Assembly: GCF_000767615.3 (NCBI RefSeq)
Contig: NZ_CP009553.3
Location: forward strand, 1,426,001-1,490,000
Source: Pandoraea pnomenusa
GTDB lineage: Bacteria > Pseudomonadota > Gammaproteobacteria > Burkholderiales > Burkholderiaceae
DNA: 64,000 nt
Direction: 5' to 3'
Part shown: piece by piece, positions 1 to 64,000 of the stretch
Position numbering within the stretch: the stretch's first letter is position 1
Layout: each line of letters starts with the position of its first letter
The notes under the pieces: generated by a model
Databases searched by the model: none
The model's input: only the letters and a program-made list of their open reading frames with translations
What the model was told of the DNA's origin: nothing
Program-made: the position numbers and the translations under genes

Positions 1-836
1 ATATCGATGCGGCACCCGTGGCGTTGCCCGTCGTCTCGGTCGACGAACTGGCGTCGCGGCAGGCGCGTCCGAACGACGAGATCGTGGTGCTGGAGCGGGC
101 GTTCCGGCAGATGGTCGAGCGGCTCGGGACACAATGGCGCACGCTCACGCGTCAGGATCAGGAGCGGCGCGAGCTCATCGCCAATATCTCGCACGACCTG
201 CGCACGCCACTGTCCTCGCTGCACGGCTATCTGGAAACGCTCTCGCTCAAGGACGCCACGCTCACCGCCGACGAGCGGCGGCGCTATCTCGGCATCGCCC
301 TCGACCAAAGCCGCAAGGTCGGCGCGCTGGCCCAGTCGCTTTTTGAGCTGGCACGTCTGGAGCATGGTTTCGTGCAGCCCGAGGCTGAACCGTTCTCGGT
401 GACCGATTTGATTCAGGACGTCTTTCAGAAATTTGAATTGAGTGCGGAATCGCGCGGTGTGGCGCTGCGAGCGGAACTCGCCCCGCAAATTCCGGCTGCG
501 CGTGCCGACCTGGGCCTGATCGAGCGCGTGTTCACCAACCTGCTCGACAACGCGCTGCGTTATACCCCGGCGGGCGGTGAGATCACGGTGACGGTGGCGC
601 CCGTGGGGGCCGACATCGAGGTGCTGGTGAGCGATACCGGTCCGGGCATTCCGCAGAGCGCGCGCGAAGGGCTCTTCGAGCGGCCATTTACGGTGGGGGG
701 CGCCCGCCGCGAGGGCGGGCTGGGACTGCGGATCGTGCACCGCATTCTGCAACTGCACGACCGGCGCATCACCCTGGTGGACACCGCGGGCAATGGCGGG
801 CAGGGCGCGACGTTCCGCTTTACCTTGCCGACGTGA
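1..836 (+). CDS. Sensor histidine kinase, C-terminal part (5' end outside window)
   Basis: The frame is open from base 3 of the window, so the gene starts upstream and only the end of the HAMP/linker and the kinase core are present. The H-box reads NISHDLRTPLSSLHGYLETL (His to be autophosphorylated, near 192). The N-box is NLLDNALRYTP, the G1 box is SDTGPGIP, and the glycine lid is GGLGLRIV. It is therefore a membrane two-component kinase of the HisKA/HATPase_c type. Its response regulator and input domain are not in the window, so the signal is unknown. Its stop codon overlaps the end of the convergent lipoprotein gene by 17 bases. Confidence 0.9.
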   Translation, partial: IDAAPVALPVVSVDELASRQARPNDEIVVLERAFRQMVERLGTQWRTLTRQDQERRELIANISHDLRTPLSSLHGYLETLSLKDATLTADERRRYLGIALDQSRKVGALAQSLFELARLEHGFVQPEAEPFSVTDLIQDVFQKFELSAESRGVALRAELAPQIPAARADLGLIERVFTNLLDNALRYTPAGGEITVTVAPVGADIEVLVSDTGPGIPQSAREGLFERPFTVGGARREGGLGLRIVHRILQLHDRRITLVDTAGNGGQGATFRFTLPT

Positions 837-2154
837 GATTGTCTGCGGGCGCCTTGCCCGCGTTCGCCGCCTTTGCCTCGTTTGCCTCATTTGCCCCGTT
901 TGCACCGTTTGCACCGTTTGCCGGCCTTGTCGCCTCGGCCGGTGCCGATACCGCCGGCGCCGCTGCGATGTCCGGCGGGTCAGGCGTGTGAGGCGTCGCG
1001 TCGAAGTACGTCAGCTTGCGCACGAAGACATTGGCGAACGGATCCACCCGCGCCGCCTTCTCTCCCGGCGCCGCGGGCGAGGTGATCACCACCCGCTGGA
1101 TATTGCCGCGGCTGTCGTACTTGTAGTGATATTCCGACACGTGGCGCTCGCCGGTGGCGGCGTCGGTGCGCGTCACGCGGATCAGTTCGTGGCGTGGCGA
1201 GTACTCCGAGACCTCGTTGTCCCAGGCCAGGGCGAGCCACTTGCCGTCGATGAAGGCGGCCGCGCCGTTGTCGCGCACGATGCGGCTGCCGTCCGGCTTA
1301 CGCTCGACGCTCGCGAACGTTCGATACGAGACGACCTTCGGTGCCGGGCGGACCTTGCCGTCGGCCGTCACGACCTGACGCGCCTCGTTCGGCGCCTCCC
1401 ACTGACGCGAGAGCGCGAAGCACTCGTCGTCGAACAGGCGCGCCTGCAGGCTGCCGGCGCGGCGGTGATGCGCCCCGTTGGCCGACGCGATGATGCGACG
1501 CGTCCATTCGAGCCGACCGTCGCTCTCCTGACGCACCTGTTCCTTCCAGACACCACGCCGCGCGGCGCCTTTCACGAGCCAGGTGTCGGCGTTCTGCCAG
1601 TCGACCGGCGCGCCGTCGATGCTGCGCAGACGGCCCTGCGCGTCGTAGGCATAGTGCCCGCGGTCGGTGCTCGAGAGCAGGTGGCCCTGCGTGTCGAAAT
1701 CCATGACGAAACGATTGCCGTTGTCGAGCGGGCCAACCTTGCCGGTCACGCGGTCGTAGCTCGCGATGAAGCGGGTTTCCTCGATGCGGCGAACGCGTGC
1801 GGGAATGCCGCCGAAGTTGCGCATCAGGTCATCTTCTTCGCGCAGCGACGTCTGGACGCACCAGGGGAGCGGCGTCGCCTGAGGGGCGGCGGCGGGTTCG
1901 CGGGGCGCCGCGGACACCGTCGGGGAGGCGGCGGCCGGTGGCACGCTTGCCGACGCGCGCCCGGACTGAGGGCCCGCGCAGCCAGCGAGCGCCGCGCCCA
2001 GCAAGGCGAGTGCCAGGGCGCCGCGCAGCGCACTGCCGCAGCGCAAGCGCCGGGCGGGCGACGCGGGACGATCGGGGGGCGCGGACGAGGCTGGCGACGC
2101 GGACGGAACGGACGAAACCGTTGAAACGGATGAAACGGATGAAACGGACATCAT
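820..2154 (-). CDS. YD-repeat-like lipoprotein of unknown function
   Basis: Predicted 444-residue protein. After a Ser/Val-rich N-terminus there is a hydrophobic stretch ending LLGAALAGCAG, a plausible lipobox, so it is probably an envelope lipoprotein despite the long (about 60 residue) leader. The body has YD/RHS-like repeats (YDAQGRLRSIDG, YDSRGNIQRVVI and degenerate copies). These are usually sugar-binding beta-hairpin repeats in RHS proteins, but the toxin-associated core is absent. The C-terminus is a GAN/EAN repeat tail encoded by short tandem DNA repeats. Start chosen at the first of two adjacent ATGs (2154, 2151); no strong ribosome site is visible. No function can be assigned. Confidence 0.7.
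   Translation of the reverse strand: MMSVSSVSSVSTVSSVPSASPASSAPPDRPASPARRLRCGSALRGALALALLGAALAGCAGPQSGRASASVPPAAASPTVSAAPREPAAAPQATPLPWCVQTSLREEDDLMRNFGGIPARVRRIEETRFIASYDRVTGKVGPLDNGNRFVMDFDTQGHLLSSTDRGHYAYDAQGRLRSIDGAPVDWQNADTWLVKGAARRGVWKEQVRQESDGRLEWTRRIIASANGAHHRRAGSLQARLFDDECFALSRQWEAPNEARQVVTADGKVRPAPKVVSYRTFASVERKPDGSRIVRDNGAAAFIDGKWLALAWDNEVSEYSPRHELIRVTRTDAATGERHVSEYHYKYDSRGNIQRVVITSPAAPGEKAARVDPFANVFVRKLTYFDATPHTPDPPDIAAAPAVSAPAEATRPANGANGANGANEANEAKAANAGKAPADNLTSAR
870..922. repeat. 9-bp degenerate tandem repeat (TTTGCCCCG-like)
   Basis: About six imperfect copies of a 9-base unit (tttgcctcg, tttgcctca, tttgccccg, tttgcaccg, tttgcaccg, tttgccgg) lie inside the 3' end of the lipoprotein gene. 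Read on the minus strand they encode the GAN/EAN tail. The period is a multiple of three, so copy-number change would lengthen or shorten the tail without a frameshift. Confidence 0.75.
2112..2152. repeat. 9-bp degenerate tandem repeat (GAAACGGAT-like)
   Basis: About four copies of gaaacggat and variants occur at the 5' end of the same lipoprotein gene, encoding its SVSSVSTVSSV start. This is a different unit from the 3' repeat but has the same 9-base period. Confidence 0.65.
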
Positions 2155-2228
2155 CGCAAGAGGTTGCCTGAGATATTTCCCCCGATTGTACCGGCTCCAC
2201 GTGGCGGCTCCGCCGAACGCCGGTCGAC

Positions 2229-3608
2229 TCACTGCCAGAACGCCCAGGCAACGGCGGTGATCACAACGATGCACACGACGTTCAGGCCAAGCCCGGCGCG
2301 GACCATGGCGCGTTGCGGCACCCAACCCGTACCGAAGACGATGGCGTTGGGGGGCGTGGCCACGGGCAGCATGAAGGCGCAGGAGGCGCCGATGCCGATC
2401 ACCAGCGTCAGCAGCGCTTCGGGAAACCCCAAAGACACCGAAATGGCGGCGAATATCGGCACGAGAATCGCCGCGCTGGCGGTATTGCTCGTGAGCTCCG
2501 TGAGAAAGACGATGAAGGCGGTGGTAATGAGCAGCACCACGAGCGTGGGGCTTGTCGCGAAGGCGCCCGACACCCCTTGGGCCAGGATGACGCTTGCGCC
2601 GGAGTCGCGCAGCACCACGCTCAGCGTGAGGCCGCCGCCGAACAGGAGCAGCACTCCCCAGTCGGTATGGGCCTGAATCTGCTTCCAACTGGCCACACCC
2701 GACGTCGCGATCAGTATGGCGGCGAGCAGGGCAATGAGCGTGTCGAGTTGCTTCACGCCGCCGAGCCACGCGGCGATCGGCTGGCTGAAGATCCAGCCGA
2801 TCACGGTGAAGCCGAAGATGCCGACCGCCGCGATGCGCGGTCCGGTCCATGTCATCGGTTCGGCCGTCGTGTCCACCGCCTGGTCCAGGCGCGGCCGCAG
2901 CACCAGATAGAGCGTGGCAACCATGAGCGGCAGCAGCACGGCCACAAGCGGTACGCCGAACCGGGCCCATGCGAGGAAGTCGATCCCCAGATGCGTGGCC
3001 ACCATGGCGTTGGGCACACTGCCGACCACCGTGCCAAGGCCACCGATATTGGCGCTGTAGGCGATACCGAGCAGCAAAAAGGTGACGGTACGGTGATCCC
3101 GGCGCGTGTCGAGCTGCGTCAGGATGCCCAGCGCGAGCGGCAGCATCATCGATGTGGTGGACGTGTTGTTGACCCACATCGAAAGCAGGGCGGTGGCGCC
3201 GAACAACATGATCGCGGCCCGGCCCATGCGCCCACCCGCCAGATGGAGCAGCCGGTTCGCGAGAAACCGGTCGAGCCCCTGAATCCGCATGGCCGTGGCC
3301 AGGGCGAAGCCGCCGAAGAACAGAAATACGATCGGATGCGCGAACGCGCCCAGGGCGGTCGGCACGTCGAGAATGCCGAGCAGCACCGCCAGCACCGGCA
3401 CCATCAACGCCGTGGCCGTCAGATGAACCGCTTCGGACAGCCACAGCACCGCGACGAAAGCGGCAAGCGCCAGTGCGCGATTGGTCTTCTCTTCGAAGGG
3501 AAGCAGACGGATGAGTGCCAGCATAAGCGCGGCATTGGCGAGCAGCACCCAGGCGTCGCGGGCAGACATGGCCCAACTCCGGGTGAGCGTTTCGGTGGGG
3601 TGATTCAT
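2229..3608 (-). CDS. DASS family (SLC13-like) anion/dicarboxylate symporter
   Basis: Predicted 459-residue inner-membrane protein with about 11-12 hydrophobic segments. It has both hallmark SNT-type substrate/sodium loops of the DASS family: NNTSTTSMMLPLA in the first half and LTSNTASAAILVP in the second, followed by ATPPNAIVFG. The family imports di- or tricarboxylates or sulfate with sodium; the substrate here cannot be told. The start at 3608 has AGGAG directly abutting ATG. An in-frame ATG at 3569 has GGAG seven bases upstream and may be the true start; both precede the first membrane segment. It lies head to head with the autotransporter gene. Confidence 0.88.
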   Translation of the reverse strand: MNHPTETLTRSWAMSARDAWVLLANAALMLALIRLLPFEEKTNRALALAAFVAVLWLSEAVHLTATALMVPVLAVLLGILDVPTALGAFAHPIVFLFFGGFALATAMRIQGLDRFLANRLLHLAGGRMGRAAIMLFGATALLSMWVNNTSTTSMMLPLALGILTQLDTRRDHRTVTFLLLGIAYSANIGGLGTVVGSVPNAMVATHLGIDFLAWARFGVPLVAVLLPLMVATLYLVLRPRLDQAVDTTAEPMTWTGPRIAAVGIFGFTVIGWIFSQPIAAWLGGVKQLDTLIALLAAILIATSGVASWKQIQAHTDWGVLLLFGGGLTLSVVLRDSGASVILAQGVSGAFATSPTLVVLLITTAFIVFLTELTSNTASAAILVPIFAAISVSLGFPEALLTLVIGIGASCAFMLPVATPPNAIVFGTGWVPQRAMVRAGLGLNVVCIVVITAVAWAFWQ

Positions 3609-3906
3609 CTCCTGATACCTCAATCTACGTAGATTTTCGTTGGCATGCTTGGATGCCGAACGAATCGAGGCGGTGCCGTCAGAAATATCCCAATGTTGGG
3701 TGAGGCGGTATTGGCGTTGCGTGCATTGCACATCCCTGGCGTTGCCGGCACTCAGGGAGCTCACGGAATTTCTGGCGATTCAGGAGCGAAGGAACGACCG
3801 GCGTCATGAGAAATATTTTATTCGGACTGCGACTTTAGTCCAATGCGCCGACGTACTTTCGCGGATAGCCTGCCTCCATCAATTAATCGAATAGGTTGGG
3901 GCAAAC
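3609..3906. other. Divergent intergenic region between DASS transporter and autotransporter
   Basis: About 300 bases, clearly less GC-rich than the surroundings, especially 3805-3900, as expected for a double promoter region. I see no convincing -35/-10 pair, operator or small gene. Confidence 0.5.
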
Positions 3907-6900
3907 GTGAATCACACATTCCGCGTGGTGTGGAATTTCAGTCTGGGATTGTTTCAGGTCGTGTCGGAGACGGGGCGCGCGCGCACACGTGGCGGCGGCA
4001 ATCGCTCGAAGCGTGCCAGAAGTGCGGCGGTGGCCGGCGCCATCCTGTTAAGTGCCTCGGCGGCGTCGCCTGGGGCGTACGGGCAGGCTGTGGGCGGCAG
4101 CGGTGGTGACGGGCTCGGGGCCGGTGCCGTTGGCGCGGGCGGTGCGGGCGCGAGCGGCGGCGCAATCCACGGCGGTGATGGACAAGGCGGCGTGGCAGGC
4201 GGTGGGGGCGGCGGGGGTGGGCGCAACGGCGGCAGCGGTGGTGCGGGTGGCAGCGATGCGCTCGGCAACGCCGGAGGCGCCGGGGGCGTGTTCACCGGTG
4301 GTGTGGCCGGTACGGGCGCAGACGGCACCGGCAATGCCGGAGGCGGGGGCGGTGCGTCTGCGGCAGATGCCGCCCCGGATGTGCGGGGTTTGCAGAGCGG
4401 TGAGCAATATGTCGCCGCGGGCGCCGGGGGAGACGGTGGAATTGGTGGTTTCAGTGCGTCGGGAGGCGGTGGCGGAGGCGGTGGTGGCGCCGGGGGCAAC
4501 GCCCTGCGAATCGTGGGGGACGTTGCGGTGTCGTCCGGAGCAACATTTGTCGGCTACGGCGGCGCGGGAGGCCGCGGAGGCCTCGGCGGGAGCGGCGGCA
4601 ATGGCGGGGACGGTGGAACGGGGGCCTATGTCGTTGGCGCTCGCCGGATTGATCTGTCGACATCGGGCGCGTTTTCGGCGTTCATCGGTGGGGCAGGCGG
4701 CGGCGGTGGCGCGGGGTTGGTGCAGGGCAAGGCCGGCGTCGGCGGGGACGGATTCAAGGCTGAGGACGGCATCACGCTGGTACTGGGCCCAGGCGACAGC
4801 ACCCCGAGCACCGCCATGGTTGGGGGCGACGGCGGGAACGGCGCGATCGGCGGCAGCGTGTTGAATGGTATGGGAGGGATCGCGGGATCCGGACTTGTGC
4901 TTGGCGACGCCGCCGTTGTGTCTGGCGCACTGAGTGCGGCAGGCGGCGCTGGTGGCAGCGGCGCCGATGGGCAAATTGGCGTCGAGGCGCCCGGGCAACA
5001 TGACGGCATGTCGGGCGCCTCGGGAGGACGCGGGGGAGACGGCGTACGCGTTGGCGCGAAGGCGACAATTTCCCTTGACGATCCCATCACGGCACTCGTG
5101 GGCGGCAGCGGTGGACATGGTGGCAGCGGGGGAATTGGCGAATCTCATACGACGGCGGCCGGCGGCGTCGGCGAGCCGGCAGGTAAGGGCGGTGCGGGCG
5201 GCGCGGGCGGCAGCGGGGGCGCGGCGCTTCGCGCCGGTGACGCTGGGTCGGTCAGCACCCATGGTTCGATCGCTGGAGGCGCGGGTGGCAACGGTGGTGC
5301 CGGCGGTGGCGCAGGCACCGGCGCCGTCACCATCGATCCGTCGGATGACACGCCAAGTCGTATCGGAGATGGCGGCGTCGGCGTGCCCGGGGGCGCTGGC
5401 GGCGCGGGCGGCGCGGGCGGGGCGGCCGTACAGATCGGCGACCGGACGACGATGCTCGGCATGGGTTCAGTCACCGGCGGGGCCGGCGGCACGGGCGGCA
5501 ACGGCGGCGCTGGCGGTGTCGGCATCGTTTTTCACATGGACCAAGGGTCAATGGTCGGGGTTAGCGGTCACAGCGGTGATGGCGGCGCGGGTGGCGCGGG
5601 GGGCGATGGTGGCGCTGGCCTCGCTGCCGGCGCGGCGGCGACGCTGACCAACCGATCGACGGTCAATGGCGGTGTCGGCGCGAATGGGGGGGCCGGAGCG
5701 CAGGGCGGGTTCGGCATACCCGTATCGGCGGGCGGTGAGGGGATTGTCGGCGGCAGTGGGGGAAAGGGAGGGCGCGGCGGCGATGGCGGCGCGGCCGTCG
5801 TGCTGCTTGGCACTGGCGCGTCGCTCGCCAACGAGGCGACGGTTCAGGGCGGCGCCGGCGGCGCGGGCGGGATTGGCGGCGCCAACGGTGGCGGGGATCC
5901 TGCGACGAGCGGGCAGGTCGGCGTTGGAGGCGCCGGTGGTGCGGGTGGGGCGGGCGTGATGGCGGGGGCTGGCAGCAGGATCACGAACGGCATAGCGAAC
6001 CCGGTGACGGCCGTTACTCCGGACAGCATCACCGGCGGCGCCGGTGGGCAAGGCGGGAACGCGGGCTCGGAAACCTCGGCCCAAATCGGTGCAACCGGCA
6101 TCGGGGGCGCAGGCGGTGTCGGCGGTGATGGCGTGAATCTCTCGGGACAGGGCGCGACGCTGTTCAATGGTGGGAACATTGTGGGTGGCGCGGGTGGAGA
6201 AGGTGGCGCGGCCAGCGGTCTGACGGCCCAAAGTCCGGGCGCCGGCGGGCGCGGCGGCAGCGGTATTGCGCTCTCGAACGGGGCCAGCGCGACCAATGTC
6301 GGCGCGGTATCCGGCGGTGTCGGCGGCAGAGGCGGGGCGCCCACCGTGGGAATGTCCGCCGGCCAGACGGCGAGCGGTGGAGATGGCGCAACGCTCTCGA
6401 CGGGGGCCATGCTGACGAATGGCGGAACCATTGTCGGCGGCACGGGGACGTTTTCGGCGTTGGGGCCGACCGAGCCCGGAAGCCAGGGCGGCGCGGGGGT
6501 GCGGTTGGATACGGGCGCCACGCTGGTCAACGCGCCAGGAGGGACAATCACCGGCGGGCTGAGCCCGACGCAGGAAGGCGTGGCTGGCGTCATCGTCGGC
6601 CGGGGCGCCACGGTGAACAACGCCGGTCTGATTGCAGGCGGGGCGAGTTTCAGCTTCAGCGGTGCGGCGCAGGGCGGCGTTGGGTTGCTCGCGACCGGCG
6701 GCGGCACCGTGAACCTCAGTGGCACCATTACCGGTGGAACCGACACGTATGGGAATCACCCCGGCAACGCCGTACGGATGATCGGCGGCGGCAATATGCT
6801 GAAGCTCGAAAGCGGTTACACGCTGAATGGTCTCGCGGTGAGCCAGAGTGGCGGCGCTGCTGCCCCGGACATTCTCGCACTCGGCGGGAGCGCCGACGAC

Positions 6901-8985
6901 ACGTTCGACGTCAGTCAGATCGGCAATGCGTTCATCGGCTTTGGCGCTTACGCGAAGCGCGACGCCAGTACCTGGACGCTCACGGGCGCGACTTCAGCCG
7001 TTACGCCCTGGTCGGTCGATGCGGGGCGGCTTACCGTGACCCAGGACGCAAGCCTCGGCGCCACGTCGGGCGCGCTCACGCTCAATGGCGGGGCGTTTCA
7101 TGTGGCGGGCACGGGGTACACGTCGACGTCGCGCACGCTCGTGCTCGGTCCGCAGGGCGGGGAGATCAACATCGAGGCGGCGTCGAACACCTTTTCGGTG
7201 AACGAGGCGATGACGGGCGGCGGAGGCGTCACGAAGGCGGGGCAGGGAACGTTGAGCCTTGCCGCGCCAAACCGCTATACCGGGGCGACGCGCGTGAAGG
7301 AGGGCACGCTGCAACTCACCTCGAACGCATCGATTGCGAGTTCGTCCGGCGTCGAGATTGCGCCCGGCGCGCTGTTCGATATCGCGAGCGCGGGCGCGCA
7401 AACGGTCGGCGCGTTGAGCGGCGGCGGGCGTGTCAGCCTCGGCGCCTCGACACTGACGTCGGATTCGGCACTCGACAGTGTCTTCTCCGGCACCCTTGAC
7501 GGCAGTGGCGGGCTTACGAAGAACGGCTCGGGCCTGCTGATTCTCAATGGCGTCAATACCTACACGGGCCCGACGACGGTGAACGGCGGCACGCTGGAAG
7601 TCGGCGATCTGAATACGCCGACGGCGAGCCTCGTCAGTGAAGTGCAGGTGAATGCCGCCGGTACATTGCGTGGTCATGGCACGATTGCGGGCAACGTGCG
7701 CAATGCCGGCACGGTACGCCCGGGTGGCTCCATCGGCACGCTCACGATCAACGGCAATTTCTCGCAATCCCCGTCGGGTACGCTGGCGTTCGATGTCAGT
7801 CCGTCAGCGGCGTCGCAATTGGTCGTGAACGGCACGGCGACGCTTGCCGGCACGCTTCAAGTGCTCTTCGGGCCGGGCACCTACTCGGCAACGTCCTATC
7901 GGCTTCTCACGGCAAACACCGTCGTGGGCGCGTTCGCGAATGTTGTGTCGAATGTGCCGGATGGATTTGTCCTGGACGTCGCGTCGTTGGCGAACGGTAC
8001 GGTCGCGTCGCTGGGTGCGGTTGTCATTGCCCCGACCCATGCCACGCTTTTCGGCGCGGTCGCGAGCGCGGCGATGCGTGAGACGCAACGAACCAACGAA
8101 GCCCTGCTGGCGCGCGTCGGGTCGTCGTGCAATCTTCCTGTTGCAGGTCGCACGGATTGCGCGGGCCCCGGCACGGCCGGCTGGGTTGCGCTCACCGGCC
8201 AGAATGCCAGGATCGATGGCGAGCGCGGCATTCCCTCGTACGACAGCCGCACGTTCGGATTCCTGGCGGGCCTGGAGACGCGCGCAGGCGACTGGACGGT
8301 TGGCGTGGCCGCGGGCTACACGCACGACGACGTCTCCGAGTCGACCGGCACGAAGGGCACCATCGACGCGGTACGCCTCGCAGCGTACGGTGGACGGTGG
8401 TTTGGGCCGGTCAATGTGGGAGCCACGGCAGGCTATGCGTACGACTTCATTTCCACCACGCGCGGTTTCGGTGCGCTCGGCAAAGCGCAGGCGGACGGGA
8501 ATGCGCAGGAGTTCCATGCGGGATTGCAGGGCAGCCTTCCGCTCCCCGTTGGCCCGTTGATCGTCACGCCGCGCGTGGGCGCGCGTTACGCGTATTACCG
8601 CGGCCAGAGTCTGTCGGAGACGGGACCGAGCAGCCAGAATCTCGGTGTCAGCCGTATCGATCTGCGCAGTTTGCAGCCGTATGTCGGGGTGTCGCTTGGT
8701 TTGCCACTGGCCTCGCCGTCAGGGCGCGCGGCGATGATCGAAGCGCGCGTCGGCTATGCCTATGAGACGTTGAATGCCGGGCGCGACGTTGCCGTGACGG
8801 CCGCCGACGGCACCGGTTTCGTGATCGCGGGAATCTCGCCATCGCGCGGCATGCTGACGGCGGGCGTCGGCGCGAAGCTGCCGCTGGGCAAGACGCTCGA
8901 TCTCGACGTAAACCTCGACGCCTTGCTCGGCACCGGCAATACGTCGGCGCAAGCGGCTCGAGTGGGGCTCACTTATCGCTTCTGA
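3907..8985 (+). CDS. Glycine-rich classical (type Va) autotransporter with ESPR signal
   Basis: Predicted 1692-residue outer-membrane autotransporter. Residues 1-25 (RVVWN...VVSETGRAR) match the extended signal peptide region (ESPR), followed by a hydrophobic core and cleavage near AYGQ-60. Residues 60 to about 1010 form a passenger built almost entirely of GG-x repeats, superficially like mycobacterial PGRS. Two autotransporter-associated beta-strand repeats lie near residues 1104-1140 and 1200-1235 (each with a YTG motif and GGTL/EGTL). The C-terminal beta-barrel starts near residue 1379 and ends LTYRF with terminal Phe. The start is GTG, with GGGG five bases upstream. The gene stands alone; host adhesion or aggregation is the likely role, by family only. 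Confidence 0.9.
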   Translation: MNHTFRVVWNFSLGLFQVVSETGRARTRGGGNRSKRARSAAVAGAILLSASAASPGAYGQAVGGSGGDGLGAGAVGAGGAGASGGAIHGGDGQGGVAGGGGGGGGRNGGSGGAGGSDALGNAGGAGGVFTGGVAGTGADGTGNAGGGGGASAADAAPDVRGLQSGEQYVAAGAGGDGGIGGFSASGGGGGGGGGAGGNALRIVGDVAVSSGATFVGYGGAGGRGGLGGSGGNGGDGGTGAYVVGARRIDLSTSGAFSAFIGGAGGGGGAGLVQGKAGVGGDGFKAEDGITLVLGPGDSTPSTAMVGGDGGNGAIGGSVLNGMGGIAGSGLVLGDAAVVSGALSAAGGAGGSGADGQIGVEAPGQHDGMSGASGGRGGDGVRVGAKATISLDDPITALVGGSGGHGGSGGIGESHTTAAGGVGEPAGKGGAGGAGGSGGAALRAGDAGSVSTHGSIAGGAGGNGGAGGGAGTGAVTIDPSDDTPSRIGDGGVGVPGGAGGAGGAGGAAVQIGDRTTMLGMGSVTGGAGGTGGNGGAGGVGIVFHMDQGSMVGVSGHSGDGGAGGAGGDGGAGLAAGAAATLTNRSTVNGGVGANGGAGAQGGFGIPVSAGGEGIVGGSGGKGGRGGDGGAAVVLLGTGASLANEATVQGGAGGAGGIGGANGGGDPATSGQVGVGGAGGAGGAGVMAGAGSRITNGIANPVTAVTPDSITGGAGGQGGNAGSETSAQIGATGIGGAGGVGGDGVNLSGQGATLFNGGNIVGGAGGEGGAASGLTAQSPGAGGRGGSGIALSNGASATNVGAVSGGVGGRGGAPTVGMSAGQTASGGDGATLSTGAMLTNGGTIVGGTGTFSALGPTEPGSQGGAGVRLDTGATLVNAPGGTITGGLSPTQEGVAGVIVGRGATVNNAGLIAGGASFSFSGAAQGGVGLLATGGGTVNLSGTITGGTDTYGNHPGNAVRMIGGGNMLKLESGYTLNGLAVSQSGGAAAPDILALGGSADDTFDVSQIGNAFIGFGAYAKRDASTWTLTGATSAVTPWSVDAGRLTVTQDASLGATSGALTLNGGAFHVAGTGYTSTSRTLVLGPQGGEINIEAASNTFSVNEAMTGGGGVTKAGQGTLSLAAPNRYTGATRVKEGTLQLTSNASIASSSGVEIAPGALFDIASAGAQTVGALSGGGRVSLGASTLTSDSALDSVFSGTLDGSGGLTKNGSGLLILNGVNTYTGPTTVNGGTLEVGDLNTPTASLVSEVQVNAAGTLRGHGTIAGNVRNAGTVRPGGSIGTLTINGNFSQSPSGTLAFDVSPSAASQLVVNGTATLAGTLQVLFGPGTYSATSYRLLTANTVVGAFANVVSNVPDGFVLDVASLANGTVASLGAVVIAPTHATLFGAVASAAMRETQRTNEALLARVGSSCNLPVAGRTDCAGPGTAGWVALTGQNARIDGERGIPSYDSRTFGFLAGLETRAGDWTVGVAAGYTHDDVSESTGTKGTIDAVRLAAYGGRWFGPVNVGATAGYAYDFISTTRGFGALGKAQADGNAQEFHAGLQGSLPLPVGPLIVTPRVGARYAYYRGQSLSETGPSSQNLGVSRIDLRSLQPYVGVSLGLPLASPSGRAAMIEARVGYAYETLNAGRDVAVTAADGTGFVIAGISPSRGMLTAGVGAKLPLGKTLDLDVNLDALLGTGNTSAQAARVGLTYRF

Positions 8986-9058
8986 GGGGGCGGCGGCGGC
9001 TTGCGCGACCCGCTGCCGATCTGCCTCGACGGCGCACTGCGCTCAAAGTCACAACGGG

Positions 9059-9814
9059 TTACTGGGGCGCGTAGCTCTTTGCGGCTTCGGTCGAGATGCG
9101 CGAGGCGGCTTCGCGCAGCAGTTCGAGCAGCTTTTCGTGATTCATGAATTCGAGGCGCCGGATCGGGATCACCAGTGCAAGCGCACCGACGGCGAGCGCC
9201 GATTGGCCGAGGATCGGCACCGCGATGGCCCCCACATCGGCTTCGAGTTCGCCTTTCGAGATGTAGTAGCCAGCCTTGCGCGTCTCGTGCAGCCGCGCGA
9301 TGAACTCGTCGGCCGACCTGCCCATGCCTGCCGCGGCAATGCTCTCCGCATGCTTGTTGTACAGCCGCGTGAGCTTGCCCTTTGGCATGGTCGAGAGAAT
9401 GACCTTGGGCGCGCCGCCAAGAAACAACGGCCGTGGCCGCCCGCGTCCGTAGGCCAGATGCAGGCCGTCGGGGCCCGACTCGCGATGTGTATCGACGATC
9501 TCGTCGTCGAAGATGCGCGTCATCACGGAGTCGCACCCCGTCTGCGCCGACAGTTCGCGCATCAACGGCTGACCGACTCGCAGCAGCGGGTCGATGCTGC
9601 GCAGCTGATAGTCGAGCTTGATGATGCGTGGGCCGAGTTCATAGCTGCCATCGCCAAGGCGCAACAGCAACCCCGATCCGACCAACTCGCGCAGGTAGCG
9701 ATAGCCGGTCGGCACCGAGCAACCGAGGTGATGGCAGATCGCTTCGGTCGACCATGTCGGGGCCTCGACGGTGAACATGTCGAGAATGGACAGCATTTTG
9801 GTAAGACTGGACAT
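9059..9814 (-). CDS. IclR family transcriptional regulator
   Basis: Predicted 251 residues, normal for the family. An N-terminal winged helix (residues about 1-65; WSTEAICHHLGCSVPTGYRY is the recognition region) is followed by an IclR effector domain containing a Gly/Pro-rich loop and VGAIAVPILGQS. I chose the ATG at 9814 because the family's helix starts immediately after it; the longer frame to 9925 adds no family-like sequence. IclR proteins near aromatic catabolic genes usually respond to a pathway substrate. It probably controls the neighbouring oxidoreductase/VOC and hydroxylase units, but this is inference from position. Confidence 0.88.
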   Translation of the reverse strand: MSSLTKMLSILDMFTVEAPTWSTEAICHHLGCSVPTGYRYLRELVGSGLLLRLGDGSYELGPRIIKLDYQLRSIDPLLRVGQPLMRELSAQTGCDSVMTRIFDDEIVDTHRESGPDGLHLAYGRGRPRPLFLGGAPKVILSTMPKGKLTRLYNKHAESIAAAGMGRSADEFIARLHETRKAGYYISKGELEADVGAIAVPILGQSALAVGALALVIPIRRLEFMNHEKLLELLREAASRISTEAAKSYAPQ

Positions 9815-9946
9815 CGCGGGTCGTTTTGAATGAGGTGCACCCTGAGCCGGGCACGAATTTCCATATTCTAACCAACGAGCGACCAATACCGTACCGCGAG
9901 CGCTGAAAAGCATCTCGACTTTCAAATGGCGATATCGACTGCCGGT

Positions 9947-10978
9947 TCATACGGGCGCCTCGGAATCGGTCAGGACTGCGGCCAGCAGCACGATCTTGCC
10001 GGCCACATCGCCCTCTTCCAGACGTTGATGCGCCTGCGCGGCCTGCCCCAGCGGCAGCGTGCACGAGATCACCGGCCGTATTTGCGTCCCCAGACGGGGC
10101 CAGACTTTGTCGGCCAGCGCGGCGGCGATGACCGCCTTTTCGGCCAGAGGCAAGGGCCGCAACAGCGAGCCCGTAACGACCCCCTCTTTCTGCATGAGCG
10201 CGCGAAGCGGGAATTGCATGTCCGAGCTGCCGCCCGGCGACAGGTGAACGATCCGGCCGCGCCGTGCCAGCGCCACAATATTCGCCTTTGCGTGGACAAC
10301 GCCGGCCATGTCGAGGACCACGTCGACACCTCGCTGTCCGGTGACTTCAAGCGTGCGCCGGGCGAAGTCCTCCGTGCGGTAATTGAACGCGGCGCGCGCG
10401 CCGAACGATCGCGCCATCGCGCATTTCTCGTCGGTGCCGCACGTCGCATAGACCTCGTGTCCAAACGCACTCAGTAGCTGAATGGCAACGCTGCCGACGC
10501 CGCTGGTGCCGCCATGAATCAGTACGCGCTCGCTCGCCTGCAGGCGCGCCACGTTAAAGAAGTTATGCCATGTCGTGAATAGCGCCTCGGGCAGTGCGCT
10601 CGCCTCGATCATTGTCATCCCGTGCGGGACCGGCAGCGTCAGCGCTTCGTCGGCGACGGCATAGCTGGCATAACCGCCCCCATCGATCAGCGCGCAGACG
10701 GCATCGCCAGGCTTGCGATGCGACACATGCTCACCGACGGCAACGATGCGACCGGCCACCTCGAGTCCCGGAATATCGCTGTGACGGCCATCCGGGCCGC
10801 GCCGGCGCTGATTCACGTCGTGACGATTCACGCCGGCGGCCGCAACTTCGATCAACACCTGCTGCGGTCCGCAGGTCGGCACCGGTTCAAGTCGCGGCTG
10901 GAGCACCTCGGGGCCACCGGCCGCGGTGATCGCCATGGCGAGCAGCCGATCCGCATTGCCTGACGTGACGCCGTTCAT
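9947..10978 (-). CDS. NADPH:quinone oxidoreductase, zinc-free MDR family
   Basis: Predicted 343-residue cytosolic oxidoreductase of the medium-chain dehydrogenase superfamily. It has an N-terminal GroES-like domain and a nucleotide-binding domain with HGGTSGVGSVAIQLL, the QOR/PIG3-type NADPH motif. The structural-zinc Cys cluster of alcohol dehydrogenases is absent. The start at 10978 overlaps the stop of the VOC gene in an ATGA, so the two are translationally coupled. It probably reduces a quinone or enone in the same catabolic pathway; the substrate is unknown. Confidence 0.85.
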   Translation of the reverse strand: MNGVTSGNADRLLAMAITAAGGPEVLQPRLEPVPTCGPQQVLIEVAAAGVNRHDVNQRRRGPDGRHSDIPGLEVAGRIVAVGEHVSHRKPGDAVCALIDGGGYASYAVADEALTLPVPHGMTMIEASALPEALFTTWHNFFNVARLQASERVLIHGGTSGVGSVAIQLLSAFGHEVYATCGTDEKCAMARSFGARAAFNYRTEDFARRTLEVTGQRGVDVVLDMAGVVHAKANIVALARRGRIVHLSPGGSSDMQFPLRALMQKEGVVTGSLLRPLPLAEKAVIAAALADKVWPRLGTQIRPVISCTLPLGQAAQAHQRLEEGDVAGKIVLLAAVLTDSEAPV

Positions 10979-11523
10979 TGCATCCCCATCCGTTCCGCCA
11001 TACGCGCCTGCCACGTTGCACGTGGCTCAAACCCCGGCAGTTGCCGCGCATGGGCTTCCACCGCCGCCATCAGCACGTCGTCGGGTTGCGAGAAGTCCAC
11101 CGGCACGCGCATGGGTTGACTGACATACCACGGCGTGTCGATGAACAGCTCAAGACGATTGCCCTCAGGGTCCCGCGCATAAATCGACACGGCGTTGCCG
11201 TGCGTGATCGGATGAATATCGGTCGCACCGGCATCGGTCAGCCGGGCGTAAAGGCCCTTGAGGGTCGCCAGACTGTCGGCACGCAGGGAGATCTGGTTGA
11301 TCACGTTGAAGCCCGACGTGTCCGGTCGCCCCGTGGCCAGCACGATCTGGTGATGCTCCTGGGGGTCGCGGCTCAGAAAGATCAGTTCCAGATCGCCTGA
11401 CGGGCCGGTCAGTTTGCCCGAGTCGGTAATCGTGAACTCGAGCAATTCCGTATAGAAGCGCGCCATGCGCTGGATGTCGCACACGTAGAACCCGACGTGG
11501 CTGAAGCTCAAACCTTTACGCAT
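10975..11523 (-). CDS. VOC superfamily protein (glyoxalase/extradiol dioxygenase-like)
   Basis: Predicted 182 residues with two vicinal-oxygen-chelate modules. Candidate metal ligands are His9 (SHVGFYV), His57/58 (EHHQIVL) and Glu125 (GNRLELFID), the usual H/H/E pattern. The family includes ring-cleaving dioxygenases, glyoxalases and resistance proteins. Next to a phenol-type hydroxylase and an FAH hydrolase, a ring-cleavage role is attractive but not proven. It is first in a two-gene minus-strand operon and divergent from the hydroxylase gene across an AT-rich region. Confidence 0.8.
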   Translation of the reverse strand: MRKGLSFSHVGFYVCDIQRMARFYTELLEFTITDSGKLTGPSGDLELIFLSRDPQEHHQIVLATGRPDTSGFNVINQISLRADSLATLKGLYARLTDAGATDIHPITHGNAVSIYARDPEGNRLELFIDTPWYVSQPMRVPVDFSQPDDVLMAAVEAHARQLPGFEPRATWQARMAERMGMQ

Positions 11524-11572
11524 CGACTCATCCTTTAAAATTATCTAATTGTGATAATAATGCAAATTATGT

Positions 11573-11601
11573 TTGACAGTAAAGTGTCATGGATCTATAT
11601 T
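11573..11601 (+). promoter_or_regulatory. Sigma70-type promoter of the hydroxylase/Liv operon
   Basis: TTGACA at 11573-11578 and TATATT at 11596-11601 are separated by exactly 17 bases. The -35 overlaps an inverted repeat TGACA-N6-TGTCA (11574-11589), a plausible operator, and TTATC-N7-GATAA lies upstream at 11541-11557. The likely binder is the IclR regulator encoded nearby, which is an inference. Confidence 0.65.
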
Positions 11602-11644
11602 TTGTCCAATAGTGATATTCAAGAAAAATCAATGGGAGGCGAGG

Positions 11645-13147
11645 GTGGTAGACGTCGTGGTCATCGGTCTTGGCCCGGTCGGCGCAACGCTGGCCAATTT
11701 GTTGGGGCGCGCGGGAATATCGGTGGTGGTACTCGAACGGGAGCCTGCGGTGTATCCGCTGCCCCGCGCGGTGCATTTCGATGCCGAGTGCATGCGGGTG
11801 TTCGATGCCATTGGCGTCGCCCCGGCGCTGGCGGAGCATTGCCGGGTGTCGCCCGGTATGAAGTTCGTGAATGCCGATGGCAAGTTGCTGGTCGATTGGC
11901 AGCGTCCCGAAGGGATCGGGCCGCAGGGCTGGAACAGTAGTTATCGCTTCCATCAACCGGATCTCGAACGCATTCTGCGCGAGCGTCTGGCGACGCATGC
12001 GTGCGTCGACGTGCGTCTGCGCAGCGAAGTGTTCGCGCTCGATGAGCACGCCGATCACGTGCAGGTGCGCTATGAAGACCTGTCATGCGGCGCGTTGCGC
12101 GAGGTCCGGGCGCGTTACGTGATCGGCGCGGATGGCGCGCGCTCACTCGTGCGTCGCATGATCGGCAGCGAAATGGTCGATCTGGGCTTGCATGAGCGCT
12201 GGCTGGTCTTCGACGCGCTACTCAAGCGCGACTGGAACGTGCTTGGGGAACACAGCGTGCAGTTCTGCGACCCAGCCCGGCCCGCGACCTATGTGCGCGG
12301 CGTGGACAACCGGCGCCGATGGGAAATCATGCTGCGTCCGGGTGAGGACGCCGCGCGATTCGCTCAGGCGGAGAACGTCTGGTCGATGCTGAAGAAGTGG
12401 ATTACCCCCGACGACGCCGATCTCGAACGCGCCGTCGTCTACACCTTTCATGCGGTGATTGCGCAGCGATGGCGGCAGGGACGTCTGATGCTGGCCGGCG
12501 ACGCCGCCCATCAGACACCGCCGTTCCTCGGTCAGGGCATGTGCGCCGGCATTCGCGACGCGAGCAATCTCGCATGGAAGCTGGTGGCGATTCTGCGGCA
12601 CGGCGCTTCCGATGCGTTGCTCGACACCTATCAGCAGGAACGCTACCCGCACGTCTCGGAGTTCATCACGCTGGCGGTCGAACTGGGGCGCATCATCCAG
12701 GCGGTCGATCAGGACGCCGCCGCGCGGCGCGACGAGATGTTCGCCAACGGCCCCCGTCGTCTTCAGAGCCTGAGTCCGCGACTGGGCGCGAGTGCGCTGC
12801 TCCTACAGGAGGCCGAAGGCGGCGCGATCTCGCGGCAACCGACATTGGCCGACGGCCGACGCATGGACGACGCGGCAGGAAACGACTTCCTGTTGCTCAC
12901 GCGAGGCGGCGCCTTCTCCGCGGCGCAGTGCGAAGCCGCCCGCGCGGCGTTCCCGTGGCCGCTGCGATGGATCGAGGACGCCAGCGAGTCGACACGCCAA
13001 TGGCTCGACACGCTCGATGCCGATGCTGTGCTGATTCGTCCGGATCGCTATGTCGCCGGCGTTGCCCGAGGGGGCGACGCGTTGCGCAATCTGACGGCAT
13101 CCGTCGGGGCCGCACTCGGCGTGGCTGAAGCCCCGGTGGCCGCCTGA
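11645..13147 (+). CDS. FAD-dependent aromatic hydroxylase (MhpA/PheA-like)
   Basis: Predicted 500-residue class A flavoprotein monooxygenase. It has an N-terminal Rossmann motif VVIGLGPVGATLANLLGRAG, the DG motif VIGADGARSLVR near residue 160, and the GD motif LMLAGDAAHQTPPF near residue 285 for FAD ribityl binding. It is closest in character to 3-(3-hydroxyphenyl)propionate hydroxylases, which add an ortho OH to a phenolic ring using NAD(P)H and O2. The GTG at 11645 was chosen because GGGAGG lies at 11634-11639 and the Rossmann strand follows at once. It is first in the plus-strand catabolic operon. Confidence 0.86.
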   Translation: MVDVVVIGLGPVGATLANLLGRAGISVVVLEREPAVYPLPRAVHFDAECMRVFDAIGVAPALAEHCRVSPGMKFVNADGKLLVDWQRPEGIGPQGWNSSYRFHQPDLERILRERLATHACVDVRLRSEVFALDEHADHVQVRYEDLSCGALREVRARYVIGADGARSLVRRMIGSEMVDLGLHERWLVFDALLKRDWNVLGEHSVQFCDPARPATYVRGVDNRRRWEIMLRPGEDAARFAQAENVWSMLKKWITPDDADLERAVVYTFHAVIAQRWRQGRLMLAGDAAHQTPPFLGQGMCAGIRDASNLAWKLVAILRHGASDALLDTYQQERYPHVSEFITLAVELGRIIQAVDQDAAARRDEMFANGPRRLQSLSPRLGASALLLQEAEGGAISRQPTLADGRRMDDAAGNDFLLLTRGGAFSAAQCEAARAAFPWPLRWIEDASESTRQWLDTLDADAVLIRPDRYVAGVARGGDALRNLTASVGAALGVAEAPVAA

Positions 13148-13215
13148 GCGAGGGCGGTCCGCAAAACACAACCGATTTGTATTGGCTCAACAATGTTTTC
13201 TCTGGAGACTCATTC

Positions 13216-14079
13216 ATGAAATTCGTCAGTTTCACGCGGCAGGGCAAGGCCGGTTTTGGTGTGGTGCGCAATGAAGGTGTGGTAGATCTCGGCGCACGTC
13301 TGGGCCTCGTCGACCTCGGCGCCGCATTGCGTGCCCATGGCATCGACACGCTGAAGGATCTCGCGCAAAAGCACGACGCCGATTTCGCACTCGCCTCGAT
13401 CGACGCTTATCGACCGGCCGTGGCCGATCCCGACAAGGTGCTGTGCGCCGGCCTGAACTATGACGAACACGTGCGCGAAACCAGGCGCGAGCGCACCGAG
13501 CGCCCGACCATATTCATGCGCTACGCCGAATCGCAGCTCGGTCACGAGCAACCGATTCTGCTGCCGCCCGAGTCGGAGCGTCTGGACTACGAGGGCGAGA
13601 TCGCCGTGGTGATCGGTCGCGCCGGACGTCGCATCAGCGAGGAAGATGCCTTCTCCCATATCGCGGGCTTCGCCTGCTACAACGACGGCAGCATTCGCGA
13701 CTGGCAAACCCACACCTCGCAGTGGGGGCCGGGAAAGAATTTTCAGGCAACCGGCGCCTTCGGCCCGACGCTGGTGTCCGCCGACGAGATCGGCGAGAAC
13801 GAAGCGCTCACACTCGAGACGCGTTTGAACGGACAGGTCGTGCAGCACGCCACCACCGACATGCTGATCTTTTCGATCCCGACGCTGATTGCCTACTGCT
13901 CGACCTTCACCAGATTGCAGCCGGGCGACGTGATCGTGACCGGCACGCCGGGCGGTGTCGGTGCGAAGCGTAATCCGCCGCTGTTCATGAAGGACGGCGA
14001 TGTGGTCGAAGTGGAAGTCAGCAAGCTCGGCATTCTGCGCAACCCGATTCGTGCCGAGGGCAGCGCCACGAATCAGTGA
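13216..14079 (+). CDS. Fumarylacetoacetate hydrolase (FAH) family protein
   Basis: Predicted 287 residues. It carries the metal-binding core LDYEGEIAVVIGR and the later FSIPTLIAYCSTFTRLQPGDVI...GTPGGVG typical of FAH-fold hydrolases, isomerases and decarboxylases. These enzymes cleave or tautomerise acylpyruvates late in aromatic ring-cleavage pathways. The start has TGGAGA eight bases upstream. It follows the hydroxylase by 68 bases and precedes the transporter genes, supporting one catabolic operon. The exact substrate (fumarylpyruvate, hydroxyhepta-dienedioate or other) cannot be read from the sequence. Confidence 0.88.
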   Translation: MKFVSFTRQGKAGFGVVRNEGVVDLGARLGLVDLGAALRAHGIDTLKDLAQKHDADFALASIDAYRPAVADPDKVLCAGLNYDEHVRETRRERTERPTIFMRYAESQLGHEQPILLPPESERLDYEGEIAVVIGRAGRRISEEDAFSHIAGFACYNDGSIRDWQTHTSQWGPGKNFQATGAFGPTLVSADEIGENEALTLETRLNGQVVQHATTDMLIFSIPTLIAYCSTFTRLQPGDVIVTGTPGGVGAKRNPPLFMKDGDVVEVEVSKLGILRNPIRAEGSATNQ

Positions 14080-14104
14080 CGAGACAGTGGAGGAGACATC
14101 AATA

Positions 14105-15256
14105 ATGAACAAGACAAGCATTCTGATCGCGGCCGGGGTCATGGCCGCGGCACTGAGCGGCCTCGTGCATGCCGACATCAAGGTCGGTGTGATTCTGTCG
14201 ACCACCGGGCCAGCGGCGTCGCTCGGCACGCTGGAGAAGAGCGGCGTCATGCTGGGGCCGGACACCTTGGGAGGACAGAAAGTCAAGTACATCTATCTCG
14301 ACGACGCGTCCGACCCGAGTCTTGCCGTGCGAAGCCTGCATAAGCTCATCAGCGAAGAGCACGTCGATGTGGTGATCGGACCGACGACGACGCCGAGCGC
14401 TGTGGCGGTCATTCCATTGCTGGCCGAATCGGGAACGCCGGGCATCACGCAAGGGCCGACCAACTCGCTGGTGCAGCCGGTCGATGCGCAACGACGCTGG
14501 AATTTCAAGACGACGACCAACGACGAACATGAAGGCACGCCGCTGTTCGATCACATGAAGGCCAAGCAGACGAAAACGCTGGCGTTCATCGGCTTTACCG
14601 ACTCCTACGGCGATCAATGGTTGAAATTGACCGAGCGCTTTGCCAAGGATCGTGGGATTCAGGTGGTGTCGCAGGAACGCTATGCCCGCACCGACTCGAC
14701 GGTCACGTCCCAGGTCGTCAAGATGCTCTCGAAACAGCCCGACGCTGTGCTGATCGCCGGGTCGGGTGGCGCCGCAGCGACACCGTTGCTCGAATTGCGC
14801 ACTCGCGGCTACAAGGGCGACATCTATGTGACGCTGGGTGCGACGTTCGGCGACTTTCTGCGACTCTCGGGCGCGGCCGCCGATGGCATTTTCGCTCCGT
14901 ACGCGGCGGTGATGGGGGTCGATCAGGTTCCCGATACCTATGCCGCCAAGAAGAGTGCCGCGGAATTCGTGCGGGCTTACGACGCGAAGTACGGCGGCAA
15001 CACGAGCAACATCTTCTCCGCGGGCGCGTGGGACGCCAACAAGCTGATCGCGAACGCGGTGCCAGAGGCGCTGAAGAAGGCTTCACCTGGCACGCCGCAG
15101 TTCCGTGCCGCGCTGCGCGATGCCATCGAGGCGACAAAGGATCTGGCCGGCGCGCGTGGCGTCTACAACATGAGCGCGACGGATCACACCGGTCTCGACA
15201 TTAGCTCCCTGATGCTCGGCCAGCGTCAGAAGGGCCGTTGGGTGCTCGCCAAATAA
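14105..15256 (+). CDS. Periplasmic substrate-binding protein of Liv-type ABC importer
   Basis: Predicted 383 residues. The signal peptide (KTSILIAAGVMAAALSGLVHA) is cleaved before DIKVGVILSTTGPAASLG, the usual start of Peripla_BP_6 (LivJ/amide-binding) proteins. A strong GGAGGAG site precedes the ATG. Homologues bind branched-chain amino acids but many bind aromatic acids. Its place behind hydroxylase and FAH genes favours an aromatic acid ligand. The permease and ATPase genes follow directly. Confidence 0.9.
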   Translation: MNKTSILIAAGVMAAALSGLVHADIKVGVILSTTGPAASLGTLEKSGVMLGPDTLGGQKVKYIYLDDASDPSLAVRSLHKLISEEHVDVVIGPTTTPSAVAVIPLLAESGTPGITQGPTNSLVQPVDAQRRWNFKTTTNDEHEGTPLFDHMKAKQTKTLAFIGFTDSYGDQWLKLTERFAKDRGIQVVSQERYARTDSTVTSQVVKMLSKQPDAVLIAGSGGAAATPLLELRTRGYKGDIYVTLGATFGDFLRLSGAAADGIFAPYAAVMGVDQVPDTYAAKKSAAEFVRAYDAKYGGNTSNIFSAGAWDANKLIANAVPEALKKASPGTPQFRAALRDAIEATKDLAGARGVYNMSATDHTGLDISSLMLGQRQKGRWVLAK

Positions 15257-15449
15257 GCCGCACCGGCATTGGCGACGGCGATGTCGCGCGTCGTCGGTGC
15301 CGGCTTCGCGTCGTTCCGTCGTCGTTTTTCGTCACTGGCATTGCCGCCCGCTCACGTGTGGCGACGGGTGCTGTCTCACCCCTCTCGGTCGAGAGGGCGA
15401 TTCCTCTGTCTTCGCGTGCGCGGCTTTGTCTGCGCATGCCTCAATTCGC

Positions 15450-16505
15450 ATGGACCTCTCGATCGTAGTTTTGCTCGCGCAGGACGGCATCACCACGGGT
15501 GCGATTTATGCCTTGTTGGCATTGGCGCTAGTGTTGGTGTTCTCCGTCACCCGCGTCATCTTCATTCCGCAGGGCGAGTTCGTGTCGTATGGCGCGCTCA
15601 CGCTGGCGGCACTGCAAACCCAGAAGTTTCCGCTCACGAGCTGGTTGCTCGTGGCGATGGGCGTATGCACGTTCATCGTGGAGACGGCGAGCGTGTTGCG
15701 TCACAGCGAGCGCCGCAAGCTGGCCGGGCGGCTGGTGCCGGTGTTCGCGGGCAAATATCTGGTGTTTCCGATCGCCGTGTTCTTCGTCGTCCAGGCGCTG
15801 GCACCGATGACACTGCCGATGCTCGTGCAGATCGCCATCACGCTGTTGCTGGTCGTGCCGATGGGTCCGATGCTCTATCGCCTGGCGTATCAGCCCCTGG
15901 CCGAAGCCAGCACGTTGTTGCTGCTGATCGTCTCGGTCGGCGTGCACTTCGCGCTCACGGGCCTGGGCCTGGTGATGTTCGGGGCGGAGGGCTCGCGCAC
16001 GCAGGCGTTCTCCGACGCGAGCTTCAACATCGGTTCGGTGATGGTGTCGGGGCAGAGCCTGTGGGTGGTGGGCGTGTCGGTGGTGATGATCCTGGCGCTG
16101 TACTTCTACTTCGACCGTTCGCTCTCGGGCAAGGCCCTGCGTGCGACGGCGGTCAATCGTCTTGGCGCGCGGCTGGTGGGTATCGGCACCGTGCAGGCGG
16201 GGCGTCTGGCGTTCACGCTGGCCGCGGTGCTGGGCGTGCTGTGCGGCATTCTGATCGCGCCGATCACGACCATCTATTACGAATCGGGCTTCCTGATCGG
16301 CCTGAAGGGCTTCGTGGGGGCGATCATCGGGGGGCTGGTGAGTTACCCGGTCGCGGCGCTGGGCGCCATTCTGGTGGGCCTGCTGGAGTCGTACTCGTCG
16401 TTCTGGGCGAGTGCGTACAAGGAGGTCATCGTCTTCACGCTGATCCTTCCGGTGCTGCTGTGGCTGTCGCTCACGAGCAAGCACGTGGAAGAAGACGAGG
16501 AATAA
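15450..16505 (+). CDS. Liv-type ABC permease, LivH subunit
   Basis: Predicted 351-residue inner-membrane permease. It starts MDLSIVVLLAQDGITTGAIYALLALALVLVFSVTRV-like and contains the polar insert RHSERRKLAGRL often seen in this subgroup. The EAA-type cytoplasmic loop (SLSGKALRATAVNRLGARLVGI) contacts the ATPase. The ATG at 15450 was chosen because the upstream in-frame sequence is not membrane-like. A 193-base gap with no gene separates it from the binding protein. It pairs with the LivM half of the next protein. Confidence 0.9.
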   Translation: MDLSIVVLLAQDGITTGAIYALLALALVLVFSVTRVIFIPQGEFVSYGALTLAALQTQKFPLTSWLLVAMGVCTFIVETASVLRHSERRKLAGRLVPVFAGKYLVFPIAVFFVVQALAPMTLPMLVQIAITLLLVVPMGPMLYRLAYQPLAEASTLLLLIVSVGVHFALTGLGLVMFGAEGSRTQAFSDASFNIGSVMVSGQSLWVVGVSVVMILALYFYFDRSLSGKALRATAVNRLGARLVGIGTVQAGRLAFTLAAVLGVLCGILIAPITTIYYESGFLIGLKGFVGAIIGGLVSYPVAALGAILVGLLESYSSFWASAYKEVIVFTLILPVLLWLSLTSKHVEEDEE

Positions 16506-16523
16506 GCCGGGGCGGACCACAGA

Positions 16524-18320
16524 ATGAAAAACAAATACTTCCTGATTTTCCTGGTGGTGCTGGCAGCGTTGCCGGTACTGCCGGCTCCCGTGCGTTTGCC
16601 CGAATACTGGGTGACGCTGCTCAACTACATTGGCCTGTACAGCATCGTGGCGATCGGGCTGGTGCTGCTCACGGGCGTGGCCGGCATGACCTCGTTCGGG
16701 CAGGCCGCGTTCGTGGGGCTCGGGGCGTATGCCACGGCCTACCTGACGACCGCGTACGGGGCGTCGCCGTGGCTTGGCCTGATCGTGGGGATCGTGATCA
16801 CCGCGGCTGCCGCGCTCGTCATCGGCGCGATCACCATGCGACTGTCCGGGCACTTCCTGCCGCTGGGCACGATCGCGTGGGGCCTGTCGCTGTACTACCT
16901 GTTCGGCAACCTCGAGTTTCTAGGCAAATACGACGGCCTGAACGACATTCCGACCATCAGCCTGTTCGGCGTCGAGCTGGCGAGCGGTCGCCAGATGTTC
17001 TATCTGATCTGGGTGGTGGTCGTGCTCGCGGTCGTGTCGGTCAAGAACCTGCTCGATTCGCGCTCCGGGCGAGCCATTCGCGCGCTCAAGGGCGGCGGGG
17101 TGATGGCCGAGGCCATGGGGGTGAACACCGCGTGGATGAAGGTCGTGGTGTTCGTCTACGCGGCCGTGCTCGCGGCGATCTCCGGCTGGTTGTACGCGCA
17201 CCTGCAGCGCGCCGTGAACCCCACGCCCTTCAACCTGAACCACGGCATCGAGTACCTGTTCATGGCCGTCGTCGGTGGCGTCTCGCACGTGTGGGGCGCG
17301 GTGCTGGGCGCGGCGATCCTGACGGTGCTCAAGGACTACCTGCAGAACATCCTGCCGGTGCTGCTGGGGGCCAACGGCAACTTCGAGACCATCGTCTTCG
17401 GCATCCTGCTCGTGTTGCTGCTGCAGTACGCGCGTGATGGCGTGTGGCCGTTCTTCGGCAAGATCTTCCCGGCGCGACGCGTGGCGAAGGCGCCGGAACA
17501 GGCCGAGCCGCTGGGCCACCGCGCCAAGCCGGCGGTGGGCGAAGTGGTGCTCAAGCTCGAGAAGGCGCGCAAGGAATTCGGTGGACTCGTCGCGGTGAAC
17601 GACGTGTCGTTCGAGGTCAGGGCGGGCGAGATCGTGGGCCTGATCGGCCCGAACGGCGCGGGCAAGTCCACGACCTTCAACCTGGTCACTGGCGTGCTGC
17701 AAGCCACGCGAGGCGAGATCTCGTTCCTTGGCGAGCGCATCGATCGTCTGCCCTCGCGCGAGATCGTCAAGCGGGGGATCGGCCGTACGTTCCAGCACGT
17801 GCGGCTGATGCCGCAGATGAGCGTGCTTGAGAACGTGGCCATCGGCGCGTACCTGCGCGACGGGAACGGCCTGCGTCGCCGCCCGCAGGGCGGGGTGTGG
17901 TCGAGCGTGCTGCGACTCGATCGCCGTGAAGAGGCGATGCTGCTGCATGAGGCGAAGCAACAGATCGAGCGGGTGGGTCTGGGCGCGCACATGTACGACG
18001 AGGCGGGCAGTCTGGCGCTGGGCCAGCAGCGCATTCTGGAGATCGCGCGTGCGCTGGCGTGCGACCCGACGCTGCTGCTGCTCGACGAGCCGGCCGCGGG
18101 GTTGCGCTACAAAGAAAAGCAGGCGCTGGGCGACCTGCTCAGGAAGCTCAAGGACGAGGGGATGAGCGTGCTGCTGGTGGAGCACGACATGGACTTCGTG
18201 ATGAACCTGACCGATCACCTGGTGGTGATGGAATTCGGCACCAAGATTGCCGAGGGTCTGCCGGAAGACGTGCAGAAGAACCCGGCGGTGCTCGAGGCGT
18301 ACCTTGGAGGAGTGGAGTGA
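16524..18320 (+). CDS. Fused ABC permease-ATPase (LivM-LivG)
   Basis: Predicted 598 residues. Residues 1 to about 310 are a LivM-type membrane domain (ends ...[14 protein letters not shown]), joined by a 30-residue linker to a LivG-type ATPase. Walker A is GPNGAGKST near residue 375, Walker B is [11 protein letters not shown], and the H-loop is LVEHDMDFV. The ABC signature is unusual: LALGQQR replaces LSGGQQR, as is common for LivG. LivM and LivG are usually separate genes in enteric bacteria; here no stop or frameshift separates them. The last base of its stop is the first of the livF start (TGATG). Confidence 0.9.
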
Positions 18321-19075
18321 TGGCAGACGCGATTCTTGAGGTCAAGGACCTCGCCGTCGCATACGGCAAAGTCGAGGCGGTGCATGGGGCGCATCTGCGC
18401 GTGCAGGCGGGGCAGATCGTCACCGTGATCGGTCCGAATGGCGCGGGCAAGTCGTCGATGCTCAACGCCATCATGGGCGCGCTGCCGCACAACGGGTCGA
18501 GCAAGGGAAGCGTGATGTATCTCGGGCACGAGATGTCGGCGCTGACGATCGAAGCGCGCGTATCGCGCGGCATGTGTCTGGTGCCGGAGAAGCGCGAACT
18601 GTTCTCGACGATGACCGTCGAGGACAACCTGCTGCTGGGCGCATATCGACGCAAGAAGGCGGGGGAGAAGCACTTCCTCGACCAGATGGAAGTGGTTTAT
18701 GAGCTGTTCCCGCGCCTGAAGGAGCGTCGTGTGCAGCAGGCCGGGACGCTGTCTGGCGGGGAGCGCCAGATGCTGGCGGTGGGCCGGGCACTGATGGCCA
18801 AGCCGCAGCTGCTCATGCTGGACGAGCCGAGCCTGGGCCTCGCGCCGCTGATCGTGAAAGAAATCTTCCACATCATCAGCGACCTGCGCAAGACCGGCGT
18901 GGCAACCCTGCTCATCGAACAGAACGCCCGTGCCGCATTGCAGGTGGCGGACTACGGGTACGTGATCGAAACCGGTGAGCTGGCCCTGGAAGGTCCGGCG
19001 CAAGCGCTTGCGAGCAATCCCAAGGTCATTGAAACGTATCTGGGGCTGGCCAGGAAAGCCACTGCCGACGCTTGA
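18320..19075 (+). CDS. Liv-type ABC ATPase, LivF subunit
   Basis: Predicted 251 residues. Walker A is GPNGAGKSS at residues 38-46, the signature is LSGGERQ near residue 149 and Walker B is LLMLDEPSLGL. It forms the ATPase heterodimer with the LivG half of the preceding fusion and powers uptake of the ligand captured by the binding protein. Start overlap (TGATG) indicates coupled translation. Confidence 0.92.
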   Translation: MADAILEVKDLAVAYGKVEAVHGAHLRVQAGQIVTVIGPNGAGKSSMLNAIMGALPHNGSSKGSVMYLGHEMSALTIEARVSRGMCLVPEKRELFSTMTVEDNLLLGAYRRKKAGEKHFLDQMEVVYELFPRLKERRVQQAGTLSGGERQMLAVGRALMAKPQLLMLDEPSLGLAPLIVKEIFHIISDLRKTGVATLLIEQNARAALQVADYGYVIETGELALEGPAQALASNPKVIETYLGLARKATADA

Positions 19076-19198
19076 TAAACCACCTACCGACAAAAAGACA
19101 AGCAGCCAGGCTGAGGGAGGAAACCGGAGACAAGGAGATCTCGGGAGGCAACTAAAAAATAAGTAGTAATACTAATAAATAATGTTTGGAGACAACCA

Positions 19199-20302
19199 AT
19201 GAAGCGTCTGATACTTGCCGCCGCGATGGCGAGCACGGTAGTGGTAAGTGTTGCCAACGCGCAATCGAATGTTCAACTCTATGGCCTGCTCGATACTGGC
19301 GTGGAATACCTGACACACGCCACGCCACAAGGCGGGACGCTGGTGCGCGTTCCGACGAATACCGCCACATTGCCCTCGCGCTGGGGAATGCGTGGCACGG
19401 AAGATCTCGGTAACGGATTGCAGGCGCTATGGACACTGGAAAGCGGGTTCGCGCTGAACAACGGCACATCGGCACAGGGCGGCCGTCTGTTCGGGCGCCA
19501 ATCCTTCGTCGGTCTCGGAGGCAAGTGGGGAACGATCACGATCGGGCGCCAGTACGGTATGACGTACCTGTCGCTGCTCGATTCCGACGTGATCGGACCG
19601 GCGATCTACAGCATGGGTTCATACGACAGCTTCATTCCAAACCCGCGTAACGACAATAGCCTTGCGTATAAGGGCGTGTTCAATGGCCTGACGGTCGGTG
19701 CGGAGTACTCGACCGGTCGCGATTCGACGAGCTGTGCCGGCCAGACCGCAGGCAACTTTCTCGCGTGTCGCGAAATCTCGGCGATGCTCAAGTACAACGC
19801 GGCCAAATGGGGCGCGGCTGTAGCCTTCGATGAACAGCGTGGGGGCGCGGGCTCCGCGCCGGCGACGATCGCACCGACAGCCAGTTACGCGATGGCCCGC
19901 GCAAGCAGCCGCGACCGCCGGCTGGTCGCCAACGGCTATTTTGTGCTCGGACCGGTCAAGGTCGGTGGCGGATGGATCGGGCGATGGATTCACTCCGACG
20001 TGACGAGCGTGTCGTCAAACCTGTTCTATCTTGGCGCGTCATACGCAGTCAGTGTGCCGCTGCAGGTGGATGCGCAAGTCGTCTACTACAACAGCAAGGA
20101 CGCCAGCGTCCATTCGATCATGTATGTTGCCCGTGCAACTTACAGCCTCTCAAAACGCACTGCCGTGTACGCCCAGACCGGTTTCCTGACGAACGGCGCG
20201 CAAAGTAACTTCTCGGTTAGCGGCGCGACCGTCGTGCCCGCGTCTCCGGCCATGGGTGGCAACCAGTTGGGGGTGATGTTGGGCGTTCGTCACACATTCT
20301 GA
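19199..20302 (+). CDS. Gram-negative porin (Burkholderia OmpC-like family)
   Basis: Predicted 367-residue outer-membrane trimeric porin. A clear signal peptide ends VANAQ, and the mature protein opens SNVQLYGLLDTGVEYL, typical of betaproteobacterial porins. Loop 3 carries the GRQSFVGLGGKWGTITIGRQY signature. The C-terminus GVRHTF ends with Phe, required for outer-membrane assembly. GGAGA lies eight bases before ATG. As the last gene of the catabolic cluster it may admit the same substrate. The 120 bases before it include an AT-rich patch (19154-19182) unlike the neighbourhood. Confidence 0.9.
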   Translation: MKRLILAAAMASTVVVSVANAQSNVQLYGLLDTGVEYLTHATPQGGTLVRVPTNTATLPSRWGMRGTEDLGNGLQALWTLESGFALNNGTSAQGGRLFGRQSFVGLGGKWGTITIGRQYGMTYLSLLDSDVIGPAIYSMGSYDSFIPNPRNDNSLAYKGVFNGLTVGAEYSTGRDSTSCAGQTAGNFLACREISAMLKYNAAKWGAAVAFDEQRGGAGSAPATIAPTASYAMARASSRDRRLVANGYFVLGPVKVGGGWIGRWIHSDVTSVSSNLFYLGASYAVSVPLQVDAQVVYYNSKDASVHSIMYVARATYSLSKRTAVYAQTGFLTNGAQSNFSVSGATVVPASPAMGGNQLGVMLGVRHTF

Positions 20303-20618
20303 CCTCGCCTCGGGAATCGCGTGCCGGTGCCCCGCGCCCGGCGCGCGGCGTCTGTCGCCGGCCGGGCGCTCCGGGACGACGCGAAGCCGAACCCGCACGA
20401 AAGCGACCGTCGACATCGTCGTCGTTCGTCGCATCGCCAGTCGTTATCGCCTACACCCGGCGAGGGTGACGGCTGCGGCTGCCTCGTATGTCATTGATTT
20501 CACAAGTTTTGTCTCGGTCGTCGATCTGGCGAGCCCCGCGTTGAGTGATCAACATTCAGAATTCGCCTCCAGCCCAGGCCCGCTCGCCCAATTTTTACCT
20601 CCGGGAAAACCCCGCGTC
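20303..20618. other. Non-coding gap between porin and groES promoter
   Basis: About 316 bases with no convincing gene. It contains one strong GC hairpin just after the porin gene (described separately) and otherwise nothing I can recognise until the groESL promoter. Confidence 0.5.
20334..20369 (+). terminator. GC-rich hairpin after porin gene
   Basis: Outer arms GCGCCCGG and CCGGGCGC enclose an inner GGCG/CGCC stem. There is no T-run after it, so it is either a weak or Rho-assisted end point or an mRNA-protecting structure rather than a proven intrinsic terminator. Confidence 0.45.
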
Positions 20619-20647
20619 TTGAAATCGTAAAACCCCGTCCCTATAAT
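20619..20647 (+). promoter_or_regulatory. groESL sigma70 promoter
   Basis: TTGAAA at 20619-20624 and TATAAT at 20642-20647 are separated by 17 bases. The -10 abuts the CIRCE operator, giving direct HrcA occlusion of RNA polymerase. Confidence 0.85.
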
Positions 20648-20673
20648 TAGCACTCGTTGGCGCAGAGTGCTAA
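20647..20673 (+). promoter_or_regulatory. CIRCE operator (HrcA binding site)
   Basis: Perfect TTAGCACTC-N9-GAGTGCTAA, the canonical CIRCE element. It binds the HrcA repressor, which is released on heat shock when GroEL is titrated by misfolded protein. hrcA itself is not in the window. Confidence 0.97.
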
Positions 20674-20690
20674 CGCCATGAATTCATAGC

Positions 20691-20710
20691 ATATGCAAAC
20701 GATTGCATAT
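20691..20710 (+). promoter_or_regulatory. Perfect AT-rich hairpin in the groES 5' UTR
   Basis: ATATGCAA-ACGA-TTGCATAT: eight perfectly paired bases with a four-base loop, 39 bases before the groES ATG and 17 bases after CIRCE. It could stabilise the mRNA or act as a temperature-sensitive structure. The ribosome site (AGGAG at 20739-20743) lies outside it. Confidence 0.6.
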
Positions 20711-20749
20711 TTGTTTTGACGATCTCATTGAGAGAAAGAGGAGCTTGTA

Positions 20750-21040
20750 ATGAACCTTCGTCCCTTGCATGACCGCGTTATTGTCAAGCGCCTGGACAAC
20801 GAAACGAAGACCGCATCGGGCATCGTGATCCCGGACGCCGCTGCCGAGAAGCCGGACCAGGGTGAAATCCTGGCCGTCGGCCCGGGCAAGCGTGACGATC
20901 AAGGCAAGGCGATCGCACTCGACGTGAAGGTGGGCGACCGCGTTCTGTTCGGCAAGTATGCCGGCCAAAGCGTGAAGGTCGATGGCCAGGAACTGCTGGT
21001 CATGCGCGAAGAAGACATCATGGCCGTCGTGGCCGCCTAA
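20750..21040 (+). CDS. groES: Co-chaperonin GroES
   Basis: Predicted 96 residues, the exact usual length. It begins [20 protein letters not shown] and contains the mobile loop around [14 protein letters not shown], which docks on GroEL. The heptameric lid closes the GroEL folding chamber in the cytosol. An AGGAG site precedes the ATG. It is the first gene of the CIRCE-controlled groESL operon, 49 bases before groEL. Confidence 0.98.
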
Positions 21041-21068
21041 GTCTGTCTCCCCCAGGACATCTACGTAA

Positions 21069-22736
<1,668 letters not shown>

Positions 22737-22825
22737 GTCTCGCGAGAGACGGCTTGACCGGGCGCCGCGAGGCGCCCACTGCCCGGTCGCAGGGCCCCGT
22801 GGTCTCGATCACGCCGGCCCGCGCC

Positions 22826-22867
22826 AAAACGGCAACGAGTTCTTCGGGACTCGTTGCCGTTTTTTTT
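22826..22867 (+). terminator. Intrinsic terminator of groESL
   Basis: Arms AACGGCAACGAGT (22828-22840) and ACTCGTTGCCGTT (22849-22861) are perfectly paired across an eight-base loop and followed by a run of T. The AAAA just before the stem means it can also stop minus-strand transcription from the convergent LysR gene ending at 22871. Confidence 0.93.
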
Positions 22868-22870
22868 CGC

Positions 22871-23848
22871 CTACCGAGCCGGTCGGGTTGGCGTGCCGGG
22901 CGTTGCGGTATCCATACCCGCGCCGCCGATTGCCGGTGGCACCTGCGGCGTCGTGGCGGCGATCTGCGCCTGCATCCACTGCCAGAACGCGTGAATGGAA
23001 CGCTCCCGCGGATGGTTCTCACGCCAACTGACGTAATACTCGAGGCTGGGCGGCACCTGAATGTCGCCGATCTGCACCAGTTCCCCGGACGCGAGTGCGT
23101 CTCGCACCAGCAAGCTGCGTGTGGTGGCAACGCCTTGCCCCGCGAGCGCCGCGCGCAGCAGCAATCCCGAATCGTCGAAGATCGGTCCACGCGTGGGCTC
23201 GTGCGGCGGCAAGCCGGCCGCAACCTGCCAGTCTCGCCACGAGCGATAGGAAAAGCGCAGCATGGGCAGCTTTGACATATCGGCGAGCGTGAAATCGGGC
23301 ACGCGCGCGATCAGCGCCGGATGGCACACCGCGATGACGTGGTCGTCGAGCAGCTTGCGCGTGACGAACCCCGGCTTCTCCACCCGCTGATGCCAGATAC
23401 CCACGTCGACCGAATAGGGGTCGGGCGCCGGGATATCGGCATGGATCCGGACCACCAGATCGATATTCGGGTGTTGCTCGCTGAAGCATCCCAGTCGGGG
23501 AATGAGCCATTGTGCGGCAAGGTCGGTCATGACGCTGACTTCGAGCCGTACCGTCGCGAGCGACACGTCGGGGACCGTGCCGGCCCGGGCCTCCGTCATC
23601 GCTTCGTCGAGTTCCGACATCCCGATGCGCACGCGTTCGGCCAGCCGTGCGCCGACACTGGTCGGGATCATGCGCGCGCCGACGCGACGAAACAAGGCCG
23701 TGCCGAGCTGCTGCTCGAGCGAACGCATGTGATGACTCACAGCACTGTGCGTCAAATTCAATTCTTCGGCGGCCCGGGTAAAGCTCCGGTGACGTGCCGC
23801 CGCCTCAAGCGCACGCAGGGATTGGAGGGGGGGAAGGTGTTGGAACAT
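22871..23848 (-). CDS. LysR family regulator (GcvA-like)
   Basis: Predicted 325 residues. The N-terminal winged helix-turn-helix (PPLQSLRALEAAARHRSFTR followed by AAEELNLTHSAVSHHMRSLE) is of the GcvA/AmpR subgroup. The effector domain has DVGIWHQ and the FSYRSWRDW region. It is divergent from the MFS gene with a 102-base shared promoter region, the standard LysR arrangement, so it most likely controls that transporter. The C-terminal 25 residues after the last domain strand are Pro/Ala-rich and probably disordered. Confidence 0.9.
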   Translation of the reverse strand: MFQHLPPLQSLRALEAAARHRSFTRAAEELNLTHSAVSHHMRSLEQQLGTALFRRVGARMIPTSVGARLAERVRIGMSELDEAMTEARAGTVPDVSLATVRLEVSVMTDLAAQWLIPRLGCFSEQHPNIDLVVRIHADIPAPDPYSVDVGIWHQRVEKPGFVTRKLLDDHVIAVCHPALIARVPDFTLADMSKLPMLRFSYRSWRDWQVAAGLPPHEPTRGPIFDDSGLLLRAALAGQGVATTRSLLVRDALASGELVQIGDIQVPPSLEYYVSWRENHPRERSIHAFWQWMQAQIAATTPQVPPAIGGAGMDTATPGTPTRPAR

Positions 23849-23950
23849 GATGTCAAATTCTACTCACAATACGAGCGCAAAGGTTTCGTTGGCCTCATCG
23901 CCGCGTTGCGCCGACAATGCCTACCCAAGCAATTCAGCAAGGTATTGTTC

Positions 23951-25162
23951 ATGTCGAAAGCCCTCCGGATTTTCGTGCTGTTCGCCTGCGGCTACTTCGT
24001 CTCGTATGTGTACCGCGGCGTGAACATCGGGTTCGCCCCCTTCATGACGCGCGAACTTGGCCTCTCGTCCGCCGATCTCGGCCTGTTGACCAGCCTCTAC
24101 TTCCTCGGATTCGCCGGCGCGCAACTGCCCGCGGGCGTGCTGCTCGACAAATTCGGGCCCCGCCGGGTCGCCTCGCTCGTGCTGCTGCTGGCGGCCGCCG
24201 GCGCCGCCATGTTCGGGTTGGCGCAAGGCGTGGGCGCGCTCATGGTGGGACGTCTGCTGATTGGTGTGGGCGTCTCGGTGTGTCTTGGCAGTGCGTTCAA
24301 GGCGCTGGCGCTATGGTTTCCGGTCGCGCGCCTGCCGTTGCTCAATGGCCTGGTGATGGCCGTGGGGGGCATGGGCGGAGTGGTCGTCGGCACGCCGCTG
24401 ACATGGCTGCTCGGCCTGACCGACTGGCGGATGGTGTCGTTCGGCTTGGCGGCGCTGACGGTGTTCATGTCGGCGGCGCTCTGGTTCGGCGCTCCCGAGA
24501 AGCCGGGTTCACACGCACAGGGCGGGCTGACCGAGGCGCTGCAGGGCGTGCGGCAGGTACTTGGCAGTGCCATGTTCTGGAAGGTGACGTCGCTGTCAGG
24601 AATGACGCAAGGCGTGTTCTACGCGATGCAGTCGCTGTGGATGGCGCCGTTCATGCGCGATGTCGAAGGCATGGGTGAGGCGCAGGCGGCCTCGCTGGTG
24701 TCCGTTGTCGGGCTCGCCATGATGGCCGGCAGCGTCGGCTTCGGCGCGGCGGCCCGTTCGCTGGAGCGACGGGGCCTGAGCGTTTTCGCATTCTCCGGCG
24801 TGGGCATGGTGTTGTTCGTCGTCGTGCAGGTGCTGCTCATGCTGCGCACGCCCATTCCCCCGATGTGGCTCTGGGCGGCCTACGGGATCTTCGGCGGCAC
24901 GGGCATTCTGTCGTACGCGGTGCTCGCCGAACACTTCCACGGCACGCTGATCGGACGCGTGAACACTTCGCTCACGCTCGTCGTCTTCGTGCTGATCTTC
25001 CTGTGTCAGGTGGGGGTGGGGGCCGTACTCGGCGCTTACACCGCTCACAGCGCGCAAGCTCACTTCTCGGCATGGACGGCGCTCGTCGTACTGCAGATTC
25101 TCGGCGCCGTGTGGTACTTCTGGCCGCAGCGCCAACGCGTGCGCGAGGTCGCCGCGGCCTGA
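23951..25162 (+). CDS. Major facilitator superfamily transporter
   Basis: Predicted 403 residues with about 12 membrane segments. The loop 2-3 motif LLDKFGPRRV matches the MFS G-x-x-x-D-R-x-G-R-R signature in degenerate form. The start at 23951 is chosen because the family-like sequence begins there (SKALRIFVLFACGYFVSYVY); the upstream open frame runs antisense through the LysR gene. The substrate is unknown. The divergent LysR gene suggests inducible expression by a small organic molecule. Confidence 0.87.
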   Translation: MSKALRIFVLFACGYFVSYVYRGVNIGFAPFMTRELGLSSADLGLLTSLYFLGFAGAQLPAGVLLDKFGPRRVASLVLLLAAAGAAMFGLAQGVGALMVGRLLIGVGVSVCLGSAFKALALWFPVARLPLLNGLVMAVGGMGGVVVGTPLTWLLGLTDWRMVSFGLAALTVFMSAALWFGAPEKPGSHAQGGLTEALQGVRQVLGSAMFWKVTSLSGMTQGVFYAMQSLWMAPFMRDVEGMGEAQAASLVSVVGLAMMAGSVGFGAAARSLERRGLSVFAFSGVGMVLFVVVQVLLMLRTPIPPMWLWAAYGIFGGTGILSYAVLAEHFHGTLIGRVNTSLTLVVFVLIFLCQVGVGAVLGAYTAHSAQAHFSAWTALVVLQILGAVWYFWPQRQRVREVAAA

Positions 25163-25287
25163 TGCCGCCATTGCTGTCTCTCTCGGGACAGGGCCCCGAA
25201 CCGGGCCGCTCGAAAACGCCGAAGCCGCGCCCGGCATAGCGCCGCAACCGAGGTCGTGGACGCCGGCCGCTGGGCGGCCTTGCCCAA

Positions 25288-25878
25288 TCACTTTCCGGTT
25301 TCGAGCACCCGCAACCACGCGCTCAGGCCTGCCTCGATGTCGGAGAGCGTCGCATCGGGCAGGGGCGCGAGCATGCGATGCTCGTTGGCCACATGGGCCT
25401 CGACGGCACGTTCGATCAACGCGAATCCAGCATCCGTCAATTGAACCAGGGTGCTGCGCGCGTCGTCCGGGTTCGGCACGCGCGCGATCCAGCCCCGGGC
25501 TTCCAGGCGCTGCAATCGGTGCGTCATCGTGCCCGACGTCACCATCAGCGTGGAAAACAGCGCCGTCGGCGCCAGCCGATAAGGCGCGCCCGAGCGACGC
25601 AACGTTGCCAACATGTCGAATTCCCAGCCGCTCATGTCGAACGTCGCGAACGTGGCGTCGAGTTGCTGCTGCACCAGCGCCGCACATCGTTTGAGCCGTC
25701 CGATGACGCCCATCGGCGAGACGTCGAGATCGGGGCGCTCCCGGTGCCATTGCGCGAGGATGGCGTCGACGGCGTCGCCGTGACGCGCATGCGCCGACGA
25801 TGCCGGGGCCGCCTCCTGCCCGGAAGGCGCGGCTTGCGTGACCCTGGTTGCTCGATTGCCCGTGGACCGATTCGTCAT
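25288..25878 (-). CDS. MarR family transcriptional regulator
   Basis: Predicted 196 residues, with a 50-residue low-complexity N-terminus before the MarR core. The wHTH includes APTALFSTLMVTSGTMTHRLQRLEARG and the wing RVPNPDDARSTLVQLTDAG, with the conserved DxR (DDAR) of the family. MarR dimers repress until a small ligand, often phenolic, binds. It is divergent from the EamA transporter with two palindromes in the 70-base gap, so it almost certainly regulates itself and that transporter. Confidence 0.92.
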   Translation of the reverse strand: MTNRSTGNRATRVTQAAPSGQEAAPASSAHARHGDAVDAILAQWHRERPDLDVSPMGVIGRLKRCAALVQQQLDATFATFDMSGWEFDMLATLRRSGAPYRLAPTALFSTLMVTSGTMTHRLQRLEARGWIARVPNPDDARSTLVQLTDAGFALIERAVEAHVANEHRMLAPLPDATLSDIEAGLSAWLRVLETGK

Positions 25879-25891
25879 GCGTGACTCCAGT

Positions 25892-25909
25892 TATCTTGAC
25901 TTCAAGGCA
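25892..25909. promoter_or_regulatory. Putative MarR operator, site 1
   Basis: TATCTTGACTTCAAGG contains the palindrome CTTGA-CT-TCAAG. It resembles site 2 in its TATCTTGA half and lies 14 bases upstream of the marR start codon, where binding would block marR transcription. Confidence 0.6.
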
Positions 25910-25926
25910 AAATGATAGCAAACTCC

Positions 25927-25950
25927 ATTTATCTTGAATTGAAGATAAAT
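25927..25950. promoter_or_regulatory. Putative MarR operator, site 2, overlapping EamA start
   Basis: ATTTATCTT-N6-AAGATAAAT: nine-base perfect arms. The right arm runs into the ATG at 25949, so a bound dimer would sit on the start of the transporter gene. Confidence 0.65.
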
Positions 25951-26839
25951 GGCGATGACAACTTCCGCGACCACTTTGCCCTCGGGCGTGCGCTGGGCTG
26001 ACGTTCTGCTGACGGCGTTTGCCCCGATGATCTGGGGATCGACCTACATCGTGACGACGCAGGTGCTGCCGCCCGATCGTCCCTTTACGGCGGCGCTGAT
26101 TCGCGTGCTGCCGTCGGGCCTGCTCCTGTTGCTTTGCACTCGCCGTTTGCCGGCGCCGCGCGACTGGGGGCGTTTGCTGGTGCTTTCCGCGCTGAACATC
26201 GGCGCGTTCCAGGCGCTGCTGTTCGTCGCCGCCTATCGTTTGCCGGGTGGGTTGGCCGCCGTCGTCGGCGCGATTCAGCCGTTGCTGGTCATGGCGCTGG
26301 CATGGGGCGTGGAGCAGCGGCGCCCATTGGGGGCGACGGTCTGGGCGGCGGTGGCCGGCGTCGTCGGCATGGGCATTCTGCTGCTCTCGCCGGGAACGAT
26401 CTTCGAGCCGGTGGGCATCCTGGCGGCACTGGCCGGCGCGGCGAGCATGGCGACGGGAACCTATCTCACGCGCCGGTGGCGTCTGGACATGCCCGTGCTG
26501 GCGCTCACGGGCTGGCAACTGATGTTGGGAGGGCTGATGCTCGCGCCCGTGGCCTGGTTCGCCGACGCGCCGCTGCCGGGCATCACGCTGTGGCAGGCCC
26601 TGGGGTACCTGTACCTGTCGATGGCGGGCGCCTTGCTGGCCTACGCACTGTGGTTTCGCGGCATTGCGCGGCTGACGCCCGTGGCGGTGTCGTCGCTCGG
26701 TCTGCTCAGCCCGTTGACGGCGGTCGTGCTCGGCTGGGTCCTGCTGGGGCAGGCGATCCGGGGCTTCGCGTTCGTCGGGCTGGCGATGGTCTTCGCGAGC
26801 ATTCTCGCCGTGCAGTGGACGGCATCCCGACGCGCCTGA
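25949..26839 (+). CDS. EamA/DMT family transporter
   Basis: Predicted 296 residues with about ten membrane helices in two EamA repeats (WGSTYIVTTQVLPPDRP opens repeat 1; GALLAYALWFRGIARLTPVAVSSL belongs to repeat 2). The family exports metabolites, amino acids or drugs. Start could be 25949 or the in-frame ATG at 25955; neither has a good ribosome site, and the operator palindrome occupies the leader. It is controlled by the divergent MarR gene on positional grounds. Confidence 0.87.
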   Translation: MAMTTSATTLPSGVRWADVLLTAFAPMIWGSTYIVTTQVLPPDRPFTAALIRVLPSGLLLLLCTRRLPAPRDWGRLLVLSALNIGAFQALLFVAAYRLPGGLAAVVGAIQPLLVMALAWGVEQRRPLGATVWAAVAGVVGMGILLLSPGTIFEPVGILAALAGAASMATGTYLTRRWRLDMPVLALTGWQLMLGGLMLAPVAWFADAPLPGITLWQALGYLYLSMAGALLAYALWFRGIARLTPVAVSSLGLLSPLTAVVLGWVLLGQAIRGFAFVGLAMVFASILAVQWTASRRA

Positions 26840-26858
26840 ACGCGGCGCGCGCCAGCGC

Positions 26859-27350
26859 TCAGTTGCTTTCGAGATCCTGCGCCACCCAGTCGCCCGACTT
26901 GCCGCCGTGCTTTTCCAGCACGCGCACATCGGTGATGGTCATCCCCCGATCCACCGCCTTGCACATGTCGTAAATGGTCAGCAGTCCCACCTGCACGGCC
27001 GTCAATGCTTCCATCTCGACGCCCGTGCGACCGACGGTCTCGACCTGGGCACGGCAGTGAACGGCGTTGGCACCGTCGTCGATCAGGAATTCCACGCTGA
27101 CGCGCGTGAGGGCGAGCGGATGGCACAGCGGAATCAGATCGGCCGTGCGCTTCGCGCCCTGAATGGCGGCGATGCGGGCGATGCCGAGCACGTCGCCTTT
27201 CTTTGCCGAGCCGGTGCGAATCAGTGCCAGCGTTTCCGGCTTCATCCGGATGGTGCCGCGCGCGACGGCGATGCGATGCGTGCTGTCCTTGCCGCCGACA
27301 TCAACCATGTGGGCCTGTCCGGCGCTGTCGAAATGGGTGAGTTCTGCCAT
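26859..27350 (-). CDS. moaC: Cyclic pyranopterin monophosphate synthase MoaC
   Basis: Predicted 163 residues, usual length. It has the conserved LIPLCHPL (Cys76-His77), [16 protein letters not shown] and KAVDRGM motifs holding the catalytic Lys and Asp. It converts the MoaA product to cyclic pyranopterin monophosphate in molybdenum cofactor biosynthesis. Start at 27350 matches the family's HFD-x-x-G start. The other moa genes are not here, but a molybdenum-enzyme accessory cluster appears at 61.5-64 kb. Confidence 0.97.
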
Positions 27351-27630
27351 GAGTCGATGCTGAAAGAGGTCTGTCGCCACTGCCCTCGAAAAGGCTGACG
27401 GATGCCCGTGTCGCGAGCCTGAAGGCGGTCGTGTCTTGTCGTATTGGGAACGTTTGCGCCGTGGCGCGGAACGTCCATGTCTGGCTGCTATCATAGCAGC
27501 AGCCTCGAGTGATCAGCGCCACGCGGCGCCCATTTGCCATGACGCGTTCGTCACGTTCGTTCCGCGCCTTCATCCGCATGTTCAGCATGTCTCGCATGAT
27601 CCCCGTGCTTCGTCTGTCGCGGTGCCGCGC

Positions 27631-29199
27631 ATGAGCGTCATGCCGCCACGCGCTCGCAGCGCCTCCCGTGTCCGATGGCCTCGCGCCGTCGCATGCGGCA
27701 TGTTGCCCGTGATGACGGCGGTCACGTTCGCCGCCGCTGTCGTGCCGACGCAAGTCGCCGCGCAGGCGCTTCCCACGCTGGGCCAGAGTTCCGCATCCGA
27801 TCTGTCGCCCGCCATGGAGCGCAAGCTCGGCGAGCGCGTGATGCGCGAAATTCGCGCCGATCCGGATTACCTGTCCGACCTGTTGCTGTCCGATTACGTG
27901 AATGGCCTCGGCGGCAAGCTCGTGTCCGCCACGCGCAAGGTCGGCCTGGACGCGAGCCAAAGCTTCGAGTTTTTCGTGGTGCGCGACCCGGCGATCAACG
28001 CGTTCTCGCTCCCCGGCGGTTTCATCGGCATCAACACCGGACTGATCGTCGCCACACGCACCGAATCGGAGCTCGCCTCGGTCGTCGGCCACGAGACGGG
28101 GCACGTGCTGCAACATCACATCGCGCGAATGCTCGGCCAGCAGGCGCAGAACTCGTGGATCGCGCTGGGCGGCCTGCTGCTCGGCCTGCTCGCCGGGGTG
28201 GGCGCGCGCAGTTCGGATCTCGGCATGGGCATCGCGATGGGCGGACAGGGACTGGCCGTCGATCGGCAATTGCGTTTCTCGCGCGACGCGGAACGCGAGG
28301 CCGACCGAGTCGGTTTCCAGTTGTTGCAGGCGGCCGGCTTCGATACCTATGCCATGCCGACGTTCTTCGAGCGATTGCAGCGCGCGGACGCGATCAACGA
28401 AGCCGGCGTGCCCGAATACGTGCGCACCCACCCACTGACGACGGACCGTATTGCCGACATGCTCAACCGTTCGCGCAACGCGGGTTATCGTCAACCGGAA
28501 CAATCGCCCGAATACCAGTTCGTGCGCGCGCGTTCGCTGGTACTGCAGCAGAAGTCGGCGAGCGACTACGCCACGATCGCCGACGCGCAACGCACCGCCA
28601 TCCGCACGCAGACCGCGCCGAGCGTGGCGGGCGCCTGGTACGCGGTCGCCCTCGCCGAGTACAAGCAAAATCGCTGGGCGCCCGCCCGCGAAGCGCTGGA
28701 GAACGCCCGCGCGGCCTTTGGCGGCAGCGGTCCCGGCACCCCGAGTCTGGCGGTGCTCGCGTCGGACATCGCGCGTGCGTCGGGCCGGCCGGACGACGCG
28801 CTGCGCATCGCGGTGCAGGCACGCACGGCATTTCCGCTATCGCAGGCGGCGGACATGGCATATGCCGATGCGCTGGTGGCTGCTCACCGGATTCCGGACG
28901 CGACGAAGTTCCTGCAGGCGCAAGTGGAGCGTTATCGCAGCGAGCCGATCTGGTGGCGCGCCCTGGCCGGCGCGTGGGCGGCGGGCGGCAAGCGCGCCCG
29001 ACAGCACGAAGCGCTCGCGGAGCAGTACGCGTTGCAGGGGCAATGGATGGCGGCGGTGAGTCAATTGAAGCTCGCCCGCGATGCCGGCGACGCCGACTTC
29101 TACGAACTTTCGACCATCGACGCCCGATTGCACGAGTTCCAGCGCCGGTACAAGGAAGACAAGGAAGAAGAGAAGGACTTCAACAAGCAGTTCGGGTGA
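27631..29199 (+). CDS. M48 family periplasmic metalloprotease with TPR-like C-terminus (BepA/YfgC-type)
   Basis: Predicted 522 residues. A signal peptide (hydrophobic GMLPVMTAVTFAAAVVPTQVAA) is followed by the Peptidase_M48 domain with zinc site HETGH at residues 154-158 and the third ligand in DAEREADRVG. The C-terminal 250 residues are helical repeats (WYAVALAEYKQNRWAPAREALENARAAF-like), as in BepA, which handles misassembled outer-membrane proteins such as LptD. The ATG at 27631 was chosen because it directly precedes the signal sequence; an ATG at 27640 is equally possible. Two large outer-membrane autotransporters in the window are potential clients. Confidence 0.88.
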   Translation: MSVMPPRARSASRVRWPRAVACGMLPVMTAVTFAAAVVPTQVAAQALPTLGQSSASDLSPAMERKLGERVMREIRADPDYLSDLLLSDYVNGLGGKLVSATRKVGLDASQSFEFFVVRDPAINAFSLPGGFIGINTGLIVATRTESELASVVGHETGHVLQHHIARMLGQQAQNSWIALGGLLLGLLAGVGARSSDLGMGIAMGGQGLAVDRQLRFSRDAEREADRVGFQLLQAAGFDTYAMPTFFERLQRADAINEAGVPEYVRTHPLTTDRIADMLNRSRNAGYRQPEQSPEYQFVRARSLVLQQKSASDYATIADAQRTAIRTQTAPSVAGAWYAVALAEYKQNRWAPAREALENARAAFGGSGPGTPSLAVLASDIARASGRPDDALRIAVQARTAFPLSQAADMAYADALVAAHRIPDATKFLQAQVERYRSEPIWWRALAGAWAAGGKRARQHEALAEQYALQGQWMAAVSQLKLARDAGDADFYELSTIDARLHEFQRRYKEDKEEEKDFNKQFG

Positions 29200-29268
29200 G
29201 CGGCGCCAGCATCGCGAAATGCATGCCGCCGCCCGACGCACCTCGCGCGCGATGTCGCCCGGGCACGC

Positions 29269-29928
29269 TCAGTCGCCCGGCGTGGCCGACGCTTGCGGAT
29301 CTCGCTCGAAGCCATACGTCTGTGGCAACGTGCCCGCACGAACCGTCGCGAACGGCAGCGAGTCGCCGTTGCGCCAATGCAGGCGCACCGCCGCCCTGGC
29401 ATCGGCCGTATCGTCGGCGGTCTCGGCCAGTTCGAACGCCTGCGGCAAGTCCGACACTTGCGTGAGAAGATCGATATCGTGATCGTGCAGCAGCGCCAGC
29501 GGCGCATTCGGCATGTCAGCACCCTCCGCGCGAACGGCGCCCGCGAATGCCACGTTGCCGTCTTCGTCGAGCAGGCACGCGCTGGGGACGAACGATCGGC
29601 CCAACTGATCGGTCAGCACCGGCGCGCCGCGGCCTTCATGGGCTGCGGCGTCCCATGTGAGACGCACGACGAACGGCGCATAGGCCAGCGACACATAGAC
29701 GCGTTGCGGCCCGTTCTGGAAGTACCAACGCCCGGCGTCGTCGCAGGCGTAATTGCGGGCGATGAATGCCAGCAGCGCTTCGTGACGAATCGGGTCGCCC
29801 GCGGCACCCGCCGCCTGCGCCGCATCGTCGCGCATGCGCCACTGCCCGCGACGATCGAGCGCCAGCCAGCCGTAGCAGTGCGGTACGTTGGGCCACTTGG
29901 CCATTGCCTGTCGAACGATTTCATCCAT
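29269..29928 (-). CDS. Conserved hypothetical protein, function unknown
   Basis: Predicted 219-residue soluble protein, no signal or membrane segment. Notable parts are KWPNVPHCYGWLALDRRGQW near the start, WYFQNGPQRVYVSLAYAP in the middle and LLDEDGNVAF. It resembles a DUF family confined to Burkholderiales and relatives, but I cannot name it with confidence. The ribosome site GAGG precedes the ATG at 29928. It lies just downstream of the YheT-like hydrolase on the same strand (26-base gap), so probably co-transcribed. Confidence 0.75.
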   Translation of the reverse strand: MDEIVRQAMAKWPNVPHCYGWLALDRRGQWRMRDDAAQAAGAAGDPIRHEALLAFIARNYACDDAGRWYFQNGPQRVYVSLAYAPFVVRLTWDAAAHEGRGAPVLTDQLGRSFVPSACLLDEDGNVAFAGAVRAEGADMPNAPLALLHDHDIDLLTQVSDLPQAFELAETADDTADARAAVRLHWRNGDSLPFATVRAGTLPQTYGFERDPQASATPGD

Positions 29929-29954
29929 GGGACATCCTCGCGGGGCGCACGCGC

Positions 29955-30986
29955 CTAGGCCGCATTCGGCAAGAATTGACGGAAATACTCGACGACCGTG
30001 TGCGGCATCCACGTCATGCCGCCCGGGAACGGCCCGCTCATGAAACCGACGTGCCCGCCATGCGCGGGTTGCAGCAGGTGCACGAAGCGTCCGACGTCGT
30101 CTTCGCCGGGCAACGCGCTCGCGGGCTGGAACGGGTCGTTGCGCGCATTGATGACGAGCGTCGGGACCTCGATGGCCGGCAGGATCGGCTTGCTCGAGGC
30201 ACGAGTGTAGTAGTCGAACGCACTGTGATAGCCGTGCAGCGGTGCCGTGACCACGTGATCGAATTCGCCGAGGTCACGCGCCGCCAGCATGCGCTCGCGA
30301 TCGTAAAGGCCCGGATATTGATCGAGCTTGGCAAGTGCCTTCTTCTTGAGCGTGCCCAGAAAATTGCGCGTGTACACCATGTTGAAGCCGTGCGAGAGCG
30401 CGAGCCCCCCCGCGCGCAGGTCGAGCGGCGCGGAAATGGCGCAGGCGGCGCTGACGATGCCAGTGGCGTGCGCCTCGCGCTCGCCAAGCCAGCGCAGCAG
30501 GACATTGCCGCCCAGCGATACGCCTGCCGCGAAGATCGGGCCCGATGTGCTCGCGCGCAAACGTTGCAGCATCCAGTCGATCTCGGTGCTGTCGCCCGAG
30601 TGGTAGAAGCGCGGCGCGCGGTTCATGCGCCCGCTGCAACTGCGAAAGTGCGGTATCACGCCACGCCAGCCCTGCGCTTCGACTTCGCGCATCAACGTTC
30701 TGGCGTAGTGGCTGCCCGAGCCGCCTTCCAGTCCATGAAACAGCACGACGAGCGGTGTCGCAACGAGCGCGCCAGGCGCCGGCGGCGCCTTTTCCGAGGC
30801 GGGCGGGCCAACCAGCCAGTCGACGTCGACGAAATCGCCGTCGGGCGTGTCCCACGTCTCGCGCCGGAACTCGACGACCGGGCGGCGTCCGAGCAAGGCA
30901 GGGTAGATCGTCTGGCTGTGCCCGTCGGGCAGCCAACGCGGCGAGCGGAAATCCAGGGGAAGAAATGCCGCCGGGCGTGCCGTCAT
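29955..30986 (-). CDS. YheT family alpha/beta hydrolase
   Basis: Predicted 343 residues. The oxyanion-side motif is LFHGLEGGSGSHYART, the nucleophile elbow is GVSLGGN (Ser), the acid sits near NARNDPF and the catalytic His is in HGGHVGF. These match the YheT/EMB8-like hydrolases (COG0429), whose substrates are largely unknown, probably esters. Next gene upstream (NTF2-like) ends only 17 bases away, implying an operon of hydrolase, NTF2-like and the unknown 219-residue protein. Confidence 0.9.
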   Translation of the reverse strand: MTARPAAFLPLDFRSPRWLPDGHSQTIYPALLGRRPVVEFRRETWDTPDGDFVDVDWLVGPPASEKAPPAPGALVATPLVVLFHGLEGGSGSHYARTLMREVEAQGWRGVIPHFRSCSGRMNRAPRFYHSGDSTEIDWMLQRLRASTSGPIFAAGVSLGGNVLLRWLGEREAHATGIVSAACAISAPLDLRAGGLALSHGFNMVYTRNFLGTLKKKALAKLDQYPGLYDRERMLAARDLGEFDHVVTAPLHGYHSAFDYYTRASSKPILPAIEVPTLVINARNDPFQPASALPGEDDVGRFVHLLQPAHGGHVGFMSGPFPGGMTWMPHTVVEYFRQFLPNAA

Positions 30987-31002
30987 CGCGACTCCGGCCG
31001 GT

Positions 31003-31458
31003 TCAGTGCAGCCCGTCCGGACGCGCGTGCATCATCAGGCTGAACTGCTCGACGGCATGCGGCGGCAACGGGCTGGAGTGGATGTGGGCGAAGCGCCAGT
31101 CGCCTTGCTCATGCACCAGTACGTAGGTGGTATGAATGAGCTGGGCGGTGGTCTGTCCGGCGTCTTCCTTGCCCACGCGCATGGCTTCGGTGGCCGTGTG
31201 CACGACCGTGCCGACGGTGTCGTACTCGGTCGTGTCGAGCGAATCGATCAGCACCACGCTCTGCGTGAATTGGGCCACCAGGCCGCTGCGGATCTGCTCG
31301 AGGCCGTCCCAGCGGGTGCCGTCGGCGCGAATGTAGCTGACGAAATCCTCGTTCGCCCAGAGCGACATCGCACGATCCGTCTGCCCGCGGCGCAGCGCGT
31401 CATAAAAGGCCGTGATGGTTTCACTGGCGGCATCGAACAGGCGGACGAAACGTGGCAT
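31003..31458 (-). CDS. NTF2/SnoaL-like domain protein
   Basis: Predicted 151 residues, a single cone-shaped NTF2-like domain (FYDALRRGQTDRAMSLWANEDFVSYI ... WRFAHIHSSPLP). This is the DUF4440/ketosteroid-isomerase-like pattern. Such proteins bind or isomerise small hydrophobic ligands. No catalytic residues can be assigned. It sits between waaF and the YheT hydrolase on the minus strand. Confidence 0.82.
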   Translation of the reverse strand: MPRFVRLFDAASETITAFYDALRRGQTDRAMSLWANEDFVSYIRADGTRWDGLEQIRSGLVAQFTQSVVLIDSLDTTEYDTVGTVVHTATEAMRVGKEDAGQTTAQLIHTTYVLVHEQGDWRFAHIHSSPLPPHAVEQFSLMMHARPDGLH

Positions 31459-31517
31459 GAGGATTTACCGTTGAAGGTGACCGGATCGGGCTGAAGGCCG
31501 CACCACGCTGGATGGCA

Positions 31518-32543
31518 TCAGCGCTGCGTGAGCAGGATGTTGCGAAGGTTCGCGAACACGTGCTCGGGCATCAACTCGTTGAGGCAACGCGTGTGGCCCA
31601 GCGGACATTCGCGGGCGAAACACGGGCTGCATTCCAATTGTAGCCACAGGACGTGCGCCTGGTCTGACAACGGCGGCGTGTGGCGCGGATCGGACGAGCC
31701 GAACAGGGCGATCTGCGGGCGACGCAAGGCCGCGCTCACATGCATGAGCCCCGAGTCGTTGCTTACCACGGCATTGGCACGCGCGAGCAGCGCACAGGCC
31801 TCGGCAAGCGAGGTCTGCCCGCAGAGATTGCGCACGAACGGGGCGTCTGCCGCGATTTGCTGGGCCAGCGCGCCGTCCTTTCCCGAGCCGAGCGCGATGA
31901 TCTGCGCGTACGGGAACGAGCGGCGAACCAGTTGCGCCAGTTGCGCGAAGTGGCCGGTCGGCCAGCGTTTGGCGGGGCCGAACTCGGCGCCCGGACAGAA
32001 CACGACGAGCGGTACGCGCAAATCGAGGCCGAAACGCGCGAAAACGCGGGCCGACTCGTTCAGATCGGTCTCGATGCGCGGCGTCGGCAGCGTTTCGGGC
32101 AGCTTGGCCCCCGGTGCGAACGCGAGCGCCGCGTAATGCCGCACCATCGGCGGGCGTTCGTCCTTGCGCGGATTGGCGTGACGCACGTTGAGCAGGCCGT
32201 AGCGCTGCTCGCCCTTGTAGCCGATGCGCAACGGGATGCGCGCCAGCCACGGAATCAGGGCCGACTTCAGCGAGTTCGGCAACACGTAGGCGGCGTCGTA
32301 ACCCTCGTCGGCGAGCACGCTCGCGAGCCGGTAGCGCTCGAGCGGCTGCAACTTGCCGTGCGCGAGGTCGGTGGCGACGACGCGCGAAATCTCCGGCATG
32401 CGCTCCAGAACCGGGGCGACCCAGCCCGGCGCGATCGCGTCGATGGTCAGACGCGGATGCAGACGCTTGAGCAGGGTGAACAACGGCTGCGCCATCAGCG
32501 CGTCCCCAATCCAGTTGGGGGCGATCACCAAGGCTTTATGCAT
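31518..32543 (-). CDS. waaF: Lipopolysaccharide heptosyltransferase II
   Basis: Predicted 341 residues, GT9 family. The N-terminal APNWIGDALMAQPLF motif and the donor-site region VVSNDSGLMHVSAAL are diagnostic, with KRWPTGHFAQLA in between. It transfers the second L-glycero-D-manno-heptose onto the LPS inner core on the cytoplasmic face. It is separated from the zf-CHCC gene by 113 bases. The presence of the ADP-heptose pathway matters because autotransporter glycosylation systems elsewhere use ADP-heptose as donor. Confidence 0.95.
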   Translation of the reverse strand: MHKALVIAPNWIGDALMAQPLFTLLKRLHPRLTIDAIAPGWVAPVLERMPEISRVVATDLAHGKLQPLERYRLASVLADEGYDAAYVLPNSLKSALIPWLARIPLRIGYKGEQRYGLLNVRHANPRKDERPPMVRHYAALAFAPGAKLPETLPTPRIETDLNESARVFARFGLDLRVPLVVFCPGAEFGPAKRWPTGHFAQLAQLVRRSFPYAQIIALGSGKDGALAQQIAADAPFVRNLCGQTSLAEACALLARANAVVSNDSGLMHVSAALRRPQIALFGSSDPRHTPPLSDQAHVLWLQLECSPCFARECPLGHTRCLNELMPEHVFANLRNILLTQR

Positions 32544-32656
32544 TGGGCGGAGACTCTAAACGTTAAGCGTGGCGATGAAACTGACGCACGACCGGCCAGT
32601 GCTCCGCGACAGCGGCGGATGGCACCGGGAACCGGCCGAGGCAGGGCGCTGCGGGC

Positions 32657-32854
32657 TCAGTGGTGACCCTTGAGCACGACACCGGCCTTCAGGCGATAGC
32701 GCGTGCCGCAGTACGGGCAGGCGGCTTCGCCGTGGGTGACATCGATGAAAACGCGCGGGTGGGCGCTCCAGGCTTCCATCTTCGGATTCGGGCAATGGAC
32801 CGGGAGATCTTCGGCGCCGACTTCGACGACCGGCATTTGTTTGACTTCGCTCAT
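32657..32854 (-). CDS. Zinc-finger CHCC domain protein
   Basis: Predicted 65 residues. Metal ligands fit the zf-CHCC family: Cys in LPVHCPNP, His in WSAHPRVFIDV and CPYCG near the C-terminus. The family includes mitochondrial complex I accessory subunit NDUFS6; the bacterial role is unclear. Commonly found next to waaF in Burkholderiaceae. Confidence 0.92.
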   Translation of the reverse strand: MSEVKQMPVVEVGAEDLPVHCPNPKMEAWSAHPRVFIDVTHGEAACPYCGTRYRLKAGVVLKGHH

Positions 32855-33322
32855 GGGGTTCAGACCGTGATGGATATTCGGAACTCTGGGGATTGCGCGA
32901 CCATGACAGGCGCAAAGCGCATGCCCGACCGTTCACCAAAAGACGCTATTGTAAAGCAGGCGCCGCCCTTTGCGGATGGCGCACCGCGCTTGGCGCCTCG
33001 CGGCAGGCCGCGTGCGACAGGCAAGTTACCGTGCGCGTGGCGCGCACGCGACACCGCGGCGCAGGCCCCGGCAAAAAGCGTGGGAAATCGGACGATATCG
33101 GGCGATATCGGACGTCAGCGTAGTAAACGAATATTTAACATGACTATAATGGTGCGTCGCCCGCCGCCAACGATGAATACAGTCAGGAGACTCTCCGGCA
33201 ACCCCTGGCGGGCGCTGTGACCGACAGCGGTCATCTTGGGCGTGCCGGGCGCCGTCGGGACCGCTTCGCCCCGCCTTGCCACACCCTGCGCCGCTTGCCG
33301 CGGCGCTCGCCCCCAACCGACC
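32855..33322. other. Non-coding region upstream of azlC
   Basis: About 470 bases. Contents seen: a duplicated GATATCGG element (33095-33113), a TATAAT hexamer at 33145-33150 without a good -35, a 15-residue open frame (33173-33220) and overlapping hairpins after it. The rest, 32855-33090, shows nothing I can assign. Confidence 0.5.
33173..33220 (+). CDS. Possible leader peptide upstream of azlCD
   Basis: A 15-codon frame MNTVRRLSGNPWRAL begins 23 bases after a TATAAT hexamer. Its stop lies inside two mutually exclusive stems: CGCTGT-N5-ACAGCG (33213-33229) and TGACCG-N4-CGGTCA (33218-33233). A small GGAG-ACT-CTCC stem lies within the frame. No clear ribosome site is visible, and the peptide is not strikingly rich in branched-chain codons. 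It might be an attenuator leader for the azlCD exporter, but could be chance. Confidence 0.3.
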   Translation: MNTVRRLSGNPWRAL

Positions 33323-34252
33323 ATGCCAACGCTTCGTTTGCCAGCCGCCGAACGTGATGGGTTCGCGGCAGGTTTTCGCATCATTTCGCCACTTCTGCTA
33401 GCCATCTTCTCCTGGGGGCTCGTGACCGGGGTCGCCATGAGCAAGTCGGTCCTCACGGTACCCCAGGCCATCGGCATGAGCCTGATGCTCTATGCGGGCT
33501 CCGCGCAACTCGCGTCGCTGCCACTCTTTGCCGCGGGCATGCCCCTGTGGACCATTCTGCTCACGGTCGGCATCGTCAATCTGCGCTTCGTGATCTTCAG
33601 CGCCGGGCTACAGCCGCATTTCTCGTATTTGTCGTTGCCGCGCCGCATCGCGCTCGGCTACGTCAACGGCGATCTCGGCTTCGTGATGTTCATGAACCAG
33701 AATTTTGCGAGCGGTTACGTCCCGGGCAAGGAGGGGACGTATTACGGCATCACCCTCAGCAACTGGGCCGTCTGGCATGTGTCGTCGATCCTCGGCATCA
33801 TGCTCGGCTCCCTCGTGCCCGATAGCTGGGGCCTGGGCTTTGCCGGCACGCTCGCGCTCATTCCCATGATGGTTCACACGATCACGAGCCGTTCCACGAT
33901 GCTCGCCGTCGCGCTTGCGTCGGTGATCGGCGTGCTCGCATTCGACCTGCCATACCGGCTCAATCTTGTGCTCGGCGTGCTCGGCGCACTTGCGGCCGGC
34001 ATGGTGTGCGACGACCTTGCGGCGCGCCATGCGAAGCGTCTGGCATCGACCAGGACCGCGAGCGGGGCGACCGGCATCGAAGTCGGCCCGCGCGACGACG
34101 CGCGGACGGTGGCGCCCGCCAGCGTGTCGGCCGTCGCGCCCACGGCGGCATCCAGCGTGGTGCCCGCCGATATCCCCTCGGGCAGGTCAGCGGTGGGGGC
34201 GAGCGCAACACATGTCGCGGATGCGCCGCGTCGCGACGAGGAGCGCTCATGA
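33323..34252 (+). CDS. azlC: AzlC family branched-chain amino acid exporter, large subunit
   Basis: Predicted 309 residues. AzlC-type permease (GFAAGFRIISPLLLAIFSWG, LMLYAGSAQLASLPL, VNLRFVIFSAGLQPHF) with about seven membrane segments. It works with AzlD to export valine, leucine, isoleucine or analogues. Start at 33323. The C-terminal 75 residues (after the last helix) are an Ala/Ser/Thr/Pro-rich, probably disordered extension not usual for the family. Its stop overlaps the azlD start in an ATGA. Confidence 0.9.
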   Translation: MPTLRLPAAERDGFAAGFRIISPLLLAIFSWGLVTGVAMSKSVLTVPQAIGMSLMLYAGSAQLASLPLFAAGMPLWTILLTVGIVNLRFVIFSAGLQPHFSYLSLPRRIALGYVNGDLGFVMFMNQNFASGYVPGKEGTYYGITLSNWAVWHVSSILGIMLGSLVPDSWGLGFAGTLALIPMMVHTITSRSTMLAVALASVIGVLAFDLPYRLNLVLGVLGALAAGMVCDDLAARHAKRLASTRTASGATGIEVGPRDDARTVAPASVSAVAPTAASSVVPADIPSGRSAVGASATHVADAPRRDEERS

Positions 34253-34572
34253 GCACCTTCGAAATCTGGTTCGCCTTCGTGGCGATGACGGCGATCACGA
34301 TCGTCACACGCACCTTCTTTCTGTTGGCGGGCGAGCGTGTGACGTTGCCGCAACGACTCCAGCGCGCGTTGCGCTATGCCCCGGCAGCCGCGTTGGCGGT
34401 GATCGTGGTGCCCGAGGTGCTGCTGCTCGATCACCAGTTCGCGGTGCATCTGGGCAATCACAAGCTGGCGGCGGCGATCGCGGCCACGGCCTGGTTCGTC
34501 TGGCGGCGCAACATGATCGAAATGATTGTCGTCGGCATGGCCGTCTACACGCTTGGCCGGCTGTTTCTGTAG
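34249..34572 (+). CDS. azlD: AzlD family branched-chain amino acid exporter, small subunit
   Basis: Predicted 107 residues with three to four membrane helices. It opens TFEIWFAFVAMTAITIVTRT and contains RALRYAPAAALAVIVVPEVL, typical of AzlD. Starts within the azlC stop (ATGA overlap), so the two subunits are made together. Confidence 0.9.
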   Translation: MSTFEIWFAFVAMTAITIVTRTFFLLAGERVTLPQRLQRALRYAPAAALAVIVVPEVLLLDHQFAVHLGNHKLAAAIAATAWFVWRRNMIEMIVVGMAVYTLGRLFL

Positions 34573-34658
34573 GCGGAACCCCGGAACCCCGAAATGGGCA
34601 ACCCGGCGGTCGGATCAGTTAAAATGCATGTTTTTCCCACCATATATTCCGGATTCTC

Positions 34659-35864
34659 ATGGCTTCCGTCGTACGTCTGACCGATTTGATCGCCCAGGGC
34701 CAGCTCGCTGGCAAACGTGTCTTCATCCGCGCCGACTTGAACGTGCCGCAGGACGACGAGGGCCGCATCACGGAAGACACGCGTATCCGCGCTTCGGTGC
34801 CGGCCATCCAGATGGCGCTCGACGCGGGCGCCGCGGTAATGGTGACGTCGCACCTGGGCCGTCCGACCGAAGGCGAATTCAAGCCCGCCGACTCGCTCGC
34901 CCCGGTCGCCGGCCGACTCTCGGAATTGCTCGGTCGTGACGTGAAGCTCGTGGCCAACTGGGTCGACGGCGGTTTCGACGTGGTGCCGGGCACCGTGGTG
35001 CTGTTGGAGAACTGCCGCGTCAACAAGGGCGAGAAGAAGGACAACGACGAACTGGCGCAGAAGATGGCCAGGCTGTGCGACGTCTACGTGAACGACGCGT
35101 TCGGCACGGCCCACCGCGCCGAGGCGACCACGCACGGTATCGCCAAGTACGCACCGGTCGCCTGCGCGGGCCCGCTGCTGGCCGCCGAGCTCGAAGCGCT
35201 GGGCAAGGCGCTGAACGCGCCGGCGCGTCCGCTCGTGGCAATCGTCGCGGGCTCGAAGGTCTCGACCAAGCTCACCATTCTCAAGTCGCTCGCCGACAAG
35301 GTCGATCACCTGATCGTGGGCGGCGGCATCGCCAATACGTTCATGCTGGCCGCCGGTCTGCCGATCGGCAAGTCGCTCGCCGAGGCGGATCTGGTGGGCG
35401 AGGCGAAGGCCATCATCGACGCCATGGCCGCACGCGGCGCCACTGTGCCGATTCCGACGGATGTCGTGTGCGCCAAGGAATTCAGCGCCACGGCCGAAGC
35501 GACCGTGAAGGCTGCTGCGGACGTGGCGGCCGACGACATGATTCTGGACATCGGGCCGCAAACGGCGGCCAAGCTCGCCGAGCAACTGGGCGGCGCCGGC
35601 ACGATCGTGTGGAACGGGCCGGTCGGCGTGTTCGAATTCGATCAGTTCGGCCACGGCACCGAGACCCTGGCGCGTGCCATTGCGGCAGCCAAGGGCTTCT
35701 CGATCGCCGGTGGCGGCGACACGCTCGCGGCCATCGCCAAATACGGCATTGCCGACGACGTCAGCTACATCTCGACGGGCGGCGGCGCTTTCCTCGAATT
35801 CCTCGAGGGCAAGACGCTGCCGGCGGTCGATGTCCTGCAACAACGCGCCGCCGGCGCCCACTGA
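34659..35864 (+). CDS. pgk: Phosphoglycerate kinase
   Basis: Predicted 401 residues. Substrate motif [16 protein letters not shown], and the nucleotide motif AGGGDTLAA near the C-terminus. It makes ATP and 3-phosphoglycerate from 1,3-bisphosphoglycerate in the cytosol. It is the first of three lower-glycolysis genes on this strand (pgk, pyk, fba). Confidence 0.98.
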
Positions 35865-35978
35865 TCGCGCAAACCCAGGTGGAGCGGGGCTCGCCGCCAG
35901 GTTCGATGGTCCGGAAAGCATTCGTGGACGGCCGTTTTGACCCGTTCATTGCGAACGTCAGAGATCGAATCAATCGAT

Positions 35979-35997
35979 TTCGTACGGACAATACGAA
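35979..35997. repeat. Inverted repeat between pgk and pyk
   Basis: TTCGTA-CGGACAA-TACGAA followed by CTTTTT. The stem is only six base pairs and AT-leaning, so it is either a weak terminator for pgk or an operator in the pyk leader. Confidence 0.4.
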
Positions 35998-36087
35998 CTT
36001 TTTGGTTAACCTGCGGCGGGCTAAATGCGTTACAAACCTCTAAGCGCCAGCAATGTCGAACGCGCTGCTACCAAAGAGGATGAAGAG

Positions 36088-37530
36088 ATGGATGTAATGA
36101 ACCGCTCCACCAAGATCGTCGCCACCATCGGTCCGGCATCGAGCACGCCGGAAGTGCTCTCGCGCATGATCGCTGCAGGCGTCGACGTCGTTCGCCTGAA
36201 TTTCTCGCACGGCAAGGCACAGGATCACATCGAGCGCGCCGAGATGGTGCGCGCGGCCGCGAAGGCCGCCGGCCGCGAAGTGGCCATCATGGCCGATTTG
36301 CAGGGTCCGAAGATCCGCGTCGGCAAGTTCGAAAACGGCAAGACCACGCTGGAAGCTGGCGCGAAGTTCATTCTTGACGCCGAATGCGAGCTCGGCAACG
36401 ACGAGCGCGTCGGCCTGGACTACAAGGAACTGCCGCGCGACGTGAGCACGGGCGACGTGCTGCTGCTCAACGACGGCCTCATCGTGCTGATCGTCGATCG
36501 GGTGCTCGGCAGCGAGATTCACACGACCGTGAAGGTCGGCGGCGATCTGTCGAACAACAAGGGCATCAACCGCCAGGGCGGCGGGTTGACGGCGCCGGCG
36601 CTGACCGCGAAGGACATGGAAGACATCAAGACCGCGATGGCGCTGGGCGCCGATTACGTCGCGGTCTCCTTCCCGAAGAACGCCACGGACATGGAAATGG
36701 CGCGGCGCCTGGCGAACGTGGCGGGCGAGCCGTATGGCATCAAGCCGCTCATGATCGCCAAGATCGAGCGCGCCGAAGCGATTCCGGCGCTCGAAGAGAT
36801 CCTGGCGGCCTCGGACTGCATCATGGTCGCGCGTGGCGACCTGGCCATCGAAGTCGGCAATGCGGCGGTGCCGGCGCTTCAGAAGCGCATGATCCGCATG
36901 GCGCGCGAGATGAACAAGACGACCATCACGGCCACGCAGATGATGGAGTCGATGATCCACAACCCGGTGCCGACGCGCGCCGAGGTGTCGGACGTGGCCA
37001 ACGCCGTGCTCGACGGGACCGACGCGGTGATGCTCTCGGCCGAGAGCGCGGCGGGCAAGTATCCGGTCGAAACCATCGAGACGATGGCGACGATCTGCGT
37101 CGAGGCGGAGCGTTCGGAGACGGTGGAACTCGATCGCGACTGGCTGGACCAAACTTTTACGCGCATCGACCAGACGATTGCCGCCGGCGCGCTGTTTACC
37201 GCGTATCATCTTGGCGCGAAAGCGATCGTGGCGCTGACCGAATCGGGCGCGACCGCATTGTGGCTGTCCCGTCACAAGATTCACGTGCCGATTTTCGCGC
37301 TGACCTCGCAGCTCGGCAGTCACCGCAAGATGGCGCTGTACCGCAACGTGTATGCGATGCGCGCCGATGCGACGCTCGACCGCGATCACGCGCTCAAGCA
37401 GGCGGAGCAACTGCTGCTCTCGAGCGGGGTGGTCAAGCGCGGCGACACGATCGTGCTGACGGTGGGCGAGCCGATGGGGCAACCCGGCGGCACCAATACG
37501 TTGAAGATTGTCCAGGTGGGCCACGCATGA
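36088..37530 (+). CDS. pyk: Pyruvate kinase
   Basis: Predicted 480 residues, normal length. RSTKIVATIGPASSTPEVL N-terminus, FSHGKAQDH, IMVARGDLAIEVG and the ATQMMESMIHNPVPTRAEVSD active-site helix are all present. It converts phosphoenolpyruvate and ADP to pyruvate and ATP. The ATG at 36088 is preceded by a GAAGAG/AGAGGA purine tract; the frame is open to 36025 but adds no family sequence. Transcription probably starts in the 220-base gap after pgk. Confidence 0.97.
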   Translation: MDVMNRSTKIVATIGPASSTPEVLSRMIAAGVDVVRLNFSHGKAQDHIERAEMVRAAAKAAGREVAIMADLQGPKIRVGKFENGKTTLEAGAKFILDAECELGNDERVGLDYKELPRDVSTGDVLLLNDGLIVLIVDRVLGSEIHTTVKVGGDLSNNKGINRQGGGLTAPALTAKDMEDIKTAMALGADYVAVSFPKNATDMEMARRLANVAGEPYGIKPLMIAKIERAEAIPALEEILAASDCIMVARGDLAIEVGNAAVPALQKRMIRMAREMNKTTITATQMMESMIHNPVPTRAEVSDVANAVLDGTDAVMLSAESAAGKYPVETIETMATICVEAERSETVELDRDWLDQTFTRIDQTIAAGALFTAYHLGAKAIVALTESGATALWLSRHKIHVPIFALTSQLGSHRKMALYRNVYAMRADATLDRDHALKQAEQLLLSSGVVKRGDTIVLTVGEPMGQPGGTNTLKIVQVGHA

Positions 37531-37655
37531 TGCGTTGGGCCGCGCCGGGCGCGGCGAGGCGATTGCGCCCCGCCGCCGCCCGCGCGCCGTCGTCATGGGG
37601 GCGCCTCTGGATCGAAGAAAGATTTGCTTAGTTTTGTGATTCCAAGGAGAACATC

Positions 37656-38720
37656 ATGCCCCTAGTCTCTATGCGACAGCTGCTGGACCACGCCGCCGAA
37701 AACGGCTACGGTCTGCCGGCCTTCAACGTCAACAATCTCGAGCAGGTTTCCGCGATCATGGCCGCCGCCGACGAAGTCGGCGCGCCGGTCATCATGCAGG
37801 CCTCGGCCGGTGCCCGCAAGTACGCCGGTGAGGCGTTCCTGCGTCACCTGATCTCGGCGGCCGTGGAAGCCTATCCGCACATCCCGGTGGTGATGCACCA
37901 GGATCACGGCCAGTCGCCGGCAGTGTGCATGGCCGCCATCAAGAGCGGTTTCTCGAGCGTGATGATGGACGGCTCGCTCGAAGCCGACGGCAAGTCGGTG
38001 GCGAGCTACGAGTACAACGTCGAAGTGTCGAAGAAGGTCGTGGAGTTCTCGCACTACATCGGCGTGACGGTGGAAGCCGAGCTGGGCGTGCTGGGTTCGC
38101 TCGAAACGATGAAGGGCGACAAGGAAGACGGTCACGGCGCCGACGGCACGATGACGCGCGAGCAACTGCTGACCGATCCGGATCAGGCCGCCGATTTCGT
38201 GCACCAGACCCAATGCGACGCGCTGGCGATCGCCATCGGCACCTCGCACGGCGCCTACAAATTCAGCCGCAAGCCGACCGGCGACATTCTCGCCATCGAC
38301 CGCATCAAGGAAATCCACCGCCGCATTCCGAACACCCACCTGGTGATGCACGGTTCGTCGTCGGTGCCGCAGGAGCTGCTCGCCGAGATCCGCGAATTCG
38401 GCGGCGACATGAAGGAAACGTACGGCGTGCCGGTCGAAGAGATCGTCGAAGGCATCAAGCATGGCGTGCGCAAGATCAACATCGACACCGACATTCGCCT
38501 GGCCATGACGGGCGCGATCCGTCGTTACCTGTTCGAAAACCCGAGCAAGTTCGATCCGCGCGACTACCTCAAGCCGGCGCGCGAAGCCGCGAAGCTGGTT
38601 TGCAAGGCGCGCTATCTGTCGTTCGGCTGCGAAGGCCAGGCCGGCAAGATCAAGCCGATCGCACTCGAAAAGATGGCCGAGAAGTACAAGAGCGGCGATC
38701 TCGCGCAGATCGTGAAGTAA
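37656..38720 (+). CDS. fba: Fructose-bisphosphate aldolase, class II (CbbA type)
   Basis: Predicted 354 residues. Class II zinc aldolase: the zinc and active-site region is [11 protein letters not shown], with [14 protein letters not shown], a GTSHG loop and VMHGSSSVP. It is closer to the longer CbbA/Fba subgroup than to E. coli FbaA. Reversible cleavage of fructose-1,6-bisphosphate. AAGGAG precedes the ATG. Closed by a terminator 40 bases downstream. Confidence 0.97.
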
Positions 38721-38750
38721 TCCAGGGCGTCACGCGACGCACGGCGGCCG

Positions 38751-38894
38751 TCAGGTCGCAGGCCCGGCTCTCGCCAGCACTCGCTGGAACAGAAGCCGGG
38801 CTTTTTCTTTGGGCATCGGCAACTGGAACTTGCCGCCCAGTTCCGGGCGGATCGTGGCGGTGAGCATTTCCACGCCGTCGACGATCAGCGTCAC
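38751..38894 (-). CDS. Possible small ORF overlapping the fba terminator
   Basis: A 47-residue minus-strand frame from a GTG at 38894 has protein-like composition (LIVDGVEMLTATIRPELGGK ... MPKEKARLLFQRVLARAG). It has no convincing ribosome site and its end coincides with the terminator stem. It may be a gene remnant or chance. Not recognised. Confidence 0.25.
   Translation of the reverse strand: MTLIVDGVEMLTATIRPELGGKFQLPMPKEKARLLFQRVLARAGPAT
38762..38809 (+). terminator. Intrinsic terminator of fba
   Basis: GCCCGGCT (38762-38769) pairs with AGCCGGGC (38794-38801) around an inner CCAGC-ACTC-GCTGG hairpin, followed by TTTTTCTTT. Confidence 0.85.
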
Positions 38895-38978
38895 GATGCA
38901 AAGCCACAACGGTGCCCGTATTCCGGAAGTCCGGGGCGGCGCGTCATGGCAGTCTCCGAAGCCTCCTTTTTTCACCTG

Positions 38979-38994
38979 CCCGCCGCGCGGCGGG
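38979..38994. repeat. Perfect 16-bp GC palindrome
   Basis: CCCGCCGCGCGGCGGG, 17 bases before the start codon of the effector-like gene and just before its GGAGG ribosome site. It could fold in the mRNA leader and limit translation. Confidence 0.5.
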
Positions 38995-39010
38995 CCACCC
39001 GGAGGTATCG

Positions 39011-40606
39011 ATGCCCTTGAAATGCTTGCCCACGACTTTCACCCGGTGTCTCGGACTGTCACAACCCGGTGACTCGTCGCCATCCTCGGGGACTTCCTCG
39101 CGCATGGCGCGGGAAATGACGCGCGCCGGGCACGTGCTGCCGGACTCGGACGAGCCCGGTACGTCGCAATCGCCTATTTATGCGCGCGTGCGAAAGCCCA
39201 CGCGGCTGCCCGCGTGCGCTGCGCGGGACCCGGCGGTGGCGTGCGGCGAGGCGGGCGCGTCGAGCGAGATCCCCAACCCGATCCGGCTTTGGGGGCAGTA
39301 CGATCCCGCCCCCGACTGGGCGGCGCCGACCGATGCACAGGGTTGGGCCGACTTCTACAAGGTCAACACGGCCAAGCTCATCGACATCGACGGCAGATGC
39401 ACGCGCTATGGCCTGATCGAACTGGGCGGATTCCGGTTCATCGTCGGCCCGACGGCCGCGTCGCGGGAGGCGGGCGCGCTCACGGCCATCCTCAAGGCGC
39501 ACACCCAGATCGGTGCCGTGTTCTCCGTCGAGCCGTGGACGCCACCTGCGGATTCGCTGTCCGGCGCCCGAGGAGAGACCGGAAAATCCGATCGCCGTTC
39601 GGGCTACCAGGAGAAGCCCATCGGCGCTTACATCGCCCGCATTCAGCGCGCAAGCGATCCGGCCCGGACCGGCGCGGCGGCGCCATCATCGTCATCGTCC
39701 GGCGCGAGGCCGGTGAGTCTGGCGGGCGGACTGTCTCACGTGAAATTCATGGAGTTCGAGGGGATGGCGCATCACAATACGGTGATCGCGGGCCGCACCC
39801 TGTGGGAGGCCGGGCGCGGCGTGGCCGAATTCATGCGTCAGAATCCCGGCAAGATCGCGCTCGTCTGCTCGACGAACGGCATTGCGCGTCCCAGCGCGGT
39901 CATCGCCAGCGCCGCATTGCAGCTCACGAACGGGGACGCCGCGCTCCGGGCTGCGATCTCCGACGCGGTCGTCACGCAACGCTCGGAAGAAAGTGCACGT
40001 CACATCGACGCTGCCTCGGACAGCTTCGACAACATTGCCGAACTGGCCTCGCTCATCGCCATGCTGCGCAGGCCGGGCAGGGGAGACGAAGCCCAGGAGC
40101 GCAAGGTTTACCTGCTCATGCAGCGTCTCGAGACGCTCATGACCAAGCCGAACGCCGACGTTACCTGGCGCAGCCGCGAGGGGCGCTGCAAAGTGGCAGA
40201 CATTTTCGAGGCGCATTTCGAACACGTGGCGCCATTGCTGGCTTCGGCGGGTCTGCCGATCGGCACGGCGCTGCTGTGGCTTGGCGGGGAGATGCGCGTG
40301 AGCGGTGTGCTCAGATTCCTCACGCCTGGCTACGTCGAGCGGCATCTCGACCGGATCTCGCTGCAGCCCATCGATCCGGAGGATCCGAACGCCGTGCGCC
40401 TGGTCTCGCTCGATGACCGCGACCTCGTCTGCGACAACAAATACTACGACGTCGCGTCGGTGGCGGATTGGTATCGGCAGTGCAAGCGGTCGGGGCGGGC
40501 CGACGGCATGACGAATCCGATCTCGCGCGTGCCCGTCATCGCGCTGCTCGTCCGGGCGTCGGAAAGGGCGCGGCTCGCGCCGCAGTTCCTGCCGTCGTCC
40601 GTCTGA
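39011..40606 (+). CDS. Effector-like protein with degenerate phosphatase-like and U-box-like regions
   Basis: Predicted 531 residues with no signal peptide or membrane segment. GGAGG five bases before the ATG at 39011 fixes the start. Residues about 1-115 are low-complexity. Residues about 128-330 resemble a dual-specificity phosphatase: FRFIVGPTAASREAGALTAI, then EAGRGVAEFMRQNPGKIALV, then CSTNGIARPSAVIASAALQL from Cys286. The P-loop-like segment is C-x6-R, one residue longer than the phosphatase CX5R, so activity is doubtful. Residues about 463-512 (VSLDDRDLVCDNKYYDVASV ... MTNPISRVPV) recall a U-box E3 ligase fold. Both assignments are by eye. It stands alone between a terminator and purC, in a housekeeping region. 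Confidence 0.7.
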   Translation: MPLKCLPTTFTRCLGLSQPGDSSPSSGTSSRMAREMTRAGHVLPDSDEPGTSQSPIYARVRKPTRLPACAARDPAVACGEAGASSEIPNPIRLWGQYDPAPDWAAPTDAQGWADFYKVNTAKLIDIDGRCTRYGLIELGGFRFIVGPTAASREAGALTAILKAHTQIGAVFSVEPWTPPADSLSGARGETGKSDRRSGYQEKPIGAYIARIQRASDPARTGAAAPSSSSSGARPVSLAGGLSHVKFMEFEGMAHHNTVIAGRTLWEAGRGVAEFMRQNPGKIALVCSTNGIARPSAVIASAALQLTNGDAALRAAISDAVVTQRSEESARHIDAASDSFDNIAELASLIAMLRRPGRGDEAQERKVYLLMQRLETLMTKPNADVTWRSREGRCKVADIFEAHFEHVAPLLASAGLPIGTALLWLGGEMRVSGVLRFLTPGYVERHLDRISLQPIDPEDPNAVRLVSLDDRDLVCDNKYYDVASVADWYRQCKRSGRADGMTNPISRVPVIALLVRASERARLAPQFLPSSV

Positions 40607-40737
40607 TCTTTTCGGATTTCACGGGGCAGCTCGCGCCCTGAACCCTGCCCGGCATCCCGCCGGGCCGACATCTTCGTGAAACGGCCCCCAACGCGCGTAT
40701 AATTACGCCTTTGCCCTTCCTGATATTGGGTCCCGCC

Positions 40738-41643
40738 GTGACTACCCCCGCCCTGAACGCCCTGTACGAATCCTCCCTCAAGAGCCTGCCGCTGCTCTCG
40801 CGCGGCAAAGTGCGCGACAACTACGCCGTTGGCGACGACAAGCTGCTGATCGTGACGACGGACCGCCTCTCGGCGTTCGACGTGATCATGGGCGAGCCGA
40901 TTCCGGGCAAGGGCCGCGTGCTCAACCAGATGGCGAACTTCTGGTTCGACAAGCTCTCGCATGTGGTGCCGAACCATCTCACTGGCGTGTCACCCGAGTC
41001 GGTCGTCGCCGCCGACGAAGTTGCACAGGTTGCCGGCCGCGCGGTGGTCGTCAAGCGCCTGAAGCCGATTCTCGTGGAAGCCGTGGTGCGTGGCTATCTG
41101 GCCGGCAGCGGCTGGAAGGACTACCAGGCCACGGGTGCCGTGTGCGGCGTGAAGCTGCCGGCCGGCCTGCAGAACGCGCAGCAACTGCCCGAGCCGATCT
41201 TCACCCCGGCCGCCAAGGCCGAGCTGGGCGAGCACGACGAGAACATCAGCTTCGACGACATGATCGGTCGTGTGGGCCGCGAGCTGGCCGAGCAGATCCG
41301 TGACATCTCGATCCGCCTGTACAAGGAAGCGGCCGCCTACGCGGCCACGCGCGGCATCATCATCGCCGACACGAAGTTCGAATTCGGCCTGGACGACGAA
41401 GGCAAGCTGCATTTGATGGACGAAGCGCTGACGGCCGATTCGTCGCGCTTCTGGCCGGCCGATTCGTACGCCGTGGGCAGCAATCCGCCGTCGTTCGACA
41501 AGCAGTTCGTGCGCGACTGGCTCGAAACGCAGCCGTGGGGCAAGACGCCGCCGGCGCCGAAACTGCCCGACGAGGTCGTGCAGAAGACGGCCGCCAAGTA
41601 CCGCGAGGCGCTCGAGCGCCTGACCGGCCAGCAACTGGCCTGA
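40738..41643 (+). CDS. purC: Phosphoribosylaminoimidazole-succinocarboxamide synthase
   Basis: Predicted 301 residues. SAICAR synthetase motifs include [32 protein letters not shown] and [15 protein letters not shown]. It condenses CAIR with aspartate in purine synthesis. Start assigned to the GTG at 40738, which fits the family N-terminus; a TTG at 40711 is in frame but unlikely. A TATAAT lies at 40699-40704, about 34 bases upstream, giving a short leader. First of purC-purE-purK-sua5. Confidence 0.96.
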
Positions 41644-41659
41644 GCGGAGCATCGGCAAG

Positions 41660-42166
41660 ATGAGCGAGAAACAAGCCTTGGCCCCGCGCGTGGGCGTGGT
41701 GATGGGGTCCAACTCGGACTGGGAAGTGATGAAGAACGCGGCCGCCATCCTGGCCGAGTTCGGCGTGCCGTATGAGGCACAGGTCGTCTCGGCGCACCGC
41801 ATGCCCGACGACATGTTCCGCTACGCCGAAGCGGCGCGCGAGCGCGGCCTCGTCGCGATCATCGCCGGCGCGGGCGGTGCGGCCCACCTGCCGGGCATGA
41901 TCGCCGCCAAGACGACGGTGCCGGTGCTCGGCGTGCCGGTGCCGAGTAAATACCTGCGCGGCGAGGATTCGCTGCTCTCGATCGTCCAGATGCCCAAGGG
42001 CGTGCCGGTCGCGACCTTCGCCATTGGCGAGGCGGGCGCGGCCAACGCCGCCTTGTTCGCGGTCTCGATGCTCGCGGCCGACGACAAGGCGCTCTCGGAC
42101 AAGCTCGACGCGTTTCGCGCGAAGCAGACCGAAGCGGCGCGCGGCATGACGCTGCCGGCACTGTAA
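41660..42166 (+). CDS. purE: N5-carboxyaminoimidazole ribonucleotide mutase
   Basis: Predicted 168 residues, usual size for class I Pur[21 protein letters not shown] and [12 protein letters not shown] form the active site. It converts the PurK product N5-CAIR to CAIR. Lies 16 bases after purC. Confidence 0.97.
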
Positions 42167-42207
42167 AAGAAAAGATCGTCCCCGCTACTGTCAGCGCCTC
42201 ACTCAAG

Positions 42208-43401
42208 ATGAATTCTGCCTCCGCTGCGCCCATCCTTCCCGGCCAATGGCTGGGCATGCTGGGCGGCGGCCAACTCGGCCGCATGTTCTGTTTCGCCGCT
42301 CAGTCGATGGGCTACAAGGTCTGCGTGCTCGATCCGGACCCGCGTTGCCCGGCCGGCGCCGTGGCCGACCGCCTGATCGTTGCCGACTATCGCGACGAGG
42401 CGGCGCTGGCCGAGCTGGCCGCGCTGTGTCCGGCCGTCTCGACCGAGTTCGAGAACGTGCCGTCGCAGTCGCTCGACTACCTCGCGCAAACCACGACGGT
42501 GAGCCCTGCCGGGCGCTGCGTGGCGATCGCGCAGGACCGCGTTGCGGAGAAGCGTTTCATCGAGCGTTGCGGTGTGCCGGTGGCCCCGCATCTCGTCATC
42601 GAATCGAACGACGCACTCGCCGCCATTGGCGACGTCGCCATTTCGAGCGTGCTGCCCGGTATTCTGAAGACGGCTCGCATGGGTTACGACGGCAAGGGCC
42701 AGGTGCGCGTGAATACGCCTGCCGAAGCGCGCGACGCCTACGCCGCGCTGGGCGGCGTGCCGTGCGTGCTGGAAAAGCGCCTGGCGCTGGCCTTCGAAGT
42801 GTCGGTGCTGAGCGCGCGTGGCGCCGACGGCACGGTGGCCACCTATCCGCTCGCCCAGAACGTGCACATCGACGGCATCCTCGCGACCACGACGGTGCCG
42901 GCGCCCGACGCCGCCCCGGCGCTCGCCGACGCGGCGCGTGCGGCCGCGGCCACGATCGCGTCGCAGATGGACTATGTCGGCGTGCTGTGCGTCGAGTTCT
43001 TCATTCTCCAGGACGGTTCGCTCGTAGCCAACGAAATGGCGCCGCGCCCGCACAACAGCGGTCACTACACGATCGATGCCTGCGCCGCGAGCCAGTTCGA
43101 GCAGCAGGTGCGCGCGATGGCCGGCCTGCCGCTCGGCGAGACGCGTCAGCATTCGCCGGCGGTGATGCTCAACGTGCTCGGCGACGTGTGGTTCACGGGC
43201 GACGCCAAGGATCAGCCGCGCACACCCGCATGGCACGACGTGGTGGCGTTGCCGTCGGCACGCCTGCATCTGTACGGCAAGGAAGACGCGCGCGTGGGCC
43301 GCAAGATGGGGCACATCACGTTCGCCGGTGCCTCGCTGGACGAAGCCCGCGCGGCGTGCAGGAAGGCCGCGGCGAGCCTGAACATCGCGCTGGAAGACTG
43401 A
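42208..43401 (+). CDS. purK: 5-(carboxyamino)imidazole ribonucleotide synthase
   Basis: Predicted 397 residues. ATP-grasp enzyme with [20 protein letters not shown] at the N-terminus, [13 protein letters not shown], and [14 protein letters not shown]. It carboxylates AIR with bicarbonate and ATP, feeding PurE. Follows purE by 41 bases. Confidence 0.97.
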
Positions 43402-43404
43402 GCC

Positions 43405-44466
43405 ATGACGACCGCTTCGCCGCCGCAAGCGCCGCGCATCGTCATGCCGTCGGACGACGCCATCGAGCGGGCGGCCGAACAACTCGCCGCCGGCGAGCTG
43501 GTCGCGTTCCCGACAGAGACGGTCTACGGCCTGGGCGGCGACGCGGAGAATCCGGCGGCGGTGGCGGCGATCTATGCCGCGAAGGGCCGGCCGGCCAATC
43601 ATCCCGTCATCGTGCACTTTTCGCCGGACGGCGATCCGGGCTACTGGAGCGACGACGTCACGCCTGCGGCACGCAAGCTGATGGATGCGTTCTGGCCGGG
43701 CCCGCTCACGCTGATTCTCAAGCGCGCTCCGCATATTCCCGACGCCGTCTCCGGTGGCCAGGATTCGGTGGGGCTGCGTTGCCCGTCGCACCCCGTGGCC
43801 CAGGCACTGCTGCGCGCATTCGAGCGGATCAAGGGCGGGCAGGGCGGCGTGGCGGCGCCGTCGGCCAATCGCTTCGGGCAGGTCAGCCCGACGGCTGCGC
43901 AACACGTGCGCGACGAATTCGCCGGATTGCCGGGCGTGACGGTGCATGTGCTCGACGGCGGCGAGGCGGCCGTCGGGATCGAATCGACCATCGTGGACCT
44001 GTCGCGCGGATTTCCGGCATTGCTGCGTCCCGGACACATCACGCCGGAGCAGATCGCCGAAGTGCTGGGCGAGATGCCGCGTCTGCCGGGGCAAGATGTC
44101 GACGCACCGCGTGCATCGGGCACGCTCAAGGCACATTACGCGCCCCGTACGCCGCTCTATCTGTGCGACGCGGCGCAGTTCGCGCCGGCGCTGGCGGTGC
44201 GTCCGCAGGGTGAGCGGGTGGCCGTGGCGGCGTTCGCGCCCACGCTCGCCGCATTGCCTGCCGACGTTGTCGCGTCGAAGGACGTTGTGCGGATCGTGCT
44301 GCCGGCAACGCCCGCGGCGCTGGCCACCGATCTGTACGCGATGTTGCGCCGCCTCGATCGCGCCGACGTCACGCACATTCTGTTCGAGCGCCTGCCCGAC
44401 ACGCCCGCGTGGGCCGCTGTGGGCGACCGCCTCGGGCGCGCCGCGGCGGCGTTCGAGCGCGCATAA
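43405..44466 (+). CDS. Threonylcarbamoyl-AMP synthase (Sua5/YwlC/YrdC family)
   Basis: Predicted 353 residues, the long Sua5 form. The YrdC domain carries VAFPTETVYGLGGDA and KGRPANHPVIVH near the N-terminus, and the C-terminal Sua5 domain follows ASGTLKAHYAPRTPLY. It makes L-threonylcarbamoyladenylate for the t6A37 tRNA modification. It starts 4 bases after purK, so it is almost certainly translated from the same mRNA. Confidence 0.95.
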   Translation: MTTASPPQAPRIVMPSDDAIERAAEQLAAGELVAFPTETVYGLGGDAENPAAVAAIYAAKGRPANHPVIVHFSPDGDPGYWSDDVTPAARKLMDAFWPGPLTLILKRAPHIPDAVSGGQDSVGLRCPSHPVAQALLRAFERIKGGQGGVAAPSANRFGQVSPTAAQHVRDEFAGLPGVTVHVLDGGEAAVGIESTIVDLSRGFPALLRPGHITPEQIAEVLGEMPRLPGQDVDAPRASGTLKAHYAPRTPLYLCDAAQFAPALAVRPQGERVAVAAFAPTLAALPADVVASKDVVRIVLPATPAALATDLYAMLRRLDRADVTHILFERLPDTPAWAAVGDRLGRAAAAFERA

Positions 44467-44616
44467 GGCGAATCACGCGAATCACGCGTATCGCTCGAAC
44501 GCGGCATACCTGTGCTGCCTGTCGCAGGGCGGCGTCCGCCACCATGTCACAACGCCGACGTCCACCCCACGACATCGCCCTGCGCTGATCCACGCCGCCT
44601 CGCCGGCGTGGGGGCG

Positions 44617-45585
44617 TCAAAGCCCTTTTCGCGAAGCGCCGGCCGCGCCGTCCTGGCTCACCCCTGCGACGTCACCCAGCTGTCCGAGGCCTCCCGCCGC
44701 TGCCGCATCCGCCAGCCCCCGAGCATTCGCCGGGGCACTTGACGTCTGCGCCGCTTGCCAGGCATGGCGCCACTCGGGCGGTCCGAAAAGCGCCATGGCC
44801 TTGTTGCGCCAGCCGGGCATCGTGACGACATCGCGCGCCATCGTGCGCCACTCGTGAAACGTCAGCGTGATCGGGTTGTGCGTGTGAATCGGGTCGACGA
44901 TCCCGTACTCGCAGGGCTCGGCCTCGCTCTCCGGGACGTATGAGCCGAACATCCGGTCCCAGATGACGAGCACACCCGCGTAGTTGCGGTCGATGTAACG
45001 CGGATTGCGTGCGTGGTGAGCGCGATGGATCGACGGCGTATTGAGTACGTACTCGAGCCACCCCAGCTTCGGAATCGCCTGCGTGTGGACGAAGAACTGG
45101 AACGCGAGATTGAGCAGCACCACGCCAACGATCTGCGTGGGGGTGAAGCCGATGAGTGCCATGGGCGTCCAGAACAGCCACATGCCCGCCACCGGGTACA
45201 TCAGGCTCTGCCGGAACGCCGTCGACAGATTGAGCCGTTCGGACGAGTGATGCACCACGTGCGCGGCCCACAGCCAGCGAATGCGATGGCTGGCACGATG
45301 GAACACGTAGTACAGAAAGTCCTGCACGACGAAGAGCAGCAGGAAGCCCAGCCAGCCGCCGGGCATCGTATAGAGGCGGTAGTGATCGTAAAGCCATGCA
45401 TAGAAAGGCACGACCAGCAGCCATGCCAGTTTGTCGGCGCCCTGATGCATGAGTGCGAGCGTGGCGTTGCTCACGGTGTCCTTCAGGCTGTACATGCCGG
45501 GGCGGCGGCGCCAGTACCAGGCTTCGATGCCGATGCACAGCACGAATACCGGGGCGAGCGCCAGCAGGATCAACTCGACGTTCAT
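44617..45585 (-). CDS. Sterol desaturase/fatty acid hydroxylase superfamily protein
   Basis: Predicted 322-residue membrane protein. The di-iron histidine boxes are HRASH, HVVHHS and HRAHHARN, with about four to five membrane segments in the first 210 residues. The superfamily hydroxylates or desaturates lipids; bacteria without sterols use it on membrane or hopanoid lipids. Substrate unknown. Start at 45585 with AGGAG/GAGG upstream. The last 35 residues are Ala/Gly-rich. Confidence 0.88.
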   Translation of the reverse strand: MNVELILLALAPVFVLCIGIEAWYWRRRPGMYSLKDTVSNATLALMHQGADKLAWLLVVPFYAWLYDHYRLYTMPGGWLGFLLLFVVQDFLYYVFHRASHRIRWLWAAHVVHHSSERLNLSTAFRQSLMYPVAGMWLFWTPMALIGFTPTQIVGVVLLNLAFQFFVHTQAIPKLGWLEYVLNTPSIHRAHHARNPRYIDRNYAGVLVIWDRMFGSYVPESEAEPCEYGIVDPIHTHNPITLTFHEWRTMARDVVTMPGWRNKAMALFGPPEWRHAWQAAQTSSAPANARGLADAAAAGGLGQLGDVAGVSQDGAAGASRKGL

Positions 45586-45770
45586 GACCTCGCGTCTCCT
45601 CACGATTGGGTCATCTGAACCGGCGCCCCTTGCGTCTCGCTTGTCGTGATTCCCTGGCGAAGGTGGCACCGATGGAACGTCTATTCTGACGCGAATGCGC
45701 CCGGAGAACGCGCGCGTTAGAGGGAAACGTCAAATGTGGCGTCGGGCGCGTTCGCCATGCGCGCGGACGT

Positions 45771-47300
45771 TCAGGGCGCGTGCTGGTACACCCAGGAGAT
45801 GAGGGCGTCGTTGAAGCCGCGTGCGTTGCTCGCGCGCGGGTCGTTGACCAGCGAGACAACGACGTAGGTGTTGCCCGTGCGCGTGCCGACGTAGCCGGCC
45901 ACGGCGGTCACGTCGTCCAGCGTGCCGGTCTTGATGTGGGCGTTGCCGGCCACGTCGCGATTCGTAAGACGGTTGCGCATGGTGCCGTCCACCCCCACGG
46001 TCGGCATCGACTCGACAAGCACTTGCCCGGTCGGGCTGTTGATGCCGTGTTGCAGCAGTGTCGCGAGTTCGGACGCGCTGATGCGCTCGATGCGCGACAG
46101 GCCCGAGCCGTTCTCGATGACGAGTCCGGGCATGGCGAAATCGTTCCTGTCGAGCCAGCGATCGAGGACGTCGCGCGAGCGGGCGATGCTCGCGGGGTGT
46201 TTGTAGTTATCGGCGGCGAGCCCGAGCGTGAGGAACAGTTGGCGCGCCATCACGTTATTGCTGAACTTGTTCATGTCGTGAACGACGTCGGCCAGCGTCT
46301 GACCTCGGTGGGTGACGAGCAAACGGGCGCCCGGGGGCACGGTGCCGGTGCGCACATTGCCGTTGAACTGTCCGCCCGACGCCTGCCATAGCGCGCGAAA
46401 GCCGCCAAGGAAGAAGCGGTCGCGATCGGGCGCCGCCACGTTCCAGCCCTTGTCCTCGCAAGACGCCGGGTAATTGCCGGAGAAGCGCGCCACGTAGGCA
46501 CCGTCCGCGGTTGTGCTGAGCGTCGGGTGGATGCGCGTGAGCCAGTCGCCGCAATTGCCCGCGGGCGACGACGCCATGTCGTTCGCCACTTGCAGATTCG
46601 CCAGCGGCGGCAGCACGTTCACGTCGACCGTACCGTTCGCGTTGCCCGCGAAGCTGAACGACATCGCCTTGAAGGAATACAGGAGCGGATCGGGCGCGAC
46701 GTTGTAGGGGCGGTCGTCCTCGCCATCGATCGCACCCGTCGCGCCGATGTCCGAACTGTAGGCCGAGCGGTCGAGCACGATGTCGCCATTGATGTTGGTC
46801 ACGCCGGCGTTGCGCAGCTCGGCCACGAACTTCTCCATCTCTTCGGGCACGAGCTTCGGATCGCCCGTGCCCTTGAAATACAGGTTGCCGTCGAGCGTGC
46901 GTCCGTCCGACGTACCGTCGGTGAAGGCCTGCGTGCGCCAGCGATAGTCCGGGCCCAGCGTATCGAGCGCGGCAATGGTGGTGACAAGTTTCATCGTCGA
47001 GGCCGGGTTGCGCGGCACGCCGGGGTTCATGGCGAGCAGGGGCGCCGCAATGCGGCCTCGCGTTTGCAGCGGATTGTCGACCTTCGCGACGATAACGCTC
47101 ACGTTTGCGGCGGGCACCTTGCTCGCTGCAAGCGCGCGTGCCAGTTCGGGCGGCAGCGGCGTTGCGTGCGCGGCGGTGGCAGGCACCTTGGGCATCTTCG
47201 CGTGCTTGAGCGGCTTTGCATATACGGGCGCGCTCGTCATGACCGCACTCGTCGCGAGCAGCAGCGCGAGCGCCAGGGCGGTGCGACCGGTGCCGCTCAT
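45771..47300 (-). CDS. dacB: D-alanyl-D-alanine carboxypeptidase/endopeptidase (PBP4, DacB)
   Basis: Predicted 509 residues. Signal peptide (TALALALLLATSAVMTSAPVYA) then a class C PBP4 fold: SxxK is Ser101-TM-Lys104, SxN is Ser347-NN and KTG starts at Lys457. It trims peptidoglycan stem peptides and cuts cross-links in the periplasm. Start chosen at 47300 because the signal peptide follows; an in-frame ATG at 47498 would add a His/Ala-rich lead of 66 residues. Divergent from the qseB-like gene. Confidence 0.92.
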   Translation of the reverse strand: MSGTGRTALALALLLATSAVMTSAPVYAKPLKHAKMPKVPATAAHATPLPPELARALAASKVPAANVSVIVAKVDNPLQTRGRIAAPLLAMNPGVPRNPASTMKLVTTIAALDTLGPDYRWRTQAFTDGTSDGRTLDGNLYFKGTGDPKLVPEEMEKFVAELRNAGVTNINGDIVLDRSAYSSDIGATGAIDGEDDRPYNVAPDPLLYSFKAMSFSFAGNANGTVDVNVLPPLANLQVANDMASSPAGNCGDWLTRIHPTLSTTADGAYVARFSGNYPASCEDKGWNVAAPDRDRFFLGGFRALWQASGGQFNGNVRTGTVPPGARLLVTHRGQTLADVVHDMNKFSNNVMARQLFLTLGLAADNYKHPASIARSRDVLDRWLDRNDFAMPGLVIENGSGLSRIERISASELATLLQHGINSPTGQVLVESMPTVGVDGTMRNRLTNRDVAGNAHIKTGTLDDVTAVAGYVGTRTGNTYVVVSLVNDPRASNARGFNDALISWVYQHAP

Positions 47301-47828
47301 GCGAGCTAGGCGAGGACGGCCGCGGAGCGTACTCGCCTCGCGAAGCGCGTGCGTCTGGCGCTCGGGCGTCGCACTGTGCGGCATCGCGTGCGCGGATGGG
47401 ACAGCCGCATGATGCGCATGGTGCGCATGGGGGACATCGGATGCATTGGGCGCGAGCAACGCGAAGGGTGTGCGGCTGTGCAGGCGTGAGGCGCGCATGG
47501 CGGGCGAGATTCTCCAATGTTGCGTGCTGCGTCCCGCCACACGGGAGTCGGGCCGCCGCGCAGGATGGGGGCGGGCGGCTCGGACGGCACTGTGCGGACG
47601 CAGCGGCGAAGCGATGAGGTGAGTCACTGCGCCGCGATGTGCGTCTGACATGCGCGGCGCCATGCGTGCCATTGTAAGACGGTCATGCAACGAACTGTCG
47701 CTACAATGAGTCGAAATCCCTTGAGTGTCACGCATAGGCAACAATCGGCGGGGCGGCGATGACCGCGTGTTCCCCGGATCCGACAGGCCTTCAGAGTGCG
47801 GACGACAGACGCTACCGGTGCCCGACCC
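47301..47828. other. Divergent region between dacB and the response regulator gene
   Basis: About 530 bases. 47301-47498 could be an N-terminal extension of DacB and contains a His/Ala-coding run with repeated atgcgc. CATTGTA (47670-47676) and TACAATG (47702-47708) form an inverted pair, each containing a TACAAT hexamer, one per strand, which could be the -10 elements of divergent promoters. Nothing else is recognised. Confidence 0.45.
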
Positions 47829-48521
47829 ATGCGAATCCTGTTGGTGGAAGACGATACGATGATTGCCGCTGCCGTGGTGAAAGGACTGCGGCAGGACGGT
47901 TGGACGGTCGATCACGTCGGCGACGGCCAGCGTGCACTCGACGCGCTCTCGATCGAAGCGTACGACGCGCTGCTGCTCGATCTCGGCTTGCCGCGTCGCG
48001 ACGGCATCGACGTGCTGCGCACCTTGCGCGCGCGTGGCCAGACGCTGCCGGTGCTCATCGCCACGGCGCGCGATGCCGTGGCCGACCGGGTGAAGGGGCT
48101 CGACGCCGGCGCCGACGACTATCTCGTCAAGCCTTTCGATCTCGACGAACTCGCGGCGCGCCTGCGCGCGCTGGTGCGCCGCCAGGCCGGGCGCAGCGAG
48201 CCGCTGCTGCGCCATGGTGCCATCGTGCTCGATCCGGCGACCCGGCAGGTGACTTGCGCGGGCGCGCCCGTCGTGCTCTCCGCACGCGAATACGCGGTGC
48301 TCGAAGCGCTGCTCAACCGGCCAGGCGCGGTATTGTCGAAGGGGCAGCTCGAAGAGCGTATTTACGGATGGGGGGAAGAAGTGGCGAGCAATGCGGTCGA
48401 GGTGCATATCCATGGACTGCGCAAGAAGCTGGGCGCCGATGCCATTCGCACGGTCCGCGGCGTCGGTTACATGATGCCCGCCGCATCCGTTGACGGCGCG
48501 TCGAGCGCGGGGTCGGACTGA
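47829..48521 (+). CDS. qseB: Response regulator, OmpR/QseB-PmrA subfamily
   Basis: Predicted 230 residues. Receiver: acidic pair Glu7-Asp8-Asp9, phospho-Asp51 in LLLDLGLP, and the Lys in YLVKPFDLDELAARL. DNA-binding: winged helix with LSKGQLEERIYGWGEEVASN followed by AVEVHIHGLRKKLG, close to QseB/PmrA. It binds direct repeats of CTTAA(G/T)-N5. Such a site precedes the degP-type gene at 50.74 kb. Its stop overlaps the kinase start by one base (TGATG). The symbol is by subfamily resemblance. Confidence 0.9.
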   Translation: MRILLVEDDTMIAAAVVKGLRQDGWTVDHVGDGQRALDALSIEAYDALLLDLGLPRRDGIDVLRTLRARGQTLPVLIATARDAVADRVKGLDAGADDYLVKPFDLDELAARLRALVRRQAGRSEPLLRHGAIVLDPATRQVTCAGAPVVLSAREYAVLEALLNRPGAVLSKGQLEERIYGWGEEVASNAVEVHIHGLRKKLGADAIRTVRGVGYMMPAASVDGASSAGSD

Positions 48522-49948
48522 TGGGCTCCATTCGCCGCCGCCTGCTGGCCGGGCTGCTCGTCACGCTGTCGATCGCGTTGCTGCTCGCGGGCATCGCGAT
48601 CTTTCGGCAGGCGCGCACCGAAGCCAATGCGCTGTTCGATTTCCAGCTACAGCAGATGGCGCTGTCGCTGCCCGCCGAGCCTTTCTCCAGCGTGCCGGGC
48701 GAGAACAATGGCTCGGATGGCCTGGTGATCCAGATCTGGAGTCGCAACGGCATCGAGCTGTACTACTCGCATCCGCGCACGCCGTTGCCGCGCCGCGCCG
48801 AACTCGGCTTCACGACGGTGCAGACGCCCAAGGGCGACTGGCGCGTGTATTCGGCGCTGGTCGGCGACAACGTGGTGCAACTGGCCCAACCGATGGTCAT
48901 TCGCGACTCGCTCGCCGTGTCGATGGCGCTGCGCACCCTGTTGCCGCTGGTGGTCGCGATGCCGTTGCTCGGGTTGCTCGTGTGGCTGGTCGTCGGACGC
49001 GGCCTCAAGCCGTTGCGCCGGGTGGCGAAGGCGCTCGACGCCCGCGCCCCCGGTGCACTCGAAGCGTTGCCCGAGACCGGGTTGCCGGACGAGGTGCGTC
49101 CGCTGGTGCAGGCGCTCAACAGCCTGCTTGGCCGACTCGACGACGCGCTACGGCAGCAGAAGGCCTTCGTGGCCGACGCCGCGCATGAACTGCGCACCCC
49201 GCTGGCCGCGCTGCAACTGCAGGTCCAACTGCTCGATCGCGCGCACACGGACGCCGAGCGGGCCGAAGCCATGCGCGATTTGCACGACGGCGTGCGACGC
49301 GCGTCGCACATGGTCGCGCAATTGCTCACCCTGGCGCGTCAGGCCCCTGATACCGCGCGTGCGGCCACGGCGTTCGCCGACGTACCGCTCGCCCCGCTGT
49401 TGCGCGATGTCGTCGCGCATCATGCCGCGCTGGCGGTCGCACGGGGTATCGATCTCGGGCTCGACGCCCCGCAGGCGCTGGCGGACCTCAGCCACGTGCG
49501 CGGCGATGCCGACGCCTTGCAGACGCTTTTCGGCAATCTCGTCGACAACGCGTTGAAGTACACGCCGCACGGCGGCCACGTCGATGTACGGCTGGTGTCC
49601 GCCGCGCCCGGCGCGGGGACCGTCGTCGAGGTCGAGGATAACGGTCCGGGCATCGCGCCGTCGGAACGTGAGCGGGTTTTCGACCGGTTCTTCCGGGGTG
49701 GTGCGGCGTCGGCCCAGGAGGCTGCGCCGCCGAGTGGGGCGCAGCCATCCGACGCGAGCGACGCGTCGCACCCTGCCATGGGTGCCTCGCCGCCCGTGGA
49801 GGGTAGCGGTTTGGGCCTGGCCATCGTGCGCAACATCGCACAGGCACACGGTGCGCGCGTGGAACTGCTCGACGCGCGCACCGGACACGGACTGCGCGTG
49901 CGCGTGAGTTTCGGCGCGGCAGCGTCGGCCGTGCCCCCGGCGCTATGA
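48521..49948 (+). CDS. qseC: Sensor histidine kinase, QseC-like
   Basis: Predicted 475 residues with two membrane segments (about residues 8-28 and 140-162), a periplasmic sensor of about 110 residues and HAMP. HisKA is AFVADAAHELRTPLAALQLQ. The ATPase has NLVDNALKYTPHGG, DNGPGIAPSERERVFDRFF and GSGLGLAIVRNI. Between the F- and G2-boxes lies an unusual Ala/Pro/Ser-rich insert of about 35 residues in the ATP lid. Pairs with the preceding regulator; the ligand is unknown. Confidence 0.92.
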   Translation: MGSIRRRLLAGLLVTLSIALLLAGIAIFRQARTEANALFDFQLQQMALSLPAEPFSSVPGENNGSDGLVIQIWSRNGIELYYSHPRTPLPRRAELGFTTVQTPKGDWRVYSALVGDNVVQLAQPMVIRDSLAVSMALRTLLPLVVAMPLLGLLVWLVVGRGLKPLRRVAKALDARAPGALEALPETGLPDEVRPLVQALNSLLGRLDDALRQQKAFVADAAHELRTPLAALQLQVQLLDRAHTDAERAEAMRDLHDGVRRASHMVAQLLTLARQAPDTARAATAFADVPLAPLLRDVVAHHAALAVARGIDLGLDAPQALADLSHVRGDADALQTLFGNLVDNALKYTPHGGHVDVRLVSAAPGAGTVVEVEDNGPGIAPSERERVFDRFFRGGAASAQEAAPPSGAQPSDASDASHPAMGASPPVEGSGLGLAIVRNIAQAHGARVELLDARTGHGLRVRVSFGAAASAVPPAL

Positions 49949-50096
49949 CACCGCAGCCATGACAGCCCCGCCGCGCCGCGCGGAGACGTCTGTCATGCAA
50001 CGTTTGCCCCGCTCACGTGCAAGCGGGCGACGCCGCCGACGTCTGCTCGCTCACGTCCGCTTGCGCATGCCGACGCCTCTCCACGCCTCTCCACGC

Positions 50097-50498
50097 TTAT
50101 CCGCGCTGCACCGCCGTCACCTTGTCGTTCTCGATGGTCAGCGTGCGGCGATCCGGGCGGTAGTCGCGCGTCGTCGGCATGGGCTTGCCGTCCTGCATGC
50201 CGATCCGCCACGGGCATCCGCGCAGCATCGACTTCACCTGCGCGAGCGACTTGCCCATGAGCATCTTGTCATCGGGCCGATCTGCCGTGCACGCCTGCGT
50301 CGCGTCGCCCCGTGCGTTGCCCGGCATGGCGTCGGCGGCCGGGCCTTGCGTGCCCACGCCGTTGCCATTGCCCTCGGCGGCGAAAGCGGCGATCGAAAAC
50401 GTCAGGCACAGGGCCATGCCCGCGCACCCGATCCCGCGGGCGACGTGACGCAAGGCTGCCGTGCGATAGTCCGGGACCGGTTTGTCGTTCGTATGCAT
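50097..50498 (-). CDS. Small exported protein with I78 peptidase-inhibitor-like domain
   Basis: Predicted 133 residues. An excellent GGAGG site precedes the ATG at 50498. An N-terminal cytoplasmic stretch leads to a signal-like helix (GIGCAGMALCLTFSIAAFAA). The last 55 residues (GKSLAQVKSMLRGCPWRIGM ... DYRPDRRTLTIENDKVTAVQRG) match the pattern of the potato-inhibitor-like I78 family, with its Arg, DYRPDR and closing beta-strand. I78 proteins inhibit serine proteases. It is divergent from a DegP-type protease, so it may modulate that enzyme; this is inference. Confidence 0.72.
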   Translation of the reverse strand: MHTNDKPVPDYRTAALRHVARGIGCAGMALCLTFSIAAFAAEGNGNGVGTQGPAADAMPGNARGDATQACTADRPDDKMLMGKSLAQVKSMLRGCPWRIGMQDGKPMPTTRDYRPDRRTLTIENDKVTAVQRG

Positions 50499-50808
50499 CG
50501 TGAAACCTCCTGTCGACGAAGAACGTGCGGTGCGGAATTGCACCACGAGGTCACCGTAGACAGCGGTAGGCGTCCAAGGCAAGTCGAACCACGCGAAGGG
50601 CGCCTTCAAACACCCGCCGCCGTAACTCAAGATGCACAATCGGACGTCGTTCGGTATTCAATGGGTGACATCCTGCATGGCCCTGCCGTTGGAGGACGAT
50701 GTTGCGAGGCGCGGGCGGCGGCAGGCATTTTCGGTCTTAAGGTTGCCTTAAGGGAGCTTCTCTACGATCTGAGTCATGTCAAACGCAGTCGTCGGTAAGG
50801 AGAGACTC
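50499..50808. other. Divergent promoter region between I78-like gene and degP-type gene
   Basis: About 310 bases holding the CTTAAG direct repeat and a TACGAT hexamer near the degP side. The I78 side shows only its GGAGG ribosome site. Confidence 0.5.
50736..50752 (+). promoter_or_regulatory. PmrA/QseB-type box upstream of the degP-type gene
   Basis: CTTAAG-GTTGC-CTTAAG is an exact direct repeat with 5-base spacing, matching the PmrA/QseB consensus. A TACGAT at 50763-50768 would place the -35 at about 50740-50745, inside the box. That is the usual geometry for activation by this subfamily. Confidence 0.75.
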
Positions 50809-52353
50809 ATGAGGACCTCGAAGCTCACTCGTACGTTGGTTGCCAGCGCGGTACTCGTCGCCTTGACGGGCGGGTACGTGGCCGGTCGCCAGCATTGGCA
50901 GGCCCCGCTGGCCTCGGAAATGGTCAGCGACGCCAACGCCGCCAATCCTGCCGCGGCCCCCGCCACGGTGGCCGCCAATACCCCGAACACCGCGCCGCGC
51001 ATGCTGGTGCCGGACTTCTCGCAACTGGCGGAACAATACGGACCGGCCGTAGTCAACATCAGTGTGACGCACGATGCGAAACCTTCGGCCGCGCGCGGCT
51101 CGGCGTCGAGCCAGATGCAGATGCCCCCGGGCATGGATCAGAACGATCCGCTGTTCCAGTTTTTCCGCCACTTCTACGGCGCGCCGGGCAATGACGGCGG
51201 CGACGGTGGCGACGACAGCGCCAGTGCGATGACACGCAGTCTCGGTTCGGGCTTCATCGTGAGTCCGGACGGCTATATCCTGACCAATGCCCACGTAGTC
51301 GACGATGCGAGCCAGGTAACGGTGAAGCTCAACGACAAGCGCGAATACAAGGCGAAGGTCGTGGGCAGCGACAAGGCCAGCGATGTGGCGTTGCTCAAGA
51401 TCGCCGCGACGAATCTGCCGACCGTGAAGATCGGCGATCCGTCGAAGACGAAGGCCGGTGAATGGGTGGTGGCCATCGGCTCGCCGTATGGCTTCGACAA
51501 TACGGTGACGGCGGGTATCGTGTCGGCCAAGGCACGGGCGCTGCCGGACGAGAACTATACGCCGTTCATTCAGACGGACGTGCCGGTCAACCCGGGTAAC
51601 TCGGGCGGTCCGCTGTTCAATCTGAACGGCGAAGTGATCGGCATCAACTCGATGATTTATTCGCGCACGGGCGGCTTCCAGGGGCTGTCGTTCGCGATTC
51701 CGATCGACATGGCGATGAAGGTGAAGTCGCAGCTCCAGCAGTACGGCAAGGTGAGCCGCGGGCGCATCGGCGTGGCGATTCAGGAAGTGAACCAGTCGTT
51801 GGCGAAGTCCTTTGGCCTGCCCAAGCCCACGGGGGCTCTGGTGTCGTCGATCGACAAGCATGGTCCTGCGGCGAAGTCGGACCTCAAGCCGGGCGACGTA
51901 ATCCTGGCGGTCAATGGCACGACCATCGACGACTCGGTGCAGTTGCCGGAGAAGATCGCCGACATGCGTCCCGGACAGAAGGCGACGCTCACGGTCTGGC
52001 GCAACGGTGCGAAGCAGGACGTGAGCGTGACGGTCGGTGCGCTCAACGAAAAGAAGGACGTGGCGAGCAACGACGATTCGGCCACGCACGGGCGGCTCGG
52101 ACTCGCGGTGCGCGAACTCTCTCCCGAGGAGAAGCGCGCGGCGCAGGTGACGAACGGCCTGCTGGTGGCGCGTGCGGGCGGTCCCGCCGCACAGGCCGGG
52201 GTGGAGCCGGGCGACATCATCCTGTCGCTCAACGGCACGCCGGTGACGAGCGCCTCGCAACTGAGCGACAAGCTCAAGAAGGCTGGCAATAATGTCGCGT
52301 TGCTTGTGCAGCGCGACGGGCAACAGATTTTCATCCCGGTCGACCTCGGCTGA
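50809..52353 (+). CDS. degP: DegP/HtrA-type (Do) periplasmic serine protease
   Basis: Predicted 514 residues. Membrane-anchor or signal helix (TLVASAVLVALTGGYVAG), then a trypsin-like domain with triad His162 (TNAHVV), Asp192 (SDVALL) and Ser265 (GNSGGP), and two PDZ domains (GRIGVAIQEV... and GRLGLAVREL...). It degrades or chaperones misfolded envelope proteins, including autotransporter precursors. AAGGAGAG precedes the ATG at 50809. Likely activated by the adjacent QseBC-type system through the CTTAAG repeat. A MucD/DegQ-type name would fit equally. Confidence 0.93.
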   Translation: MRTSKLTRTLVASAVLVALTGGYVAGRQHWQAPLASEMVSDANAANPAAAPATVAANTPNTAPRMLVPDFSQLAEQYGPAVVNISVTHDAKPSAARGSASSQMQMPPGMDQNDPLFQFFRHFYGAPGNDGGDGGDDSASAMTRSLGSGFIVSPDGYILTNAHVVDDASQVTVKLNDKREYKAKVVGSDKASDVALLKIAATNLPTVKIGDPSKTKAGEWVVAIGSPYGFDNTVTAGIVSAKARALPDENYTPFIQTDVPVNPGNSGGPLFNLNGEVIGINSMIYSRTGGFQGLSFAIPIDMAMKVKSQLQQYGKVSRGRIGVAIQEVNQSLAKSFGLPKPTGALVSSIDKHGPAAKSDLKPGDVILAVNGTTIDDSVQLPEKIADMRPGQKATLTVWRNGAKQDVSVTVGALNEKKDVASNDDSATHGRLGLAVRELSPEEKRAAQVTNGLLVARAGGPAAQAGVEPGDIILSLNGTPVTSASQLSDKLKKAGNNVALLVQRDGQQIFIPVDLG

Positions 52354-52397
52354 CAGTCGGGCGAGGCGCCGCACGGGATGCCACGCACTACCTTGTG

Positions 52398-52419
52398 TGC
52401 CGGTGCATTGTCACCGGCA
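52398..52419 (+). repeat. Hairpin between degP-type gene and next gene
   Basis: TGCCGGTG-CATTGT-CACCGGCA, a perfect 8-bp stem with no T-run. Possibly an mRNA processing or stabilising structure rather than a terminator. Confidence 0.5.
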
Positions 52420-52458
52420 AGTTCCGGCATCGTGATTTCATGAAACGGGAGGTCGAAC

Positions 52459-52905
52459 ATGTGGCAAGCATGGCAACGCTGGTCGGTGGCAGCCGCCACC
52501 GCCGCAACACTGGCAGCAACGATGGGCGGCATATCGGTCGCTCACGCGCAGGGCGGCATGTTGCCGCCATCGATGCAGCAGGGCAGCGTCACGTACGTCT
52601 CGGGCGGTATCGACAGCGACGAGTCGGGGGCTTTCAAGCGCGAAGCGTCGCACTGGCCGCTGTCCATCGAGATGGCGGCCCGTGGTGATGGCGCGAACGA
52701 ATACGTGGCCGACGCGCAGGTGCAGATCCTGCGCGGCGGCAGCACCGTGCTCGATACACGCGCGAAAGGGCCGTTCATGCTGGTGAAGTTGCCCGAGGGC
52801 GACTACACCGTGAAGGCGACCCACAACGGCAAGCCAATGACCAAGGACGTGAAGGTGTCTCCGAAGGGGCACGCCTCCGCGGTATTCCTGTGGCCGCACG
52901 ACTGA
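52459..52905 (+). CDS. Small periplasmic protein with carboxypeptidase-regulatory-like fold
   Basis: Predicted 148 residues. Signal peptide ending SVAHAQ, then a beta-sandwich pattern (YVADAQVQILRGGSTVLDTR ... FMLVKLPEGDYTVKATHNGK) typical of CarbopepD_reg/transthyretin-like domains. GGGAGG lies six bases before the ATG. Function unknown; co-transcription with the degP-type gene is possible (106-base gap). Ends before a strong terminator. Confidence 0.8.
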   Translation: MWQAWQRWSVAAATAATLAATMGGISVAHAQGGMLPPSMQQGSVTYVSGGIDSDESGAFKREASHWPLSIEMAARGDGANEYVADAQVQILRGGSTVLDTRAKGPFMLVKLPEGDYTVKATHNGKPMTKDVKVSPKGHASAVFLWPHD

Positions 52906-52987
52906 TGTGCCGATCGGTCGGGCACGCGAGGTGCCACGGGTGACGAAGTAACCCAGGCAGTACCACTCCGCAACGAGTGAGCGAGTT

Positions 52988-53022
52988 GCGCCGCCATGTT
53001 TATCGTGGCGGCGCTTTTTTTT
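52988..53022 (+). terminator. Intrinsic terminator
   Basis: GCGCCGCCA and TGGCGGCGC arms with a nine-base loop and eight Ts. Ends the degP-side transcript. Confidence 0.93.
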
Positions 53023-53341
53023 GCGCAAACGCCGCGACACACGCAGGCGAATTCACATCGCGCCCGGATTGCGCCGATTCCCAAGGCGTCGTCGTAATGG
53101 CGCTCGCGTTACCAGTTCCGCTGGCACACGTGCGCGCAGCCTGGCTGCTTTCCCTTTCCAATCGCGCCAGGCGCGACATTCGTCAACTTTCCATCATGAC
53201 TCGTCATCGGCGGCGGGGGATTCTGCGCTCCGAAGTCGCCGAGATAAGAGGACGCGTTCGCCAGTGAGCTCGATGCAGACCCGATCGACCGATTCGACAA
53301 GCGAACCGCGACGTTGATTTTCGAGCTTGATGGAGCGTGTG
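53023..53341. other. Upstream region of the trimeric autotransporter
   Basis: About 320 bases. No gene that I trust, no clear promoter hexamers or operators. TGGAG lies nine bases before the adhesin ATG. Confidence 0.4.
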
Positions 53342-56300
53342 ATGAACAAAACCTATCGTCTCGTTTTCAGCCGCAGGACAAACGCCTGGGTCGCCGTCGC
53401 CGAAATTTGCACGGGGCAGGGCAAGGCCGGCGGATCCCGGCGCGGGGCGTCATTGAAGCGGGCGAGTGTATTGCTCTGTGGGGGCGCGGCGCTATGCCTG
53501 GCGTCGCTCCCGGCACCCGCGCGGGCGAAGGCCGCCGACGGCAAGGCGCCCTGTCGTATCGACTGGAGCCTCGTCGCTCACGGATACGGCGCTGTCTCGG
53601 CCTGGGGGGATGAATGTCCCGGTCGTGGACATCATGCCGCGATGGTCGCCTTGAGGGGGGGCACGTTGGCTGCGACATATCACGACGACGCGTCGGGCGA
53701 GGGGGCTCGGGCGGGGACTGCGAGTCGGAACGATCCACGCAATACCGAGATCGGCTCGGGAGCGGTGGCGACGGGACAGGGCGCGATGGCGATCGGGGCG
53801 CAATCGAAGGCTGCCGGCGAGTACAGCATGACCCTTGGGGCGTGGAGCAAAGCTTCGGGCAAGTATGCCGCTGCCATCGGCTATGCCGCCACCGCATCAC
53901 CCATTGGATCGGTGGCCATTGGCGATTGGGCGGTGGCCGACGAGGCGGTCGGTACACCGAGCGCCACGATCAACGGTCAGACGTATGCATTTGCTGGCGG
54001 TGCGCCCATGGCAACGATGAGTATCGGCTCAAACAGAGGCTTGCGCACCATCACCCGTGTCGCGGCGGGCAGGATCAGTTCGTCGAGCACCGATGCGACG
54101 AACGGCTCCCAGTTGAACGCAACGAACGTCGCGCTCTCGAGGATCGGCACCGATATCTCCGGCTTCAAGGCGTCGATGTCGACGGGAATGAGTTCGATTT
54201 CGTCCAGCCTGAGTTCGGTGGCTTCCGGCATCAGTTCGCTCTCGACGGGCAGTGCTCGCGATCTCGAGAATGCCGTGAAGTATGACAACGCATCGCGGGA
54301 GTCCGTGTCCTTGGGCAATGCTGTATCGGCAAAGCCGGTCAAGCTGACGAATCTGGCGGACGGCAGGGACGCAAGCGATGCCGTGACGGTCAGGCAACTC
54401 AGCGTGGCCTACCGAGGCTTGACGTCGCTATCCACGAGTACCGCTTCGCTGAGCGACGGCGTGATGTCGCTGTCCACAGGGCTGAGCCATGTCACTTCAC
54501 TTGTGGCGGATACGGAAAACGTCATTCGATACGACGACGAATCGCAGGAGTCCGTGACATTCGGAAACCTGCTTTCCGTGAAACCGGTGAAGCTGACCAA
54601 CGTGGCCGACGGCGCGCGCCTGAACGACGCCGTGACGGTCCGGCAACTGAGCCAGACAAACAGCGGCGTTGCATCGCTTTCGACCGGGGCGGTCGCGACC
54701 AACAAGAGTGTGAACTCGCTCTCCACCGGGCTCAGAAAGATGGTTGGCCTGACGGCCGGCATCGAGACGTCGGTGCAGTACGACGACGACACGCAGGGAG
54801 TGGTGACGTTTGGGAGCCGCGTGTCGGCGCGGCCCGTGATTCTGACCAACGTCGCGGAGGGCGTCAACGCGACCGACGCGGTCAATGTCCGTCAGATGAG
54901 TGCGACAAACAGCCGCGTCGGCTCGCTCTCTACCGGGATGGCGGCGCTGTCGAAAAACGTGGGATCGCTCTCGACCGGCGCTGTCTCGCTAGGGCAGGGG
55001 TTAACGTCGCTCTCGACGGGAGCGACGGCCCTCTCGGATCGTGTGACGTCCCTGTCCACGGGTTTGAGCAAGGCAACGGCACTCGCCACCGACGTCGAGC
55101 GCTTTGTGCAGTACGACACCACGCAACGTGCGCGTCTGACGCTGGGGGGGACATCGGCGCGCGCACCGGTGAAGCTGGGCAACGTTGCGGATGGAGAGAC
55201 GCCGCGAGATGCCGTCAATTTCGGTCAGTTGGGTGAGGTGAGTCGCCATGTTGAATCCCTCTCGACGGGGGCAGTTGTGTTGGGGCAGGGCGTGACATCG
55301 CTTTCGACGGGGGCGGTCTCGCTGGGGCAGGGTTTGACGTCGCTTTCAACGGGAGCGGTCGTGTTGGGGCAGGGCGTGACGTCGCTTTCGACGGGAGCGG
55401 TCGTGTTGGGGCAGGGATTGACGTCGCTCTCGACGGGGGCAGTCTCGTTGTCACAGGGCGTGACGTCGCTCTCGACGGGGCTGAGCACTGTTGCCGCGCT
55501 TACGGCTGACATTTCCAGCTTCGCGAAATACGACAGCGACAGGCGCGACATGCTGACGTTGGGCGGAAAGAACCCGACGGCCCCGGTCGCCCTGACCAAC
55601 CTTGCCGACGGCGTGCGGAATTCGGATGCGGTCACCGTCAGACAGTTGGGGGTGACCAACAGCAATGTGATGCGGCTCTCGACGAGCATGGCGACGTTCG
55701 AGATCGGCGTGGGTTCGCTTTCAACGGGTGTGAAATCGATCGGCGGCACGGTCGAATCGCTGGTCTCGGAAATGGAAATCGCTGTGCAGTACGACAACGC
55801 GACGAAGACCAAGCTCCGGCTTGGCGGTCTGTCGAGAACGCCCGTCTCGTTGGGCAATGTCGCCGACGGGACCCGACCGAACGACGCCGTGAACGCGGCC
55901 CAGCTGGGAACCACGAACAGCACTGTGGCGTCGCTCTCGACGACCCTCTCCGGCCTCGTTGCTCCGGGCGCGGTGGTGCGGTCCGCCAACGGTCGAAGTC
56001 ACCGAACCCTGGTCGCCGGTGGCGTGGCAGCCACTGGAGAACACAACCAGGACGGTGCGGTCACGCTGGCCAACGTGGCCGACGGCGAACGCGCCGGCGA
56101 CGCCGTCAACTTCGCGCAATTGAGCGCCACGAACAGACACGTCGGTTCGATCTCGACGAGTATCGACAAACGGGTGGGGGCGCTTTCGACGCGGCTGAAC
56201 AAGATCGAGCGTCTTTCCCAGGGCACCGGCAATGGCGTGCAATACGACGACGGCTCCCATTCGAAGATAACGCTCGGCAACATAGTCACTTCGACGCCAG

Positions 56301-57871
56301 TCACGCTGACCAACGTGGCGGACGGCAAGAATCCGAGTGACGCCGTGACCTTTCGTCAACTGAGCACGACCAGAAGCAGCGTGGGCGTGCTCTGGAAGCG
56401 CATTGGCACGACGGACGAACAGGTGGGCTCGCTGTCTACCGGCATGACCAAGGCTGAAAAGCGGCTGACGATGCTCGAGGCAAATGCCGAGGACTATGTC
56501 GGCTACGATGGGCAGACCCGCGACACACTCACGCTTGGCGACACGGTTTCCAGGCGCTCCGTGCGGGTGCGAAACGTTTCCAAAGGCGTTGAGTTGGGCG
56601 ATGCCGTCAATTTCGCCCAGTTGAGCGAGACCAATCGCACCGTGGGGACGCTTTCCACGGGGTTGGTGCGCTCGGAACGCAAACTGAGGTCCCTCGCCGT
56701 CGATATCGAAAACAGCGCGCGATATGACGACGCCTCGCGCGGGATGTTGACGCTCGGTGGCACGGGCGCGTCCTCGCCGGTGGCGCTCGCGAACGTCGCC
56801 GACGGCACTCACCCGACCGACGCCGTCAATTTCCGGCAATTGAGCGAGACCAACCGCAATGTGACATCGCTCTCGACGGGGTTGAAGCAGATGGCGTCCG
56901 TCACGCCGGGGGACAGCCGTGCCGTGGTGTACGACGATTTGCGACGCGAGCGGGTGAAGCTGGGCGGAGCCGCGGCATCCAAGCCCGTCGCGTTGACCAA
57001 CCTCGCCGCGGGCGTCGCGTCGACCGATGCCGTCAATGTCAGTCAGTTGCAAATGACCGACAGTCGCGTGATGTCGCTCTCGACGTCGGCGTCGACGGGC
57101 ATCGGCGACATGTTGATCGCGATGAATTCGCTCGCCTCCCGCCTCAGCGCCTCTGTCGGCAGTCAGAGGCCCCCCACGGACGGCGACTCGGGCGGGGCCC
57201 TGAAGCAGACTGCGGAACCCGCGTCGAAGCAGGCGTCCTATGTCAGCGTGAACGACGGTGGCTCGTCGAAGGGCAACGCTCGCGGCGAAGGGGCGTCGGG
57301 ATCCGGCGCGATGGCCATCGGGGTGGACGCGAGCGCGGTCGGTCAGGGCAGCGCCGCGCTCGGCGCAAGGGCGGCGACGCCGGGCGCGAACGCCGTGGCG
57401 ATCGGCCATGCGGCCTCGGCCAAGGAAGCTGACGCGGTCGCGATGGGCGCGGGCGCGGTGGCCTCCGGCGCCGGTGCGGTGGCCATCGGGGCGAATGCCG
57501 TCGCGCAGGATCCGGGCACGGTGTCGTTCGGTGCTCCCGGCAGCGAGCGGCGACTCACGAACCTCGCGCCCGGCAGGCGCGCGACAGACGCGGCGACCGT
57601 GGGCCAGCTCGCGGGGGTGCAGGCAGGCGTCAATCAGGTCGCCAGGCGCGCCTATTCGGGCATCGCGGCGGCAACGGCACTCGCGATGATTCCGGAGGTG
57701 GACCCCGGCAGGCGCGTGGCACTCGGTGTCGGCTCGGCCACGTTCCAGGGGCAGGCCGCGGTGTCGATCGGCGCGTCGGTGCGCTTTACGGACAATCTCA
57801 AGGCGCGCCTGGGCGCGGGAATCAGCCGCCAGGGCAACACCTACGCCGCCGGCGTCTCGTACCAATGGTGA
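53342..57871 (+). CDS. Trimeric autotransporter adhesin (YadA-like, type Vc)
   Basis: Predicted 1509 residues. Residues 1-28 (NKTYRLVFSRRTNAWVAVAE) are a canonical ESPR, then a signal core near 41-62. YadA-type head repeats (AMAIGAQSKAAGEYSMTLGA) cover about 137-200, followed by a neck (STDATNGSQLNATN, near 249-262). A long stalk alternates neck-like modules (LTNVADG...DAVTVRQLS, more than ten) with SLSTG coiled-coil stretches. A second head (about 1320-1400) and the YadA anchor end in SYQW. It forms a trimer on the outer membrane for adhesion or aggregation. The three following genes lie on the same strand with no terminator between. Confidence 0.95.
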   Translation: MNKTYRLVFSRRTNAWVAVAEICTGQGKAGGSRRGASLKRASVLLCGGAALCLASLPAPARAKAADGKAPCRIDWSLVAHGYGAVSAWGDECPGRGHHAAMVALRGGTLAATYHDDASGEGARAGTASRNDPRNTEIGSGAVATGQGAMAIGAQSKAAGEYSMTLGAWSKASGKYAAAIGYAATASPIGSVAIGDWAVADEAVGTPSATINGQTYAFAGGAPMATMSIGSNRGLRTITRVAAGRISSSSTDATNGSQLNATNVALSRIGTDISGFKASMSTGMSSISSSLSSVASGISSLSTGSARDLENAVKYDNASRESVSLGNAVSAKPVKLTNLADGRDASDAVTVRQLSVAYRGLTSLSTSTASLSDGVMSLSTGLSHVTSLVADTENVIRYDDESQESVTFGNLLSVKPVKLTNVADGARLNDAVTVRQLSQTNSGVASLSTGAVATNKSVNSLSTGLRKMVGLTAGIETSVQYDDDTQGVVTFGSRVSARPVILTNVAEGVNATDAVNVRQMSATNSRVGSLSTGMAALSKNVGSLSTGAVSLGQGLTSLSTGATALSDRVTSLSTGLSKATALATDVERFVQYDTTQRARLTLGGTSARAPVKLGNVADGETPRDAVNFGQLGEVSRHVESLSTGAVVLGQGVTSLSTGAVSLGQGLTSLSTGAVVLGQGVTSLSTGAVVLGQGLTSLSTGAVSLSQGVTSLSTGLSTVAALTADISSFAKYDSDRRDMLTLGGKNPTAPVALTNLADGVRNSDAVTVRQLGVTNSNVMRLSTSMATFEIGVGSLSTGVKSIGGTVESLVSEMEIAVQYDNATKTKLRLGGLSRTPVSLGNVADGTRPNDAVNAAQLGTTNSTVASLSTTLSGLVAPGAVVRSANGRSHRTLVAGGVAATGEHNQDGAVTLANVADGERAGDAVNFAQLSATNRHVGSISTSIDKRVGALSTRLNKIERLSQGTGNGVQYDDGSHSKITLGNIVTSTPVTLTNVADGKNPSDAVTFRQLSTTRSSVGVLWKRIGTTDEQVGSLSTGMTKAEKRLTMLEANAEDYVGYDGQTRDTLTLGDTVSRRSVRVRNVSKGVELGDAVNFAQLSETNRTVGTLSTGLVRSERKLRSLAVDIENSARYDDASRGMLTLGGTGASSPVALANVADGTHPTDAVNFRQLSETNRNVTSLSTGLKQMASVTPGDSRAVVYDDLRRERVKLGGAAASKPVALTNLAAGVASTDAVNVSQLQMTDSRVMSLSTSASTGIGDMLIAMNSLASRLSASVGSQRPPTDGDSGGALKQTAEPASKQASYVSVNDGGSSKGNARGEGASGSGAMAIGVDASAVGQGSAALGARAATPGANAVAIGHAASAKEADAVAMGAGAVASGAGAVAIGANAVAQDPGTVSFGAPGSERRLTNLAPGRRATDAATVGQLAGVQAGVNQVARRAYSGIAAATALAMIPEVDPGRRVALGVGSATFQGQAAVSIGASVRFTDNLKARLGAGISRQGNTYAAGVSYQW
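55256..55482 (+). repeat. 42-bp tandem repeat within the adhesin stalk
   Basis: About five and a half near-identical 42-base units encoding a 14-residue repeat (SLSTGAVVLGQGVT, with A/V/S and L/V variants). Two further, more diverged copies lie near 54960-55050. The unit is a multiple of three, so slippage would change stalk length in frame. Confidence 0.85.
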
Positions 57872-57953
57872 CGCGCCCGACATCCCCCGCGCGTGCGACG
57901 CCAGCGACACGCGGCATGCGGCCGGCGGCCGAGGCGACATGGGGAGGCTGCCG

Positions 57954-59120
57954 ATGAGCGCCATTCGATCCAGACACGCGGCCGGTCGCCGGCCGGCCGT
58001 CGGCATCTCGCTGTTCGCGCGAGATGCGCAGCAGATATGGGAGAACGGCATCCATCAGAACGTGGCCTTCCTGGCCATGATGCTAAAGGCCTGCGACCGC
58101 ATCGGCCCCGTGTATTTCCTCAACGGCGGCGACGCCGGATCGCTTCCTCCCGGGCTTCAGTTGCACGACCTTGGGGTGCCGCTGGTCGCCCCGGCCGATG
58201 TCACGCACGAACTCGACGTCGTGATCCAGATGGGGGCGCAGTTGCCGCGAGAATGGCTCCGGCGGATGAAGGCGCTCGGTGCGCGGCTCATCGCCTGCTT
58301 CGTGGGCAACACCTACAGCGAGTTGTGCGAGACGCCGATCTTCGGCAAGCCTTCGGGGCATCTGTTCAACGGCAGTCCGTTCGACGAGGCGTGGATCCTG
58401 CGCAAATCGCAGTCCATCGATGCCGCGATCCTGCGTACGGTCATGCGAATTCCCGTCGTCACGATCCCGCATCTCTGGTCGCCGTACTTCATCGAGCGGC
58501 GCTGTCGCGAACTCGCCTCGCACGGCCTGCATTTCGGCTATCGGCCACGTGAGGGAAAGTGGCGTCTGTCGATTGCCGAGCCGAACATCTCGGTGGTCAA
58601 GAGCTGCCAGTATCCGATGCTCGCGGCCGACGCCTTCCATCGGCGACATCCCGGGGCGGTGGAGAAGCTCACCGTGGTCAACACCACGAACGTGCGCGAG
58701 CATCCGACGTTCGTCTATTTCGCCAACCGCCTCGATCTGGTGCGGCAACACAAGGCGGCATTCACCGATCGCATCGATCTTCCGTTGCTGCTCGCGCAGC
58801 ATACCGATGCCGTGATCTCGCACCAATGGGAGAACGCGCAGAACTACCTCTACTACGACACCCTGTATGGAGGCTATCCCTTGATCCACAACACGCGAAT
58901 GCTCGGCGACGCGGGCTACTACTACCCATCGTTCGACGCCGTTGCCGGTGCGGCGGCCCTTCGTGACGCCTGGGTACATCACGATGCCAGCCTCGCCGAT
59001 TACCGCAGGCGCGCCGACGCGGTGCTGCGCGCGGTGTCGATCGACAACCCGGACAACTGGCAGGTCATCGCTGGCCGGCTGCTTGCGCCGACGGGCAGCG
59101 AGGGAGGCGTCGATGTCTGA
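57954..59120 (+). CDS. DUF2827-like protein, copy 1 (putative glycosyltransferase)
   Basis: Predicted 388-residue soluble protein. GGGAGG six bases before the ATG fixes the start. Family features are VGISLFARDAQQIWENGIHQN at the N-terminus, AEPNISVVKSCQYPML in the middle, and WENAQNYLYYDTLYGGYPLI followed by HNTRMLGDAGYYYPSFD. The last segment looks like a GT-B donor-binding site (acidic residue, Gly, Pro, then an aromatic/Asp turn); this copy has Asp where the others have Glu. I recognise it as DUF2827-like by memory, not search. It starts 82 bases after the adhesin stop with no terminator, suggesting one operon. Confidence 0.75.
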   Translation: MSAIRSRHAAGRRPAVGISLFARDAQQIWENGIHQNVAFLAMMLKACDRIGPVYFLNGGDAGSLPPGLQLHDLGVPLVAPADVTHELDVVIQMGAQLPREWLRRMKALGARLIACFVGNTYSELCETPIFGKPSGHLFNGSPFDEAWILRKSQSIDAAILRTVMRIPVVTIPHLWSPYFIERRCRELASHGLHFGYRPREGKWRLSIAEPNISVVKSCQYPMLAADAFHRRHPGAVEKLTVVNTTNVREHPTFVYFANRLDLVRQHKAAFTDRIDLPLLLAQHTDAVISHQWENAQNYLYYDTLYGGYPLIHNTRMLGDAGYYYPSFDAVAGAAALRDAWVHHDASLADYRRRADAVLRAVSIDNPDNWQVIAGRLLAPTGSEGGVDV

Positions 59121-60270
59121 GCGATCGAACCGCGCCGCGATGGACCGGCGCCTTGTGGTCGGCGTGTCGCTCTTCGTCAAGGGAAGCGGACAGTCGTTGT
59201 GGGAGAACGGCATCTTCCAGAACTGCCTGCTGCTGGTGATGCTGCTGCGCCGTTCGCCGTACGTGGCCGACGCCGTGATGGTCAACGGCGGCAACGCCGC
59301 GACGCCATCGCCCGACCTCATGCTGGAGGCCACGAACATCCCCCTGATCACGCTCGAGGCGGCGATGGCGCGCTGCGACGTGATGATCGAAATGAGCGCG
59401 CAACTCGACGTGGCGTGGATTGCCGCATTCCGCGAACGGGGCGGCAAGGTCGTGACGATGCGCGTGGGCAACGATTACGTGATCGACATCGAGCGCGCGA
59501 TGTTCGGCAAGCCCCCGGGGTTTCTCTTCTCCGGGGCGACCTACGACGGTGTCTGGACGATTCCGGAGTTTGGCGTCACCTGCCGGAGCTACTTCGAATG
59601 CGCGTTGCGCACACCGGTGACGATCGTGCCCCACATCTGGCATCCGATGCTCTTCGACCGCGCACGGGCCGCGTTGGGCGAACAGGAGGCGTTCGGCTAC
59701 CGACCCGGACGCTCGCGCTGGCGCGTGGCGATCTTCGAGCCGAACATCTGCATGGTCAAAACCTGCGTGATACCCATGCTCGCGACCGAACTGGCCTATC
59801 GCGCCGAACCGTCGTTTGCCGAGAGCGTGCTGGTGTGCAACACGCTGCATCTCAAGGAGCACGCCACATTCGTGCATTTCGCGCGCAGCCTCGACATCGT
59901 GGATCACGGCGTGGCGTCGTTTCAGGGGCGCTTCGCGCTCTTCGAGTTCATGTCGCGCCATGGCGACGCCGTGGTGTCGCACACGTGGGAGAACGCACAG
60001 AACTACCTCTATTACGAGTTGCTGTACGGCGGCTATCCACTGGTTCACAACTCGCCCTTCCTGGGCAAGTGCGGCTATTTCTATCCGGGGTTCGATTGCG
60101 AGGAAGGGGCACGCCGGTTGCTCGAGGCGTTTCGCACGCATGACGACAATCTCGAGCAGTACCGCCGGGACGCCCGCCAGTTGCTCGACGACGTCAGCAT
60201 CGAGAACGCCGCGAACGTGAGCGCGTACAGCGAAGCCATTGCAGCGCTGTACCGGCCCGCCGGGGCCTGA
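59113..60270 (+). CDS. DUF2827-like protein, copy 2 (putative glycosyltransferase)
   Basis: Predicted 385 residues. VVGVSLFVKGSGQSLWENGI, FEPNICMVKTCVIPML and WENAQNYLYYELLYGGYPLV followed by HNSPFLGKCGYFYPGFD align closely with copy 1. Glu in YYELLYGG fits the GT-B donor-ribose Glu. The ATG overlaps the end of copy 1 by eight bases with GGGAGG five bases upstream, so translation is coupled. No membrane or signal segment: a cytoplasmic enzyme would meet the adhesin before secretion. Confidence 0.75.
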   Translation: MSERSNRAAMDRRLVVGVSLFVKGSGQSLWENGIFQNCLLLVMLLRRSPYVADAVMVNGGNAATPSPDLMLEATNIPLITLEAAMARCDVMIEMSAQLDVAWIAAFRERGGKVVTMRVGNDYVIDIERAMFGKPPGFLFSGATYDGVWTIPEFGVTCRSYFECALRTPVTIVPHIWHPMLFDRARAALGEQEAFGYRPGRSRWRVAIFEPNICMVKTCVIPMLATELAYRAEPSFAESVLVCNTLHLKEHATFVHFARSLDIVDHGVASFQGRFALFEFMSRHGDAVVSHTWENAQNYLYYELLYGGYPLVHNSPFLGKCGYFYPGFDCEEGARRLLEAFRTHDDNLEQYRRDARQLLDDVSIENAANVSAYSEAIAALYRPAGA

Positions 60271-60348
60271 GAAGCGCAGCGCGCGGCGTGCGATCGACGA
60301 CGTATCGCAACTTCACGACGGCATCGACCGCCCGCACGGCGGCAGGGA

Positions 60349-60396
60349 GTGACAAACGTGACAAACGTGGCAAATCTGGCAAACCTGGAAAACGCG
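60349..60396 (+). repeat. 9-bp degenerate repeat at the 5' end of DUF2827-like copy 3
   Basis: gtgacaaac, gtgacaaac, gtggcaaat, ctggcaaac, ctggaaaac: five units. Read on the other strand they are gtttgtcac/gtttgccac, the same family as the repeat at 870-922. Each of the first three contains a possible GTG start. Confidence 0.7.
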
Positions 60397-61521
60397 TCCA
60401 GGCTTCGCATCGGAATCACCATCGGCCTGCATCGTGCCGACGAGACGATCTGGAACAACGGCATCAAGCAGAACGCGATTTTTCTGGCCGACGCGCTCGC
60501 GCGCTGTGCGTCGGTGTACAGCGTGGCGCTGCTCAACACGACACCGGTGCCGCTCGGCGACACGCTGCCATGGTCGTTGACACGCTTCCCGACGCTGCCG
60601 TTCGAGGCGGCCAAGGACGACATCGATCTGCTGATCGAGCTCGGCGGCCAGATCGACGCCGATCAGACCGGCTACCTGAAGGCGCGCGGCGTGCGTCTGG
60701 TGTCGTATTGCTGTGGATCGGAGTATCTGCTCGCGGCGCAGGCGATGCTCTTCGATCGGCCTGCGTGGGGCGCCGGGTTGTTCGTCAATCAGCGTTATGA
60801 CGCGATCTGGATGGTGCCGCAGGTCGCCGATGCGAACCGGCCGTTCTTCGAGGTGCTGCGACGCCAACGCGCGCATGCCGTGCCGTTCGTGTGGAGTCCG
60901 GTCTTCCTCGAGGCGTGCGCGAGCGCACAGCCTTGCGGGGGCGCCTACGCGCCGCACACCGAGCCCCGTCGCCTGAGCGTCATGGAGCCCAACGTCGACA
61001 TCGTCAAGTTCTGTCTCTATCCGATCCTGATCGCCGAGCTGGCGTATCGCGAGCGGCCAGGCGTCATCGCACTGTTGCAGGTCACCAATGCACAGCGACT
61101 GGCCGAGCACAGCCCGGACTTCGTGGCACTCATGCATCAGCTGGATATCGTGCGCGAGCGCAAGGCGACTTTCCTCCCGCGCTACGACACACCGACGTTT
61201 CTGGCCGAATACACCGACGTGGTGATCTCGCACCAGATGGCCAATCCGCTCAACTACTTCTATCTGGAAGTGTGCTGGCAAGGCTACGCGCTGATTCATA
61301 ACGCGGGCCTGTGCAGCGACCTCGGCTACTACTACCAGGGGAACGATCTCGGCGCGGGCGCCCGCCGGCTGGTCGAGGCGCTCGACCGGCACGACGCGGG
61401 TCTTGCCGCCTATCGCTTCGCGCAGCGGCAACAGATTCGGCGATACCTTCCCGAGAACACGGAGGTCGTGCGGACCTACGAAGCCTTGCTCGGCGAAGTC
61501 ATGGCCGGACCGATCCGCTGA
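60349..61521 (+). CDS. DUF2827-like protein, copy 3 (putative glycosyltransferase)
   Basis: Predicted 390 residues. It shares the ITIGLHRADETIWNNGIKQN start, MEPNVDIVKFCLYPILIAEL and the C-terminal QMANPLNYFYLEVCWQGYAL followed by IHNAGLCSDLGYYYQGND, but is the most diverged: WENAQNYLYY is replaced by MANPLNYFYLE. The start is a GTG; three in-frame GTGs (60349, 60358, 60367) lie within 9-base repeats, and AGGGA at 60344-60348 best suits 60358. A 78-base gap separates it from copy 2. Confidence 0.72.
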   Translation: MTNVTNVANLANLENASRLRIGITIGLHRADETIWNNGIKQNAIFLADALARCASVYSVALLNTTPVPLGDTLPWSLTRFPTLPFEAAKDDIDLLIELGGQIDADQTGYLKARGVRLVSYCCGSEYLLAAQAMLFDRPAWGAGLFVNQRYDAIWMVPQVADANRPFFEVLRRQRAHAVPFVWSPVFLEACASAQPCGGAYAPHTEPRRLSVMEPNVDIVKFCLYPILIAELAYRERPGVIALLQVTNAQRLAEHSPDFVALMHQLDIVRERKATFLPRYDTPTFLAEYTDVVISHQMANPLNYFYLEVCWQGYALIHNAGLCSDLGYYYQGNDLGAGARRLVEALDRHDAGLAAYRFAQRQQIRRYLPENTEVVRTYEALLGEVMAGPIR

Positions 61522-61551
61522 GCGGCCGCGGCGGCCGGCGAGATCGGGAGG

Positions 61552-62577
61552 CTATGCGATCGAGCGGCAACCGTCCTCGGCGGCGGCCTCGCGCGGCGGG
61601 GCGTCGGCGGTTCGCCGCGCGAATGTCTGCGTGACGGCGATCCCGTTCTTGATGGCCGTCATCTCGGCCAGGATGGCCACTGCGATTTCGGCGGGCGTGC
61701 GCGCGCCGAGGTGCATGCCGACCGGGCCGTGCAGGCGCTCGATTTCCGTGGCGCTCAGATCGAACAGCGACAGGCGCTCGCGGCGGCGCGCATTGTTGAT
61801 GCGCGAGCCGATGGCGCCGATGTAGAACGCCGGCGACTTGAGCGCCTCGAGCAGCGCCATGTCGTCGAGCTTCGGGTCATGCGTGAGCGTGAGCACGGCA
61901 CTGTGCGAGTCGAGTTGCAAACGCACGATCAGGTCGTCGGGCATCTCGCGCGAGAGTTCGGTGCCCGCGACCTGCCATTCGTCCGCATATTCGCTGCGCG
62001 GATCGCACACGATCACGTGATAGTCGAGCGCGCAGGCCATGCTCGCCACGTATTTCGAGAGTTGCCCGGCGCCGATCACGATCAGCCGATGGCGCGGGCC
62101 GTGCGAGGTGATGAGACGCTCGCCGTCGAATTCGACCGACGGCGCATGGTGGCCAGGCGCCATGCGCACAATGCCGGTCTTCATGTCCAGTTCGCGCACC
62201 ACGAGGCGGAATTTGGCGATGCTGTCGAGCAGATCGGCGATGCGCGACGCTTCGCTCACGGGTTCGAGCACGAGTTGCAACGTGCCGCCGCAAGGCAGGC
62301 CGAAGCGGTGCGCCTCCTCGGCCGTCACGCCGTAGCTCGTGATCTGCGGGCGATCGTGCGGCCAGTCGCCGTTGCGGATGCGTTCGATGAGATCGTCCTC
62401 GACGCAGCCGCCCGACACCGAACCGACCATGTGGCCGTCTTCGCGAATCGCAAGCATCGAGCCCACCGGGCGCGGGGCCGAGCCCCAGGTGCGCACAACG
62501 GTCCCGAGCGTGACGAAAAAGCCCGCGCGGGTCCACTGTACGGCGGACTTCAGCACTTCCAGATCGACACTGTCCAT
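61552..62577 (-). CDS. xdhC: XdhC family protein (molybdenum hydroxylase maturation)
   Basis: Predicted 341 residues. The N-terminal XdhC/CoxI domain has GSMLAIREDGHMVGSVSGGC and VEDDLIERI, and the Rossmann domain has RLIVIGAGQLSKYVASMACA. XdhC proteins bind the molybdenum cofactor, promote its sulfuration and insert it into xanthine dehydrogenase-type enzymes. The ATG at 62577 suits the family length. It is divergent from coxG; the enzyme itself is not in the window. Confidence 0.9.
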   Translation of the reverse strand: MDSVDLEVLKSAVQWTRAGFFVTLGTVVRTWGSAPRPVGSMLAIREDGHMVGSVSGGCVEDDLIERIRNGDWPHDRPQITSYGVTAEEAHRFGLPCGGTLQLVLEPVSEASRIADLLDSIAKFRLVVRELDMKTGIVRMAPGHHAPSVEFDGERLITSHGPRHRLIVIGAGQLSKYVASMACALDYHVIVCDPRSEYADEWQVAGTELSREMPDDLIVRLQLDSHSAVLTLTHDPKLDDMALLEALKSPAFYIGAIGSRINNARRRERLSLFDLSATEIERLHGPVGMHLGARTPAEIAVAILAEMTAIKNGIAVTQTFARRTADAPPREAAAEDGCRSIA

Positions 62578-62864
62578 AGCACGGTTCCTTCGCCGGTTCG
62601 CGAGCGGGGCGCGCTGCACAAAGGCCGCCGCTCGATGAGTTTCGGCGAGTATAGCGCGCCTTGGCTTGCGCTGTATTCCACGAGATACGGCGCCTGGCCG
62701 GTGTCGGCCTGACGCTGGCCGTCGGGCGAACTGCCGCACCCGCCCTCCGAGGCGGGGTAACTCGTGTCACAATAGTTCGCCGGCCGAGACGGTACGCAGA
62801 CACCGGGTGGGCAGGCAGGGCCGAAGTACCGACGTGCCACCGCATGGCTTTGGGGAGGCAGGCT

Positions 62865-63482
62865 ATGGAGCTGAAGGACAGCCGGCAACTGCCGGCGGCA
62901 CGGGATGTCGTGTGGATCGCGCTGAACGACCCGGGCGTGCTGCGCGGCTGCATTCCGGGCTGCGAATCGATCGAGCGCATCGACGACACGACCTGGACCG
63001 TGGTCGTGGGCGCCACGCTGGGGCCCGTGAGCGGCCGGTGGACCGGGCGTGTCGCCGTGTCCGACGTCATCGCGCCAAGTACGTACACGCTGACTTTCGA
63101 CGGGCTCGGCTCGTCGGCCGGACACACGCAGGGCAAGGCCGTGGTGACGCTGCAATCGCAAGGACCGATGAACACATTGCTGAAGTATGACCTGAAGGCG
63201 CGGATCGGCGGCGAACACACAACGCTCGATGCCCCGCAGATCGAGACGGCGGCCCGCAAGCTGGCCGACGAATTCTTCACCCGCCTGATCGCAGCGATCG
63301 CCCCTCACCACGCGCTCAATGACCGGGTGGCCGCCGACAGCGACGTGGCGGCGGCGCTGGCAAACGCCTCGGCGACACGCGATGCGCCGTCGACGCGCGG
63401 CAGATTCGCGCGCTGGTGGCCATGGGTCCTGGCGCTGCTGGTGCTGATCTTCATCGTGATGTGGGGCAATCATGCCAGCTGA
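62865..63482 (+). CDS. coxG: CoxG family (SRPBCC) protein with C-terminal membrane anchor
   Basis: Predicted 205 residues. MELKDSRQLPAARDVVWIAL followed by NDPGVLRGCIPGCESIE is the classic CoxG start. The SRPBCC fold occupies residues 1-150, and the C-terminus is a single membrane helix (WWPWVLALLVLIFIVMW). CoxG recruits CO dehydrogenase and related molybdenum hydroxylases to the membrane. GGGGAGG precedes the ATG at 62865. Its end overlaps the next gene by 11 bases. Confidence 0.9.
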   Translation: MELKDSRQLPAARDVVWIALNDPGVLRGCIPGCESIERIDDTTWTVVVGATLGPVSGRWTGRVAVSDVIAPSTYTLTFDGLGSSAGHTQGKAVVTLQSQGPMNTLLKYDLKARIGGEHTTLDAPQIETAARKLADEFFTRLIAAIAPHHALNDRVAADSDVAAALANASATRDAPSTRGRFARWWPWVLALLVLIFIVMWGNHAS

Positions 63483-64000
63483 GCGTCGTCGGCGGAAGGC
63501 GGACAAGACAACGCCGGTGTCGCCCGAGGCGCGCTCGCGCGATGCGCGTGCGCGCGAACTGCTCGCGAGCGCCGAAGCCCTCGAAGCGGCCGGCAAGCCG
63601 CCCGCGCAGCCGGGTGTGGCGGGCTACGACCTGCGTGTCCGGGTTCGCGACGGCGAAACTCCCGTGTTCGGGCCGGGGCGCCTCACGCTGCTGCGCGCCA
63701 TCGAGGCCACAGGGTCGATCTCGGCGGCGGCACGTCGCATGGGCATGTCGTACCGGCGTGCATGGCTGCTGGTCGAGGCGATGAATCACGAGTTCCGCGA
63801 ACCGCTGGTGACGCGCCATATTGGCGGCGTGTCGGGCGGCGGCGCGGCGCTCACGCCGTTCGCACAGAACCTCGCGGCGCACTACGACACCCTCATCAAT
63901 GAAATCCGCTTGTTGCTCGACGCGCACGTGCCGACCTTCGATGCGTATCTGAAAGGCGACAGGACCGGCATCCCGGACGACGAGCCCCCCCGTGTCCGGT
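63472..64000 (+). CDS. ModE-like winged-helix regulator (3' end outside window)
   Basis: Open frame of 176 codons with no stop before the window ends. After a charged N-terminus of about 50 residues comes the ModE/LysR-type wHTH: GPGRLTLLRAIEATGSISAA followed by ARRMGMSYRRAWLLVEAMNH and the wing with GGVSGGGAALTPFAQ. ModE-type proteins sense molybdate and control molybdenum uptake and enzymes. No molybdate-binding MOP domain is visible before the edge. The start overlaps coxG, so the two are coupled. Confidence 0.85.
   Translation, partial: MPAERRRRKADKTTPVSPEARSRDARARELLASAEALEAAGKPPAQPGVAGYDLRVRVRDGETPVFGPGRLTLLRAIEATGSISAAARRMGMSYRRAWLLVEAMNHEFREPLVTRHIGGVSGGGAALTPFAQNLAAHYDTLINEIRLLLDAHVPTFDAYLKGDRTGIPDDEPPRVR

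What the first reader, a model, noticed from the sequence alone, without database searches (positions are those of the whole stretch)
53342..61521. Trimeric adhesin followed by three tandem DUF2827-like genes: candidate adhesin glycosylation system
The adhesin (53342-57871) is followed within 82 bases, with no terminator, by three paralogous soluble proteins, two of them overlapping. Their C-terminal segments look like GT-B donor sites, and the adhesin stalk is packed with Ser/Thr-rich SLSTG modules that could be acceptors. Established: some autotransporters (AIDA-I, TibA) are heptosylated in the cytoplasm by dedicated enzymes encoded next to them, using ADP-heptose; this organism has waaF and so makes that sugar. 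Inference: the three proteins modify this adhesin, perhaps sequentially. I do not know of a described system of this make-up.
Basis: partly seen in the sequence, partly recalled or inferred. Interest (0 to 1): 0.85.

Follow-up and report, generated by a model that had tools for sequence, protein, structure and literature searches.

The report
Adhesin-linked DUF2827 glycosyltransferase triplet
Behind a bacterial surface-fibre gene sit three related, uncharacterised proteins built like sugar-adding enzymes; their relatives travel with the same kind of Ser/Thr-rich fibre in many bacteria, which points to an unrecognised way of sugar-coating bacterial adhesins.

Summary

The adhesin link is general. 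Of 80 DUF2827 loci, 68 show TAA signatures in the fetched DNA; all 80 have an A-type gene upstream of a B-type gene. In 300 genomes of the order, all 6 with DUF2827 are among the 29 with a YadA anchor; in 5 of 6 the genes are neighbours.

Best reading: cytoplasmic O-glycosyltransferases dedicated to SLST-type TAA stalks, separate from the NGT and BAHT classes. The heptose idea is not supported: these are not BAHTs by sequence, and the genome has a separate BAHT elsewhere. Donor, linkage and division of labour are unknown; no glycan has been shown.

The parts
53342..57871 (+). Trimeric autotransporter adhesin, presumed acceptor (ESPR, YadA head, stalk, anchor)
   Evidence: Pfam
54089..57121 (+). 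Stalk (residues 250-1260) with 20 SLST modules, predicted acceptor region
   Evidence: role inferred
57954..59120 (+). DUF2827 paralogue 1, A type (388 aa)
   Evidence: PF10933; tree; not modelled
59113..60270 (+). DUF2827 paralogue 2, B type (385 aa), GT-B model
   Evidence: PF10933; model
60349..61521 (+). DUF2827 paralogue 3, C type (390 aa), GT-B model
   Evidence: PF10933; model
59737..59760 (+). EPNxxxxK motif of paralogue 2 (residues 209-216), likely donor-phosphate site
   Evidence: E209, N211, K216 in 256 of 256 family sequences, P210 in 254; role by recalled analogy with GT4 enzymes
59992..60018 (+). N-x7-E motif of paralogue 2 (residues 294-302), at the place of the GT4 E-x7-E motif
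   Evidence: N294 in 249 of 256, E or D at 302 in 256 of 256; placement from a weak profile alignment
52988..53014 (+). Terminator-like hairpin upstream of the adhesin, likely edge of the transcription unit

Best explanation
The three DUF2827 proteins are soluble GT-B glycosyltransferases, co-transcribed with the adhesin, that act on its stalk in the cytoplasm before export. They move sugar from a nucleotide-sugar donor to Ser/Thr of the repeated SLST modules, giving a densely sugar-coated coiled-coil fibre. A (paralogue 1) and B (paralogue 2) form the constant core, as a complex or as initiating and extending enzymes; C (paralogue 3) is an optional further transferase. Shown: domains, GT-B models of B and C, conserved A-B order, co-occurrence with TAAs, restriction of SLST-rich TAAs to DUF2827 genomes in one sample. 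Inferred: catalysis, co-transcription, acceptor residues, cytoplasmic site, division of labour. Unknown: donor and linkage.
Against: No glycan, activity or donor is shown. Twelve of 80 loci lack a TAA signature, 8 of them not explained by contig ends. G005 and G012 have a DUF2827 gene and no YadA anchor. G043 and three Collimonas loci have the triplet with no TAA beside it. G149 has 1 SLST only. 23 of 54 DUF2827 genomes lack the LSTSTSTG pattern, this one included, and G461 and G483 have it without DUF2827. The profile link to GT4 sequences is weak. Shared ancestry of cassette and stalk could mimic part of the correlation.
Confidence: 0.68

Rival explanations
1. The DUF2827 proteins are glycosyltransferases, but their acceptor is another surface molecule (polysaccharide, lipid or other secreted protein) that works together with the adhesin.
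For: DUF2827 genes occur without a neighbouring TAA: Collimonas-type loci beside a MORN and Pro/Thr-rich secreted protein, a C1-type gene near type III secretion genes in G012, Snodgrassella-type loci.
Against: The stalk sequence itself tracks with DUF2827, also for TAAs far from the genes.
Confidence: 0.12
2. The DUF2827 proteins are glycosyltransferase-derived chaperones or adaptors that no longer catalyse; they bind Ser/Thr-rich stalks and keep them export-competent.
For: Tandem paralogues of constant order suggest a complex; the first Glu of the GT4 motif is Asn here.
Against: Polar residues at the presumed donor site are nearly invariant in all subtypes, as expected of enzymes.
Confidence: 0.1
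3. No functional tie: the SLST adhesin and the DUF2827 genes only hitch-hike as one mobile cassette.
For: The set lies on conjugative plasmids and is patchy in the genus (3 of 32 genomes with any DUF2827).
Against: The link holds with the TAA upstream, divergent or downstream and for SLST-rich TAAs elsewhere in G000, G043 and G319.
Confidence: 0.06
4. They are heptosyltransferases of the AAH/TibC kind, using ADP-heptose.
For: BAHT genes often lie next to autotransporters, also in Burkholderia (PMC4358343, passages).
Against: No TIGR04414 or other NCBIfam match at E<=1; the genome's own BAHT (532 bits) is elsewhere. The fold alone does not fix the donor, so heptose as donor is not excluded.
Confidence: 0.04

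Closest known systems
BAHT family (AAH, TibC, BimC; TIGR04414)
   Same: Dedicated cytoplasmic O-glycosyltransferases encoded beside autotransporters (PMC4358343, passages; BimC only from the listing of PMC6439308)
   Different: No sequence match; here tandem paralogues; TibC has an N-terminal beta-barrel, a thumb and an iron finger (PMC4358343, passages), which PF10933 covering almost the whole protein leaves no room for (inference)
NGT / HMW1C enzymes (GT41)
   Same: Cytoplasmic glycosylation of type V proteins, including TAAs of Kingella and Aggregatibacter (PMC8151025, passages, and its reference list)
   Different: They modify Asn in NX(S/T); here Ser/Thr modules track with the enzymes and NX(S/T) does not differ significantly (P 0.09); no Pfam match
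SdgB and the Gtf enzymes of serine-rich-repeat adhesins (Gram-positive)
   Different: Unrelated by sequence in the searches made; different adhesins, secretion route and bacteria
SLST repeats of Burkholderia adhesins (BoaA, BoaB, BMA1027, BCAM2418)
   Same: Same repeat motif, in print since 2010 (PMC2955633, PMC4021183, PMC7142374, passages); PMC7142374 suggests that the Ser/Thr-rich repeats may be O-glycosylated
   Different: In the passages seen, no enzyme is named and DUF2827 is not mentioned

Membership tests
PF10933 (DUF2827) | Profile match over the curated cut-off along most of the model | tested here: met
   439-512 bits against a cut-off of 25
GT-B glycosyltransferase fold | Two Rossmann-like domains with the GT-B arrangement | tested here: met
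GT4 (Pfam Glycos_transf_1 and kin) | Sequence-profile match | tested here: not met
   Only PF10933 over its cut-off; hhalign to seven GT4 enzymes of the genome, probability 0.9 %
GT4 (Pfam Glycos_transf_1 and kin) | Retaining transfer from a nucleotide sugar | not testable with these tools
   Needs an assay
BAHT (TIGR04414) | Profile match over the cut-off | tested here: not met
   No NCBIfam match at E<=1 for the three proteins
BAHT (TIGR04414) | Iron-finger motif and dodecamer | not tested
   No call made
NGT / HMW1C (GT41) | Profile match | tested here: not met
   No such Pfam or NCBIfam match at E<=1
Trimeric autotransporter adhesins | ESPR/signal, YadA head, stalk and YadA anchor | tested here: met
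   All over cut-off in 53342-57871

The most novel reading that the evidence does not exclude
DUF2827 is a third class of cytoplasmic type V secretion glycosyltransferases, dedicated to trimeric autotransporters. A conserved A-B pair, usually with C, decorates SLST-type coiled-coil repeats with O-glycans, turning long fibres into sugar-coated rods, and moves with its adhesin on conjugative plasmids. This would explain the SLST repeats of Burkholderia adhesins in print since 2010.
Probability: 0.6. Interest if true: 0.88.

Novelty: new variant of a known kind. Interest (0 to 1): 0.78.

Why it matters
It would give a function to a family of over a thousand proteins (1189 relatives), add a third enzyme class to the two named in a 2021 review of type V secretion (NGT and BAHT; PMC8151025, passages), and explain Ser/Thr-rich repeats that were described in Burkholderia adhesins without a known cause. 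It predicts a short acceptor module and an enzyme set small enough to rebuild in vitro, so it can be tested directly.

Tried and rejected
A profile search of PDB sequences found nothing at E<=10. hhalign against seven GT4 enzymes of the genome gave probability 0.9 %; a first attempt used wrong reading frames and is void. A first anchor profile drifted onto stalk and head repeats and was replaced by a C-terminal-only profile; that one still missed the TAAs of G149 and G314, so the full count used the Pfam anchor coordinates. [quoted passage not shown] PglL was not searched for here. NX(S/T) sequons do not differ significantly. Around the BAHT of this genome I recognised no autotransporter, but only three frames there were scanned with Pfam (other frames by eye). 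Heptosyltransferases were not among the 50 PDB entries shown; that is no proof of absence. In the family sample the reversed control pattern reached 5 or 6 hits in a few genomes (for example G472, G482, G492), so the cut of 5, chosen after seeing the counts, touches noise; at 10 or more, 32 genomes remain, 30 of them with DUF2827.

Papers: 'DUF2827' occurs in 1 paper, a cysteine database, seen only in the listing. Searches for TAA glycosyltransferases, SLST, Burkholderia glycoproteome with TAAs and Pandoraea adhesins showed no DUF2827 system in their listings, which show at most 20 papers each. PMC6439308, PMC8423747 and PMC8143609 were seen only in listings. PMC3404963 and PMC10224339 (passages) treat Burkholderia TAAs; the passages shown name no such enzymes.

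Full report
WHAT IS THERE. Bases 53342-57871 encode a 1509-residue trimeric autotransporter adhesin (TAA) with an extended signal peptide, head repeats, 13 stalk stretches and a YadA anchor. After 82 bases come three genes that match PF10933 (DUF2827): 57954-59120, 59113-60270 (8-base overlap) and 60349-61521 (GTG start, 78-base gap), with ribosome-binding-like sequences at each start. A strong terminator-like hairpin lies before the adhesin (52988-53014) and none was found in the gaps. The genome, 5.39 Mb in one contig, has exactly three DUF2827 matches, these, and three YadA anchors. The organism is probably a Pandoraea (inference: the nearest named homologue of paralogue 2 is from a Pandoraea sp., 77 %).

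THE FAMILY AND ITS PARTNERS. A search found 1189 relatives. The genome-contig scan found 223 encoding stretches, and the best 80 became loci; the patterns came from an alignment dominated by B-type proteins, so loci without a B type would be missed. In all 80 an A-type gene lies upstream of a B-type gene on the same strand: in 77 their ends are within 1250 bases, in L028, L037 and L049 within 2.6 kb; in L055 the A gene is cut by the contig end. At least one C type is in 61 of 80. A tree of 256 sequences puts the window's three genes in the A, B and C groups; seven partial ORFs were dropped. TAA signatures (C-terminal anchor or ESPR) lie in the fetched DNA of 68 of 80 loci: 55 upstream on the same strand, 6 divergent, 7 downstream. 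Of the 12 without, L043, L048, L050 and L055 end close to the genes; L060, L063, L066, L070, L072, L078, L083 and L088 are not so explained. In the plasmid collection 18 records have a match; on the three conjugative plasmids that I opened (B. ambifaria pBMC401 and B21-006, B. glumae p81s3p) a TAA gene, an OmpA gene and two or three DUF2827 genes follow each other, with small genes between (in p81s3p the TAA is annotated as hypothetical and was recognised by the anchor profile).

SAMPLE NOT CHOSEN BY DUF2827. In 300 genomes spread over the order, DUF2827 occurs in 6 and YadA anchors in 29; all 6 are among the 29 (P 4.9e-7 if independent). In 5 of the 6 an anchor and a DUF2827 gene lie within about 2.4 kb; the exception is G043. 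In the same genus G024, G028 and G030 have YadA anchors without DUF2827, and their four TAAs contain no SLST; G005 and G012 have one DUF2827 gene each and no YadA anchor. In G012 that gene, of the C1 group, lies near OrgA/MxiK and transglycosylase genes.

ACCEPTOR. In a first count 62 of 62 TAAs at DUF2827 loci (70 found, 8 shorter than 300 aa dropped) had at least two SLST; median Ser+Thr was 42 % against 20 % in 35 other TAAs, and NX(S/T) did not differ significantly (P 0.09). The complete count over all 84 anchors: 10 TAAs have three or more SLST, all 10 in DUF2827 genomes; the 23 TAA genomes without DUF2827 have at most one per TAA; 5 of the 6 with DUF2827 have such a TAA (Fisher 5e-5). 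The sixth, G149, has one SLST but a stalk with 43 % Ser/Thr built on VST/LST. SLST-rich TAAs also lie away from the DUF2827 genes in G000, G043 and G319, which argues against mere linkage; G043, the one genome without adjacency, has three. In a family sample of 200 genomes (it shares members with the first, for example G000, G289 and G319), a DNA pattern for LSTSTSTG occurs five or more times in 33 genomes, 31 with DUF2827: 31 of 54 against 2 of 146 (Fisher 2e-19). Motif and cut were chosen after seeing data, the reversed control pattern reaches 5 or 6 in a few genomes, and 23 of 54 DUF2827 genomes, this one included, fall below the cut. The two exceptions are G461, whose TAA lies in two pieces around frames that look transposase-like by eye, and G483, whose contig numbers reach C423. 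None of these tests is corrected for phylogeny.

MECHANISM. Most likely the adhesin is modified in the cytoplasm, as NGT and BAHT substrates are: by eye the DUF2827 proteins have no signal peptide, and their fold is that of nucleotide-sugar enzymes (inference). Ser/Thr of SLST modules would be the acceptors. A and B may form a complex or act in turn; C would add to it. The donor is unknown. ADP-heptose is possible but not favoured, since the proteins are not BAHTs by sequence and the genome carries a BAHT elsewhere.

KNOWN WORK. A 2021 review names two classes of cytoplasmic type V glycosyltransferases (PMC8151025, passages). SLST repeats of Burkholderia adhesins are in print (PMC2955633, PMC4021183), and one paper suggests that such repeats may be O-glycosylated (PMC7142374) (passages). 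No paper in the listings seen links them to DUF2827.

VERDICT.

Noticed in passing
L106 8694-10049 (G000:C1:1221711-1222835), outside the window: A full BAHT-type heptosyltransferase (TIGR04414, 532 bits) in the same genome with no autotransporter recognised beside it; its substrate is open and could even be one of the three TAAs.
   Followed up: partly
L109 8945-10081 (G012), L110 8839-9975 (G005): Single C1-group DUF2827 genes in two same-genus genomes without any YadA anchor, near a transglycosylase gene and, in G012, an OrgA/MxiK gene.
   Followed up: partly
L111 8795-10572 (G043), L070 5579-7618: Collimonas-type C-A-B DUF2827 triplets sit behind a MORN-repeat, Pro/Thr-rich, apparently secreted protein and a second small secreted-looking protein instead of a TAA: a possible other acceptor.
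   Followed up: partly
L200 7783-15274 (G461): An SLST-rich TAA in a genome without DUF2827 lies in two pieces with transposase-like frames (by eye) between them.
   Followed up: partly
L063 8833-11125, L060 1439-3731: Snodgrassella alvi and a Neisseriaceae MAG share an A-B DUF2827 pair in the same gene context with no TAA signature in the fetched DNA.
   Followed up: partly
window 50776-52353: A DegP/HtrA-like protease gene (Trypsin_2 and two PDZ domains) about 1 kb upstream of the adhesin on the same strand, beyond the terminator-like hairpin.
   Followed up: no
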